In this document: positions 1-31,501 of the stretch, in pieces
How positions within the stretch are numbered: the stretch's first letter is position 1
How the letters are laid out: every line of letters begins with the position of its first letter
IMG/VR virus record: IMGVR_UViG_3300010885_010253
Span: 1 to 31,501 of that record
From: a virus
Length of the DNA: 31,501 nucleotides
Strand: one strand, 5' to 3'
Notes under the pieces: model-generated
Databases searched by the model: none
Told to the model about the DNA's origin: nothing
What the model saw: only the letters and a program-made list of their open reading frames with translations
Program-made: the position numbers and the translations under genes

Positions 1-345
1 CGTGTCACTTCTGCGGTCACCTGCTGAGATGTTGATGTCAAGAATACCATTGTGTGCTAGGTAAGTATCGTAACTATTCTTGACCTTGAATGGGTGACAG
101 TTCTCCTCATTCTTGACACCATGCGTAGCATAGCGAGCATGGAACATAGCATAACTAGACGGAAACTCCTTGCGTACTTCTAGGAACTGTTTGATTACTT
201 TCTTGCTAGACATGCCACGACCTGTGACAATGCCATTGGGCGTGATAACCGCAAAGCCGAAGCCATGCGGATTATTACATGATGCACATTCTAAATCCTT
301 CTTGCGAGGAGTAGAATTAGGCGAGGCTACAACTAATAAACACAT
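1..345 (-). CDS. Class-II glutamine amidotransferase (Ntn hydrolase), 3' part beyond window
   Basis: Leftward gene whose first 115 codons are visible. It starts MCLLVV, so removal of Met exposes Cys2, the nucleophile of class-II (GlmS/PurF-type) glutamine amidotransferases. Other family signatures follow in order: NPHGFGF (25-31), HARYATHG (69-76, the Arg of the usual RxATHG motif), AHNG (97-100, oxyanion-hole Asn-Gly) and RRSDT (111-115, the usual SDS/SDT Asp). An ATG at 360 is in frame, but the Cys-exposing ATG at 345 fits the chemistry and has GAGAG at a good distance. It begins one base after the amidoligase stop, so the two are translationally coupled. Family role: hydrolyse glutamine and pass ammonia to a partner synthase or ligase. 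Inference: the partner is the adjacent amidoligase. The C-terminal part and any fused domain lie outside the window. Confidence 0.88.
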   Translation of the reverse strand, partial: MCLLVVASPNSTPRKKDLECASCNNPHGFGFAVITPNGIVTGRGMSSKKVIKQFLEVRKEFPSSYAMFHARYATHGVKNEENCHPFKVKNSYDTYLAHNGILDINISAGDRRSDT

Positions 346-346
346 C

Positions 347-1588
347 TTACACACTCTCATTCTGTCGGACTAGTCCGACAACTAGTTTATCTATACGGGC
401 TGATAGTTCTGGATACAACGCTTCATTCTGGAATACATACCACATTAAGTTGTCTGCACTAAGTGCGCCTTCACGCACATCTTGAACAGTAAGGGTTCGG
501 GTGTACTCAACACTGGCATGCGCTAAGTCTATCTGGGCTTTAATCGTGTCACCATTAACGCTACCTCGGAAGATACGCATCTCTAGTGTCTCTCTGTTAT
601 TGGTATTGACTGCTGAATAGCGGTCACTATTGTAATCTGTACTTAACTTGTGCTTGAACTGTCGTGTGGTAACAAGTTCGTACCCTGAATCCTCACTCCA
701 TAAACGCTCACCATTGCTATCACGCTTGTAATCATTGCGATAGATGTCTGTGAACTTAGCCCATTGGTCGGAGGTACGACCAGCAAGCGTTGAATAGAAC
801 TCGGGATTGGAATACACAAGGTTGAGGAAACGGTGCATGTGCGCACCACCATTGAAGCCTGTGCGTGAGATGTGAATGTGCAAGCCACATGTCTTGGTAT
901 CCCATGACTTGACTCTGTATGCACTATTGCTACGCAACTGTTCTATCACACTCCATAACTCCTGTGCCTCATTCTTAAAGAACTCATGAGACATTGGGTG
1001 TGTGACTATCTCGAAGCCACTATTAAGCGAGCCGTCATGCTTAAGATAGGCTAGGTCTAACCCTTCTAGTTGGTGTGCATAGTGGGCAGACTCACGCAGA
1101 TTGTGACCTGCTTCTACCTCTATCTCTAGACCAAAGAACAAGCGTTCATTCTTGTCTACACTATGGAAGATAGCATCAGGGCGGTAACTGTAATCATGGA
1201 TTACACGACCACCCTCATCATCTGAGCAACTGTCGCAACCATCACTGTTCCATTCATCACATGAGTCACACCAGTAGGCATCATTGAGGCACATCTCGCA
1301 CCAATGTTCCTGTCGGTCTGTCACATAGGAAGTGCCATATGAGTTGTATTCCTCACATGACTCGCACCAATAAGCACGATTCTCTGTACATGACTCACAC
1401 CATGTATCACCATCAACCACATGAAAGTCGTCATTGGTAGAGCCTATGTTGTCACATCTATAACATGTTTGTACGCACTCGCTACATACAATGTCGTCAT
1501 AGATAGTTGTAATTGAATTATCAGCCTCAATGTTGGTACTACACACCACACATTCGACCTGACCATCAACTGCATCTGTCATTGTCAT
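347..1588 (-). CDS. Amidoligase-family (COOH-NH2 ligase) protein with N-terminal zinc ribbons
   Basis: A 413-residue protein in two parts. Residues 13-121 hold eight CxxC pairs (13/16, 35/38, 42/45, 64/67, 75/78, 97/100, 107/110, 118/121), enough for about four zinc sites in LIM/zinc-ribbon style. Residues about 150-345 carry the signature of the Amidoligase_2 family (glutamine-synthetase/ATP-grasp-like ligases): FFGLEIEVE (151-159), KHDGSL (183-188), GFEIVTHPMS (191-200), CGLHIHIS (234-241) and ETLEMRIFRGS (333-343). Such enzymes use ATP to form amide bonds on carboxyl groups; the substrate here is unknown. The downstream glutaminase could supply ammonia. ATG 1588 (AGGA, 5 nt spacing) and ATG 1582 (AAGG, 7 nt spacing) are both possible starts. 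1582 would place the upstream palindrome at the same 15-17 nt distance seen in three other genes. The last 10 codons overlap another copy of the palindrome. Confidence 0.85.
   Translation of the reverse strand: MTMTDAVDGQVECVVCSTNIEADNSITTIYDDIVCSECVQTCYRCDNIGSTNDDFHVVDGDTWCESCTENRAYWCESCEEYNSYGTSYVTDRQEHWCEMCLNDAYWCDSCDEWNSDGCDSCSDDEGGRVIHDYSYRPDAIFHSVDKNERLFFGLEIEVEAGHNLRESAHYAHQLEGLDLAYLKHDGSLNSGFEIVTHPMSHEFFKNEAQELWSVIEQLRSNSAYRVKSWDTKTCGLHIHISRTGFNGGAHMHRFLNLVYSNPEFYSTLAGRTSDQWAKFTDIYRNDYKRDSNGERLWSEDSGYELVTTRQFKHKLSTDYNSDRYSAVNTNNRETLEMRIFRGSVNGDTIKAQIDLAHASVEYTRTLTVQDVREGALSADNLMWYVFQNEALYPELSARIDKLVVGLVRQNESV
363..380. repeat. CGGACTAGTCCG palindrome, copy 1
   Basis: Perfect 18-bp palindrome TGTCGGACTAGTCCGACA. 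It lies inside the 3' end of the amidoligase coding region (encoding VGLVRQ) and ends 17 nt before the glutamine amidotransferase start at 345. In RNA it would form a 7-bp stem with a CUAG loop. Identical to copies 3 and 4. Confidence 0.9.
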
Positions 1589-1597
1589 ACCTTTCCT

Positions 1598-1613
1598 GAC
1601 GGACTAGTCCGTC
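1598..1613. repeat. CGGACTAGTCCG palindrome, copy 2 (compensated variant)
   Basis: Perfect 16-bp palindrome GACGGACTAGTCCGTC. Compared with copies 1, 3 and 4 one base differs in each arm, and the two changes compensate, so dyad symmetry is kept. It sits in the leader of the amidoligase gene, 9 nt before ATG 1588 or 15 nt before ATG 1582. Confidence 0.88.
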
Positions 1614-1644
1614 GCTACAACTCATTGCGCTTTGCAATAAGATA

Positions 1645-1673
1645 ATCATACTATACGGATAACTTACTGTCAA
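1645..1673 (-). promoter_or_regulatory. Leftward sigma70-type promoter for the amidoligase-amidotransferase pair
   Basis: Read leftward: TTGACA at 1673-1668, a 17-bp spacer, TATGAT at 1650-1645. This is close to the consensus. It lies in the 3' end of the 55-residue gene and would start transcription near 1638. The leader then holds a small hairpin (ATTGC-gcttt-GCAAT on the plus strand, about 1624-1638), palindrome copy 2 and the amidoligase ribosome site. Confidence 0.8.
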
Positions 1674-1818
1674 TCATGGCATCATTCATGTGAGAACGAA
1701 TGTCTTGGATTTGTGCAACCAGCGCCTTGAAATCATTACGCTTGTGCGCTTCTTCCTGCAATCGTAAAGCACCCATGACGGCACTCCACTCCGTTTCAGT
1801 GAACTCAACCTTAATCAT
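1651..1818 (-). CDS. Small helical protein, 55 aa, unknown
   Basis: Starts MIKVEFTETEW and ends IDSKLSV. It is rich in charged and helix-forming residues (LRLQEEAHKRNDFKALVAQ) and has no membrane segment or cysteine, so a short helical or coiled-coil protein is likely. Its ATG overlaps the stop of the upstream 61-residue gene (ATGA), typical of translational coupling. The promoter for the next gene lies in its last codons. Function not recognised. Confidence 0.6.
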   Translation of the reverse strand: MIKVEFTETEWSAVMGALRLQEEAHKRNDFKALVAQIQDIRSHMNDAMIDSKLSV

Positions 1819-2000
1819 TGCTGATAAGCCATAACTGTCTCGAATACGGCATCATCTAACTGGGAGACAAGTTCTGCCCATTCATCTTTTGACAACCCAT
1901 GCCCAAGAATTTCTTGAACAAGGTCGTAATCAAGGCGCGACTCCCATAAATTTGTGTCGGCGATACCGTTCGCCACTAATTCATCTGCTGTTGGGTACAT
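1815..2000 (-). CDS. Small acidic protein, 61 aa, unknown
   Basis: Starts MYPTADELVANG and ends VMAYQQ; acidic and probably helical. The upstream in-frame GTG at 2009 is less likely than ATG 2000, because GAGGGG lies 8 nt before the ATG. The gene starts two bases after the 49-residue gene ends and overlaps the next gene by four bases, so the three form one small leftward operon. No known domain seen. Confidence 0.65.
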   Translation of the reverse strand: MYPTADELVANGIADTNLWESRLDYDLVQEILGHGLSKDEWAELVSQLDDAVFETVMAYQQ

Positions 2001-2002
2001 GA

Positions 2003-2152
2003 TTACCACCCCTCGCGGATACGCTTAGCAAGGCGAAGCACTACAACAGCGACAATAGCAATCATCCATGTACGGTGATTTAGGTACACATCACCGAAGT
2101 AACTTTCAATGTTGATACTCCACTTACTTACTTCTAGGTTGAACAGTTCCAT
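2003..2152 (-). CDS. Small single-pass membrane protein, 49 aa
   Basis: Starts MELFNLEVSKW and ends KRIREGW. A hydrophobic stretch (WMIAIVAVVVLRLA, about residues 29-42) followed by KRIRE suggests one membrane segment with a positive cytoplasmic tail. AAAGG precedes the ATG at suitable spacing. First gene after the structured leader at 2188-2297 and palindrome copy 3 (17 nt before the start), so its expression is the most likely target of those elements. Function unknown; small phage membrane proteins of this type often affect the host envelope or superinfection, but nothing here shows that. Confidence 0.6.
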   Translation of the reverse strand: MELFNLEVSKWSINIESYFGDVYLNHRTWMIAIVAVVVLRLAKRIREGW

Positions 2153-2169
2153 TTACTTACCTTTCATAC

Positions 2170-2187
2170 TGTCGGACTAGTCCGACA
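2170..2187. repeat. CGGACTAGTCCG palindrome, copy 3
   Basis: Perfect 18-bp palindrome identical to copies 1 and 4, 17 nt before the start of the 49-residue gene. It directly abuts a second, unrelated palindrome at 2188-2206. Confidence 0.9.
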
Positions 2188-2206
2188 TGATAACAATTTG
2201 TTATCA
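2188..2206. repeat. 19-bp odd palindrome abutting copy 3
   Basis: TGATAACAATTTGTTATCA: two perfect 9-base arms around one central T. No base separates it from the 18-bp palindrome at 2170-2187. It could be a protein operator or an RNA hairpin in the leader of the small-gene operon. Confidence 0.8.
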
Positions 2207-2297
2207 CGCGCTCACCGCTGGACTTGCACCAGCGTTACTGCCTATCGTGAGCCACCAGCCTACGCCTGCCCAAATTCAGGGTAGGCTATCCGCTAAG
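2207..2297 (-). ncRNA. Probable structured leader RNA or small RNA (two nested hairpins)
   Basis: No gene fits this stretch. It begins where the promoter at 2304-2332 should start transcription. Hairpin A pairs 2257-2263 (AGCCTAC) with 2281-2287 (GTAGGCT) and, after a one-base bulge, CCTG 2265-2268 with CAGG 2277-2280. Hairpin B pairs GCTCAC 2210-2215 with GTGAGC 2247-2252 and CGCTGG 2216-2221 with CCAGCG 2229-2234 around a 7-nt loop, leaving a 12-nt one-sided bulge. Read leftward, GCTGGTG occurs twice, so CCAGC could pair with either copy; this is a possible switch. Hairpin B looks like a tRNA T-arm stacked on an acceptor stem, but there are no D or anticodon arms. A riboswitch, regulatory leader or independent small RNA are all possible; I cannot name a family. 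Confidence 0.55.
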
Positions 2298-2303
2298 GTC
2301 TTA

Positions 2304-2332
2304 ATTCTAGCATGGGGAAATGATTGGGTCAA
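2304..2332 (-). promoter_or_regulatory. Leftward sigma70-type promoter for the structured leader and small-gene operon
   Basis: Read leftward: TTGACC at 2332-2327, a 17-bp spacer, TAGAAT at 2309-2304. The -35 box overlaps the stop codon of the 43-residue gene. The predicted start near 2297 places hairpin A at the very 5' end of the transcript. Confidence 0.78.
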
Positions 2333-2460
2333 ATACGAGCAACAGTATCAGCCTCTCGTATAGCCTTTACTCCGCGCTCATACCTCTCCTGCTCTGCTCG
2401 CTTCTCGTTCAGAATGTTAGTCTGCACTTCGAGATGAGCGACTAATTCATTTAGGTTCAT
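2329..2460 (-). CDS. Small coiled-coil-like protein, 43 aa
   Basis: Starts MNLNELVAHLEVQ and ends EADTVARI. Dense in Glu, Arg, Lys and Leu, as expected for a short helix. It has its own promoter (2535-2563), a leader with palindrome copy 4 (15 nt before the ATG) and a weak GTGAG ribosome site. The consistent upstream architecture is the main reason to accept so short a gene. Function unknown. Confidence 0.55.
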   Translation of the reverse strand: MNLNELVAHLEVQTNILNEKRAEQERYERGVKAIREADTVARI

Positions 2461-2475
2461 TTGATACTCACTCTC

Positions 2476-2493
2476 TGTCGGACTAGTCCGACA
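2476..2493. repeat. CGGACTAGTCCG palindrome, copy 4
   Basis: Perfect 18-bp palindrome identical to copies 1 and 3. It lies in the transcribed leader of the 43-residue gene, 15 nt before its start codon. Confidence 0.9.
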
Positions 2494-2534
2494 CTATGGT
2501 TTATCAACAAGCGGAAGTGCCTGCCAATACCTTA

Positions 2535-2563
2535 ATTATAGGGCATGGAAACTAATGGGTCAA
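2535..2563 (-). promoter_or_regulatory. Leftward sigma70-type promoter for the 43-residue gene
   Basis: Read leftward: TTGACC at 2563-2558, a 17-bp spacer, a perfect TATAAT at 2540-2535. Palindrome copy 5 lies four bases upstream of the -35 box. The -35 and -10 surroundings resemble the promoter at 2304-2332, suggesting duplication. Confidence 0.85.
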
Positions 2564-2566
2564 GCC

Positions 2567-2583
2567 TGTCGGACTAGTCCGTC
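2567..2583. repeat. CGGACTAGTCCG palindrome, copy 5 (imperfect)
   Basis: TGTCGGACTAGTCCGTC: the 12-bp core is perfect, but the left arm is of the copy-1 type and the right arm of the copy-2 type, so outer symmetry is broken. It lies outside the predicted transcripts, centred 38 bp upstream of the centre of a -10 box, the same offset as copy 6. A lone half-site GTCCGAC follows at about 2603. Confidence 0.85.
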
Positions 2584-2620
2584 GGGCTGCAAATCAAATG
2601 GCGTCCGACCGCGAATAAAA

Positions 2621-2676
2621 GTTTGTGTTGGTTTGTGTTGGAAAATTTTCTCAGGATTTTCTCAGGAAACTCTCAG
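2621..2676. repeat. GTTTGTGTTG tandem pair plus CTCAGGA repeats
   Basis: GTTTGTGTTG occurs twice in tandem (2621-2640). It is followed by TTCTCAGGA (2648-2656) and TTCTCAGGAAACTCTCAG (2659-2676). The same elements recur on the far side of the 202-residue gene (3493-3693, with TTTGTGTTG at about 3559), so that gene is flanked by related repeat blocks. They may be iteron-like binding sites. The rest of the gap 2494-2746 holds a promoter, palindrome copy 5 and a terminator. Confidence 0.7.
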
Positions 2677-2700
2677 CAAAGCTTTGCAGATTTTGGGCAG

Positions 2701-2748
2701 AAAAAAAGCCCGACCCTCTCGGGCCGAGCCTTTTTCCTTGTCGGGCTT
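2701..2748 (-). terminator. Intrinsic terminator after the 202-residue gene
   Basis: Read leftward, AAGCCCGAC (plus-strand 2740-2748) pairs with GTCGGGCTT (2706-2714) and runs into seven T residues (2707-2701). The stem begins at the stop codon of the 202-residue gene. A smaller hairpin (GCCCGA/TCGGGC, 2708-2724) can also form inside. Confidence 0.88.
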
Positions 2749-3355
2749 AGATTAGTTGGAGAGTTTTGGCCTCGATTACGGTATAAATCTCGGTGACCAA
2801 ATCGGCCTCAGCCTCGGTGATTGCCTGAAAATCTAGTGCCTCGACGAAGGCAAGGATAGATTTCAAGGTATCGGCTGGCGTTGCTTTTGCTTTCGCTGGC
2901 TTGTCTGCTTTTGGTGCTGATGCCTTAGAATTGCGTAGTGCTTTTTCAGCCTTAGTTGCTTTCGCGATTGCCTCCCATGAGCCTAGCTTTTCAGCGTTGC
3001 CAGCGCCGAGCATTTTATAGGCTGCGGTTGCGCGGGCTAGTTGCTTGTCTAGTGGCATAGCCTTAAAATCGGCATGAGTTTCGCGGAGGTTTTTCCATGT
3101 AGGCAAACCCTCGACATGGGAGATAAGGAGAATTCCTGATGTCTTTCCTGTTGCCTTGATGACCTTTTGCTTGTCCTTGATTGAGAGGTTCGAGGCAACG
3201 AGTTCAGAGACCAGAGAGAGAATCGAGTCCGCGATTTTTGACTCTGCTGAATCTGATGCCTTGCATGCGCTTATCCATGCGTTAGCGATTTTTGGTGCTG
3301 ATACGACTACTGCTGAATTCTTAGTGCCCTGTACTGCTTTTTTTGATGTTGTCAT
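2747..3355 (-). CDS. Lys/Ala-rich protein, 202 aa, unknown, possible DNA-binding or origin-associated protein
   Basis: Family not recognised. A helical N-terminal two thirds (residues about 20-140) contains DSILSLVSELVASNLSIKDK and a Trp-rich stretch near residue 86. A low-complexity basic linker of Lys, Ala and Pro follows (about 145-165), then an acidic helical C-terminus ending IEAKTLQLI. Basic Ala/Lys/Pro linkers are common in nucleic-acid-binding proteins; that is inference. The gene has its own promoter (3408-3435), a leader hairpin (3373-3403) and its own terminator, so it is an independent unit. Palindromes and CTCAGGAA repeats lie on both sides and the DnaA-box cluster lies immediately upstream. 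It is therefore a candidate for binding these repeats in replication or early control. AAAAGGA precedes the start. Confidence 0.75.
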   Translation of the reverse strand: MTTSKKAVQGTKNSAVVVSAPKIANAWISACKASDSAESKIADSILSLVSELVASNLSIKDKQKVIKATGKTSGILLISHVEGLPTWKNLRETHADFKAMPLDKQLARATAAYKMLGAGNAEKLGSWEAIAKATKAEKALRNSKASAPKADKPAKAKATPADTLKSILAFVEALDFQAITEAEADLVTEIYTVIEAKTLQLI

Positions 3356-3372
3356 TTGGGATTTTTCCTTTT

Positions 3373-3403
3373 CTATGAGGGAGACGTTCGCTCGTTCTCA
3401 TAG
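3373..3403 (-). promoter_or_regulatory. Leader hairpin at the 5' end of the 202-residue gene's transcript
   Basis: CTATGAG (3373-3379) and CTCATAG (3397-3403) are perfect 7-base inverted repeats around a 17-nt loop. The promoter at 3408-3435 should start transcription near 3401, so this stem would cap the mRNA 5' end, ahead of the AAAAGGA ribosome site. It may stabilise the message or modulate translation. Confidence 0.55.
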
Positions 3404-3407
3404 GAAA

Positions 3408-3435
3408 ATTCTAGCATAGTAAAACGATTTGGCAC
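3408..3435 (-). promoter_or_regulatory. Leftward promoter for the 202-residue gene
   Basis: Read leftward: GTGCCA at 3435-3430 (weak -35), a 16-bp spacer, TAGAAT at 3413-3408. Palindrome copy 6 lies five bases upstream of the -35. A weak -35 with a palindrome next to it is what an activator-dependent promoter would look like. Confidence 0.65.
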
Positions 3436-3440
3436 ACCAT

Positions 3441-3456
3441 GTCGGACTAGTCCGAC
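3441..3456. repeat. CGGACTAGTCCG palindrome, copy 6
   Basis: Perfect 16-bp palindrome GTCGGACTAGTCCGAC. Its centre is 38 bp upstream of the centre of the -10 box of the 202-residue gene's promoter, exactly the offset seen for copy 5. Confidence 0.88.
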
Positions 3457-3492
3457 GGCATGAGTCTCGTGTCGATTTATCGACATTTCCAA

Positions 3493-3693
3493 TTCTCAGG
3501 AAACTCTCAGTTTCCACCCTGGGTCAGCCTCTCAGACAATTCTCAGGAAACTCTAAGGTTTGTGTTGAAAGTTATCCACAGGTTTATCCACAGGTGTGTA
3601 TAACTTGTGCATAGATTTCCCCCACTTATCCACAGGCTAGGGAGATAGACAGATGCTCAGGAAATCCTCATTTAATTCTCAGGAACTTCTCAG
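3493..3693. other. Candidate replication origin: CTCAGGAA repeats and DnaA boxes
   Basis: TTCTCAGGAAACTCTCAG (3493-3510), TTCTCAGGAAACTCTAAG (3540-3557), GCTCAGGAAATCCTCA (3655-3670) and TTCTCAGGAACTTCTCAG (3676-3693) surround a cluster of DnaA boxes (3572-3634). TTTGTGTTG recurs at about 3559. AT-rich sequence follows from about 3740 to 4040. Direct repeats, DnaA boxes and adjacent AT-rich DNA are the classic parts of a DnaA-assisted origin. No strong gene fits the region. Confidence 0.6.
3572..3634. other. DnaA-box cluster
   Basis: TTATCCACA is present exactly at 3572-3580, 3584-3592 and 3626-3634. TTATACACA is on the minus strand at 3595-3603. A one-mismatch box, CTATGCACA, is on the minus strand at about 3605-3613. 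The bacterial consensus is TTATNCACA, so four of five are exact within 63 bp. This implies binding by the host initiator DnaA. Confidence 0.8.
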
Positions 3694-3701
3694 ATAGCCT
3701 C

Positions 3702-3718
3702 GTCTCATGGAGTGAGAC
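3702..3718. repeat. Short hairpin GTCTCA/TGAGAC
   Basis: GTCTCA (3702-3707) and TGAGAC (3713-3718) with a 5-nt loop, between the origin-like block and the late promoter region. A partial echo, TCAC-ATG-GTGA, follows at about 3726-3736. I see nothing more definite between 3737 and 3863 than AT-rich DNA. Confidence 0.6.
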
Positions 3719-3863
3719 AGGCGTATCACATGGTGAGACGGATAATGATTGCCAGATAACTAGAATTATGTAAAGTTGTTTGAGGGTGGGTTGTTAAAAA
3801 TCGTTGGACTGTACTCCTATAGTATCCGACAATAATTTTCTGTTATATTTAGGGGGCTATATA

Positions 3864-3994
3864 AGCGTAGAATACGCTCAAAAGTACTACTGCGAAAAAT
3901 ATATCCCCGAACTTTGTTCGGATTTACCTGTTTGAACAGGTTATCTATTATGTATATAAATACATATTACGGAGTCGCTCCGTTTAAGACTCCG
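3864..3994. promoter_or_regulatory. Row of four short-loop hairpins before the late operon
   Basis: AGCGTA-GAA-TACGCT (3864-3878), CCGAAC-TTT-GTTCGG (3907-3921), ACCTGTT-TG-AACAGGT (3926-3941) and ACGGAG-TCG-CTCCGT (3969-3983). Three share an exact 6-3-6 geometry and one is 7-2-7, though their sequences are unrelated. Start-to-start spacing is 43, 19 and 43 bp. The last can be replaced by a competing 7-bp pairing, CGGAGTC (3970-3976) with GACTCCG (3988-3994). The stretch 3995-4080 is very AT-rich. Confidence 0.75.
3932..3960 (+). promoter_or_regulatory. Candidate rightward promoter for the late operon
   Basis: TTGAAC (3932-3937), a 17-bp spacer, TATAAA (3955-3960). The -35 overlaps the inverted repeat at 3926-3941, which could act as an operator. 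Predicted start near 3967 puts the hairpin at 3969-3983 at the mRNA 5' end. Other AT-rich -10-like sequences exist near 4000-4030, so this assignment is tentative. Confidence 0.5.
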
Positions 3995-4091
3995 CTCCTC
4001 CTATAGTATATAATATATAAAATTATAATTATAGTGCCACAGTTATGCCCGTTTATCCCTACCGTTAAATAGGCGTTTTTTAGGAGATTAA

Positions 4092-5960
4092 ATGGGACGC
4101 AAGCCAGGGGTACAATCAGTACCTAAAGAGGAAGCCCAGGCTAAAGTACTAGCCCTACTGGAACAGGGTGCTACCATCACAGCCGCTATGGCCGCCGTGG
4201 GTAGACAAGATACAGCCTTCCGTCAATGGGTCATGGTGGACGAATCCTTTAAAGAAAAGTCTGATAAAGCCCGCCTTGCGGGTAAAGGTATCAAGGCAGA
4301 CCTGTCAGAACTCAAGGATATATCCTACCCCGACTTTTCCCAGCAGTTCTTGGACACTACCCTCTTTGACCATCAACTTAACTGGCTAGACCTAATTGAA
4401 GGTCGTGAGCCACGATGGCAACCTGCAGGTATGACTTTCGAGCCAGGAGACCCAAAGCGTGTCCTGATTAACGTGCCACCCGAGCACGCCAAGTCAACCA
4501 CCATTACAACCAACTATGCGTTGTATACAATTGTAACCAACCCTAATGCGCGAGTTATTATCGTGTCCAAGACTCAGGGTATGGCTAGAAAATTTTTAGG
4601 TGCGATTAAGACACGTCTTAGCCACCCAGCATATATGAAACTCCAGACGGCCTTTGGCCCAAATGGAGGCTACAAGGCAGATGCTACCCAATGGTCTGCT
4701 GACATGATATATTTAGGAACGGGACGAGATTCTGGCGAGAAAGACCCCACAGTGCAAGCACTTGGATTTGGTTCCCAGATTTATGGCGCACGCGCCGACC
4801 TGATTATCCTAGACGACGTTGTGATGAACTCAAATGCCCATGAATGGGAGAAGCAAATTGAATGGCTTCAAAAAGAAGTTATCACACGTCTGGGACGGCA
4901 CGGAAAATTACTGATAGTAGGAACCCGTGTCGCTCCCGTAGATTTGTATAAAATGATACGTGATGGCGCACAATGGACTGGTGGCAAGACTCCCTTTACC
5001 TACTGTGCAATGCCTGCCGTTCTGCAGTTTGATGAGAACCCCCAGAACTGGAAAACGTTGTGGCCTAAGACCAACATCCAGGAGAACGATTTAGATGAGC
5101 AATTTGAAGATGGGCTTTACCCCAAGTGGGATGGACCCTCGCTATTTAAGCGTCGCTCTGAGGTCGCTCCGTCAGTATGGGCTATGGTCTACCAACAAGA
5201 AGACGTCCAACAAGACTCTATCTTTCCGCCAACAGCAGTTGCAGGATGTGTCAACGGTATGCGAAAGCGTGGACCGCTTAAACCTGGTACTCCAGGGCAC
5301 CCGTCCAGAGCAGGCTCGACCTACACAGTAATTGGTTTTGACCCTGCAGTATCTGGTCGCTCTGCTTTTGTAGCAGTGACCTACAACCGCGACGATGGTC
5401 AGATATATGTACTGGACTGCGTGAACATGGCAGACCCAACACCTCAGAAAGAGAACGCTCTTATTCGTGAGTGGGTTGAGAAGTACCATCCTCAAGAGTT
5501 CCGTGTGGAAATTAACGCACACCAAAAGTACTATGCTATGGATACGGACTTACGTAACTACCTAGCAACCTATGGTTGTCAATTGAACTCACACTTTACA
5601 GGCAAGAACAAGTGGGACACATCTTTCGGTGTAGCATCTATGGCTAGCCTTTTCGGTAGCATTAGCAATGAACGCTACCAGAACAACGGTATTATTGAAC
5701 TACCAAGTAATGAAGGCTCAGAAGGACTTAAGTCTTTGGTGCAGCAACTAATTACTTGGAAGCCAGATACTAAGAACCCAACTGACTGTGTGATGGCTCT
5801 ATGGTTTGCCATCATCCGTGTACGTGAACTAATGCAACAGTCTTCTGCGGTTGGACAATACCAAACTAATCGCTGGGCTACCAGAAGTCAGAAGCAACAA
5901 CGCATGTCATTGAACTTAGACGAAGCATTCGCTGAGCAATGGCAAGAAACTTATAGTTAG
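4092..5960 (+). CDS. terL: Terminase large subunit with N-terminal HTH extension
   Basis: Packaging motor, 622 residues. ATPase motifs: Walker A-like NVPPEHAKSTT (127-137), Walker B DLIILDDV (236-243), coupling motif LLIVGTR (273-279). The RNase H-fold nuclease half shows GFDPA (Asp417), VEIN (Glu473) and TDCVMALW (Asp565) as the likely metal-binding triad. Residues about 12-60 look like a helix-turn-helix of small-terminase type (ALLEQGATITAAMAAVGR). No separate small terminase is seen in the window, so recognition may be built in. Strong AGGAG ribosome site seven bases before the ATG. First gene of the late operon; the portal follows after seven bases. Family role: cut concatemers and pump DNA into the prohead. 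Confidence 0.95.
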   Translation: MGRKPGVQSVPKEEAQAKVLALLEQGATITAAMAAVGRQDTAFRQWVMVDESFKEKSDKARLAGKGIKADLSELKDISYPDFSQQFLDTTLFDHQLNWLDLIEGREPRWQPAGMTFEPGDPKRVLINVPPEHAKSTTITTNYALYTIVTNPNARVIIVSKTQGMARKFLGAIKTRLSHPAYMKLQTAFGPNGGYKADATQWSADMIYLGTGRDSGEKDPTVQALGFGSQIYGARADLIILDDVVMNSNAHEWEKQIEWLQKEVITRLGRHGKLLIVGTRVAPVDLYKMIRDGAQWTGGKTPFTYCAMPAVLQFDENPQNWKTLWPKTNIQENDLDEQFEDGLYPKWDGPSLFKRRSEVAPSVWAMVYQQEDVQQDSIFPPTAVAGCVNGMRKRGPLKPGTPGHPSRAGSTYTVIGFDPAVSGRSAFVAVTYNRDDGQIYVLDCVNMADPTPQKENALIREWVEKYHPQEFRVEINAHQKYYAMDTDLRNYLATYGCQLNSHFTGKNKWDTSFGVASMASLFGSISNERYQNNGIIELPSNEGSEGLKSLVQQLITWKPDTKNPTDCVMALWFAIIRVRELMQQSSAVGQYQTNRWATRSQKQQRMSLNLDEAFAEQWQETYS

Positions 5961-5967
5961 GACAATA

Positions 5968-7758
5968 ATGGCATTATCGATAGAACAAGTTGCAGCGCGG
6001 GTCGAGAACCTTCGCTTCCGCAACGCTGAACGTGACGGTCGTAACCTTGACGTTCTTGCAGTTCGTAAGGGTCATATTGCATCTGTCTACCCTGACTTCT
6101 TTCCAGACGGAGTAGACGCTAACGTAGTTGCCAACTTTATCGACATTGTCGCACGCGACTTGTCAGAAGTTATGGCTCCGCTTCCTGCGGTTAACTGCTC
6201 AGCGGCTAACTCTGTTTCAGATAAAGCACGTGGCTTCGCTGACAAGCGCACACGTATTGCATCAAACTACTTTTCACATGCAGACCTTGCTGTACAGATG
6301 TACCAAGGTGCTGACTGGTATCTAACCTACGGTTTCCTCCCATTCTTTATTGAATTGGATGAGGAAGCAAAGTTGCCGCGCATCCGCCTAGAAAACCCAC
6401 TGGGTGCTTACCCAGAATTTGACCGCTACGGACGCTGCATTGCCTTTGCAAAACGCTACATGACTTCTTTGGCAGAGTTAGTTTCATTATTCCCAGAGTA
6501 CGAATACTCCTTGTTAGGTGGCTTTGGCTACAAGCAGGATTTAAATACTCAAGTTGAAATGATTCGTTACTACGACAAAGACCAATCAATCATCTACATC
6601 CCTACAAAGAATAATCTAGTCCTTTCACAGGCTAGTAATCCATTGGGCAAGATGATGGTTGTAGTAGCCCGTAAGCCATCTATTGATGATGAACTTCGTG
6701 GACAGTTTGACGACATCCTTGGTATTCAATTACTGCGTAACCGCTTTGCGTTACTTGCAATGGAAGCAGCAGAGAAGTCAGTACAGGCACCTATCGTACT
6801 TCCACAGGATGTACAGGAGTTGCAACTTGGTGGAGATGCGGTTATCCGTACTTCTAACCCAGCAGGTGTACGTCGTGTAGAACTTAACATCCCAGCAGGC
6901 GCATTTACAGAACAGAACTTGCTCAACGCAGAACTACGTGTGGGTGCTCGTTATCCTGAATCACGTACTGGCAATATCAACGCATCAGTTGTTACAGGAC
7001 AAGGCGTACAGGCTCTTATGGGAGCCTTTGATACACAGGTTAAATCTGCGCAAGCAATTTTTGCATCTGCACTACGCGATGTTATTAGCGTATGCTTTGA
7101 AGTAGATGAAAGAATCTTCCCATCAGAAAAGACAATTCGTGGTGTAGATTCAGGTTCACCTTATGAGATTACATACTCACCTAAGAAAGATATTAAGGCC
7201 GACTACTCAGCCGATGTCCGTTATGGAATGCTTGCTGGTCTTAACCCAGCACAGGGACTTATCTTTATGCTACAAGCACTTGGTGGTGGATTAATCTCCA
7301 AGGATATGGCAATGCGTGAACTTCCATTCACAGTTAACGTATCTCAAGAACTAGAAAAAATTGAAATTGAAAAGATGCGCGATGCGCTTCTTGGTTCTCT
7401 TACTGCATACACACAAGCAATTCCACAAATGGCTACAAGTGGTGGAGACCCAAGTGTTATCGTTAGAAAGATTGCCGATGTTATCAAGGCACGCCAAAAG
7501 GGACAGGCACTTGAAGATGCAATTGAATCGACCTTTGCTCCAGAGCAACAAGTTCCTCCTGCTGGGGTTCCATCGGTTGAGCAACCGTCCCCTGTTCCCC
7601 CTGGTTCTCCAGTAGGAGGCTCTCCAGAAGGCGCACCTGCGCCAGAAGGAATGCCACAAGGAGCACCTGCAGCACCACCAAGTATCCAAAGTTTACTCTC
7701 TGGCCTATCTGGCGGAGGAACACCAACAGCATCAGTAAGAACAGTAACGCGTAGATAG
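5968..7758 (+). CDS. Portal protein
   Basis: A 596-residue protein directly after the terminase, the normal place for a portal. It has the usual mixed alpha/beta portal make-up: an N-terminal helical stretch, a middle clip/wing region with ADWYLTYGFLPFFIELDEEA and LENPLGAYPEFDRYGR, and a long helical C-terminal part. A Pro/Gly-rich tail (about 525-580) ends in basic residues (VRTVTRR). It should form the dodecameric ring through which DNA enters and leaves and to which the adaptor and giant ejection protein attach. The identification rests on position, size and general resemblance to podovirus-like portals. Confidence 0.85.
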   Translation: MALSIEQVAARVENLRFRNAERDGRNLDVLAVRKGHIASVYPDFFPDGVDANVVANFIDIVARDLSEVMAPLPAVNCSAANSVSDKARGFADKRTRIASNYFSHADLAVQMYQGADWYLTYGFLPFFIELDEEAKLPRIRLENPLGAYPEFDRYGRCIAFAKRYMTSLAELVSLFPEYEYSLLGGFGYKQDLNTQVEMIRYYDKDQSIIYIPTKNNLVLSQASNPLGKMMVVVARKPSIDDELRGQFDDILGIQLLRNRFALLAMEAAEKSVQAPIVLPQDVQELQLGGDAVIRTSNPAGVRRVELNIPAGAFTEQNLLNAELRVGARYPESRTGNINASVVTGQGVQALMGAFDTQVKSAQAIFASALRDVISVCFEVDERIFPSEKTIRGVDSGSPYEITYSPKKDIKADYSADVRYGMLAGLNPAQGLIFMLQALGGGLISKDMAMRELPFTVNVSQELEKIEIEKMRDALLGSLTAYTQAIPQMATSGGDPSVIVRKIADVIKARQKGQALEDAIESTFAPEQQVPPAGVPSVEQPSPVPPGSPVGGSPEGAPAPEGMPQGAPAAPPSIQSLLSGLSGGGTPTASVRTVTRR

Positions 7759-7773
7759 CGAAAGTAGGGGACA

Positions 7774-8319
7774 ATGACAACAATAATTGGCGTGCAATTA
7801 GAGCACGGATGCATAGTTGTCAGCGATAGTAGAATCGCAGCAAGTGGTAAAGTATATACCCACCCTGATATGGTAAAAGCCGTACAGCGTGGTAATTATG
7901 TTATTGCAGGTGCTGGTGACTATCGTGCTTTGCAGATTGTATTACATGGATGGACACCTCCAGCACTTACAATTAAAGCAAAAGAAAATCTTTATGAGTT
8001 TATGATTAACAAAGTAGTGCCAATGTTAAAGACAACACTTACTACTGCTGGTATAGAACTCAATAAATCATCAGATGACTCAAGTAATAAGTTTGAGTTA
8101 AGTCTTTTGATAGCAGTTAATGGGACTATTTTTGAAATTGATTCTGACTTTGCAGTAGGAATGAATAGCACAGGATTTTATGGCATCGGCTCAGGTGGTG
8201 ACTACGCAGTAGGAGCACTACATGCTGGAGCAAGTACATTAGATGCAATGCGAATTGCAGCAATTAATAATAACGAGACGGCTCCGCCGTTTCATATTCT
8301 TGAACAAGAAACTAAGTAG
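7774..8319 (+). CDS. Proteasome/HslV-like Ntn hydrolase, candidate head-maturation protease
   Basis: A 181-residue protein starting MTTIIGVQLEHG. After Met removal Thr1 is the predicted nucleophile. Asp17 lies in VVSDSR, exactly where proteasome beta subunits and HslV have it, and Lys34 is within one residue of the usual Lys33. AGAGDYRAL and YGIGSGGDYAVGAL match the family's later motifs, the second carrying the conserved Ser-Gly-Gly. There is no propeptide. Its place between portal and head genes, and the lack of any other recognisable prohead protease in the window, suggest it trims scaffold or internal virion proteins. Alternatively it could be a non-structural protease or act on host proteins. 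No HslU-like or proteasomal ATPase is seen. Confidence 0.82.
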   Translation: MTTIIGVQLEHGCIVVSDSRIAASGKVYTHPDMVKAVQRGNYVIAGAGDYRALQIVLHGWTPPALTIKAKENLYEFMINKVVPMLKTTLTTAGIELNKSSDDSSNKFELSLLIAVNGTIFEIDSDFAVGMNSTGFYGIGSGGDYAVGALHAGASTLDAMRIAAINNNETAPPFHILEQETK

Positions 8320-8327
8320 GAGGAATA

Positions 8328-8807
8328 ATGGTCAGTGGAGGAATGCGCCCAAATGCGCCACAAAACAATCCTGCCAATATCAACCCACTTGGTGGCAACG
8401 GTCAGAGCGGTAAAGGGACACAGGCTGCTAAGTACATTCCTGGCATGAAAAGCCTAGGCTCAACAGGAGTTGCAACTATGGCACAGCAAGAAGGTGCGCC
8501 ATTGGCTGGCTCAACACCTACACCAAAGGCTGCACCGCCAAGAGTAGCGTCAGCCATGCCTATGGCAGAAGTGCGTCCTTTGAGCGCACCATCAGACTTC
8601 CCAGATGAAAACATCACAACAGGTGCAGCAATTGGCGATACGCCAGGGCCAGAATCACTTATGATGCCTCAGCAAGAGCCAGTTGTCAACGACCCTGATT
8701 TAAATTTAGTACGTGAATATTTTCCAGTCATAGAATTATGGGCATCTCAAGTAGACACCTCACAGGGTACTAAGGATTATGTAAATTACCTTAGGACCAT
8801 TCTATGA
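8328..8807 (+). CDS. Low-complexity protein with conserved-looking C-terminus, 159 aa
   Basis: Family not recognised. The first two thirds are rich in Pro, Ala, Gly, Asn and Met with little predicted structure. The last 35 residues (DPDLNLVREYFPVIELWASQ onward) look folded and helical. An excellent AGGAGG lies five bases before the ATG, and the stop overlaps the next start (ATGA), so translation is coupled to the giant protein. Its place after the protease and before the ejection protein suggests a minor head or scaffold-like component and a possible protease substrate. Confidence 0.7.
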   Translation: MVSGGMRPNAPQNNPANINPLGGNGQSGKGTQAAKYIPGMKSLGSTGVATMAQQEGAPLAGSTPTPKAAPPRVASAMPMAEVRPLSAPSDFPDENITTGAAIGDTPGPESLMMPQQEPVVNDPDLNLVREYFPVIELWASQVDTSQGTKDYVNYLRTIL

Positions 8808-11800
8808 GTTTATGGGATTACATTGGTAATATCCAGAAGGACATGGGAAACAACATCAAGACAGATGCTGTCCCAGCAAAAAATGGCCGCGTTCCTTTTG
8901 GTGTAAGCCTAGACACTGCAAAAGCAGTTCCAGCAAAGACTGGTAATACTGTTGTGCAAGCACGTTTTGCTCCAACTCGTAAGATTGCAAACGAAGATGT
9001 TGAAAAAGCACGTGTTGCCGCAATTAAAAGTGTCACTTGGGCTACAGAAATGGCTTTAAAGTACACTCCACTTGCAGTGATTCCTAAAATTGACGAAGCA
9101 ACTAAGGGTGGACTATCAAAAGCACTAATGGCTGGTGCAAAGAATGTGCGTTCTAACTATGCACTTATTCGCGCAGCAGGAGATGACGACGCAGCAAAGG
9201 GAATGCTTTCAGGACTTAACTTAATTGTTGGTGGATTAGGTGGAGCAATTACTGGTGCAGCATTAGGAGCACCAGCAGCAGGTGTAGGTGCCATTCCTGG
9301 AGCAATTGCTGGATTTGTAACTGGCGTTGCTGTTGCTGGAGCAGGGACACGTTCTATTGCTAAGAATGAAACTTTTGGCAAAGAATTAAAGCAAAAAGCA
9401 ATCTACGCTGAATCTGCAGTTGGACAAGAACATTATAACTTTGGTAGAGATGTAACGAATCAACTAGCGCGTATTAAGGGATTTAAAACACTTGGCGATA
9501 CTAATATGGGTATTGGCGCAGTTACATCAGGCCTACTTAATTTTGGTTTTGAAGTTGGGTTTGACCCACTCTTAAAAGGAACCAGCGTCGGTGGCAAGGC
9601 CGTAAAAGGCGCACTTGTTGGTGGAGTAACACCAAAAAGTCAAGGTTTAGTTGCTGATGCAATCGGTCGAGCAACTGGTCTTCGCTCTCTTGAATTAGCA
9701 GATAAACTTGATATTGACATTGATACTATCAAGAAGACCGCTGCTGGTGAAACAACAATTTACACTCCTTTATTTGAATTTTTAAAGAACAACGATTCTG
9801 CTACAATTCGCAATCACCCAACACTAAAGAACAATGATATGGGAGATGTTGCAGCATCAGTACTCGCTGGCAAATCAAATGAAGAAATTGGATTAATTTT
9901 ACGTATTGGTCGCGGTGACAAGAGCGCAATTGATGAACTTGAAGCCAATCTTAACTATGCAGATACTTATGCTGAGTTAAATCGCTACGAATCAGGCATT
10001 ACTGCTCTTGAAGAAGATGGAATGATATGGTTCCGTCATAACAATGAATTAATGATGGTTGGCAAGAAGTACCAAGATGGTTCAGAACTTATAAAGGCAG
10101 AACTCGAAGTACTTCGTAAGAAAAAAGACTTCGTTGAAAGAGCCATCAGCCTTGATTCTTGGTTGCAGACAGATAGAACTGTCTCCCAATTTGCATGGGT
10201 CGAGCGCATGCGTGCTGATAAGGCTGTACGTGGCGCTGCTACAAAAATATCTGGTAAAAAATACAATAATGAACTAATTGATGGCATCCGCCAGGAAACA
10301 GAATTTGGTGATATTATCACATCTGTTTATAAGAACAATCTATTTTCTACACCAATTAGTTTTGTAAGTCGTCTTATTGATGATGCTCCACATGCTACGG
10401 TTAACTTTAATGAAGGAGTTCAATCTGTTACTCGCGTACGCACAAGTTTGCGCGATGCAGTAACTCGTAATATAATTGACGTAAAACAAGCATCACAGAT
10501 TCTTAATGACTTTATCTCTGCACCAAATGAAGGTGTAAAGAATGATATTATTGAAAAATATGCAGAAACAGTAATTCGTAATGCTGCTATTAACTATGGA
10601 CATCACGAAGATATTGCAGAACTTGCAATTAATACTTATATCAAGAACCATCGCCTAACTAAAAAAGAAGCAATGCAGGCGAAGGAACAAAATCGTGCAT
10701 ATATGGTCGGTAAAGATGGCAATGCTATGGTTGACCCACAGTTAATTACACAACTTGCTAATGGTGCATATCTTCCAGATATTGAAATTATTGATAAATC
10801 GTTTAAAGAGTTTGGGACACGTCCTGGTTCTATCACTAAGGCTGGGCGTTCAACTCTATATGGTATAAAGACAGCACTTGATGAACTACAGGCTATCTGG
10901 CGTGGTGGAACATTAGCACGTGGTGGTTTTACAGCCAATATTCTTCGTGATGCTAATTTCCGTGCATGGGCAGATACTTCAATGTTCTCCCTGTACTCAC
11001 AGTTAGGTACAAGCACTCTAGATTCTGTTACTAATGGACTTAACACAGTTAAGAAGATTTCTTCTTGGGAGAAAGACATCATTAGTCCTAAGCGCAATAT
11101 GCGAAACATTCGCGAGGCTATTGATGAGAATGATAAAGTTTTAAAGAAATTAGAAGGAAGACTAGAGCAAGAAGGTTTCTACAAGAAGCCTAAGAAGGGT
11201 GCAAAACCCGTAGAGGTTACACCAACACTTCAACGTGTTATTGAATCTCGAGACGCAATTGCAGCCACACTAGCAGAACTTCGTCGCCAAGAGAAGGCTA
11301 TTGTTGACAATATCCCAACTCAAGTAATTAAGAAGGACAAGATTAGTGTATCTGGTTGGGAATTCCCAGCAGCACGCTCTGGTCAACTTGGTGAGATTAG
11401 TCGCCAGAAATTAAACGGTAAAGAAGAGATTCGTGGTGCGCTGGCATCTGTTCGTGAACTAGAAATGGAATCTGTACGCCGTGGAAGTTATGGCGGTAAG
11501 GTTTACCATGCTGTAGATAACGAAGCAGAACATCTTGTAGCATGGACTGATATGCTCAATAACCACTTGCGCAATGACCCTCTTGCGGTTGAAATCATGA
11601 AGGGCGATTTAGGTAAGCCAGAATTAATGAACTGGCTACAAGAGAATGCTCAGCGTTCTTATATTGACCGCTTTGGTCTAACCGTAGTTGAAGAGGGTAA
11701 GCCTGCACGTAGACTACGTCGCAGTGATGCAGAATACATTTATGACCGTGTTAATTTTGCCGTAAATAGCATTGCTTCAAATGAGCAAGTTCGCAAACTA

Positions 11801-13681
11801 GTCCTCAATAATCAGTTAACAGCAATCGAGTTAAAGAAACTATATCCTGTGGTCGCAGAACGCCCACCAGTATCTGGAGATGTTACAACTAACGCACTTG
11901 GTGGCGGTAACCTGGCACGTCGAGTAGTCAATCTACAAAAAGATGTAGTACAGTATCTTGCAACACAGCCAACTTCTAAACTCAACTATAACCATTACTT
12001 TGCCGCTAAATACTACGAGAAGTTAGAAACTCTAGTAATGAATGCCAACGAACGTGGCGTTATTCCTGGCGCAAAGCAGAAGGTCCAGTACGAGAAGATT
12101 GCTCGTTCCTATGCAATCAATGAGTATCGCAGTAAGATTAACGCGTTCTCAAAGGATATGAACTTTGCTGGATTAATGAACTATGTTATAGCCTTCTTCC
12201 CTGCGGTTGTAGAACAGTTCAGAGCATATGGGCGTATTATGATAGACAACCCAGAGTTGCCTATCCGCCTTGCTTATGCAGCCCAGATTCCAGAGTATAT
12301 CGCAGATACACAAGAAGATGCTTATGGTAATAGGTATATTGAATATACTATGCCATATACAGGACTAAAAGCACGCTTCGGAGTTGAATGGTTTAATCCA
12401 ATTAACCCAACTTCTGGTTCTATCCTATCTGCTGGTCCGCTAACAACAACTCTTTCTAACCTTGTTGCCAAGCAGACAGAGTTTGCTGATACTAAACTAG
12501 GTGCTTTCTTGCTACCATTTGGCGTGTCAACTAACGCTATGTCTGCTTACACTCCTAATACATGGAGAAAAGCATCTGAAATGTACAACGCCTGGAAGGG
12601 TGATGGAGAGCAGTTTAATAAAGATGTAAATATGATTTCAAAACAATACTTATTTGATTTTATTGAAGATAATGATAGACAGCCTAATCCATCTGAATTA
12701 AACCAGATACAGATTCGTGGAGAAAAAGATGCACTAGCAATGTCTGTATTAAAGTTTGTATCATCATTGACGCTGCCACAGCAGCCAAAGATGCGTACAG
12801 CAATATCGTACTATCAGGATAGATTTAGTGAAGCAATTAAACTGGACCCAATCAATGGTTCAGAAAACTTCATGAAAGATAATCCTGATTACTTTATGCT
12901 TGCTGATAAACTAACAAATAATATATCTGGAGTTAATTCAGATGAAACAGCAGTTAATTTATTAAAGCGTAATAACTTTGCAACAAGAGAAATAGTTACT
13001 AATGTTACAGACCTTACCGCATTAGGTGCAGTTTTTAACGATGATAACTATGCATTCTCTAGCGCAGCAGATGCTTATCTTCGCACACAGAAGATTCCTG
13101 GTCTAGATAGCAAGTACAAGGCTAGCGAAGCGTCGCTTCTTAATATGAAATCAACTGTTGTCAACAAAGGTTGGACCGATTGGTTTAAGTTAATTCAAGT
13201 GGTTTCAACAGAAATGAGAAAACCACCGTACAACCTTGACCCTGCACGTGGTTATGGCGCAGATGTCTTAAAGCAGTATAAAGATTCTTATATTGAACAA
13301 CAGAAGATTCAAAATCCTATGTGGTATGATATAAAAGTAAACAGCGCAGGTGGCGGAGATAAAGGCCCAATGGCTAGCGTTATCAAGGCTGTCACTATTG
13401 CTGCCAATACACCTAGTATGTGGAAAGACATATCTCAGCAACCGCGTTGGTCTGCTATTGTTGAATACATGAACTTCCGATATGAAATTAACGATGAGTT
13501 AACACGCAAAGATATCGGATACGATAGCAAGGCTGCAATTAGCGTACGCAATAAAGTCACACTCAAGGTGTGGGAACTACGTAATAAAGACGTAAAGTTC
13601 GGTCAGTTCTACGACAGATATTTTGACGGAGATGACTTTAGTTTTATATTTGATTATGAACCACCAAAGAGGAGTAAGTAA
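8804..13681 (+). CDS. Giant internal virion / DNA-ejection protein candidate, 1625 aa
   Basis: The longest gene in the window. Residues about 132-182 form a glycine-zipper-like hydrophobic segment (GLNLIVGGLGGAITGAAL and what follows) that could insert in membranes. A Lys/Glu-rich coiled coil lies near 765-845. Around 1124-1170 is a helical hydrophobic stretch beginning MNYVIAFFPAVVEQF. The rest looks mostly helical with scattered basic patches. Family knowledge: podoviruses carry very large internal proteins that are ejected ahead of the DNA and build a channel across the envelope. Size, glycine zipper and position in the structural operon fit. I searched by eye for T7/N4-like RNA polymerase motifs (DxxGR, HDS) and for lytic transglycosylase or peptidase motifs and found none convincing. 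It overlaps both neighbours. Confidence 0.75.
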   Translation: MSLWDYIGNIQKDMGNNIKTDAVPAKNGRVPFGVSLDTAKAVPAKTGNTVVQARFAPTRKIANEDVEKARVAAIKSVTWATEMALKYTPLAVIPKIDEATKGGLSKALMAGAKNVRSNYALIRAAGDDDAAKGMLSGLNLIVGGLGGAITGAALGAPAAGVGAIPGAIAGFVTGVAVAGAGTRSIAKNETFGKELKQKAIYAESAVGQEHYNFGRDVTNQLARIKGFKTLGDTNMGIGAVTSGLLNFGFEVGFDPLLKGTSVGGKAVKGALVGGVTPKSQGLVADAIGRATGLRSLELADKLDIDIDTIKKTAAGETTIYTPLFEFLKNNDSATIRNHPTLKNNDMGDVAASVLAGKSNEEIGLILRIGRGDKSAIDELEANLNYADTYAELNRYESGITALEEDGMIWFRHNNELMMVGKKYQDGSELIKAELEVLRKKKDFVERAISLDSWLQTDRTVSQFAWVERMRADKAVRGAATKISGKKYNNELIDGIRQETEFGDIITSVYKNNLFSTPISFVSRLIDDAPHATVNFNEGVQSVTRVRTSLRDAVTRNIIDVKQASQILNDFISAPNEGVKNDIIEKYAETVIRNAAINYGHHEDIAELAINTYIKNHRLTKKEAMQAKEQNRAYMVGKDGNAMVDPQLITQLANGAYLPDIEIIDKSFKEFGTRPGSITKAGRSTLYGIKTALDELQAIWRGGTLARGGFTANILRDANFRAWADTSMFSLYSQLGTSTLDSVTNGLNTVKKISSWEKDIISPKRNMRNIREAIDENDKVLKKLEGRLEQEGFYKKPKKGAKPVEVTPTLQRVIESRDAIAATLAELRRQEKAIVDNIPTQVIKKDKISVSGWEFPAARSGQLGEISRQKLNGKEEIRGALASVRELEMESVRRGSYGGKVYHAVDNEAEHLVAWTDMLNNHLRNDPLAVEIMKGDLGKPELMNWLQENAQRSYIDRFGLTVVEEGKPARRLRRSDAEYIYDRVNFAVNSIASNEQVRKLVLNNQLTAIELKKLYPVVAERPPVSGDVTTNALGGGNLARRVVNLQKDVVQYLATQPTSKLNYNHYFAAKYYEKLETLVMNANERGVIPGAKQKVQYEKIARSYAINEYRSKINAFSKDMNFAGLMNYVIAFFPAVVEQFRAYGRIMIDNPELPIRLAYAAQIPEYIADTQEDAYGNRYIEYTMPYTGLKARFGVEWFNPINPTSGSILSAGPLTTTLSNLVAKQTEFADTKLGAFLLPFGVSTNAMSAYTPNTWRKASEMYNAWKGDGEQFNKDVNMISKQYLFDFIEDNDRQPNPSELNQIQIRGEKDALAMSVLKFVSSLTLPQQPKMRTAISYYQDRFSEAIKLDPINGSENFMKDNPDYFMLADKLTNNISGVNSDETAVNLLKRNNFATREIVTNVTDLTALGAVFNDDNYAFSSAADAYLRTQKIPGLDSKYKASEASLLNMKSTVVNKGWTDWFKLIQVVSTEMRKPPYNLDPARGYGADVLKQYKDSYIEQQKIQNPMWYDIKVNSAGGGDKGPMASVIKAVTIAANTPSMWKDISQQPRWSAIVEYMNFRYEINDELTRKDIGYDSKAAISVRNKVTLKVWELRNKDVKFGQFYDRYFDGDDFSFIFDYEPPKRSK

Positions 13682-14448
13682 TGGCAGTCGAAAAGAACCC
13701 AGTTATTGGTCGCAAGCCTACAACTGTATCCACTCCTCCTATGGGCGTAGGAACAGTTCTTGCTCCAGTAAAAACTAATACCTCTACTAGCCTTCTAGAT
13801 GCAGCAATTCAAACAGGGTTAGGCAATGTTGGAGTTAATACAGTTCAAAGTACTGAAATTGATGCAACTAATTTTGTAATCGGGCTAACTAAAGCCGAGA
13901 TGAAAAGAATCATCCCGTATCTTAAGAAGTTTGGTGCAACTAAGACTGACCTTTCTACCTATCCAAATGCTAAAGACTTTTTGCAGACTAACTTTGATAC
14001 CCTTGTTACTAATGCTAATGGCGACGTAAATAAGTTAATCTCATTGTTCAAGGATGAAGCAACTGGTTATACTACAGAAAAGCCAAAAGAGCCAACCTTA
14101 GACCAGCGCACTATTAGCAAGTTAAACCCAGCATCGATTGGCGCACTTATTGACAGTGTATACTTGTCGACAATTGGAAAGACTGCAACCCCAGAACAGA
14201 TTAAGCAACATATTGCTGAGTTTGAAAAGATTAATACTGGCACAGTTACATCTTACAAGAAGGTTAAGAACCCAAAGACTGGCAAAATGGAAGACGTTGC
14301 TACAGTTACTCCTAGTGGATTCTCAGAAGAAGTTGGCAAGGATAAGTTAGAAGCGCAATTGAAAAAGAGCAATCCTCTTGAGTATCAGCGTCGCAAAGCA
14401 TTCGAGTTCTCAAATGCATTAAATCAAGTATTATCTGGAGGTATCTAG
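13681..14448 (+). CDS. Structural-region protein, 255 aa, unknown
   Basis: Starts one base inside the stop of the giant gene (TAATG). The first 40 residues are low complexity with many Pro, Thr and Val. The remainder is soluble and helical, with LTKAEMKRIIPYLKKFG and ALIDSVYLSTIGKTATPEQI. No membrane segment. Its place between the giant protein and two other long helical proteins suggests a component of the internal core. It ends by overlapping the next start (TAGTG). Confidence 0.65.
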   Translation: MAVEKNPVIGRKPTTVSTPPMGVGTVLAPVKTNTSTSLLDAAIQTGLGNVGVNTVQSTEIDATNFVIGLTKAEMKRIIPYLKKFGATKTDLSTYPNAKDFLQTNFDTLVTNANGDVNKLISLFKDEATGYTTEKPKEPTLDQRTISKLNPASIGALIDSVYLSTIGKTATPEQIKQHIAEFEKINTGTVTSYKKVKNPKTGKMEDVATVTPSGFSEEVGKDKLEAQLKKSNPLEYQRRKAFEFSNALNQVLSGGI

Positions 14449-15437
14449 TGGCGGCACAAGACGCGTTAAACGATGCCAGAATAGCGGCAGCAGAAGCAGC
14501 AGCAGCAGCAGCAGCAGGCGGTGCAGCAGCATCAGCAGCAGCAGCGGAAGCGGCTGCCAAAGCAACTGCAGAAGCAGCCAAAAGGGCGGCATTTAACGAC
14601 CCAACTATTCAAGAGCAGATTCAGATGATTCTTGCTCTAAAGGATACCGACACAAACCTTGCTGCTGCATGGAATGCTTACCTTGCTGGAGATATTGACA
14701 CCTTCCGTTCATCAGTTCTTGCAAGTAATTTTTATAAAAACAATAGTGCTCTAGCACGTCAACGCCAAACAGCAAAGATTAATCAGCGTGGCGCGTATGA
14801 CCAACAATTAAATGACTACAAGGCAACCACAAAGCGTCGCCTCATAGCAGTTGGCGTTAAGTGGACAGATGCTCTTGCAGCGCAAGTAGAGGTTGCGTTT
14901 GATAAAGGTCTATCAGACACATCATTAGATGAAGTATTAATTTCAACTGGTGCAATTGGTCAACTTGGTGGTTCAACTCTTGGTGCCATTAATGCACTCA
15001 AGACGTTTGCCAATGATTATGGCGTAAGCAATCTTTACAACAAAGCATACTGGGACTCTAAAGCAACAGGTATCTTTGCTGGAACGACAACATTAGAAGA
15101 CATTCAACAAGAAATTCAAACATTATCAGCCAGCGCATTCCCTGCTTATGCAGATGGAATCGCTAAAGGTGTTTCTCTTAAAGCACAAGGCTCAAGCGTT
15201 TTGCAAACAGTTGCAACATACCTTGAAAAAGACCCAGATACACTATCATTTGATGACCCTCTAGTAAAGCAAATCATGCAGTATATCGACCCTGTTACTG
15301 GCAAGCCAGCACGTATGCCACAATGGGAAGCAGAAAAAGTAGTCAAGAGCACCGCAGGCTGGGCAGAGACTAAGAATGCTAGAGATACAATTGATAATCT
15401 ATCTTACAAGGTATTAAGGGATTGGGGCCTAGCATAA
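14448..15437 (+). CDS. Structural-region protein with poly-Ala N-terminus, 329 aa
   Basis: GTG start (GTGGCG) overlapping the previous stop, with GGAGG nine bases before. Residues about 9-46 are almost all Ala with a few Glu, Lys and Gly, a probable long helix coded by a GCA repeat. The rest is helical (VKWTDALAAQVEVAFDKGLS, LKTFANDYGVSNLYNKAYWD) and resembles in style the C-terminal third of the next protein, so both may belong to one internal-core family. The stop overlaps the next ATG (TAATG). Confidence 0.68.
   Translation: MAAQDALNDARIAAAEAAAAAAAGGAAASAAAAEAAAKATAEAAKRAAFNDPTIQEQIQMILALKDTDTNLAAAWNAYLAGDIDTFRSSVLASNFYKNNSALARQRQTAKINQRGAYDQQLNDYKATTKRRLIAVGVKWTDALAAQVEVAFDKGLSDTSLDEVLISTGAIGQLGGSTLGAINALKTFANDYGVSNLYNKAYWDSKATGIFAGTTTLEDIQQEIQTLSASAFPAYADGIAKGVSLKAQGSSVLQTVATYLEKDPDTLSFDDPLVKQIMQYIDPVTGKPARMPQWEAEKVVKSTAGWAETKNARDTIDNLSYKVLRDWGLA
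14484..14547. repeat. In-frame GCA microsatellite
   Basis: About twenty codons, mostly GCA with a few GCG, GAA, GGC and TCA, within the poly-Ala segment of the 329-residue protein. The longest uninterrupted run is seven GCA/GCA-like triplets. Such runs change length by slippage without breaking the frame. Confidence 0.75.
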
Positions 15438-18004
15438 TGGCATATACAAAGAAGCAATGGGATGCTCAACAGGCATCCTTCCCCGCAGAAGATAGAATTT
15501 CCTACGATGAATATCTTCGTGCTGCTGGACTAGAAAATTTTAGAACATCAGAGTCTGCAAATGCACCTCAAAGCAATGTAATGATGAATGATGATTCTTA
15601 TTACTCAGGACAACGTGCCGATTTACTTGCACAACAGGCTGCAATTATTGCTGCTGGAAATGTACTAGCAAATTACAAAACAGCACAAGGTGTAAGTTAC
15701 ACAAGTAATTCCATAGGTTTTATCGAGCCTGGGGCAAATACATCCACTGTAGTACCTACTGTAACGCCTACTGTAACACCTACGACAACTGCAACTACAT
15801 ACACTCCTGCACAGTTACAGGCGATAGTTTCAAAACTTACTCGTAATGAAATGTTAACAGATGAAGAGTGGGCTGCACTTGGTCAGGTGCCACCAAAGAC
15901 GCCTACCGCACCTACTCCTGCAACCATTACAAAAACTATTAAATCTGAAACCTTTACTGGTACTGGCAAAGACCGTAAAAAAGTAATTACTTATGATGAT
16001 AATACTACAGAAACTATTGACGCGCCAGAAGAAGTAGTAGGCAGTGATTATGAAGATGTTGGTGGCATACTTACATACAAAGGTAAAGCATATACTGGCG
16101 CTTACAACGGTCAGAATTACGTAAATGGCAGAGTTGTTAAAACCCCAGGTGACGATATTTATGAAACCCTTAATGGTGTATTCCAACTTAATGGTAAGCC
16201 GTATACTGGTATTTATGGCGACAAAGAATACAAAAATGGTGTAGAAGTTCCTGTAGGTTCAGGTAACTATGAAACCATTGGTGGCATATTTACATTTAAT
16301 GGCAAAGCATACACTGGTGAATATAATGGCAAGAAATATGTAAATGGTCTTGAACAAAAAATTCCAGTTGAAGATAAATATGAAACCGTTAATGGAGTAT
16401 TTACAAAAAACGGTGCTGCTTTTACTGGTGAATATGCTGGCAAGAAATATAAAAATGGTATCTTAGATGAAGAATCAAGTAATATTGATGGTTTTACAAC
16501 AAAGGACGGCCTTCTTTATGAGAATGGTAAATTATTTAGCGGTGAACGAGAAGGCAAAAACTACAAGAATGGTTTAGTAGTAGATGCTACTGGAGAGCCA
16601 GAACGCCCAGCAAATGTAAACAAATTTTTTGTATACAACCCAAAAACCAAAACATGGGAAAAACCACCAAAGCCTCAAGATGGTGCTACCTATACTTGGA
16701 ATGATAACACTGGTTGGGTACAAGAAACCCCTGCAGCGGTTCGCCCAGCAGGAACTCCCGCTGCCTATATCTATGATGAAAAAACAAAAACATGGATAAA
16801 GCCACCTCAAGCCGACCCTAATACTGTATGGGATAACGACAAGGGTTGGATTGCAAAAACTGCTGTCGTTAAAAAAATTAAGTCTGAGACCTTTATTGGT
16901 ACTGGTGCTAATCGTAAAAGAGTTGTTACTTATGATGACAATACCACTGAGACATTTGATGCACCAGAGACACTTACTGTCAGTAAAAAGATTAAGTCTG
17001 AAACTTTTATTGGCACAGGAGCCAACCGCAAGAAAGTTATTACTTACGACGATAATACCACAGAAACTGTCGATGCTCCAGAAACTCCTGCTAACGGTGA
17101 CGGCACTAGCGGTACGGGTGTATTTACCCAGAAAGATATCGATGCGGCAGTTGCTGCCGCATTAAAGGCTTCCACAGAAACAACTGCTAAGAATAACATG
17201 ATTCAAATTCTTACTGACCGTTTCGCACAGTATGGTCTATCTAGCCTTACCAGTAAGATTAAAGAACTTGCAATAAGTGGAGCAACAGAAGCAACAATTA
17301 CTCTTGGTTTGATGGAAACAGAAGAATACAAGAAACGCTTCTCAGCAAACGCCGACCGAATTAAAAAGGGATTGGCTGTGCTTAGCCCAGCAGAATATCT
17401 CAATGTTGAAGATTCATACCGTCAAGTACTACGTGCTTACGGATTAAAGCAGTTTGATACAGATGAATACGTAAAGCAATTTATCTCTAACGACATTTCT
17501 CCAACTGAACTATCAAACCGTGTTGTTACAGCAGTACAGCGTGTACAAAATGCTGACCCTGCTATTATCAACCAACTTAAGCAGTACTACGGCATTAGCG
17601 CTACAGACATGGTCGGATACGTTCTTGACCCAGAACAGTCATTCCAGAAAATTCAACGCCAGATTGCAGCATCAGAGATTGGTGTAGCAGCAGGTCGTCA
17701 AGGACTTACTGCTGGAGTATCAGTTGCTGAACAACTTGCAGCGCAAGGTGTCACCGAAGCAGAAGCGCAAAAGGGTTATGCAACTATTGCAGACATTCTT
17801 CCAACTGCAGAGAAACTATCCAGTATCTATGGTACAACCCTAGATGGATATGGACAAACAGAAGGCGAACAAGAAGTATTCAATAGCCTAGCATCAGCGC
17901 AACGCAAGCGTCAAAAACTTACTGCACGTGAAATTGCAGCCTTTAGTGGCTCAGCAGGTGCAGCAAAGACAAGCCTATCCACATCACGGGTAGGCCAATT
18001 CTAG
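15437..18004 (+). CDS. Modular repeat structural protein, 855 aa
   Basis: ATG 15437 overlaps the previous stop; a TTG at 15422 is in frame but less likely. Layout: N-terminal 120 residues helical then Thr/Pro-rich. One copy of a 33-residue unit beginning KTIKSETFTGTG is at about 166-198, and two more copies are near 479-511 and 517-549. Five copies of a ~36-residue unit with consensus-like NGKxYTGEYNGKxYKNG occupy about 203-385. Two copies of a KTKTW-KPP unit with a GW end occupy about 397-475. The C-terminal 300 residues are helical, similar in style to the 329-residue protein. The beta-rich repeats suggest a surface-exposed or elongated structure. Its place just before the scaffold suggests a virion protein, perhaps a head decoration or internal-core component. 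Confidence 0.75.
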   Translation: MAYTKKQWDAQQASFPAEDRISYDEYLRAAGLENFRTSESANAPQSNVMMNDDSYYSGQRADLLAQQAAIIAAGNVLANYKTAQGVSYTSNSIGFIEPGANTSTVVPTVTPTVTPTTTATTYTPAQLQAIVSKLTRNEMLTDEEWAALGQVPPKTPTAPTPATITKTIKSETFTGTGKDRKKVITYDDNTTETIDAPEEVVGSDYEDVGGILTYKGKAYTGAYNGQNYVNGRVVKTPGDDIYETLNGVFQLNGKPYTGIYGDKEYKNGVEVPVGSGNYETIGGIFTFNGKAYTGEYNGKKYVNGLEQKIPVEDKYETVNGVFTKNGAAFTGEYAGKKYKNGILDEESSNIDGFTTKDGLLYENGKLFSGEREGKNYKNGLVVDATGEPERPANVNKFFVYNPKTKTWEKPPKPQDGATYTWNDNTGWVQETPAAVRPAGTPAAYIYDEKTKTWIKPPQADPNTVWDNDKGWIAKTAVVKKIKSETFIGTGANRKRVVTYDDNTTETFDAPETLTVSKKIKSETFIGTGANRKKVITYDDNTTETVDAPETPANGDGTSGTGVFTQKDIDAAVAAALKASTETTAKNNMIQILTDRFAQYGLSSLTSKIKELAISGATEATITLGLMETEEYKKRFSANADRIKKGLAVLSPAEYLNVEDSYRQVLRAYGLKQFDTDEYVKQFISNDISPTELSNRVVTAVQRVQNADPAIINQLKQYYGISATDMVGYVLDPEQSFQKIQRQIAASEIGVAAGRQGLTAGVSVAEQLAAQGVTEAEAQKGYATIADILPTAEKLSSIYGTTLDGYGQTEGEQEVFNSLASAQRKRQKLTAREIAAFSGSAGAAKTSLSTSRVGQF
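15932..17083 (+). repeat. Three dispersed 33-codon repeats (IKSETF-TYDDNTTET units)
   Basis: Copies at 15932-16030, 16871-16969 and 16985-17083. Protein sequences are nearly identical, while many third codon positions differ (compare AAGTCTGAGACC with AAGTCTGAAACT). This points to an old duplication kept by selection at protein level rather than a recent copy. Confidence 0.85.
16043..16590 (+). repeat. Five tandem ~36-codon repeats (NGKxYTGEYNGKxYKNG units)
   Basis: Units start near 16043, 16153, 16264, 16372 and 16486. Each has a YE-x-GGI/NGVF opening, an NGK-YTG middle and a YKNG or YVNG end. The pattern recalls MORN-like beta hairpins but does not match the MORN consensus well. The fifth copy is the most diverged. 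Confidence 0.85.
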
Positions 18005-18018
18005 AATCCTGAACGGAC

Positions 18019-18050
18019 CTATCGGCCCCGTCAGAGTAATAGACCGATAG
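18019..18050. promoter_or_regulatory. Inverted repeat in the gap before the scaffold gene
   Basis: CTATCGG (18019-18025) and CCGATAG (18044-18050) form a 7-bp stem with an 18-nt loop. The 117-base gap (18005-18121) is the longest inside the late operon and precedes the scaffold-capsid pair, which need high expression. I do not see a good sigma70 promoter in it. An mRNA processing or stabilising element is plausible. Confidence 0.5.
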
Positions 18051-18121
18051 TAGGAGCCAGCCAATTTCCCCGAATTGAACTGTGGCCTGCGAACTAACAA
18101 CGAATAGAAGGGTGGGTTGCT

Positions 18122-18592
18122 ATGAGCAACAACTACTGGGATGAAGATGACGATGACCTCGATACAAATGAATCAGGTTTAGACGGAAGTGACTTACTTA
18201 AAAAGTTACGAAAGGCTAAACGCGCTGATGAAAAGCGTATTAAGGAACTCACTGAGCAACTTGAGGGATTTTCCAAGACGCAGCGTGAGGAAACCGTCAA
18301 ATCAATCTTGGCACAAAAGGGTGTGAACCAGAAGGCAGCACGTCTAGTCCTTAAGGATTTAGATGGAGATTTTTCAGAAGAGGCAGTATCGAACTGGCTT
18401 GACGAGAACGCTGACTTGTTTGGCATCGAGGTCTCTAAGAGACCTGACAGTCAGAACCTTGCTACATTACGTCAGCAAGATGCAATGACTCAGGGTGCCT
18501 TTACACCAGACCGAGCACAAGACATCGAGCAACGCATGAACAATGCAAGTTCAATGGAAGAACTCATGGCTCTAATGCAAGGTCAACAATAA
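18122..18592 (+). CDS. Scaffolding protein
   Basis: A 156-residue, highly charged protein directly before the major capsid gene. It has an acidic N-terminus (WDEDDDDLD), a central Lys/Arg/Glu coiled coil (LLKKLRKAKRADEKRIKELT) and a helical C-terminus ending ELMALMQGQQ. This acidic-coiled-coil-helix layout and gene order is typical of phage scaffolds, which guide capsid assembly and are then removed, possibly by the Ntn hydrolase at 7774. Confidence 0.8.
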   Translation: MSNNYWDEDDDDLDTNESGLDGSDLLKKLRKAKRADEKRIKELTEQLEGFSKTQREETVKSILAQKGVNQKAARLVLKDLDGDFSEEAVSNWLDENADLFGIEVSKRPDSQNLATLRQQDAMTQGAFTPDRAQDIEQRMNNASSMEELMALMQGQQ

Positions 18593-18623
18593 TATCCGTT
18601 CATAGTCAAGGAGACTAAAAAAA

Positions 18624-19826
18624 ATGGCAAACGCATATACAGATACGTCGAGCACATCATTCGGCGGTACAGTAGGCGGCGCTGGTCTCGTACAGAAGGC
18701 ATATGACCGCCTTCTCGAGTTCGCTCTCCGTTCAGAACCCCTAATTCGTTCTGTCGCAGATAAGCGCCCAGCAAAGCAAGCAATCCCAGGTTCAACTGTA
18801 GTTCTACAGAAGTACGTTGACCTAGATGTTAAGACATCAACACTAACAGAGACAGTTGACCCAGATGCAGTAGCATTGTCAACACCAACCTCTGTAACAG
18901 TAACACTTAACGAGTACGGTAACGCTGTACTTGTAACACGCGCATTGGAACTATTCTCTCTAGCAGATGTAGACCCAGCAATCGCAAACATCATTGCTTA
19001 CAACTTAGCCGATTCTATCGACTCAGTTGCAATGACAACTCTACGCTCAGGTTCAAATGTTATCTACGGTGGGGCTCGCACATCAGTTGCAACACTTACA
19101 GCAACTGATACACTTGACTCAGCAGACATCCGCAAGGCTGTTGCTAAGTTGCGTTCCAACAAGGCTAAGGGCCGTCGCGGCAATGCATACTGGGTTGGTA
19201 TCCACCCAGAAGTTTCACACGACCTTCGTGCAGAAACAGGCGACCTTGGTTGGCGCTACCCACAGTCACAGTCTGCTTCTGAATCAAGCAAGATTTGGGC
19301 TGGAGAAATTGGTGAGTACGAAGGCGCATTCTTCGTAGAGTCATCACGTTTGTACAATGCTAAGTCAGGTGCAGACCAGACAGCATTAGCAACAACAACA
19401 GCAACAGTTGCAGGAACATCAGCAGGATTTACTCTTGGTGTTGCAGCATCATCTGTTATCGGACTTCGCGCCGAAGTTGGCGATAAGATTTCTGGAACAG
19501 GAATTGCAACAGGTGCAAAGATTACTGCAATCTCAACATCAGGTGCAACAGAGACAATCACTGTAGATACTGCTCACACAGCAGCAGTTACAGTGGGTGC
19601 AACAATCACAGTAACTCCAGTAACACGTGTCTTTGACACAATCGCATGCGGTTCACAAGCAATGGCAGAAGCCGTAGCAGAAGAACCACACGTAGTTATT
19701 GGTAACGTAACTGATAAGTTAATGCGTTTCCGCCCAATGGGTTGGTACGGCGTACTTGGCTTTGCAGTCTACCGCGATGAGGCACTATACCGCATCTCAA
19801 CAGGTTCATCAATCACTGCTCTCTAG
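18624..19826 (+). CDS. Major capsid protein, N4-gp56 type, with inserted beta domain
   Basis: A 400-residue HK97-fold candidate. The start (MANAYTDTSSTSFGG), the early VQKAYDRLLEFALRSEPLIRS helix, KRPAKQAIPGSTVVL, and WVGIHPEVSHDLRAETG followed by GEIGEYEGAFFVESSR (229-242) match the N4-gp56 capsid family pattern. Residues about 250-334 are rich in Ala, Thr, Ser, Val and Gly (VGDKISGTGIATGAKITAIS) and look like an extra beta domain. The family sequence then resumes at RVFDTIACGSQAMAEAV. AAGGAG precedes the ATG. It forms the icosahedral shell. Confidence 0.92.
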   Translation: MANAYTDTSSTSFGGTVGGAGLVQKAYDRLLEFALRSEPLIRSVADKRPAKQAIPGSTVVLQKYVDLDVKTSTLTETVDPDAVALSTPTSVTVTLNEYGNAVLVTRALELFSLADVDPAIANIIAYNLADSIDSVAMTTLRSGSNVIYGGARTSVATLTATDTLDSADIRKAVAKLRSNKAKGRRGNAYWVGIHPEVSHDLRAETGDLGWRYPQSQSASESSKIWAGEIGEYEGAFFVESSRLYNAKSGADQTALATTTATVAGTSAGFTLGVAASSVIGLRAEVGDKISGTGIATGAKITAISTSGATETITVDTAHTAAVTVGATITVTPVTRVFDTIACGSQAMAEAVAEEPHVVIGNVTDKLMRFRPMGWYGVLGFAVYRDEALYRISTGSSITAL

Positions 19827-19843
19827 TAGTTAATTGACTGCTG

Positions 19844-19861
19844 GACAGGGGAAACCCTGTC
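19844..19861 (+). promoter_or_regulatory. GAAA-tetraloop hairpin after the capsid gene
   Basis: GACAGGG-GAAA-CCCTGTC: a perfect 7-bp stem with a stable GNRA tetraloop, 17 bases after the capsid stop. No T tract follows, so it is not a standard terminator. It could protect the 3' end of an abundant capsid mRNA or reduce read-through. Confidence 0.65.
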
Positions 19862-19889
19862 TGGTGGTGAGTCCACTAAAGGAGGAGTC

Positions 19890-20159
19890 ATGACAGATTA
19901 CATCTTCGAGACACCAACTGTCGATGAAGGCTTTGAAGGAGTTCAGCGACTCTTTACATTCTACAAGTTAACACGTGGAATTAGTGTTATCAAAGTCAAT
20001 GGTGCATACCGTCAGGTGCGCTATCCATTAGACTCTGACCTAGAAACATACCAAGAAGTATATCTTGGTGGAAGCAAGTACACTGTAGATGACACAACAA
20101 AGGCAGCACTTATTGCTGGTGGCGTTGGTGTAACGGAAGCAAACTTCACAGCAATATAA
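19890..20159 (+). CDS. Small head-region protein, 89 aa
   Basis: Starts MTDYIFETPTVDEGF with a near-perfect AAAGGAGGAG site. Mixed beta/alpha, including FTFYKLTRGISVIKVNG and YQEVYLGGSKYTVDD. Its place right after the capsid suggests a head-completion or decoration protein. No known motif recognised. Confidence 0.68.
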   Translation: MTDYIFETPTVDEGFEGVQRLFTFYKLTRGISVIKVNGAYRQVRYPLDSDLETYQEVYLGGSKYTVDDTTKAALIAGGVGVTEANFTAI

Positions 20160-20166
20160 GGGACAT

Positions 20167-20613
20167 ATGGGACACGAACACGCAAGCAAAGTTCTTGAAT
20201 GGGCATACAAACTAGTAGACGGAGATATGGTTCCATACTCTGCTCTCTATGGGTGTGTGCATTGTGATGCTACATCAACAGAACCATTCCCTGATGAGAA
20301 CGATATCTTTATAGACCACACTACGTGTGGACCTGATTGCTTTGGCTGCAAGGCTAGAGGACTTCAAATGAATACTGGCGATGCTAACAGTCAGCGAAAT
20401 GCTCCACGTAAGCGTTTTGAAAATGAACTATCTGCATACGCCAATGCTAAGGCCCAAGGCATACAGCCTGGAGGCACTACAATGGAAAAGATTCGTGAGG
20501 CAGAAAGAGCCTCCGAAGTATTGAATAAGCCATACAATGCTAATTCAATGCCAGATGCAAAGCACGTAAATCAATCAACCGCAGCAGTAATGAAAGAGAT
20601 AGGACAAGCATAA
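20167..20613 (+). CDS. Zinc-binding structural-region protein, 148 aa
   Basis: N-terminal half carries CVHC (30-33) and CGPDCFGC (54-61), a probable zinc site, with His residues nearby (HASK, DHTTC). The C-terminal half is helical and charged with many Asn, Ala and Lys. Coupled to the next gene by a one-base overlap (TAATG). Function unknown; a zinc-stabilised head or connector component, or a nucleic-acid-binding protein, would fit. Confidence 0.7.
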   Translation: MGHEHASKVLEWAYKLVDGDMVPYSALYGCVHCDATSTEPFPDENDIFIDHTTCGPDCFGCKARGLQMNTGDANSQRNAPRKRFENELSAYANAKAQGIQPGGTTMEKIREAERASEVLNKPYNANSMPDAKHVNQSTAAVMKEIGQA

Positions 20614-20801
20614 TGCCACAAGTAGGAATGAAGAAGTTTCCATACACACCAGCAGGTAAGAAGGCTGCCAAGGCTTATGCCGCTGGCGAGAAGATGGAAT
20701 CCAAGTCTGAGAAGATGATGGAAATGAAAAAGGGTATGAAAAAGACTGCAAAGAAGTCTGCTAAGAAGATGGTTATGAAGAAGATGGGCAAGAAGAAGTA
20801 A
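20613..20801 (+). CDS. Very basic Lys/Met-rich protein, 62 aa
   Basis: About a third lysine with many Met and Ala: GKKAAKAYAAGEKMESKSEK, then a KKGMKKTAKKSAKKM tail ending GKKK. Histone-like composition suggests DNA or RNA binding, perhaps packaged in the head. First of five consecutive small basic genes (20613-21634). Confidence 0.72.
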   Translation: MPQVGMKKFPYTPAGKKAAKAYAAGEKMESKSEKMMEMKKGMKKTAKKSAKKMVMKKMGKKK

Positions 20802-20957
20802 ATGCCAAAGATGACACCGCAGGATGCGGCAATGTTAAAGATTTTTCAGAAGGAATACGGCAAGATGGTGTATCCATCGCCTCCTCGCGCAACAACTGCA
20901 GATAGTGCACGCAGACAGAACATAGCAAAGTTAGCCAAAAAAACAAAGAAGGATTAA
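20802..20957 (+). CDS. Small basic protein, 51 aa
   Basis: Begins immediately after the previous stop (no gap), MPKMTPQDAAMLKIFQKEYG, and ends KLAKKTKKD. Amphipathic N-terminus, basic C-terminus. Same frame density and spacing as its neighbours support it as real. Function unknown. Confidence 0.65.
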   Translation: MPKMTPQDAAMLKIFQKEYGKMVYPSPPRATTADSARRQNIAKLAKKTKKD

Positions 20958-20958
20958 G

Positions 20959-21216
20959 ATGACAGACCCAAGACTAAAGCGAGCAGGAGTATCTGGCTTT
21001 AATAAGCCTAAGCGTACACCAAGTCACCCAAAGAAGTCACATGTTGTTGTGGCTAAAGAGGGAGATAAGGTCAAGACTATTCGCTTTGGTCAACAGGGTG
21101 TTACTGGTGACAGGAAGCCAACAGCACGACAGGCTTCTTTTAAAGCACGTCACGCAAAGAACATTGCTAAGGGTAAGATGTCAGCAGCGTACTGGGCGGA
21201 TAAAGTTAAATGGTAG
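20959..21216 (+). CDS. Conserved-looking small basic phage protein, 85 aa
   Basis: Starts MTDPRLKRAGVSGFNKPKRT. The core SHVVVAKEGDKVKTIRFGQQ and the end KMSAAYWADKVKW look like a conserved small phage protein type that I recall only as a domain of unknown function. Strongly basic with a likely beta-hairpin core. It overlaps the next gene by seven bases. Confidence 0.75.
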   Translation: MTDPRLKRAGVSGFNKPKRTPSHPKKSHVVVAKEGDKVKTIRFGQQGVTGDRKPTARQASFKARHAKNIAKGKMSAAYWADKVKW

Positions 21217-21398
21217 CAAAGAAAAAGACTAAGTCTAAAGTTAATGCAGCAGGCAACTACACCAAGCCAACCATGCGTGCTTCTTTATTTAAGAAGATTA
21301 AGGCTGGTTCTAAGGGTGGAGACCCTGGAGAATGGTCTGCTCGTAAAGCACAATTGCTTGCAGTTCAGTACAAGAAGGCAGGCGGAGGCTACAAGTAA
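21210..21398 (+). CDS. Small basic protein with GGDPGEWSARKAQ motif, 62 aa
   Basis: Starts MVAKKKTKSKVNAAGNYTKP and contains KAGSKGGDPGEWSARKAQLL, a motif I recall from other phage and environmental small basic proteins of unknown function. One-base overlap with the next gene. Confidence 0.75.
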   Translation: MVAKKKTKSKVNAAGNYTKPTMRASLFKKIKAGSKGGDPGEWSARKAQLLAVQYKKAGGGYK

Positions 21399-21634
21399 TG
21401 GCACTTGCTAAGTCACAACAGTCCTTAAAGAAATGGACCAAGGAAGAGTGGACAACTTCTGATGGTAAACCATCTAAAGGCAAGAAAAGATATTTGCCCA
21501 AGAAGGCATGGTCTGCGTTAAGTGCATCTGAAAAGAAAGCAACTAACCAGGCTAAATCTGCAGGTAATGCAAAGGGTAAGCAGTTTGTAAAACAACCAAA
21601 GTCCATAGCGAAGAAGGCTGCGAGGTTTAGATAA
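21398..21634 (+). CDS. Small basic protein with KGKKRYLPKKAW motif, 78 aa
   Basis: Contains LKKWTKEEWTTSDGKPSKGK, RYLPKKAWSALSASEKKAT and a basic end SIAKKAARFR. The pattern WTKExWxTSDGKPS...RYLPxxAxxALS recurs in phage proteins of unknown function (I believe the DUF5872-like type, from memory). Probably nucleic-acid-binding. Shares one base with the next gene. Confidence 0.75.
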   Translation: MALAKSQQSLKKWTKEEWTTSDGKPSKGKKRYLPKKAWSALSASEKKATNQAKSAGNAKGKQFVKQPKSIAKKAARFR

Positions 21635-21909
21635 TGGCAACAGGAGTAGCAGGTAGCACATTTGCTGACGAGTTGAATCGTCTTGCAAATGGTGGGACAT
21701 ATCCCACACCAGATGCATACCAATCTGAGCAAGGTGCAGCAAACAACTATGCTGACACAACTGGCTTAGGTATCATAGCAGCATTAAATATTAAAGCCAG
21801 TGCAAGTCGTCAGCCTAATAATTACAAGATGATGAACGCTATCTGTAATGAACTAGCAGGAACTACTGGACTATCAGCCGTTGTTGCACTAAGGAGCATA
21901 GACCTATGA
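21634..21909 (+). CDS. Small connector-region protein, 91 aa
   Basis: Starts MATGVAGSTFADELNRLANG. Not basic, unlike the five genes before it; helical, with LGIIAALNIKASASRQPNNY and AICNELAGTTGLSAVVALRS. The stop overlaps the adaptor gene start (ATGA). Possibly a head-tail connector component. Confidence 0.68.
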   Translation: MATGVAGSTFADELNRLANGGTYPTPDAYQSEQGAANNYADTTGLGIIAALNIKASASRQPNNYKMMNAICNELAGTTGLSAVVALRSIDL

Positions 21910-22823
21910 CAACACTAGCGCAGATGATTGATGAAGTCCTTATTAACCTTTCAGGTTATACATACCAACAGGACCGTTCAACATATCTTAGAGATGCTGT
22001 GACTACGCTCACATCACCATCGACTGCTCCTACTATCCTATCTCTTGGAGATACAAGTAACGTAGGTAAGGGTATTGTCGAGGTTGACGAAGAGTTAATG
22101 TGGGTTGATTCATTTGACCGCGTTGGCAATACAGCAACCGTTTCACCATACGGACGTGGCTACTTAGGAACAGGCGCTGCTACACACGCAGCCGATGCCA
22201 AGGTTACTATCTCACCTATCTTCCCACGTTATGTAATCAAGAAGGCAATCAACGATACTATCCGAGCAATGGGTGCAAGCCTGTTGTCTATCAAGCAGAC
22301 CACCTTCACATTCAATGCAGCAATCAATACTTACGAGTTTGAAGACTTGAACATTGAGAACATTCTAACTATGTCATGGCAGGATACTGGTCCTTCTAAG
22401 GAATGGATTCGTGTTCGTCGCTGGGACTTCGACCCATTCGCCGATGTTACCACTTGGGGTGCAAACTCTCAGACTGTAACTATTTATGACTACATTACTC
22501 CAGGACGTACAGTAAAGGTGATGTATGCCACACCACCTACTGCTATGGAAAATGGAACAGATGTATTTACAACAGTAACAGGATACCCTGAATCAGCGCG
22601 AGACATCGCAATCCTAGGTGCATCATACAGACTATTGGCTTACCTTGACCCTGCACGTGCGGGTCAAATCAGCCCACAGGCGGACGAAACAGATGGCAAG
22701 CGCCCATACGGTGCAAGTGCCTCAGCAACAAAGCAACTCTTTGCTCTTTACTCACAGCGTCTTAATGAGGAAATTAGCACACAGCAAAACCAATACCCGC
22801 CTCGCATTCACTACACCCGATAG
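21906..22823 (+). CDS. Head-tail adaptor / tail tubular-type protein candidate, 305 aa
   Basis: Mixed fold: N-terminal helix (MTTLAQMIDEVLINLSGYTY), a beta-rich middle (VEVDEELMWVDSFDRVGNTA, VSPYGRGYLGTGAATHAADA), a helical pair around KKAINDTIRAMGASLLSI, a second beta region, then a long helical end (ARDIAILGASYRLLAYLDPA). Size, fold style and place between head genes and fibres fit the adaptor ring that joins portal to tail in podoviruses. No direct family signature recognised. Confidence 0.6.
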   Translation: MTTLAQMIDEVLINLSGYTYQQDRSTYLRDAVTTLTSPSTAPTILSLGDTSNVGKGIVEVDEELMWVDSFDRVGNTATVSPYGRGYLGTGAATHAADAKVTISPIFPRYVIKKAINDTIRAMGASLLSIKQTTFTFNAAINTYEFEDLNIENILTMSWQDTGPSKEWIRVRRWDFDPFADVTTWGANSQTVTIYDYITPGRTVKVMYATPPTAMENGTDVFTTVTGYPESARDIAILGASYRLLAYLDPARAGQISPQADETDGKRPYGASASATKQLFALYSQRLNEEISTQQNQYPPRIHYTR

Positions 22824-22831
22824 GAACCTGA

Positions 22832-25012
22832 ATGACAACTAGAAAATACTCCTCACGCTCTCAGCAATCAACGCTGACAGGTACAGTAACCTCAGGTGCT
22901 ACCACGATGGCAGTCATCTCTGGTACGTCGCTACTTGGTGGTGTAACAATCCCTGCTGGTACAACCTTTACGATTGTTATCGACCCAGATACGGCAATCG
23001 AAGAAATTGTAGATGCCACGGCGGTATCAACCAATACCTTTAATATTACTCGAGCCATTGATGGCTCATCAGCACAGGAACATACAGCAGGAGCAGTAGT
23101 TCGTCACATGGCTATTGGCCGTGACTACCGTGAGGCAAACACTCACATCGAGTCTACCACTGGCGTACACGGTGCTACAGGGGCTGTAGTAGGTACTACA
23201 GATACTCAGACCCTGACCAATAAGACACTGACTTCCCCTACGATTACTAACCCTAGCATCTCGGGTGCTGGTGTAGATGCAAGCATCGTCTTTGAAGGAG
23301 CAACTGCTGATGCTTATGAAACTACTCTTACAGTAGTTGACCCTACACAGGACAATACAATCACAATGCCTAATACAACAGGCACAGTGGTGATTGCTAC
23401 AGCAGTCCAGACTCTTACAAACAAGACTTTAACCAGCCCGACTATCTCAGGCTCACCAGTTATTACTGGTCTATCTTCTGCAGGTATGTCTGCCTCATCT
23501 GCTACTCCTAAAGATTACGTAGATAGCATTCTAGGCTCAGCAACTGCAGCATCTACGTCTGCTGCTAGTGCAGCAACTAGTGCTACATCTGCTGCAACAA
23601 GCGCTACAAGCGCAGCAGCCAGTGCAACGGCAGCAGCGGCATCTGCCGTCACAGCAGGAAGTTCAGCAACAGCAGCAGCAACTTCTGCTACCTCAGCAGC
23701 AGCCTCTGCCACAGCAGCAGCAACTAGTGCATCAAGTGCGGCAACAAGTGCCACAGCAGCGGCTACATCAGCCACATCTGCTGCAGCCAGTGCGACAACT
23801 GCTGCTGCTTCTGTAGCAACAATTGCAGGGTATGCAACTACTGCATCTAACTCAGCAAGTGCAGCAGCCACAAGCGCCTCAAGCGCATCAACATCTGCTG
23901 CATCTGCATTAACTTCTGCAAACTCTGCTGCTACTAGCGCTTCTACTATGGGTACAAGCGTTACGGCTGCAGCGACAAGTGCTGCTAGTGCAGCGACAAG
24001 CGCAACGGCTGCAGCAACTTCGGCTGCATCTGCAGCAACGTCTGCATCTGCTGCTTCGACATCAGCAAGTAGCGCATCAACAAGTGCAAGTTCAGCATTG
24101 ACAAGTGCAAACAGTGCAAGTACAAGTGCTGCCTCGGCAGGCACATCGGCTACTGCATCTGCTACATCAGCAAGTGCATCTGCGACATCCGCAACTGCAG
24201 CAGCGACTAGCGCCTCGTCTGCCGCTACATCGGCATCTTCTGCTGCAACGACATACGATGATTTTGATGACCGATATCTTGGTAGCAAGTCAACTGCTCC
24301 TACAGTAGACAATGATGGCAACACACTTCTTGTAGGTGCTATTTATTGGAACTCAACTCTTAACAATATGTATGTATGGTCAGGTTCTGCATGGGTGCAG
24401 ATTGCTACAACTAGCGTTTACACGGCACCTACACTTGGCTCGACCACCATTAACTCTGGCGCAACAGTATCCAATGTTAATGCTTTAACTATTAACTCAA
24501 CAACCATACCAACATCTAAGACTTTAGTAGTAACTACAGATAAACTGTCTGCCCTTGCTGCTACTACATCTACTGAACTTGCTGGTGTTATCTCAGATGA
24601 AACAGGTACAGGAGCATTAGTATTTGCTACATCACCAACATTGGTTACACCCGTACTTGGCGTTGCAACGGCAACATCTATTAACTCAACAACAATTCCT
24701 TCATCTAAGACTCTAGTAGCCACAGACTCAACTGTTTATGTAGTCCCTTCTCAGACTGGAAACTCAGGCAAGTTCTTAACAACAGATGGCACTGCATCGT
24801 CTTGGGGTACTGTTGCTAGTTATTCAGCCCCAACTATTGGCTCAACATCTATTCCTTCAGGTACTACAGTAACAACTATTGCTGGTTTAACTTTAACAGC
24901 ACCAACATTAACTGGAACAGTAACTGCATCAGGAGATATTAACCTGTCTGCAACAAATGGACCAGGAAGTTTAATTGACGAACTAGCCCTCATTATGATG
25001 GGCGCCCTCTAA
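22832..25012 (+). CDS. Tail fibre with Ala/Ser/Thr repeat shaft, 726 aa
   Basis: N-terminal ~110 residues are beta-rich and end YREANTHIE, like fibre attachment domains. The motif QTLTNKTLTSPTI then occurs twice (about 128 and 190), as in many phage fibres. Residues about 236-473 are nearly pure Ala, Ser and Thr with seven-residue regularity (SAATSAT-like), a probable trimeric shaft as in lambda Stf-type side fibres. A beta-rich C-terminal head (VDNDGNTLLVGAIYWNSTLN, VWSGSAWVQIATT and more) probably binds the host surface. The 5' gene is the adaptor and the 3' genes also encode receptor-region proteins. Confidence 0.85.
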   Translation: MTTRKYSSRSQQSTLTGTVTSGATTMAVISGTSLLGGVTIPAGTTFTIVIDPDTAIEEIVDATAVSTNTFNITRAIDGSSAQEHTAGAVVRHMAIGRDYREANTHIESTTGVHGATGAVVGTTDTQTLTNKTLTSPTITNPSISGAGVDASIVFEGATADAYETTLTVVDPTQDNTITMPNTTGTVVIATAVQTLTNKTLTSPTISGSPVITGLSSAGMSASSATPKDYVDSILGSATAASTSAASAATSATSAATSATSAAASATAAAASAVTAGSSATAAATSATSAAASATAAATSASSAATSATAAATSATSAAASATTAAASVATIAGYATTASNSASAAATSASSASTSAASALTSANSAATSASTMGTSVTAAATSAASAATSATAAATSAASAATSASAASTSASSASTSASSALTSANSASTSAASAGTSATASATSASASATSATAAATSASSAATSASSAATTYDDFDDRYLGSKSTAPTVDNDGNTLLVGAIYWNSTLNNMYVWSGSAWVQIATTSVYTAPTLGSTTINSGATVSNVNALTINSTTIPTSKTLVVTTDKLSALAATTSTELAGVISDETGTGALVFATSPTLVTPVLGVATATSINSTTIPSSKTLVATDSTVYVVPSQTGNSGKFLTTDGTASSWGTVASYSAPTIGSTSIPSGTTVTTIAGLTLTAPTLTGTVTASGDINLSATNGPGSLIDELALIMMGAL
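23537..24251 (+). repeat. Ala/Ser/Thr repeat region of the tail fibre
   Basis: About 238 codons drawn almost only from GCA/GCT/GCC, AGT/AGC/TCA/TCT and ACA/ACT. Repeat units are short and imperfect (GCAACAAGTGC-like). Long open frames on both strands here are by-products of this composition. The length is likely to vary between relatives. Confidence 0.85.
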
Positions 25013-25031
25013 CAACGAAAGGTAGTAACTA

Positions 25032-25334
25032 ATGGCTACAACAACCAAAGTGCTGGCTCGTACAGCAGCAGCAACAACAAGCACAACTCTATACACAGTA
25101 CCTTCTGCAACTACAACGATAGTGACTAATATTGTAGTAACCAATACAGCAACAAGTGCAGCAACATTTACACTTGGTTTAAATAGTGTATCAATGTTTA
25201 CAACCACAGCGATTGCTGCTAATACAACAGCAATGTTTGACCTTAAGCAAGTCTTAGCAACAACTCAGACTATTACTGGTCTTGCATCAGCAACAACTGT
25301 TAACTTTCACATTAGCGGAATTGAGGTATCATAA
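25032..25334 (+). CDS. Small beta-rich tail protein, 100 aa
   Basis: Alternating Thr/Val/Ala strands (TTLYTVPSATTTIVTNIVVT, TFTLGLNSVSMFTTTAIAAN) with no charged clusters suggest an all-beta domain. It lies between the fibre and the glycine-rich protein, so it is probably part of the receptor-binding tip or a fibre connector. GGTAGTAACTA spaces the start; the ribosome site is modest. Confidence 0.7.
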   Translation: MATTTKVLARTAAATTSTTLYTVPSATTTIVTNIVVTNTATSAATFTLGLNSVSMFTTTAIAANTTAMFDLKQVLATTQTITGLASATTVNFHISGIEVS

Positions 25335-25335
25335 T

Positions 25336-26406
25336 ATGGGCGTATCAGTATTTCCTGCATCAGGCGGAATTAGCATTAGTGATGTAAGAACAGCAAACTC
25401 AACATTAACTTTACAGCAAACAATTACTTCATCTCAAGCAGTAACAATTCCTGCTGGAGTCACACGCGTATTTGCCATTGTAATTGGTGGTGGCGGTGGT
25501 GGTTCAAGTGGAAATCAATCAGGAAACCAGGGCGGCACAGGAGGCGGTGGTGGAGGCGGTATTTCTTATGGCTGGACTGTTCCATCAAAATATGCGTTTA
25601 TTGGTGCTGGTGGTGCTGGTGGTCCATCAGGTGCCAACAATGGAAGTATTGGAAACCCAAGTGTTTTTGGTTCAATAGTTGCTGGTGGTGGAGGTCCAGG
25701 TTTGAATAACAACAACGGCCAAAATGTTACTTGGGTAAATGTTTCGCAATCTCCTTATTTTATGTCAGTAAGTGGTTCAACTAGCGCATCTACATCTGGT
25801 GCAATACCTGGAAATGTTCTTATTGCTAATGGTGGTGTTGGTGGTTCATTAAACCAAGGCGGCGACGTTGCTGGCTCTGGTGTTGCAATAACAAACGATG
25901 TTGCTACAACATCAATTAGAGAATACACATTTGGTTGGGGAGAAGTAACAATTCTTATTGGAAGCCCTAATATAGCAAGTGCTAGCCCATCTTCTGCTTA
26001 CTATGGAAATAGTGCTGGTGCTAATTGTACTACTACTTCCAATGCTAACGGACGCTCTGCTGGTAACGCTACTTATGCAGGAGGTGGCGGAGCAGGTGGA
26101 CAAAACAACTCTGGTGGTTCTGGTACTGGCGGTACTGGTGGTAACGGTGGAGCAACTTCATTTGGTAACTACACAGGAGGAACTGGTGGAGCAGGCGCAT
26201 CAACTTCTGCTGGCGGAGGCGCTGGTGGAGGTGCTGGTGCAGTAGGCAATGGAAATAACGGTGCTAATGGAATTGCTGTTTCTGGTGGCGGAGCAGGCGG
26301 AAATGGTGGAACAGGTGGCGGTGGCGGTGGCGGTGGTGGCTCAGGCTACAACGGCGGCGGCACAGGTGGTTCTGGCGGTTCTGGTTGCGTAATGTTATTT
26401 TACTAA
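25336..26406 (+). CDS. Glycine-rich tail adhesin-like protein, 356 aa
   Basis: ATG 25336 begins right after the previous stop; the longer frame from 25282 overlaps it and is less likely. The N-terminal 60 residues form a beta domain (VTIPAGVTRVFAIVIGGGGG, the usual entry to glycine-rich tail proteins). The rest is Gly, Asn, Ser and Ala with runs such as GGTGGGGGGG. Such proteins can pack polyglycine-II helices with variable tips, as in T-even-type gp38 adhesins, and decide host range. Ends GGSGGSGCVMLFY; the hydrophobic end with Cys is common in this class. Confidence 0.78.
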   Translation: MGVSVFPASGGISISDVRTANSTLTLQQTITSSQAVTIPAGVTRVFAIVIGGGGGGSSGNQSGNQGGTGGGGGGGISYGWTVPSKYAFIGAGGAGGPSGANNGSIGNPSVFGSIVAGGGGPGLNNNNGQNVTWVNVSQSPYFMSVSGSTSASTSGAIPGNVLIANGGVGGSLNQGGDVAGSGVAITNDVATTSIREYTFGWGEVTILIGSPNIASASPSSAYYGNSAGANCTTTSNANGRSAGNATYAGGGGAGGQNNSGGSGTGGTGGNGGATSFGNYTGGTGGAGASTSAGGGAGGGAGAVGNGNNGANGIAVSGGGAGGNGGTGGGGGGGGGSGYNGGGTGGSGGSGCVMLFY

Positions 26407-26417
26407 GGAGAATATAA

Positions 26418-26618
26418 ATGTTTAATTATGCTTATATAGTTGATGGGGTAGTAATAACTGTTCTTGTCTTTGATGACCAAGAACTACCACATACATTTGG
26501 AAATGCAATTCTAGTAACAGAAGAAACGGGTCCAGCAGGAATAGGTTATGCCTGGGATGGAACAGTCTTTACTCGACCAGTAGAGCCAGAAGTAATAGCA
26601 ATAGAACCAACAGAATAA
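26418..26618 (+). CDS. Small fibre-associated protein, 66 aa
   Basis: Starts MFNYAYIVDGVVITVLVFDD and contains GIGYAWDGTVFTRPVEP. This pattern (a short beta protein with xxGVVxxVxVxD and GIGxxxDGxxF) is typical of small proteins after phage tail-fibre genes, often fibre assembly or tip proteins. AAGGAG precedes the start. Confidence 0.68.
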   Translation: MFNYAYIVDGVVITVLVFDDQELPHTFGNAILVTEETGPAGIGYAWDGTVFTRPVEPEVIAIEPTE

Positions 26619-26681
26619 CAATTACCCCTGAGCACGGGTTTAAACTGCTCAACTAATATTCCAACATTTAAGGGGACTAAA

Positions 26682-27404
26682 ATGATTCAACCAAAAGAAA
26701 CAGTAGCAATCGGCTGGTGTGATAATGGCATGGTAGATGGCAAGTTTACTGAGGGACTTATGTCTGCAGTAATTACTGGTGCGGCAAACAAAATGCCCAT
26801 CACTACATCTATGAGAGTGCAAGGCAATCAGATTGGTAGGCAGCGTCAAGTCCTATGGGACTATTGGGCTGACAATGTCAAAACTGACTGGTTACTATGG
26901 GTAGATTCGGACATTGTCCTAACACCAGAAGTAATGCAAAAGTTATGGGCAACTGCTGACAAGCATCATCGCCCTGTTGTTAGTGGAGTTTACTTCATCT
27001 CTAAGGAGAATGAAGGAACGCTCATGAAGCCATACCCAGTACTCTTCAACGATGTATCTGAGTTTCAGGTTCAGTATGTGCATCCACTGCCACAGAACGA
27101 AGTAATTAAGTGCGACTCAGCAGGGTTTGGTTTAGTGCTTATGCACAAGTCAATTATTCCAACTATGCGTGAGAAGTATCCTAACCAGTCTATGTTTATG
27201 GAGACAGCAGGTGGTCATGATGACCAGTTCATCGGAGAAGATATTATCTTCTTCCGTAAGATGAAATCTGCAGGCATTCCACTACATGCGCATACTGGTG
27301 CTTTAGTAAAGCATATGAAGCGTTTTGCGCTTGACTATGATTACTATGGTATGTACTGGACAATGGATGGCATTCAAAAGAAAATGAAAGAACAACCAAA
27401 CTAA
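26682..27404 (+). CDS. GT-A-fold glycosyltransferase
   Basis: A 240-residue protein with the marks of a small GT2-like GT-A enzyme: DWLLWVDSDIVLTP (DxD at Asp75-Asp77, metal and nucleotide-sugar binding), VVSGVYFISKEN, CDSAGFGLVLMHKS (acceptor region), FIGEDIIFFRKMKSAG (ED at 186-187, likely catalytic) and HAHTGALVKHMK (metal-binding His). It sits between receptor-binding genes and the nozzle. The likeliest substrates are therefore phage tail proteins such as the Ser/Thr-rich fibre; host surface glycans or DNA are alternatives. A 63-base gap with a weak GAGCA/TGCTC inverted repeat precedes it. Confidence 0.85.
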   Translation: MIQPKETVAIGWCDNGMVDGKFTEGLMSAVITGAANKMPITTSMRVQGNQIGRQRQVLWDYWADNVKTDWLLWVDSDIVLTPEVMQKLWATADKHHRPVVSGVYFISKENEGTLMKPYPVLFNDVSEFQVQYVHPLPQNEVIKCDSAGFGLVLMHKSIIPTMREKYPNQSMFMETAGGHDDQFIGEDIIFFRKMKSAGIPLHAHTGALVKHMKRFALDYDYYGMYWTMDGIQKKMKEQPN

Positions 27405-27413
27405 GGAGTCTAC

Positions 27414-29408
27414 GTGGCTGGTCGTGATATTACCGAAGGTCGTGCAACGCGGGCGATTGCTGTTGATGTTGGTGTAGTTTCTACATCTTCTATCTGGCAA
27501 AACACTGATGTAGCATATGATGTTGCAGTAGGTGGCATGCCATTTATCTACGCAATCAGTGATGCACGTCCTTACATCCGACAGACTGCACCGTTCCGTA
27601 AGGAACAGTTTGACAATCAGACTGAGCCAGGTGAGCAATCACTTACTGGTTGGTGGCTTCGCAGTCAGATGTCCTTCCATGGTGGAGATGGTATCACCTT
27701 TTACGACCCAGCAAATGCTACGACTAACTCACTCGACCACTATCGCTTCTCTGATAGCAAGGGTGTAAATGTTTGGAATCAGGGTAAGGTAACTCTTCTT
27801 AAGAATGTAACCTCTGGACATGTTACTACTGGCCCTATTGCAAGCAATGGTGTAGTGCAACAGCATCTACGTTCTATCAAGTGGAGCACCTTTACTGGTG
27901 CATTACTACATGATGAGTACGATGTTGACAAGATTAAGGTGACGGACCCATCTAACCCAGTTCACTTCATTGATTACAACAGTGGTGCTGATTCTCCTGT
28001 GTATGCTATCTGTGACGATGGAACTTTTGCTTACTGGATTACTAACACATCAACCAAAAAGACTGTGTACAAAAAAGCATTGACTCTTACTTCTGCTGAC
28101 GCTGATACTAAGATGTTTGACGAAATTGGTGTGGTATCAAATGCTGTTATGGAGTATGTAAAAGATAGAATTATTCTATGTGCTGATAACAAGGTTTATG
28201 AATTTTCTACATCAGCCTCAGCATTGCCATCACCTGTGTATACTCAAACAACAACTACCCATGTGTATACATCTATTGCAGCATCAGGTCCTGCTATCTA
28301 CATTGCTGGATACAACGGCAGCCAATCAACTATTCAAAAGTTTACCCTATCAACTGCTGGTGTAATGCCAACATTGACAAGTGCAATTACGGCAGCAGAA
28401 ATGCCAACTGGTGAGATTGTCCACAAGATTTATTACTACCTTGGTTACATGATGATTGGAACCAACAAGGGTATCCGAGTAGCAGCAGTATCAGACCAAG
28501 ACGGTTCGATTAACTACGGCCCACTCATCGTGGAAACAACTCAACCTTGCTATGACTTTGCAGCAAATGACCATTATGTATGGTGTGCCACTAGTGTTGC
28601 TGGAGCACCAGGATTAATCCGCATTGACTTAAGTAGCGAGATTGAGCCACTACGTTTTGCTTATGCAAATGACATCTATTACTCTGGCGTAACGGGACAC
28701 GTTACTACTGCTGTCTGCTTTGATGGCAATACTGACCCAGCAACAACAGATAGATTAATGTTTGCTACTGCGTATGCTTCGGCTGCAAATGGTGCTATCT
28801 ATGTTGAAGATGCGTCAACTCTTATGACAAGCGGATACATACAGACTGGGTATATTAGATACAACACACTAGAACCCAAGAACTTTAAGCGCCTTATTGC
28901 GCGTGGTGACTACACCTACGGGTCAATAATGCTTGAGACTGTTGATGCAGATGGAACAGAGTACGACGTCATAACATATGATGTAAACGTACCACCAGTT
29001 GAGGTAACAACATCAACCCCACAGACAGCCCAAGAATATCTAGGATATAAATTTGTCCTAACCCGTGATGCAACTGATGCTACCAAGGGACCAATCATGG
29101 AAGGCTATCAGGCTAAGGCAACTATCGCTACGCCTCGACAGCGAGTAATGAGATTCCCCGTCTATTGCTATGACGTGGAGACAGATAGATATAACGTGCA
29201 GGTTGGATACGAAGGCAGAGCCTTTGATAGAATCGGCCAACTAGAATCCGTTGAAGAAAGCGGAGACGTTATAACATGGCAGGACCTTACTACAGGTGAG
29301 TCACGCCAGGCTGTCATTGAACAAATCTCTTTCACCCGCCTCACACCTCCTGACCGTGGATTCACGGGCTATGGTGGTGTCATTGATATCACGATTAGGA
29401 CAGTCTAA
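27414..29408 (+). CDS. Tail nozzle / beta-propeller tail protein, 664 aa
   Basis: GTG start with AAGGAG five bases before. Beta-rich throughout: a short N-terminal segment (GRATRAIAVDVGVVSTSSIW), then repeating blades with Trp, Tyr and aromatic turns (DDGTFAYWITNTSTKKTVYK, NKVYEFSTSASALPSPVYTQ, YYYLGYMMIGTNKGIRVAAV) suggesting a propeller. The C-terminal beta domain ends RGFTGYGGVIDITIRTV. Podovirus nozzle proteins (T7 gp12-like role) are of this size and fold style. It would close the tail tip and open on receptor binding. Overlaps the next gene (TAATG). Confidence 0.72.
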   Translation: MAGRDITEGRATRAIAVDVGVVSTSSIWQNTDVAYDVAVGGMPFIYAISDARPYIRQTAPFRKEQFDNQTEPGEQSLTGWWLRSQMSFHGGDGITFYDPANATTNSLDHYRFSDSKGVNVWNQGKVTLLKNVTSGHVTTGPIASNGVVQQHLRSIKWSTFTGALLHDEYDVDKIKVTDPSNPVHFIDYNSGADSPVYAICDDGTFAYWITNTSTKKTVYKKALTLTSADADTKMFDEIGVVSNAVMEYVKDRIILCADNKVYEFSTSASALPSPVYTQTTTTHVYTSIAASGPAIYIAGYNGSQSTIQKFTLSTAGVMPTLTSAITAAEMPTGEIVHKIYYYLGYMMIGTNKGIRVAAVSDQDGSINYGPLIVETTQPCYDFAANDHYVWCATSVAGAPGLIRIDLSSEIEPLRFAYANDIYYSGVTGHVTTAVCFDGNTDPATTDRLMFATAYASAANGAIYVEDASTLMTSGYIQTGYIRYNTLEPKNFKRLIARGDYTYGSIMLETVDADGTEYDVITYDVNVPPVEVTTSTPQTAQEYLGYKFVLTRDATDATKGPIMEGYQAKATIATPRQRVMRFPVYCYDVETDRYNVQVGYEGRAFDRIGQLESVEESGDVITWQDLTTGESRQAVIEQISFTRLTPPDRGFTGYGGVIDITIRTV

Positions 29409-29614
29409 TGCAAGCACAAGACTACGCAACGGTAGCCGTTGCAGTATTAACAATTATAGGTGGCTTCGTTGGTGCAGTTAAGTGGCTAGTCAAGCACTAC
29501 CTCAACGAACTCAAGCCTAATAGTGGTTCAAGTTTAAAAGATTCCGTCATTAGACTGGAAGAAAAAGTAGAAATCCTATACCAGATGATGTTACAAAAGG
29601 GGAGAAATGAATGA
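29408..29614 (+). CDS. Small membrane protein of the lysis cassette, 68 aa
   Basis: One N-terminal membrane segment (ATVAVAVLTIIGGFVGAVKWLV, trimmed: residues about 7-28), then a basic turn and a coiled-coil tail (VIRLEEKVEILYQMM). This is the layout of many small phage lysis accessory or holin-like proteins. Starts one base inside the nozzle stop and overlaps the endolysin by four bases (ATGA). Confidence 0.7.
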   Translation: MQAQDYATVAVAVLTIIGGFVGAVKWLVKHYLNELKPNSGSSLKDSVIRLEEKVEILYQMMLQKGRNE

Positions 29615-30120
29615 AGCCTGTTGCCAAGAAAGCCACACCTGCCGCTATTGCTGTCCTTCGACAAGCCACAGCGATAGCACCGTCTCGTTTGAAAGTATCC
29701 GATGGACTTCTCCCGTCGAAAGCGCATCAGGTTCAAAGTCCGAATTCAGACCATAACACAGGGTTGGCAGTTGATTTAACTCACGACCCTAAGCATGGCA
29801 TCGACTGTGTTGATATCTTCCAGAAACTCAAGGAAGACAAGCGAGTCAAGTACCTGATTTTCAAGGGAAAGATTTGGTCAGCAGAGCGTGCAAGAGAAGG
29901 AGACCGTGATTACGACGGTTCCAATAAGCACAATAGACATCTTCATGTGTCAATCAATGAGGGGATGGGCAACGATACTTCACCTTGGTTCTGGTGGCTT
30001 AATCAGCCTAAGGTAATCAATCAGGTGAAGGCGGTACTAATACCATCGCCAAGCAAGAAAACGTATAAGGCTGCAGTTTGCACTTGTTGCAAAGTCCATA
30101 CGTCAAATCCTACGTCCTAA
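29611..30120 (+). CDS. Endolysin, peptidase M15-like
   Basis: A 169-residue protein with the zinc-peptidase motifs SDHNTGLAVDLTHD (SxHxxGxAxD type, His and Asp ligands) and HNRHLHVSI (HxH type). These mark the M15/VanY group, which cleave D-Ala-D-Ala or L-Ala-D-Glu links in peptidoglycan stems. Basic N-terminus and C-terminus with a short Cys cluster (CTCCKVHTS). No signal peptide, so it should depend on a holin. Flanked by two membrane-protein genes. Confidence 0.85.
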   Translation: MKPVAKKATPAAIAVLRQATAIAPSRLKVSDGLLPSKAHQVQSPNSDHNTGLAVDLTHDPKHGIDCVDIFQKLKEDKRVKYLIFKGKIWSAERAREGDRDYDGSNKHNRHLHVSINEGMGNDTSPWFWWLNQPKVINQVKAVLIPSPSKKTYKAAVCTCCKVHTSNPTS

Positions 30121-30129
30121 GGAGGACTT

Positions 30130-30321
30130 ATGAACACAGAGAAACTAGTTGCAATCGCAGGCACATACCTACGTGCTGCTTTCGCATCAGTGCTAGCAAT
30201 GTATATTGCAGGAATCACAGACCCTAAAGCATTAGGTTCAGCGTTCCTTGCATCCCTTGCTGCACCTATCCTAAAGGCATTAGACCCTAAAGAGTCTGCC
30301 TACGGCAAAGGTTCAGAGTAA
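30130..30321 (+). CDS. Holin candidate, 63 aa
   Basis: Two membrane segments: about 13-28 (AAFASVLAMYIAGI region) and about 36-50 (LGSAFLASLAAPILKAL), with a short polar loop and a charged tail. Excellent AAGGAGG site. Size, topology and position right after the endolysin are typical of a small class-II-like holin. Last gene of the late operon. Confidence 0.75.
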   Translation: MNTEKLVAIAGTYLRAAFASVLAMYIAGITDPKALGSAFLASLAAPILKALDPKESAYGKGSE

Positions 30322-30358
30322 CCATTTAAGGCCCCTAGCAGGGCTATAGAGACAAGAA

Positions 30359-30405
30359 ACCCCCCTACCTTAGTGATTATACTAGGGTAAGGGGGTCTTT
30401 TGTTG
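30359..30405 (+). terminator. Strong terminator of the late operon, possibly bidirectional
   Basis: ACCCCC at 30359-30364 pairs with GGGGGT at 30391-30396. After one C-A mismatch the stem continues through nine more pairs around a short GATTAT loop. TCTTTTGTTGTTT follows on the plus side. On the minus side GGGGGGTTTCTTG gives a weaker T tract, which could also stop the leftward gene at 30416-30568. Confidence 0.9.
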
Positions 30406-30415
30406 TTTCTAAAGG

Positions 30416-30568
30416 TTAATCTAGAGAATCTTCCTCTAGGCTATCCAGCCATTCTGTGTATTGCTTACCTCGAATTCGTGCCTTGATGTCGTAGTATGCT
30501 GCTTCTAATGCATAGAATACGGTGATACCAACGAGTGAAGCCAACGCTACTTCTAGAAAATTTGACAT
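30416..30568 (-). CDS. Small leftward membrane protein, 50 aa
   Basis: Starts MSNFLEVALASLVGITVFYA and ends DSLEEDSLD. One membrane segment (about 6-24), then a basic stretch (DIKARIRGK) and an acidic end. AAGGAG lies six bases before the ATG. It is the only leftward gene right of the late operon and converges on the terminator at 30359. The AT-rich region 30569-30700 must hold its promoter; several -10-like sequences make the choice unclear. Function unknown. Confidence 0.68.
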   Translation of the reverse strand: MSNFLEVALASLVGITVFYALEAAYYDIKARIRGKQYTEWLDSLEEDSLD

Positions 30569-30608
30569 AGTACTCCTTAGATATAGTTATAGTTTATATA
30601 CTATATAC

Positions 30609-30706
30609 AAGGCCAAAGGCCTTTATATATTTTCTTTATATATCAATTATACATAGGCAATTACCAATCGTTGGATAGCCACGGTCTTACGACCGCTGTG
30701 TATAAT
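30609..30706. promoter_or_regulatory. Divergent AT-rich control region with two hairpins and a leaderless rightward -10
   Basis: AAGGCC-AAA-GGCCTT (30609-30623) has the same 6-3-6 geometry as hairpins before the late operon. CGGTC-TTAC-GACCG (30682-30695) lies just upstream of TATAAT (30701-30706). That -10 is only seven bases from the ATG at 30714, so transcription should begin at or next to the start codon. No good -35 at 16-18 bp is seen; the inverted repeat may bind an activator instead. Confidence 0.6.
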
Positions 30707-30713
30707 TCTATAT

Positions 30714-30905
30714 ATGTCAATCAAACTAGAAGAATATACTCTACCAGAGCACATGTCGTACTCTGCGTTTACAACCTACCTAACCTGTGGGTACCAGTAC
30801 TACCTTGGCAGACTCCTCAACAAGGAAGAAGCCCCATCCGTCTGGTCTGTTGGCGGTTCAGCGTTCCACCTAGCGTGTGAAAACTACGATAAGGAGAACG
30901 GATGA
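30714..30905 (+). CDS. Cas4/RecB-like nuclease, N-terminal piece, 63 aa
   Basis: Starts MSIKLEEYTLPEHMSYSAFT and ends CENYDKENG. SYSAFTTYLTCGYQYYLGRL matches the entry of Cas4/RecB-type PD-(D/E)XK nucleases, where a Cys in a CPxKYxY-like motif is often the first iron-sulfur ligand. VGGSAFHLACENYD is the usual GxxxHxxxExY helix. The family's catalytic core is missing here but is coded by the next, overlapping gene. No ribosome site precedes the ATG, in keeping with a leaderless mRNA. Confidence 0.78.
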   Translation: MSIKLEEYTLPEHMSYSAFTTYLTCGYQYYLGRLLNKEEAPSVWSVGGSAFHLACENYDKENG

Positions 30906-31501
30906 GCGTTCAACAACTATGGGACCAAGCATGGCTTGAGTCCAAAGGTGACATCGACCTAACCAATGCACGTGTTGGTGGTCGTGCCACTAAAGCAAAT
31001 CCTAACAAGGAAGACGTTACCTTCTGGCAAAGCCAAGGACCTAGATGGGTTGAGTCTTACATCGCATGGCGTAAGCAGAACTCTAACTGGAAAATTTGGA
31101 CAGCACCAGATGGCAATCAAGGAATCGAACTTGCCCTAACTCCTGTCGTGGCTGGCGTTCCAGTCAAGATGATTATTGACCGCGTGTTTGAAGTCAACGG
31201 AGAACTGGTAATTGTCGACTTAAAGACATCACAGAACACACCTACTAGCAGTCTACAACTTGGCTTCTACAAACTAGGCCTTGAACAGACTTTCGGCATA
31301 GAGGTAAAGTGGGGAACATATTACATGTCCCGTGGTAGCAACATCTCTGACATGGTAAACCTATCTGAATATACCTACGACAAGATGGAATACCTAATCA
31401 CGCAATTTGACAAGGCGCGTAAGAACGCTATATTCTTACCCAACACAAACAGTTGTCAGTACATGTGTGAACTCACCGAGTACTGCCAATTCTCTATCAA
31501 G
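30902..31501 (+). CDS. Cas4/RecB-like nuclease, catalytic piece, cut by window end
   Basis: Begins in the stop of the previous gene (ATGA) with AAGGAG five bases before, and is open to the window end (200 residues so far). MIIDRVFEVNGELVIVDLKT carries the PD-(D/E)XK catalytic set (Asp of IIDR, then Asp-Leu-Lys), and SLQLGFYKLGL is the following QxxxY-like helix. CQYMCELTEYC near the end gives three Cys that would complete an iron-sulfur site with the Cys in the first piece. Phage enzymes of this family are exonucleases in replication or recombination. Together the two proteins match one full-length relative. Confidence 0.82.
   Translation, partial: MSVQQLWDQAWLESKGDIDLTNARVGGRATKANPNKEDVTFWQSQGPRWVESYIAWRKQNSNWKIWTAPDGNQGIELALTPVVAGVPVKMIIDRVFEVNGELVIVDLKTSQNTPTSSLQLGFYKLGLEQTFGIEVKWGTYYMSRGSNISDMVNLSEYTYDKMEYLITQFDKARKNAIFLPNTNSCQYMCELTEYCQFSIK

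Follow-up and report, generated by a model that had tools for sequence, protein, structure and literature searches.

At one end of a 31,501-base virus record, analysed whole and here called the window, two adjacent genes encode an amidoligase and a class-II glutamine amidotransferase (glutaminase; Table 1), and the locus raises the question of what such a pair makes and which material it acts on. That the pair is an amidating enzyme is likely and well supported by inference; we also lean towards the fuller explanation, a two-subunit glutamine-dependent amide synthetase that would be made early and act on host material. The direct basis for a synthetase is the pairing of the genes, the intact catalytic and cysteine residues, the predicted folds, the conservation of the operon and promoter, and the absence of the genes from cultivated sister phages.

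Table 1. Positions of the features of the amidoligase–glutaminase locus in the window.
Feature	Position	Strand	Remarks and basis
Class-II glutamine amidotransferase (glutaminase), first 115 codons	1..345	-	Runs off contig end at base 1; Pfam, relatives
Amidoligase gene	347..1588 including stop codon 347-349 (coding 350-1588)	-	413 aa, intact; ORF call, Pfam, PHROG matches
Catalytic domain, glutamine-synthetase fold	350..1156	-	Residues 145-413; AlphaFold2 model, fold matches, conservation
Predicted N-terminal zinc-binding region, eight CxxC pairs, LIM-like spacing	1226..1552	-	Residues 13-121; sequence, conservation, LIM matches
Operator-like palindrome CGGACTAGTCCG upstream of glutaminase start, inside amidoligase 3' end	366..377	.	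Repeat search, relatives
Operator-like palindrome CGGACTAGTCCG downstream of promoter, ahead of amidoligase start	1600..1611	.	Repeat search, relatives
Inverted repeat ATTGC-AAAGC-GCAAT just past the -10 element	1624..1638	-	Sequence; recurs in relatives
Sigma-70-type promoter TTGACA-N17-TATGAT	1645..1673	-	11/12 matches; overlaps end of upstream small gene
Small conserved upstream gene, same operon, no function assigned	1651..1818	-	55 aa; ORF call, relatives
Small conserved upstream gene, same operon, no function assigned	1815..2009	-	64 aa; ORF call, relatives

The carrier is a freshwater actinophage. Its terminase–portal DNA is about 74% identical to that of LanE43AprE7 and LanE43AprF5 (OX376640/41), cultivated phages that infect 'Ca. 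Planktophila' (PMC10202952). A complete relative, G004 (38,822 bases, terminal repeat of 45 bases), is syntenic with both cultivated phages, and the terminases are 84% identical. Right after the portal gene of the window, a plus-strand gene (7774-8319) encodes a proteasome-like Ntn hydrolase (PF00227, E 0.007, below the cut-off); a diverged homologue occupies the same place in the two Planktophila phages, and the product may be a phage protease, for head maturation or another role.

The amidoligase matches Amidoligase_2 (PF12224) with an E-value of 1.2e-10 and 42.2 bits against a gathering cut-off of 22, and its PHROG matches are phrog_16683 (1e-32) and phrog_22302 (9e-22). A sequence search returned no near solved structure. 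The AlphaFold2 model (mean pLDDT 90.5) resembles Streptomyces coelicolor glutamine synthetase (4bax; Z 12.8, 3.5 A, 180 residues), the YbdK-like protein 1tt4 (Z 12.5, 3.8 A, 220 residues), and plant glutamate–cysteine ligase (2gwc; Z 11.7). Sixty-nine non-redundant amidoligases, 45–89% identical to the window protein, were compared; E155, E157, D185, S187, E193, H197, H237, H239, R242, R271, N328, E336, and R338 are invariant in all of them, and the set of metal/ATP and substrate residues (ExE, E, HxH, R, and N..E.R) is intact throughout. The dN/dS ratio of the gene is 0.16–0.19.

Ahead of the catalytic domain lie the CxxC pairs C13/16, 35/38, 42/45, 64/67, 75/78, 97/100, 107/110, and 118/121. 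Eleven of the 16 cysteines are invariant among the 69 relatives, and C13, C16, and C118 are kept in 68; 60 relatives have Cys at position 78 and seven have His, and C121 is variable. These modules are predicted to bind zinc. Residues 13-67 are spaced CxxC-x18-CxxC-x3-CxxC-x18-CxxC, which is near, but not exactly, the LIM pattern used for comparison (CxxC-x16-23-(H/C)xxC-x2-CxxC-x16-21-Cxx(C/D/H)), with Cys in place of His and x3 in place of x2. The Pfam scan gave no LIM match; in Foldseek the N-terminal part showed weak fold matches to LIM domains, PINCH and LMO2 among them, with E-values of about 0.015.

LIM modules are protein-docking modules, and one reading, by analogy with protein modifiers of the glutamine-synthetase fold such as PafA and Dop, is that those of the phage ligase bind a particular protein of the host or phage whose side chains or C terminus are then amidated. 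This is consistent with the module spacing and fold matches, with the hosts being Actinobacteria, and with the presence of the Pup ligase PafA and of Dop in the Foldseek list of the ligase; these two matches are, however, weaker than those to glutamine synthetase and YbdK, cysteine modules on two subunits may merely join the subunits, and no small, conserved gene for a peptide tag came to light. Protein-directed amidation is on balance unlikely as the explanation. Its broader form—a phage system, widespread in phages of abundant freshwater actinobacteria, in which LIM-like zinc adaptors on both subunits direct the glutamine-dependent amidation of particular host-protein carboxylates—we regard as improbable.

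The glutaminase gene is about 280 codons long at full length, of which 115 lie inside the window, a truncation that the sequence-only reading did not mention. Its ATG (343-345, giving Met-Cys) is separated from the amidoligase stop codon by the single base 346; a longer version starting at 360, with a 14-nt overlap, was ruled out, as Met-Cys is the start in most relatives and the catalytic cysteine has to be the second residue. The window fragment matches GATase_4 (E 1.2e-5, 24.8 bits against a cut-off of 23), and one full-length relative falls slightly under the Pfam cut-offs. Cys2, R71 (in RYATHG), N99-G100, and D114 are in place, and what the sequence-only reading had described, an amidoligase with eight CxxC pairs and one base on a glutaminase with its Cys2, Arg, Asn-Gly, and Asp, is present. 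Cys2, R71, T74, H75, G76, N99, G100, and D114 are also invariant in 52 of 52 full-length glutaminases, and the loss of catalytic residues in relatives that had been named as telling against the reading thus occurred neither in these nor in the 69 amidoligases. The dN/dS of the fragment is 0.04–0.12. Beyond the window end, visible only in full-length relatives, lies a C-terminal module of eight cysteines (219, 222, 235, 238, 241, 244, 252, and 254), each invariant in the 52 proteins; this tail is poorly modelled, with pLDDT under 50 in parts.

In ergothioneine synthesis, EgtA works together with EgtC, which cleaves gamma-glutamyl amides and has the same fold as class-II glutaminases. By analogy, the phage ligase could make a gamma-glutamyl amide of a small molecule that the class-II protein later cleaves. 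The likeness of the ligase fold to glutamate–cysteine ligases (1tt4/YbdK and 2gwc) and a match of the glutaminase model to EgtC (Z 12.2) fit such a scheme, but the glutaminase sequence is GlmS/PurF-like, including RxATHG and NxHP, its NCBIfam matches are glmS and purF, and the EgtC family model gave no NCBIfam match at E-values up to 10. Furthermore, the complete relative showed no other recognisable gene of a small-molecule pathway, and an enzyme acting on small molecules would not ordinarily be expected to carry docking-type cysteine modules; an EgtA/EgtC-like function is accordingly given little weight. The glutaminase model, which has the Ntn glutaminase fold, also matches the GlmS glutaminase 1xff (Z 13.1, 4.0 A over 179 residues) and PurF 1ecb (Z 12.4), with all three matches falling in residues 2-192. 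Sequence and model together support assignment of the glutaminase to the ammonia-releasing GlmS/PurF type.

When viral contigs were scanned with the window amidoligase protein, 35 loci were found, and an alignment-based scan found at least 484 related stretches, of which the best 80 were used; the glutaminase alone gave 530. The two genes had been expected to stay together, and they do: among the matches listed, 93 of 99 distinct amidoligases are followed immediately by a glutaminase gene in the same orientation, and the remaining six end at a contig edge. Within the freshwater clade the distance between them ranges from -80 to +37 nt. An alignment-based scan of genome contigs, a weak search with narrow patterns, gave no relative in a host genome. 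Elsewhere, some phage proteins of the Amidoligase_2 family, such as that of Clostridioides phage AR1086-1, have no glutaminase beside them, and so the family does not always depend on this partner.

Several known systems resemble the pair in part. In the Mycobacterium phage Marvin (Marvinvirus), also an actinophage, gp105 and gp106 are likewise an adjacent amidoligase with an N-terminal cysteine module and a class-II glutaminase with a C-terminal one; both are annotated merely as 'glutamine amidotransferase domain', and the ligase, about 27–29% identical to that of the window, has a smaller number of cysteine pairs and is extended at its C terminus. The genes are also directly adjacent in Methylophilales phages MEP401/402 and in podovirus ctgrD200, but the glutaminase of MEP402 and ctgrD200 lacks the C-terminal cysteine module and the ligase is about 22–30% identical to the window protein. 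In Rhizobium phages, an ATP-grasp gene lies between ligase and glutaminase. LUZ24-like Pseudomonas phages encode Amidoligase_2 and a class-II glutaminase near each other (PMC3890496). In one of them, UFV-P2, amidoligase ORF23 and glutaminase ORF25 are accompanied by a COOH-NH2 ligase (ORF21), an ATP-grasp protein (ORF28), and a GGCT-like protein (ORF29) (PMC3890496), and an HNH endonuclease gene separates the pair, whereas the freshwater genes directly adjoin. The freshwater group differs from the LUZ24/phiEco32-type cluster in that the Pfam scan of a complete relative recognised none of the genes for ATP-grasp, GGCT, and COOH-NH2 ligase proteins; for ATP-grasp, there was no Pfam match among the non-structural ORFs scanned in that genome, and a protein search of 14 related genomes, which had no positive control, was also empty.

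Outside phages, a functional analogy exists with MurT/GatD and LtsA/AsnB, in which a ligase and a glutaminase carry out glutamine-dependent amidation of carboxylates in peptidoglycan. MurT has a Mur-ligase fold, and its separate glutaminase, GatD, falls outside the class-II Ntn type; AsnB-type enzymes have a PP-loop synthetase, and neither system is known to have a ligase of the glutamine-synthetase fold.

The earlier description of the locus as a candidate for a new modification system was overstated, as phage amidoligase/glutaminase pairs had been described before (PMC10580990 and PMC3890496), that of MEP401/402 among them (PMC10580990). PMC10580990, with reference to Iyer 2009 and Mageeney 2012, and PMC3890496 describe such pairs as likely modifiers of the cell wall or of secondary metabolites, and the envelope-directed prediction goes back to Iyer 2009 as cited in PMC10580990 and PMC11318856. 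No experimental substrate or activity for a phage amidoligase–glutaminase pair was found in the literature consulted. The freshwater-actinophage pairs form a large clade in which the ligase has LIM-like modules, the glutaminase has its own cysteine module, and the searches revealed no ATP-grasp partner; no earlier description of this clade was found.

Comparison with the cultivated phages indicates how the pair is carried. In relatives, it is followed in the operon by a WhiB regulator (PF02467, 3.9e-10), which marks Actinobacteria and the phages that infect them (PMC10202952), and by a transglycosylase/aggregation-promoting-factor-like enzyme (phrog_12661, 6e-17; NF052397, 1e-16). This stretch lies past the window end and was seen in locus L019, where WhiB (L019:8693-9142) precedes a short, N-terminally hydrophobic enzyme of the second kind (L019:9139-9531). 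LanE43AprE7 and LanE43AprF5 are syntenic and retain both WhiB and the transglycosylase, yet no amidoligase or glutaminase gene was found in them; the pair is therefore an accessory cassette, and in LanE43AprF5 the corresponding region holds a staphylococcal-nuclease-like gene and small ORFs. It is thus present or absent as a unit and dispensable for lytic growth of such phages on a 'Ca. Planktophila' host. Because phages without the pair keep both neighbours, the nearby wall enzyme is weak evidence for a cell-wall target. Membership of a defence system was also considered and was dropped, as PADLOC returned no match.

The promoter reported ahead of the pair holds up in the relatives: in about 70 of 90 upstream regions there is a match of at least 10 of 12 positions with a spacer near 17, nearly always with TTGACA at about -90. 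The inverted repeat that follows probably stands at the 5' end of the mRNA and is perhaps a stabilising hairpin.

We infer several aspects of the synthetase, namely ammonia transfer, early timing, zinc binding and the role of the zinc modules, and the target. The class-II glutaminase would release ammonia from glutamine, and the amidoligase, with its glutamine-synthetase fold, would use ATP to activate a carboxyl group and join the ammonia to it, yielding a carboxamide. That the glutaminase feeds the ligase had already been proposed; the pairing, the catalytic residues, and the GlmS/PurF type make ammonia supply the natural expectation. Host polymerase would transcribe the cassette, as part of an early operon, from its host-type promoter, and the LIM-like, cysteine-rich zinc modules on both subunits may hold the complex together, dock it on a macromolecular substrate, or both. 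The sequence-only reading had the zinc ribbons pick a macromolecular target, which is not supported so far: the LIM-like spacing and fold, together with the cysteine module of the glutaminase, make subunit docking an equally good account. Subunit docking and target docking are both possible because the modules occur on both subunits here and in Marvin, and on the ligase side only in ctgrD200 and MEP402.

Host material would in this way be altered during infection, and the most likely site would be an envelope carboxylate, for example in a peptidoglycan stem peptide, such that the change disadvantages competing phages. Accessory early phage genes often act in competition between phages; for this reason, and because published predictions for phage pairs point to the envelope, an envelope carboxylate is tentatively weighted most. 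Should the pair be an amidating enzyme, the envelope is the first, if tentative, choice of target; a protein ranks second, as a possible but doubtful one; a small molecule is third and rather unlikely; and any other target is improbable.

Phage DNA, which had been listed among the possible targets together with tRNA, is unlikely to be one. Cysteine modules can bind nucleic acid, and an amide might be formed on a base, but a scan of the complete relative that covered non-structural ORFs of 100 aa or more recognised no thymidylate-synthase-like, deazapurine, or glycosyltransferase gene, nor any other base-modifying gene, and domain scans found no nucleic-acid-modification domain in either protein. 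DNA or tRNA modification is thus very improbable as an explanation of the pair.

A probable amide synthetase of this kind bears on a question of substrate that dates from 2009, the pairs recurring in unrelated phages. In this abundant freshwater actinobacterial lineage, a cultivated host and sister phages without the pair offer a natural with/without comparison that makes the matter directly testable, and the cysteine modules on both subunits provide a handle for target finding by pull-down.

The operon also carries a set of palindromes. Six exact copies of CGGACTAGTCCG (366-377, 1600-1611, 2173-2184, 2479-2490, 2570-2581, and 3443-3454) all lie within positions 366-3454 of the window, and four of them precede start codons in the minus-strand operon by 12–32 nt. 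Many relatives have palindromes at the same positions with other arms (TTCGG, GTCGG, TCGGG, GCGGG, or TCCGT), usually in 4 to 9 copies per locus, with an arm common within a genome and different between genomes: the inner arms of the ligase and glutaminase sites agree in 25 of 31 within-genome cases against 22% of between-genome pairs. Fewer than half of the 85 loci compared showed such a palindrome at both sites. From their sequences, the palindromes look like an operator set co-evolving with a phage regulator, and the stoperators of cluster A mycobacteriophages behave comparably. An RNA hairpin is a less likely reading than a DNA operator because the arms change together within a genome, the centres follow a YYRR dyad, and the arm defects observed are G-A mismatches rather than G-U pairs.

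Other repeats occur in the window. Repeated TTCTCAGGAAA-type motifs (family D9) occur at 2638-3693, where few genes lie between the terminase gene and the minus-strand operon. On the plus strand, a tandem-like repeat of about 110 bases (37 aa; family D4) occurs four times at 16042-16459 within a gene for an 860-aa protein (15422-18004), and a long repetitive stretch rich in alanine, serine, and threonine spans 23538-24246 in a tail-fibre gene (phrog_38058).

Follow-up and report, generated by a model that had tools for sequence, protein, structure and literature searches.

Recurrent palindromes in a phage of freshwater actinobacteria as probable docking sites of an undescribed protein encoded among them

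KorA and KorB of plasmid RK2 are global regulators, in which a small protein acts through a single palindrome that recurs at many operons on a mobile replicon, and in the gal operon the operators of GalR lie on both sides of a promoter. Among phages, the immunity repressor of cluster A mycobacteriophages (L5 Gp71, Bxb1, TipsytheTRex) acts through operators and stoperators, the latter being asymmetric sites of 13–14 bp that are bound by a monomer and number 20–30 per genome in these temperate phages (PMC6550527, PMC9283540). Cluster K mycobacteriophages carry asymmetric start-associated repeats (SAS, GGGATAGGAGCCC) immediately upstream of gene starts, as well as ESAS, 17-bp imperfect inverted repeats with a variable spacer, whose consensus differs by subcluster and which have no known binder (PMC3203893).

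Here we describe a palindromic array in 31.5 kb of viral DNA (hereafter, the window) and in related phages. The window comes from a phage that infects freshwater actinobacteria, and its six palindromes are most likely docking sites of an undescribed protein encoded among them. No earlier description of this regulator-operator system was found in the openly accessible literature.

Palindromes and genes of the leftward arm

The 12-mer CGGACTAGTCCG occurs in six exact copies (366, 1600, 2173, 2479, 2570 and 3443), and no seventh match was found anywhere in the 31.5 kb with up to two mismatches allowed. At the same tolerance, shuffled windows held 0.38 matches on average and never reached six, which rules out chance or composition as the source of the array and bears out the initial annotation, which had seen six copies in the leftward arm only. 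The palindromes reach 16–18 bp around this core: TGTCGGACTAGTCCGACA at 363, 2170 and 2476, GACGGACTAGTCCGTC at 1598 and GTCGGACTAGTCCGAC at 3441, while the copy at 2567 has an asymmetric outer arm. A compensating paired change reported for the copy at 1598 (T..A to A..T) is real. No known RNA family or tRNA was found.

The candidate operator-binding protein, or regulator, is encoded by a 202-codon gene at 2747–3355 (minus strand, as are all genes and promoters below). Operator A (3441–3456), a 16-bp palindrome around the exact 12-mer with an equivalent site in relatives, lies upstream of the gene's own promoter-like site (3408–3435; GTGCCA-16-TAGAAT, extended −10). Past the gene come a terminator-like hairpin (2707–2725, minus strand) and operator B (2567–2584), 5 nt upstream of the −35 box in the promoter that follows (2535–2563; TTGACC-17-TATAAT, 11/12), which stands between operators B and C. 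Operator C (2476–2493) is in the leader of a 43-aa gene (2329–2460), the proposed target of B and C, whose homologue follows site C in relatives. A promoter-like TTGACC-17-TAGAAT (2304–2332) is upstream of operator D (2170–2187), in the leader of its proposed target, a 49-aa gene (2003–2152) that likewise has a homologue in relatives. Upstream of operator E (1598–1613) is a promoter-like TTGACA-17-TATGAT (1645–1673); its proposed target is the amidoligase gene (PF12224; 347–1588, ATG 1582), in whose leader it lies. Operator F (363–380) falls within the last codons of the amidoligase ORF, 17 nt before ATG 345 of a class II glutamine amidotransferase (GATase) gene (1–345), its proposed target, which runs off the window. 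DnaA boxes and repeats lie near the array, at 3572–3634.

The ATGs at 345, 1582, 2152 and 2460 each stand 15–17 nt past the end of one copy, in agreement with the initial annotation. Two further statements made there are true of the window but do not generalise. The copies at 2570 and 3443 are indeed centred 38 bp upstream of −10 centres (2540–2535 and 3413–3408), but relatives show several spacings, of which 38 is just one. The sole imperfect copy in the window is outside the leaders, but in relatives the recurrent pair-breaking copy, TTCGGTTAAACGAA, sits in leaders.

Operator types and a co-varying protein in related phages

CGGACTAGTCCG itself is rare in databases. Exact search of IMG/VR returned three contigs: a close relative of the window (L006), a continuation of it (L007), and one without similarity to it (L005), whose isolated copy is compatible with chance. 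The relatives bear other palindromes at equivalent sites. Across 48 loci we distinguished eight operator types and about 300 copies (301 scored), the sites being 14–18-bp palindromes; an even-length palindrome scan misses the odd-centred types O1–O3, which a homologue-guided search recovered. Change is concerted, with one palindrome sequence within a genome and different palindromes at the same positions between relatives. Each genome has 6–11 sites spread over ~5–6 kb, and in near-full-length records these are confined to the leftward arm. An ATG-started ORF lies 5–30 nt downstream of 169 of the 301 copies (56%), a share that falls to 15% at random positions and to 3% on the other strand. A near-consensus promoter follows 64% of B sites, against 8% at random. 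The preference for the leftward arm, for gene starts and for promoters that was first noticed in the window holds in relatives. Asymmetric centres were also compared for an orientation that might mark roadblock polarity: those of type T2 point nearly all one way (TTAG), those of T3 do not.

The regulator is an undescribed protein of ~200 aa, each operator type being paired with a variant of it. It has no match in Pfam, PHROG, NCBIfam, PADLOC or PDB and no tblastn match in INPHARED, and Foldseek with two models gave no significant PDB match. The modelled fold is all-helical, and a helix-turn-helix is predicted at residues ~59–93; confidence in the models is moderate (pLDDT 80 and 74).

Regulator and operator sites change together in related phages, in lock-and-key fashion. 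An operator type could be assigned at 45 of the 48 regulator loci; L054, L143 and L151 have no visible operators, and the last two break off inside the gene or directly behind it. When same- and different-operator pairs were separated by protein identity, the AUC was 0.99 for the regulator, 0.95 for terminase, 0.88 for GATase, 0.80 for amidoligase and 0.71 for WhiB; since terminase identity also separates the types fairly well, part of the raw association reflects shared descent. Partial Mantel tests gave 0.875 (p=0.0005) for operator and regulator given terminase, and −0.125 for operator and terminase given regulator. Eight types require at least seven changes of operator type, and the regulator tree shows exactly seven; the terminase tree shows 12. 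The window, L108 and L148 have terminases that are 98.6–99% identical, yet carry three different regulator-operator pairs. Overall, the L137 regulator is only 37–43% identical to those of its operator-mates, but it matches them in residues 47–87, so that the likeness falls specifically in the predicted helix-turn-helix. In the recombinant L037/L150, sites D and E are of the old type and the operators at A, B, C, F and G are those of its foreign regulator. Some 20 relatives without a tblastn-detected regulator were also scanned: those with no homologue lacked such arrays, except L069 and L079, and odd-centred arrays were present in those with remote homologues.

Mode of action

From the computed sites, their conserved positions and their co-variation with the protein, we infer that the palindromes are DNA operators of the 2747–3355 product, which would bind them, probably as a dimer, and most likely represses transcription and roadblocks elongation at gene starts; we put the probability of this reading at roughly 0.6. 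That one phage factor acts on all copies as DNA operators, as the initial annotation proposed, is strongly supported by the comparison of sequences, and the candidate is this product, which co-varies with operator type. Contact would be made through the helix-turn-helix-like segment (residues ~59–93). In this way a single protein would govern expression across the entire leftward arm, acting at A and B upstream of promoters and at C–F downstream of them, in leaders or coding sequence. Bound B and C would flank the near-consensus promoter and repress it, bound C–F would be roadblocks to RNA polymerase ahead of each gene, as are the stoperators of mycobacteriophage L5, and the regulator would control its own gene through operator A.

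The same protein might use the same operators as an activator or dual regulator, activating from A and B and tuning or repressing from the leaders. This is rather unlikely. Near-consensus promoters after B sites argue against a need for activation, and with matches of 11/12 in the window and 12/12 in L077 an activator should be superfluous; moreover, most copies (C–H) are downstream of promoters, where activation is unexpected. What speaks for it is that A and B copies overlap a −10 or −35 in no case, and that most gaps between operator B and the −35 (5–6, 15–16, 24–25 and 35–36 nt) differ by about one helical turn, although that of O2 (21–22 nt) is out of phase. A position upstream of the −35, rather than over the promoter, also fits an activator touching RNA polymerase, except in O2. 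A different proposal, made in outline in the initial annotation, was that the copies in leaders form RNA hairpins with a 7-bp stem ahead of the ribosome-binding site and gate translation, alone or protein-bound. The proximity of 56% of copies to a start codon, leader folds of −8 to −15 kcal/mol and the compensated pair at 1598 are in keeping with it, but compared with shuffled sequences most of these folds are unremarkable (z about −0.2 to −1.6, one −2.9). Nor is pairing better kept in leaders, stem pair 5 being broken in 14 of 91 T3 leader copies (TTCGGTTAAACGAA) versus none of 52 other T3 copies. Loops vary (CUAA, UUAG, UUAA), the A and B copies change along with the leader copies although they lie upstream of promoters, and intact, perfect copies are conserved within ORFs, at nt 608 of the O2 GATase and ~59 nt into a ~130-aa ORF. 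Broken leader stem pairs, CUAA/UUAG loop flips and copies in ORFs leave translational gating unsupported, and very improbable.

Two readings that dispense with this regulator's transcriptional role seem to us slighter still, and about equally so. Multiple perfect palindromes near DnaA boxes and repeats, with one candidate phage binder, could be partition, replication or packaging sites (parS- or iteron-like), but the copies follow promoters and gene starts over ~5–6 kb, with no origin cluster, and ParA (PF13614) is missing from 13 records. Alternatively, the binder could be a regulator of the host or a different phage factor (sigma or WhiB), the 202-aa protein being only linked to the sites; these phages do encode a sigma-70-like factor and WhiB (PMC10202952). 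However, WhiB follows operator type poorly (AUC 0.71), phages with near-identical terminases, and presumably common hosts, carry different operators, and the L137 regulator agrees with those of its operator-mates in the predicted helix-turn-helix. Repression and roadblocking by the regulator is the reading that we retain.

Lifestyle and comparison with known systems

PF00589, PF00239 and PF13614 were absent from 13 records, several of them near full length; searches for an integrase, a ParA and an HTH_3 repressor found none, and GTDB host genomes contained no relatives of regulator or terminase and hence no prophage evidence. The joint change of regulator and operators points to gene control in viruses without sign of lysogeny, and perhaps to exclusion of rivals. 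Why would lytic phages whose hosts are the most abundant bacteria of fresh water diversify their operators? Superinfection control is the obvious candidate. As a tentative and doubtful extension, seemingly strictly lytic phages of dominant freshwater actinobacteria might bear a diversified, lambda-like heteroimmunity, based on a new DNA-binding family with at least eight specificities, in which a resident phage silences the leftward genes of another that co-infects and shares its type, and regulator-operator modules are exchanged under frequency-dependent selection. Through the array, a family with no Pfam, PHROGs, NCBIfam or PDB match gains a candidate function, a partner and a natural series of specificities, and eight paired types with natural recombinants make its protein-DNA recognition code directly testable.

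As in cluster A, a single phage protein of ~180–200 aa would serve many sites at promoters and short intergenic gaps, and among related phages a change of regulator is accompanied by a change of site consensus. Unlike stoperators, the sites here are palindromic, 14–18 bp long and probably dimer-bound, with T3 centres in both orientations (CTAA 57, TTAG 27); they number 6–11 in one arm, rather than 20–30 throughout the genome. Searches by sequence and by modelled fold did not link the regulator to L5 Gp71 or its HTH plus Stoperator domain, and, unlike in temperate cluster A phages, no lysogeny genes (integrase or ParA) were found in the 13 records. Cluster K SAS and ESAS resemble the array in lying closely upstream of many start codons, and ESAS also in being inverted repeats with a consensus that varies by subcluster. 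Here, however, a single compact palindrome also occurs at promoters and within ORFs and has a linked candidate protein; its sequence is not that of SAS, and copies end 15–17 nt before the start with the Shine-Dalgarno region between. The ParA-type ATPase (PF13614) that would accompany a parS/ParB centromere was not found in the 13 records. Operators B and C flank a promoter as in gal, ~90–125 bp apart in nearly all phages, but their spacing by type (91, 92–97, 100, 106, 114, 117, 123) keeps no helical phase, so GalR-like looping is not specifically supported and looping in strict phase finds no support. With KorA and KorB of RK2 the system shares one palindrome at many operons and a small protein proposed to bind it; it differs in its protein, for which no related known family was found by sequence, and in its operator specificity, which is strongly diversified.

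Candidate operators in the window and in related phages

The palindrome CGGACTAGTCCG occurs exactly six times in the window, a 31.5-kb IMG/VR record, with no additional match when up to two mismatches are allowed, against a mean of 0.38 copies in dinucleotide shuffles of the same sequence. All six lie within 363-3456, inside or adjoining the leftward genes; the rightward terminase gene comes later, at 4092. The initial annotation was correct that four copies end 15-17 nt ahead of start codons (ATGs at 345, 1582, 2152 and 2460) and that the other two have their midpoints 38 bp upstream of a -10 centre. A seventh copy occurs within the next leftward gene block on L007, a 7293 bp record that overlaps window positions 31419-31501 (83 bp, 98.8%) and extends the right end by approximately 7.2 kb.

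The nearest annotated relatives, OX376640 and OX376641 (terminase 76% identical), are LanE43AprE7 and AprF5, both lytic 'Ca. Planktophila' phage isolates (PMC10202952). Judging by these relatives, the window probably represents a phage that infects freshwater actinobacteria of the Nanopelagicales type. Terminase relatives in IMG/VR number at least several hundred; the records compared are mostly metagenomic fragments. Palindrome scans upstream of terminase show that relatives have different palindromes at matching offsets (TCGGGYTARCCCGA, TTCGGYTARCCGAA, ACGGGTTAACCCGT, TCCGTTTAAACGGA), which are near-identical inside any one genome and, in long records, number 7-11 sites each, confined to the leftward arm. 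An alignment-based scan for the regulator, the candidate operator-binding protein, found 32 loci, all of them with palindromes (32/32). Profile searching added more distant homologues (hhalign probability 96.9% and 94.7%) in the corresponding position, with odd-centred operators GCCGTATAATACGGC, GTATGATWATCATAC and GCTATATAATATAGC occupying the same sites. Operator types (T1-T5 and the odd-centred O1-O3) were assigned by this analysis itself from the data, in a locus sample skewed to T3.

Operator A precedes the regulator gene, B precedes a near-consensus promoter, and C, D and E are leader sites. F falls within the final codons of amidoligase, directly ahead of the amidotransferase start, G is close to the end of the amidotransferase gene, and in most phages H sits ~59 nt into a gene of ~130 aa. 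In O2 phages the amidotransferase ORF contains one more perfect site, at nt 608, where the sequence encodes a variable loop with the residues YDNHT that are missing from other types. The association with gene starts extends to relatives, in which 56% of 301 copies sit 5-30 nt before an ATG-started ORF (random positions give 15%, the opposite strand 3%). The association with promoters extends to them too: a promoter scoring at least 9/12 follows within 70 nt at 64% of B-type copies (random positions, 8%; leader copies, 2%), at varying spacing, with operator-to--35 gaps of 5-6, 15-16, 21-22, 24-25 and 35-36 nt.

Co-variation of operator type and candidate regulator

Both the sites and their positions are established, as is their co-variation with one protein, the 202-aa product of the first leftward gene (2747-3355, minus strand), whose sequence tracks the motif. 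This family has no match in Pfam, PHROGs, NCBIfam, PADLOC, BFVD or, by sequence and by fold, the PDB. L006 shares the window palindrome and has a regulator 95% identical over the N-terminal 84 residues available; L013 has a terminase 99% identical to that of the window, a different palindrome and a regulator only 48% identical. Among typed loci, the AUC for distinguishing same- from different-operator pairs was 0.99 for the regulator, 0.95 for terminase, 0.88 for glutamine amidotransferase, 0.80 for amidoligase and 0.71 for WhiB. With the set dereplicated to 37 loci, a partial Mantel test gave operator a correlation of 0.875 (p=0.0005) with regulator given terminase and of -0.125 with terminase given regulator; within the T1-T5 clade alone the regulator value was 0.635 (p=0.0005), with a terminase residual of 0.329. 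On trees built by a quick method and having long branches, operator type changes 7 times for the regulator, the minimum for eight types, versus 12 for terminase.

The L137 regulator is 37-43% identical to others sharing its operator, yet matches them at residues 47-87, the region in which a structure model places a helix pair (59-69 and 78-93). L037/L150 is a natural recombinant with a foreign regulator and two operator types in one arm: the foreign regulator's type, O3, at A, B, C, F and G, and the old type, T2, at D, E and one distal site. It should be useful for testing regulator-operator mismatch.

Other repeats near the locus

A LexA-box-like palindrome, CGAACANNTGTTCG, recurs at a single intergenic position, ~120-330 bp ahead of the regulator gene (in L054, L127, L057, L029, L047, L139-L146, L148-L151 and others). 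It accompanies O2/O3 and some O1/T2/T4/T5 regulators, is absent at this locus from T1 phages, T3 phages and the window, and suggests that the regulator locus may be under SOS control. Three exact DnaA boxes TTATCCACA occur at window positions 3572, 3584 and 3626, and several CTCAGGAAA repeats accompany DnaA boxes between the regulator gene and terminase (2649-3693), a region that is probably a replication origin. In L047 and L056/L057, the presumed origin region, 360-510 bp upstream of terminase, holds 3-4 clustered ATCCTATAGGAT-like palindromes, which are distinct from the operators. The L069 leftward arm carries ~11 CTTAAG-centred palindromes (e.g. ATGTCTTAAGACTT) at positions similar to operators, and L079 and L085 have related ones; no regulator homologue is detectable in these three records, and their palindromes perhaps serve a second, unrelated regulator.

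Mode of regulation and comparison with known systems

The initial annotation had allowed that leader copies might act as RNA hairpins gating translation. Leader RNAs can form hairpins, as any palindrome can, but most fold no better than roughly the top 10% of shuffles. The A and B copies, which are untranscribed, vary in step with leader copies; pairing is broken in copies that themselves lie in leaders (site E, TTCGGTTAAACGAA); and ORFs contain intact sites far from start codons. All of this disfavours the hairpin reading and argues for action as DNA. We infer that a predicted dimeric DNA-binding protein controls the leftward arm. Repression is the likelier mode: B promoters already come close to the consensus, and the majority of sites follow promoters, in positions where bound protein would obstruct RNA polymerase. 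The protein might also activate from A and B, given that most operator-to--35 gaps differ by approximately one helical turn.

Such repression would come closest, in its way of working, to the L5 repressor-stoperator system (PMC6550527, PMC9283540). Here, however, the sites are palindromic, few and limited to one arm, no relation of the regulator to the L5 repressor was found, and a search for lysogeny genes found none, so that the features which define the L5 system are lacking. As the initial annotation held, the repeats also differ from the start-associated repeats of cluster K, and this is not the SAS/ESAS system (PMC3203893). Hence we regard this as a variation on an established type of regulation, whose candidate regulator belongs to a protein family without match in the databases searched.

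Follow-up and report, generated by a model that had tools for sequence, protein, structure and literature searches.

A predicted proteasome-like N-terminal-threonine hydrolase gene in an exchange slot beside the portal gene of a phage lineage

Homologues of the proteasome are scattered through phages without known function. Phage members of this group are already known, either as PHROG 1040 or as the PPH and AAH homologues of phages and bacteria, for which neither a function nor an informative context has been reported, and none of the AAH found was specific to actinophages (Fuchs et al. 2021, PMC8665760). The PHROG 1040 phages (Phapecoctavirus, Pitbull, Pumpernickel, DSL-LC01 and VpV262) encode proteins of the same family as the one treated here, with Thr1, Asp17 and the lysine and no propeptide, and in the records inspected the gene lies among non-structural genes. 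In the case of bacteria, HslV/ClpQ shares with the phage protein the same fold, a compact size and a Met-Thr-Thr start, whereas it is served by an HslU-type ATPase that has no counterpart in the phage contigs described below. The closest structural match is the betaproteobacterial proteasome homologue (BPH; PDB 5ovs/5ovt/5ovu), with about 20-23% identity. BPH is the product of a bacterial chromosome gene and its tetradecamer has been shown, whereas the phage protein is known from its sequence and a monomer model. An acidic pore loop has been described in BPH, which has no reported partner unfoldase, is proposed to work without a dedicated one, and was inactive on peptides and casein (PMC5777263).

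The stretch of DNA analysed here (the window, 31,501 nucleotides) comes from a freshwater phage and contains, between the portal gene and a gene of unassigned function termed p159, a complete open reading frame that spans exactly positions 7774-8319, with an ATG start, 181 codons and the N-terminus MTTIIGVQ (Table 1). This frame starts 15 nt after the portal stop, which leaves no room for a propeptide, and ends 8 nt before the p159 gene. A profile search matched the protein to PHROG 1040 ('peptidase HslV family') with an E-value of 4e-24, and the solved structures matched by its sequence were those of BPH and HslV. The only families recovered were of the HslV/proteasome kind, with none of the S14, S49, S78 or U9 prohead proteases among them. 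The Pfam Proteasome model gave an E-value of 0.007 for the window protein, under the cut-off, and passed it for one relative (L114), whereas the curated HslV models scored the window protein at 20.7-22.2 bits against cut-offs of 137-158, which places it outside HslV as these models define it. As judged from its sequence and predicted fold, the gene product is a proteasome-like N-terminal-threonine hydrolase (hereafter Ntn) of PHROG 1040, that is, a group I proteasome homologue. It has this group in common with the phage PPH and AAH, and at 181 residues it differs in length from PPH, which has ~140 (PMC8665760).

Table 1. Features of the head-gene region of the window (positions in the window; residue numbers in brackets count the initiator Met)
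Feature	Position	Strand	Basis or remark
Portal protein gene, upstream border of the slot	5968..7758	+	phrog_104, E 9e-29
Ribosome-binding-site-like GTAGGGG before the Ntn ATG	7764..7770	+	Junction display; also present where the gene has given way to a divergent Ntn version
Ntn peptidase gene, 181 aa, HslV/BPH-like (predicted)	7774..8319	+	ORF, PHROG 1040, conservation, model, structure matches
Catalytic Thr1 codon (residue 2, T2 before Met removal)	7777..7779	+	Invariant, 166/166
Asp17 codon (residue 18, D18)	7825..7827	+	Invariant, 166/166
Lys34 codon (residue 35, K35; proteasome Lys33)	7876..7878	+	165/166; Asn in L017
Gly47 codon (residue 48, G48), oxyanion-hole glycine	7915..7917	+	Invariant, 166/166
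Acidic loop following the long helix (residues 92-108), at the site of the pore loop in BPH	8047..8097	+	Sequence, model
GSGG motif (residues 139-142)	8188..8199	+	G139 and G141 invariant; S140 in 155/162, otherwise T
p159 gene (phrog_8200, function not assigned), downstream border of the slot	8328..8807	+	Profile match, locus comparison
Scaffold-like gene, 156 aa	18122..18592	+	Weak match to head scaffolding PHROGs and DUF4355; position before the MCP gene
Major capsid protein (MCP) gene, N4-gp56 family, short N-arm	18624..19826	+	TIGR04387, 106.6 bits (cut-off 60); N-termini

Conservation was followed in 166 distinct Ntn sequences from the head slot, down to about 28% identity with that of the window. 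Thr1, Asp17, Lys34 (Lys37 in BPH numbering) and the SGG lie where a preliminary description of this DNA, made from the sequence alone, had placed them, and their persistence through so many distinct relatives is not a matter of chance. The equivalent of Asp166 varies (N, D or S), Ser/Thr169 is usually retained, and the median dN/dS within the Ntn type of the window is about 0.13. Because the active-site residues are kept across relatives only about 28% identical, the window Ntn is probably an active N-terminal-threonine peptidase. The inactivity of BPH on peptides and casein means that catalysis by the phage protein is not assured, and makes a narrow substrate range plausible. In a single relative (L017:10001-10546), the catalytic Lys34 is replaced by Asn and the rest is intact, either a natural variant or a sequencing error.

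An AlphaFold2 model of Ntn, with 30 relatives in the alignment, reached a pLDDT of 91.3 and a pTM of 0.87. Its top PDB match was BPH (Foldseek E 1.4e-10; Z 18.7, 2.4 Å over 163 residues), followed by HslV and then by the proteasome beta subunit. As in BPH, there is an elongated acidic loop, which sits in the model between H73-91 and E109-115 and is rich in D and E both in the window and in the counterparts from relatives. A family scan of the window detected no AAA domain, and a search for AAA_2 (HslU/ClpX type), which matched in 14 control genomes, gave nothing in the window and 23 related contigs. The earlier suggestion of a protease acting without an unfoldase therefore stands with regard to phage-encoded ones, and the identification of a proteasome-like Ntn hydrolase, without propeptide and right after the portal, was likewise supported by the family match, the conserved active site, the BPH/HslV fold, the 15-nt junction and the location of the gene throughout its clade.

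Regarding this location, the order terL-portal-Ntn-p159 was found in 80 out of the 80 nearest IMG/VR loci and in podovirus ct2KA10, where the contig reaches. The set was widened to 357 loci with p159, the portal, a second Ntn type and an alternative slot gene (p90) as queries; the relatives are mostly fragmentary metagenomic contigs, and counts are based on distinct portal/slot combinations, as several loci cover overlapping parts of the same contig. Among 216 such combinations, the slot is occupied by Ntn of several types in 174, by p90 in 38 and by neither in 4, all Streptomyces phages. Within the clade, Ntn was never observed outside the head operon and, where present, always maps between portal and p159. 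Mapped on the portal tree, the type of slot content requires at least 22 changes, where shuffling of the labels gave 136 on average, and is therefore inherited but repeatedly swapped. In five loci (L088, L093-L095 and L097), the portals are 93-95% identical to that of the window and the scaffolds, where the contig reaches, 89-91%, with only 27-28% identity in Ntn. The junction of this swap is the start codon itself, and the ribosome-binding site is kept. Portal distances correlate much more closely with those of terL (0.81) and scaffold (0.82) than with those of Ntn (0.49 for all loci, 0.66 in the scaffold subset), the partial correlation between Ntn and scaffold given the portal being -0.14. 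These comparisons of sequences indicate that the portal-p159 position is an exchange slot.

The alternative occupant, p90, is a protein of ~80-90 residues unrelated to Ntn (L107:6527-6799 and about 85 related loci), with a basic N-terminus, a conserved WLNEYY...SYPxWV core and an acidic C-terminus. No PHROGs, Pfam or NCBIfam family matched it, nor did anything in isolated phages, and its structure model was poor (pLDDT 67). Ntn and p90 never share the slot in the 357 loci; 16 p90 contigs of up to 41.6 kb contain no Ntn, and p90 is absent from ct2KA10 and from 28 Ntn contigs that are long or nearly complete, with one exception of 79,356 bases (G029, locus L043), where both genes lie about 40 kb apart, that is, one genome length, and which appears to combine two related phage genomes through misassembly. 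In more distant members, p90 is found downstream of the capsid gene, and only about 235 nt separate portal from p159. The two proteins need not be functionally equal, because recombination in the flanking genes alone would make the slot contents mutually exclusive.

A head-maturation protease was the function put forward in the preliminary description. In such a scenario, the ring would cleave scaffold, p159 or an internal protein within the prohead or next to it and take over from the usual prohead protease, which would fit the conserved active site and the fact that all clade members with Ntn encode it in the head operon, downstream of the portal. The accompanying statement that no standard prohead protease occurs elsewhere in the window was confirmed by scans of its main ORFs, none of which is of the S14, S49, S78 or U9 type, a result that holds for the 31.5-kb contig, near-complete relatives having 38-41 kb; this absence of another protease would also favour a head role. 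However, phages with p90 instead of Ntn keep the same scaffold (57-68% identity to that of the window) and the same MCP of 398-401 residues (77-80% identity), with the same short N-arm, which leaves no room for a delta-type pro-domain. The Streptomyces podoviruses of the Beephvirinae (Immanuel3, Manuel, Dennebes and Abafar), whose portal and MCP are about 43% and 50% identical to those of the window and whose gene order is shared, contain no Ntn in their complete genomes and show small ORFs in the slot. Moreover, Ntn versions are swapped without concomitant changes in scaffold, MCP or p159, whose identity at matched portal identity is no higher in same-slot than in different-slot pairs, the groups of high portal identity being small. 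The distant relatives with Ntn outside the head cluster are VpV262, Pumpernickel, Arthrobacter phage Pitbull and Actinomycetia phage DSL-LC01, and the last two have separate capsid maturation proteases, as annotated in the deposited records; relatives of this kind, with the gene in non-structural places and another prohead protease, had been named at the outset as evidence against a head role. The literature search found no paper linking an Ntn hydrolase with a prohead protease. Altogether, sequence comparison indicates that the head machinery of this lineage can do without Ntn, and a head-maturation protease, be its substrate scaffold, p159 or an internal protein, appears unlikely. A variant in which a virion or prohead protein is processed by an ATP-independent ring whose gene accompanies that of the portal, and p90 lets sister phages dispense with the ring, for instance by recruiting a host protease, seems more doubtful still, although, if true, the portal-linked ring and its p90 alternative would represent a previously unknown route of head maturation.

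On the other hand, Ntn could be packaged via or beside the portal together with large internal proteins and be injected to act early in the next infection. Podoviruses such as P22 keep their ejection protein genes at a comparable position, and Ntn is encoded between the portal and the genes for p159 and a protein of 1625 residues (p1625); VpV262 also encodes a similarly sized 'internal virion protein'. However, a closed double ring would make a bulky cargo, and p1625 diverges or disappears without effect on the Ntn gene; such ejection is improbable. A connectase-like protein ligase, or another non-proteolytic Ntn enzyme, is very hard to credit: the connectase is indeed a ligase among proteasome homologues (PMC8665760), but the best structure matches are BPH and HslV. 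The connectase-like ligase was rejected on the model, which lacks the two-helix S3/S4 insertion and has a short loop from E26-29 to E36-39.

The most likely explanation, held with reasonable though limited confidence, is that Ntn is an active, ATP-independent peptidase of the HslV/BPH type, an exchangeable late accessory enzyme with targets other than scaffold or capsid, most likely host proteins. Ntn would be made from the late operon, where its gene lies between those of the portal and p159, and removal of the initiator Met would expose Thr1, assisted by Lys34 and Asp17. By homology with BPH and HslV, the subunits would form a closed double ring, whose acidic pore loop may admit only unfolded substrates or certain short ones. 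Whole Ntn versions, or the unrelated gene of ~90 codons, are exchanged at this position through recombination within portal and p159 on either side. The accessory character is deduced from the position in an exchange slot, and the host-directed function by exclusion; with neither scaffold nor capsid protein as target, defence or turnover factors of the host would be the likeliest ones. A point against an accessory enzyme is the confinement of the clade Ntn to the head operon, as a head role also predicts.

What is new with respect to the phage homologues already described is a slot next to the portal that is constant in place but variable in content, the strict conservation of the active site across swapped versions, and the existence of natural pairs with and without the gene. 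In a large clade (hundreds of IMG/VR contigs), the active site is strictly kept while the gene is exchanged as a cassette at one constant position. Naturally occurring pairs that differ in the presence of Ntn share their head proteins, which offers a clean natural experiment on the purpose of a phage proteasome homologue and speaks against head maturation, the function one would guess first.

Some other observations concern the relatives and the rest of the window. A plasmid search recovered only distant rhizobial homologues (24-28% identity over 65% of the query), and a portal search of genome contigs a single unrelated match in Sphingobacteriales (25% over 155 residues). An actinobacterial host is suggested by one line of evidence, the Streptomyces phages among the relatives. 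In Vibrio podovirus VpV262, the HslV-family peptidase gene (L368:20743-21303) is located just outside the structural gene block. The window MCP is about 80 residues longer than those of the Streptomyces relatives, with an apparent inserted domain. The p1625 protein (8804-13681), probably an internal or ejection protein, ranges among relatives from 94% to about 20% identity or is unrecognisable, its neighbours being conserved. The tail fibre protein (22832-25012) contains a long Ala/Ser/Thr repeat stretch, and a gene on the opposite strand (347-1588) belongs to the amidoligase family, passing the cut-off of Pfam Amidoligase_2, and encodes an N-terminus with Cys-rich motifs that resemble zinc fingers.

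Follow-up and report, generated by a model that had tools for sequence, protein, structure and literature searches.

A probable Cas4-like exonuclease of actinophages encoded by two genes, with a metal site predicted to be shared between the chains

Introduction

Abundant freshwater actinobacteria are host to many viruses, two of them cultivated, that carry a Cas4-like nuclease in two genes. Sequence comparison and structure modelling make it highly probable that the products form an obligate two-chain exonuclease of actinophages with a metal cluster shared between the chains. In the mechanism that we propose, an N chain of 60-odd residues would dock on the C chain and complete one nuclease fold, bringing the active-site His and the first Cys, and one four-Cys metal site held by both chains, probably [4Fe-4S] or [2Fe-2S], would staple the heterodimer together. 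The window, i.e., the whole 31.5-kb stretch of DNA analysed, is an uncultivated virus record with the tailed-phage genes for terminase, portal, major head protein and tail fibre, and the nuclease gene pair forms its right end.

Results

The two nuclease genes and their conserved residues

The features of the gene pair are collected in Table 1. The N-chain protein reads MSIKLEEYTLPEHMSYSAFTTYLTCGYQYYLG...GGSAFHLACENYDKENG; the C-chain gene gives 200 amino acids within the window and its relatives are ~3-6 codons longer. An earlier note on this DNA had placed the first Cys and the GxxxH helix on the N-terminal piece and the DLK active site and three C-terminal Cys on a second gene with an ATGA overlap and its own AAGGAG, and translation and inspection of the sequence confirm each of these assignments.

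Table 1. Coordinates of the nuclease gene pair and its predicted expression signals in the window.
Feature	Position	Strand	Details and basis
TATAAT -10-like element	30701..30706	+	7 nt before the N-chain ATG; sequence
N-chain gene, 63 aa	30714..30905	+	PD-(D/E)XK Cas4-like nuclease; ATG 30714, TGA 30903-30905; Cys25 (codon 30786-30788), His52 of GxxxH (codon 30867-30869); translation, PDDEXK_1, invariance
AAGGAG ribosome-binding site of the C-chain gene	30891..30896	+	lies in the 3' end of the N-chain gene; 5 nt separate it from the C-chain ATG; sequence
ATGA stop/start overlap	30902..30905	+	putative translational coupling; sequence
C-chain gene, open at the window end	30902..31501	+	ATG 30902; Asp93 (in IIDRVF), Asp106-x-Lys108 (in VDLKTS, 31217-31225), Gln119-x3-Tyr123 (QxxxY), Cys185/Cys189/Cys195 (codons at 31454, 31466, 31484); translation, PDDEXK_1, Cas_Cas4, invariance

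Searched separately with the Pfam family PDDEXK_1 (PF12705; curated cut-off 22 bits), the N half of the window scores 27 bits over profile positions 1-50 and the C half 35.6 bits over positions 83-247, so that the two matches are colinear without overlap. With each half above the cut-off by itself and the arrangement repeated in 332 related loci, a chance resemblance is far from likely. The joined sequence of a relative, L078, reaches 63.8 bits over the full profile (1-247 of 247), above either window half. The C chain also matches Cas_Cas4 (28 bits), and PHROGs places both halves in "exonuclease" families. A phmmer search of PDB sequences with the C chain returned a chance match only. The RecB motifs GxxxH, D, (D/E)xK and QhxxY are all present, shared out over the two chains, and every one of the 260 split and 52 one-gene loci compared keeps the four Cys, the His, the Asp, the Asp-x-Lys and the Gln. 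At the C terminus, 67 of the 234 distinct sequences, those of the window clade and L226, read C-x3-C-x5-C, with one residue more in the Cys knuckle than the usual C-x2-C-x5-C of most other relatives. Described members of PF12705 are single polypeptides, a trait that lies outside the family definition, whereas here 332 loci have two genes; since the motifs sit in two genes and not in one polypeptide, we class the enzyme as a variant. As for a CRISPR-associated Cas4, none of the 24 proteins scanned (window and phage E7) matches a Cas family, and the neighbours of the pair are phage structural and replication genes, not cas1/cas2.

Distribution of the two-gene form

The relatives of the window, the loci around the copy in a cultivated phage and three further scans gave 409 loci, which profile classification divides into 332 split, 62 one-gene, 13 at viral contig edges, one in a distant metagenome-assembled genome (MAG) and one unscored. 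The split loci come from viral contigs of many metagenomes and, because some lie on one contig, were counted as distinct N+C sequences (234). All 80 loci nearest to the window have the same two-gene form, and among the 80 nearest to the copy of the cultivated phage, so do all that include upstream sequence. Two cultivated Planktophila phages, LanE43AprE7 (E7) and F5 (PMC10202952), supply the nearest annotated records (OX376640 and OX376641); both are split, with a C chain 58% identical to that of the window, and 12 nucleotides distinguish their gene pairs. Wherever the phage sequence extends upstream, a C gene is accompanied by an N gene; the 13 viral loci that lack one start at a contig edge. 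Of the 26 records with lengths of 31-42 kb, 25 have exactly one N and one C gene; the remaining 41-kb record (G018, locus L135) has N+C pairs at 1-718 and 40203-40980, either a terminal redundancy or a second copy. A cellular source was not found: a profile scan of genome contigs with the C-chain alignment gave no relative, and one with mixed rows gave only the distant actinobacterial MAG match.

The break lies at the same loop after the GxxxH helix in every split locus, and alignment with one-gene actinophage Cas4 exonucleases shows this loop to be of variable length. Most pairs overlap directly; at least one ORF lies between the halves in L071, L119, L133, L137, L211, L213, L221, L226, L331, L346, L357, L401 and others, and the intervening stretch reaches ~930 bp.

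Joined fold and shared metal site

As a stand-in for the docked pair we modelled a relative ~40-50% identical to the window, L207, as one polypeptide with its in-frame TAG read as Gln, from an alignment that included N-only and C-only rows. The model has a pLDDT of 94.1 and a pTM of 0.90, and its confidence drops only at the junction (residues 65-68) and at the C terminus. Foldseek was run as well as VIA-align, which matched the whole chain to AdnA (Z 16.5), the Argonaute-associated Cas4-family protein ACE1 (16.4), AddB (15.3, covering 240 residues), a type I-C Cas4 (12.6), Dna2 (12.4) and SSO0001 (11.4); EXO5 was also matched over nearly the whole chain. In the model the joined chains are an AddB/AdnA/Cas4 "iron staple" nuclease fold with its staple helices; since they were modelled as one polypeptide of a relative, it is the fold that is tested, not free association.

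In AddB and Cas4 SSO0001, four equivalent Cys hold one cluster that is important for stability (PMC3466216), and by this homology the shared metal site is well founded. The earlier note had proposed that two chains join to build a single cluster, a reading that alignment and the predicted joined model both support. Related proteins differ in what they bind at this place: Cas4 Pcal_0546 has a [2Fe-2S] cluster (PMC4176176) and the related fold 3L0A has zinc at the four Cys (PMC3466216). Because cleavage by Pcal_0546 persists after cluster loss (PMC4176176), the cluster that the two chains would share may serve the structure of the enzyme and not its catalysis.

The chains might instead have separated functions, the C chain needing no partner or a different one and the N chain serving as a regulator; we consider this improbable. 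The spacing of up to ~930 bp, by which strict coupling is not required at every locus, would suit such an arrangement, but the N chain keeps exactly those residues with which one-gene homologues complete their active site and cluster, and it is never absent given upstream phage sequence.

The split as a biological feature

The halves stand in different relative frames in different lineages: among distinct sequences, +1 in 115, +2 in 110 and 0 in nine. Neither sequencing error nor decay nor programmed frameshifting can account for frames that vary by lineage together with genes between the halves; the split is a biological one. Both halves are under purifying selection: most dN/dS values lie between 0.03 and 0.07 in the N chain and between 0.04 and 0.13 in the C chain, with saturation of synonymous sites in several of the pairs, and in one close pair the N chain gave 0.34.

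Production of one fused protein, via programmed frameshifting, stop read-through or RNA splicing, is very improbable. Phages use recoding in other genes, and in L207-L209 nothing but an in-frame TAG separates the halves; L210, the sister of these loci, has a separate ORF past its stop, however, the frame relation varies between relatives, the halves are separated by whole genes in L119, L133, L137, L213 and L401, no intron family reaches the Rfam threshold in 13 loci, and the kept AAGGAG favors a separate start for the C chain. At the L207-L209 junction the in-frame TAG is followed by TTG, and it is at this place that L210 has its additional ORF.

Sequencing or assembly error, or a recent gene-killing frameshift, deserves next to no credence: one-gene homologues exist, one isolated frameshifted contig would look alike and the first profile called the Pahexavirus contig L196 broken, but the split was seen 332 times (234 distinct sequences), across many metagenomes and in two isolates, in three relative frames, with intervening genes and with strong purifying selection on both halves. 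The earlier note's judgement that a sequencing error was less likely is thereby borne out, and the fused version that it proposed to look for is absent among the nearest loci, one-gene homologues appearing only at ~30-50% identity.

Signals for expression

In the window clade the Lys-Glu pair of the N chain over which the ribosome-binding site lies is encoded as AAG GAG in 66/68 related loci, which are not independent, against a background elsewhere in the C gene of 66% AAG and 44% GAG; this conserved AAGGAG points to a separate start for the C chain. The two usually overlapping genes are probably translationally coupled. A TATAAT/TATACT-like element occupies the same place ahead of the N chain in most loci of the window clade, with TTGACA ~17 nt upstream in many, and this predicted promoter suggests a leaderless N-chain transcript that begins at the start codon. 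The E7 clade has an AGGAG site ahead of the N chain in place of the -10-like element.

One-gene relatives and the origin of the split

One-gene relatives occur in Pahexavirus, mycobacteriophages and some freshwater phages. A maximum-likelihood tree of 41 rows requires three or more transitions between the split and the one-gene form. The split groups (the main one, which includes the window; L199+L213; L200+L201) are separated on it by the one-gene L204, L212, L206 and Pahexavirus. L204 stands beside L341 with weak support, and a main split group without L204 is not rejected (p 0.305). The data give no clear rejection of a single clade that holds every split form (AU p 0.052); a clade of the main group and L199/L213, groups named after seeing the tree, is rejected (p 0.016). 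These placements suggest repeated fission at one loop, or fission then refusion. That the two-chain form was gained or lost several times at exactly this loop, with division selected and not accidental, is a tentative reading that we hold to be somewhat unlikely; if true, selection might favor, e.g., an enzyme kept inactive until both chains are made. In L084 and L085 (Cutibacterium phages PAVL21 and vB_CacS_YGXY), the deposited records show small opposite-strand ORFs where the one-gene exonuclease frame lies, probably an annotation error.

Homing endonucleases are a known cause of split phage enzymes (PMC2988022). None of the eight intervening ORFs searched matches an HNH or GIY-YIG family; an ancient homing endonuclease insert at the split, since lost, is conceivable. 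A split intein was rejected as a candidate: the N chain stops a few residues past the helix and has no space for an intein half. An ORF between the nuclease genes, at 338-694 of L401 and 2695-3054 of L406, resembles a small lytic transglycosylase by eye and, in part, an E7 protein; this is an unusual position for a lysis-type gene.

Gene neighborhood and likely role

The genes that follow the pair downstream in E7 are those for a DnaB-like helicase, a RusA-like Holliday-junction resolvase, a primase (spread over two ORFs) and a sigma factor. Because the pair lies just upstream of the helicase, resolvase and primase, DNA-end processing during phage replication and recombination is the likeliest role of the enzyme; in cultured actinophages a DnaB-like helicase is also found near the one-gene form. 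The two overlapping primase ORFs of E7 (L328; 34482-34871 and 34720-35346) match different parts of DNA primase families.

Discussion

The closest described enzymes are the pfam12705 "Cas4 family exonucleases" of Mycobacterium and Propionibacterium phages (PMC5704561), which share the motifs and their order, the four Cys and the nearby small genes and DnaB-like helicase but are encoded by one gene as one chain, have C-x2-C-x5-C and are ~25-34% identical. The AddB nuclease domain and Cas4 SSO0001 (PMC3466216) share the whole-chain fold, with one N-terminal and three C-terminal Cys; their cluster ligands lie in one chain, however, and AddB is fused to helicase-derived domains. Other phage enzymes made in pieces, the split NrdA of phage Aeh1 and the Aeromonas phage DNA polymerase 43A/43B (PMC2988022), reassemble into active proteins, but there, in particular phages, homing endonucleases or an untranslated insert are involved, whereas the nuclease split is widespread and would divide a metal site too. 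We found no report of a split Cas4-type nuclease in the open-access literature. The main phylogenomic survey of Cas4 described the pfam12705 phage clade without mention of a split, and it left out sequences that were short or disrupted (PMC5704561), which suggests that split enzymes are easily missed as fragments.

For a large group of phages of abundant freshwater actinobacteria, the sequences point to an active site and an apparently single metal cluster divided between two gene products. The pair would be a nuclease split by nature, whose assembly is predicted to depend on metal and for which two cultivated phages are available, and the use of one fission site in three parts of the tree lets the study of why genes split begin.
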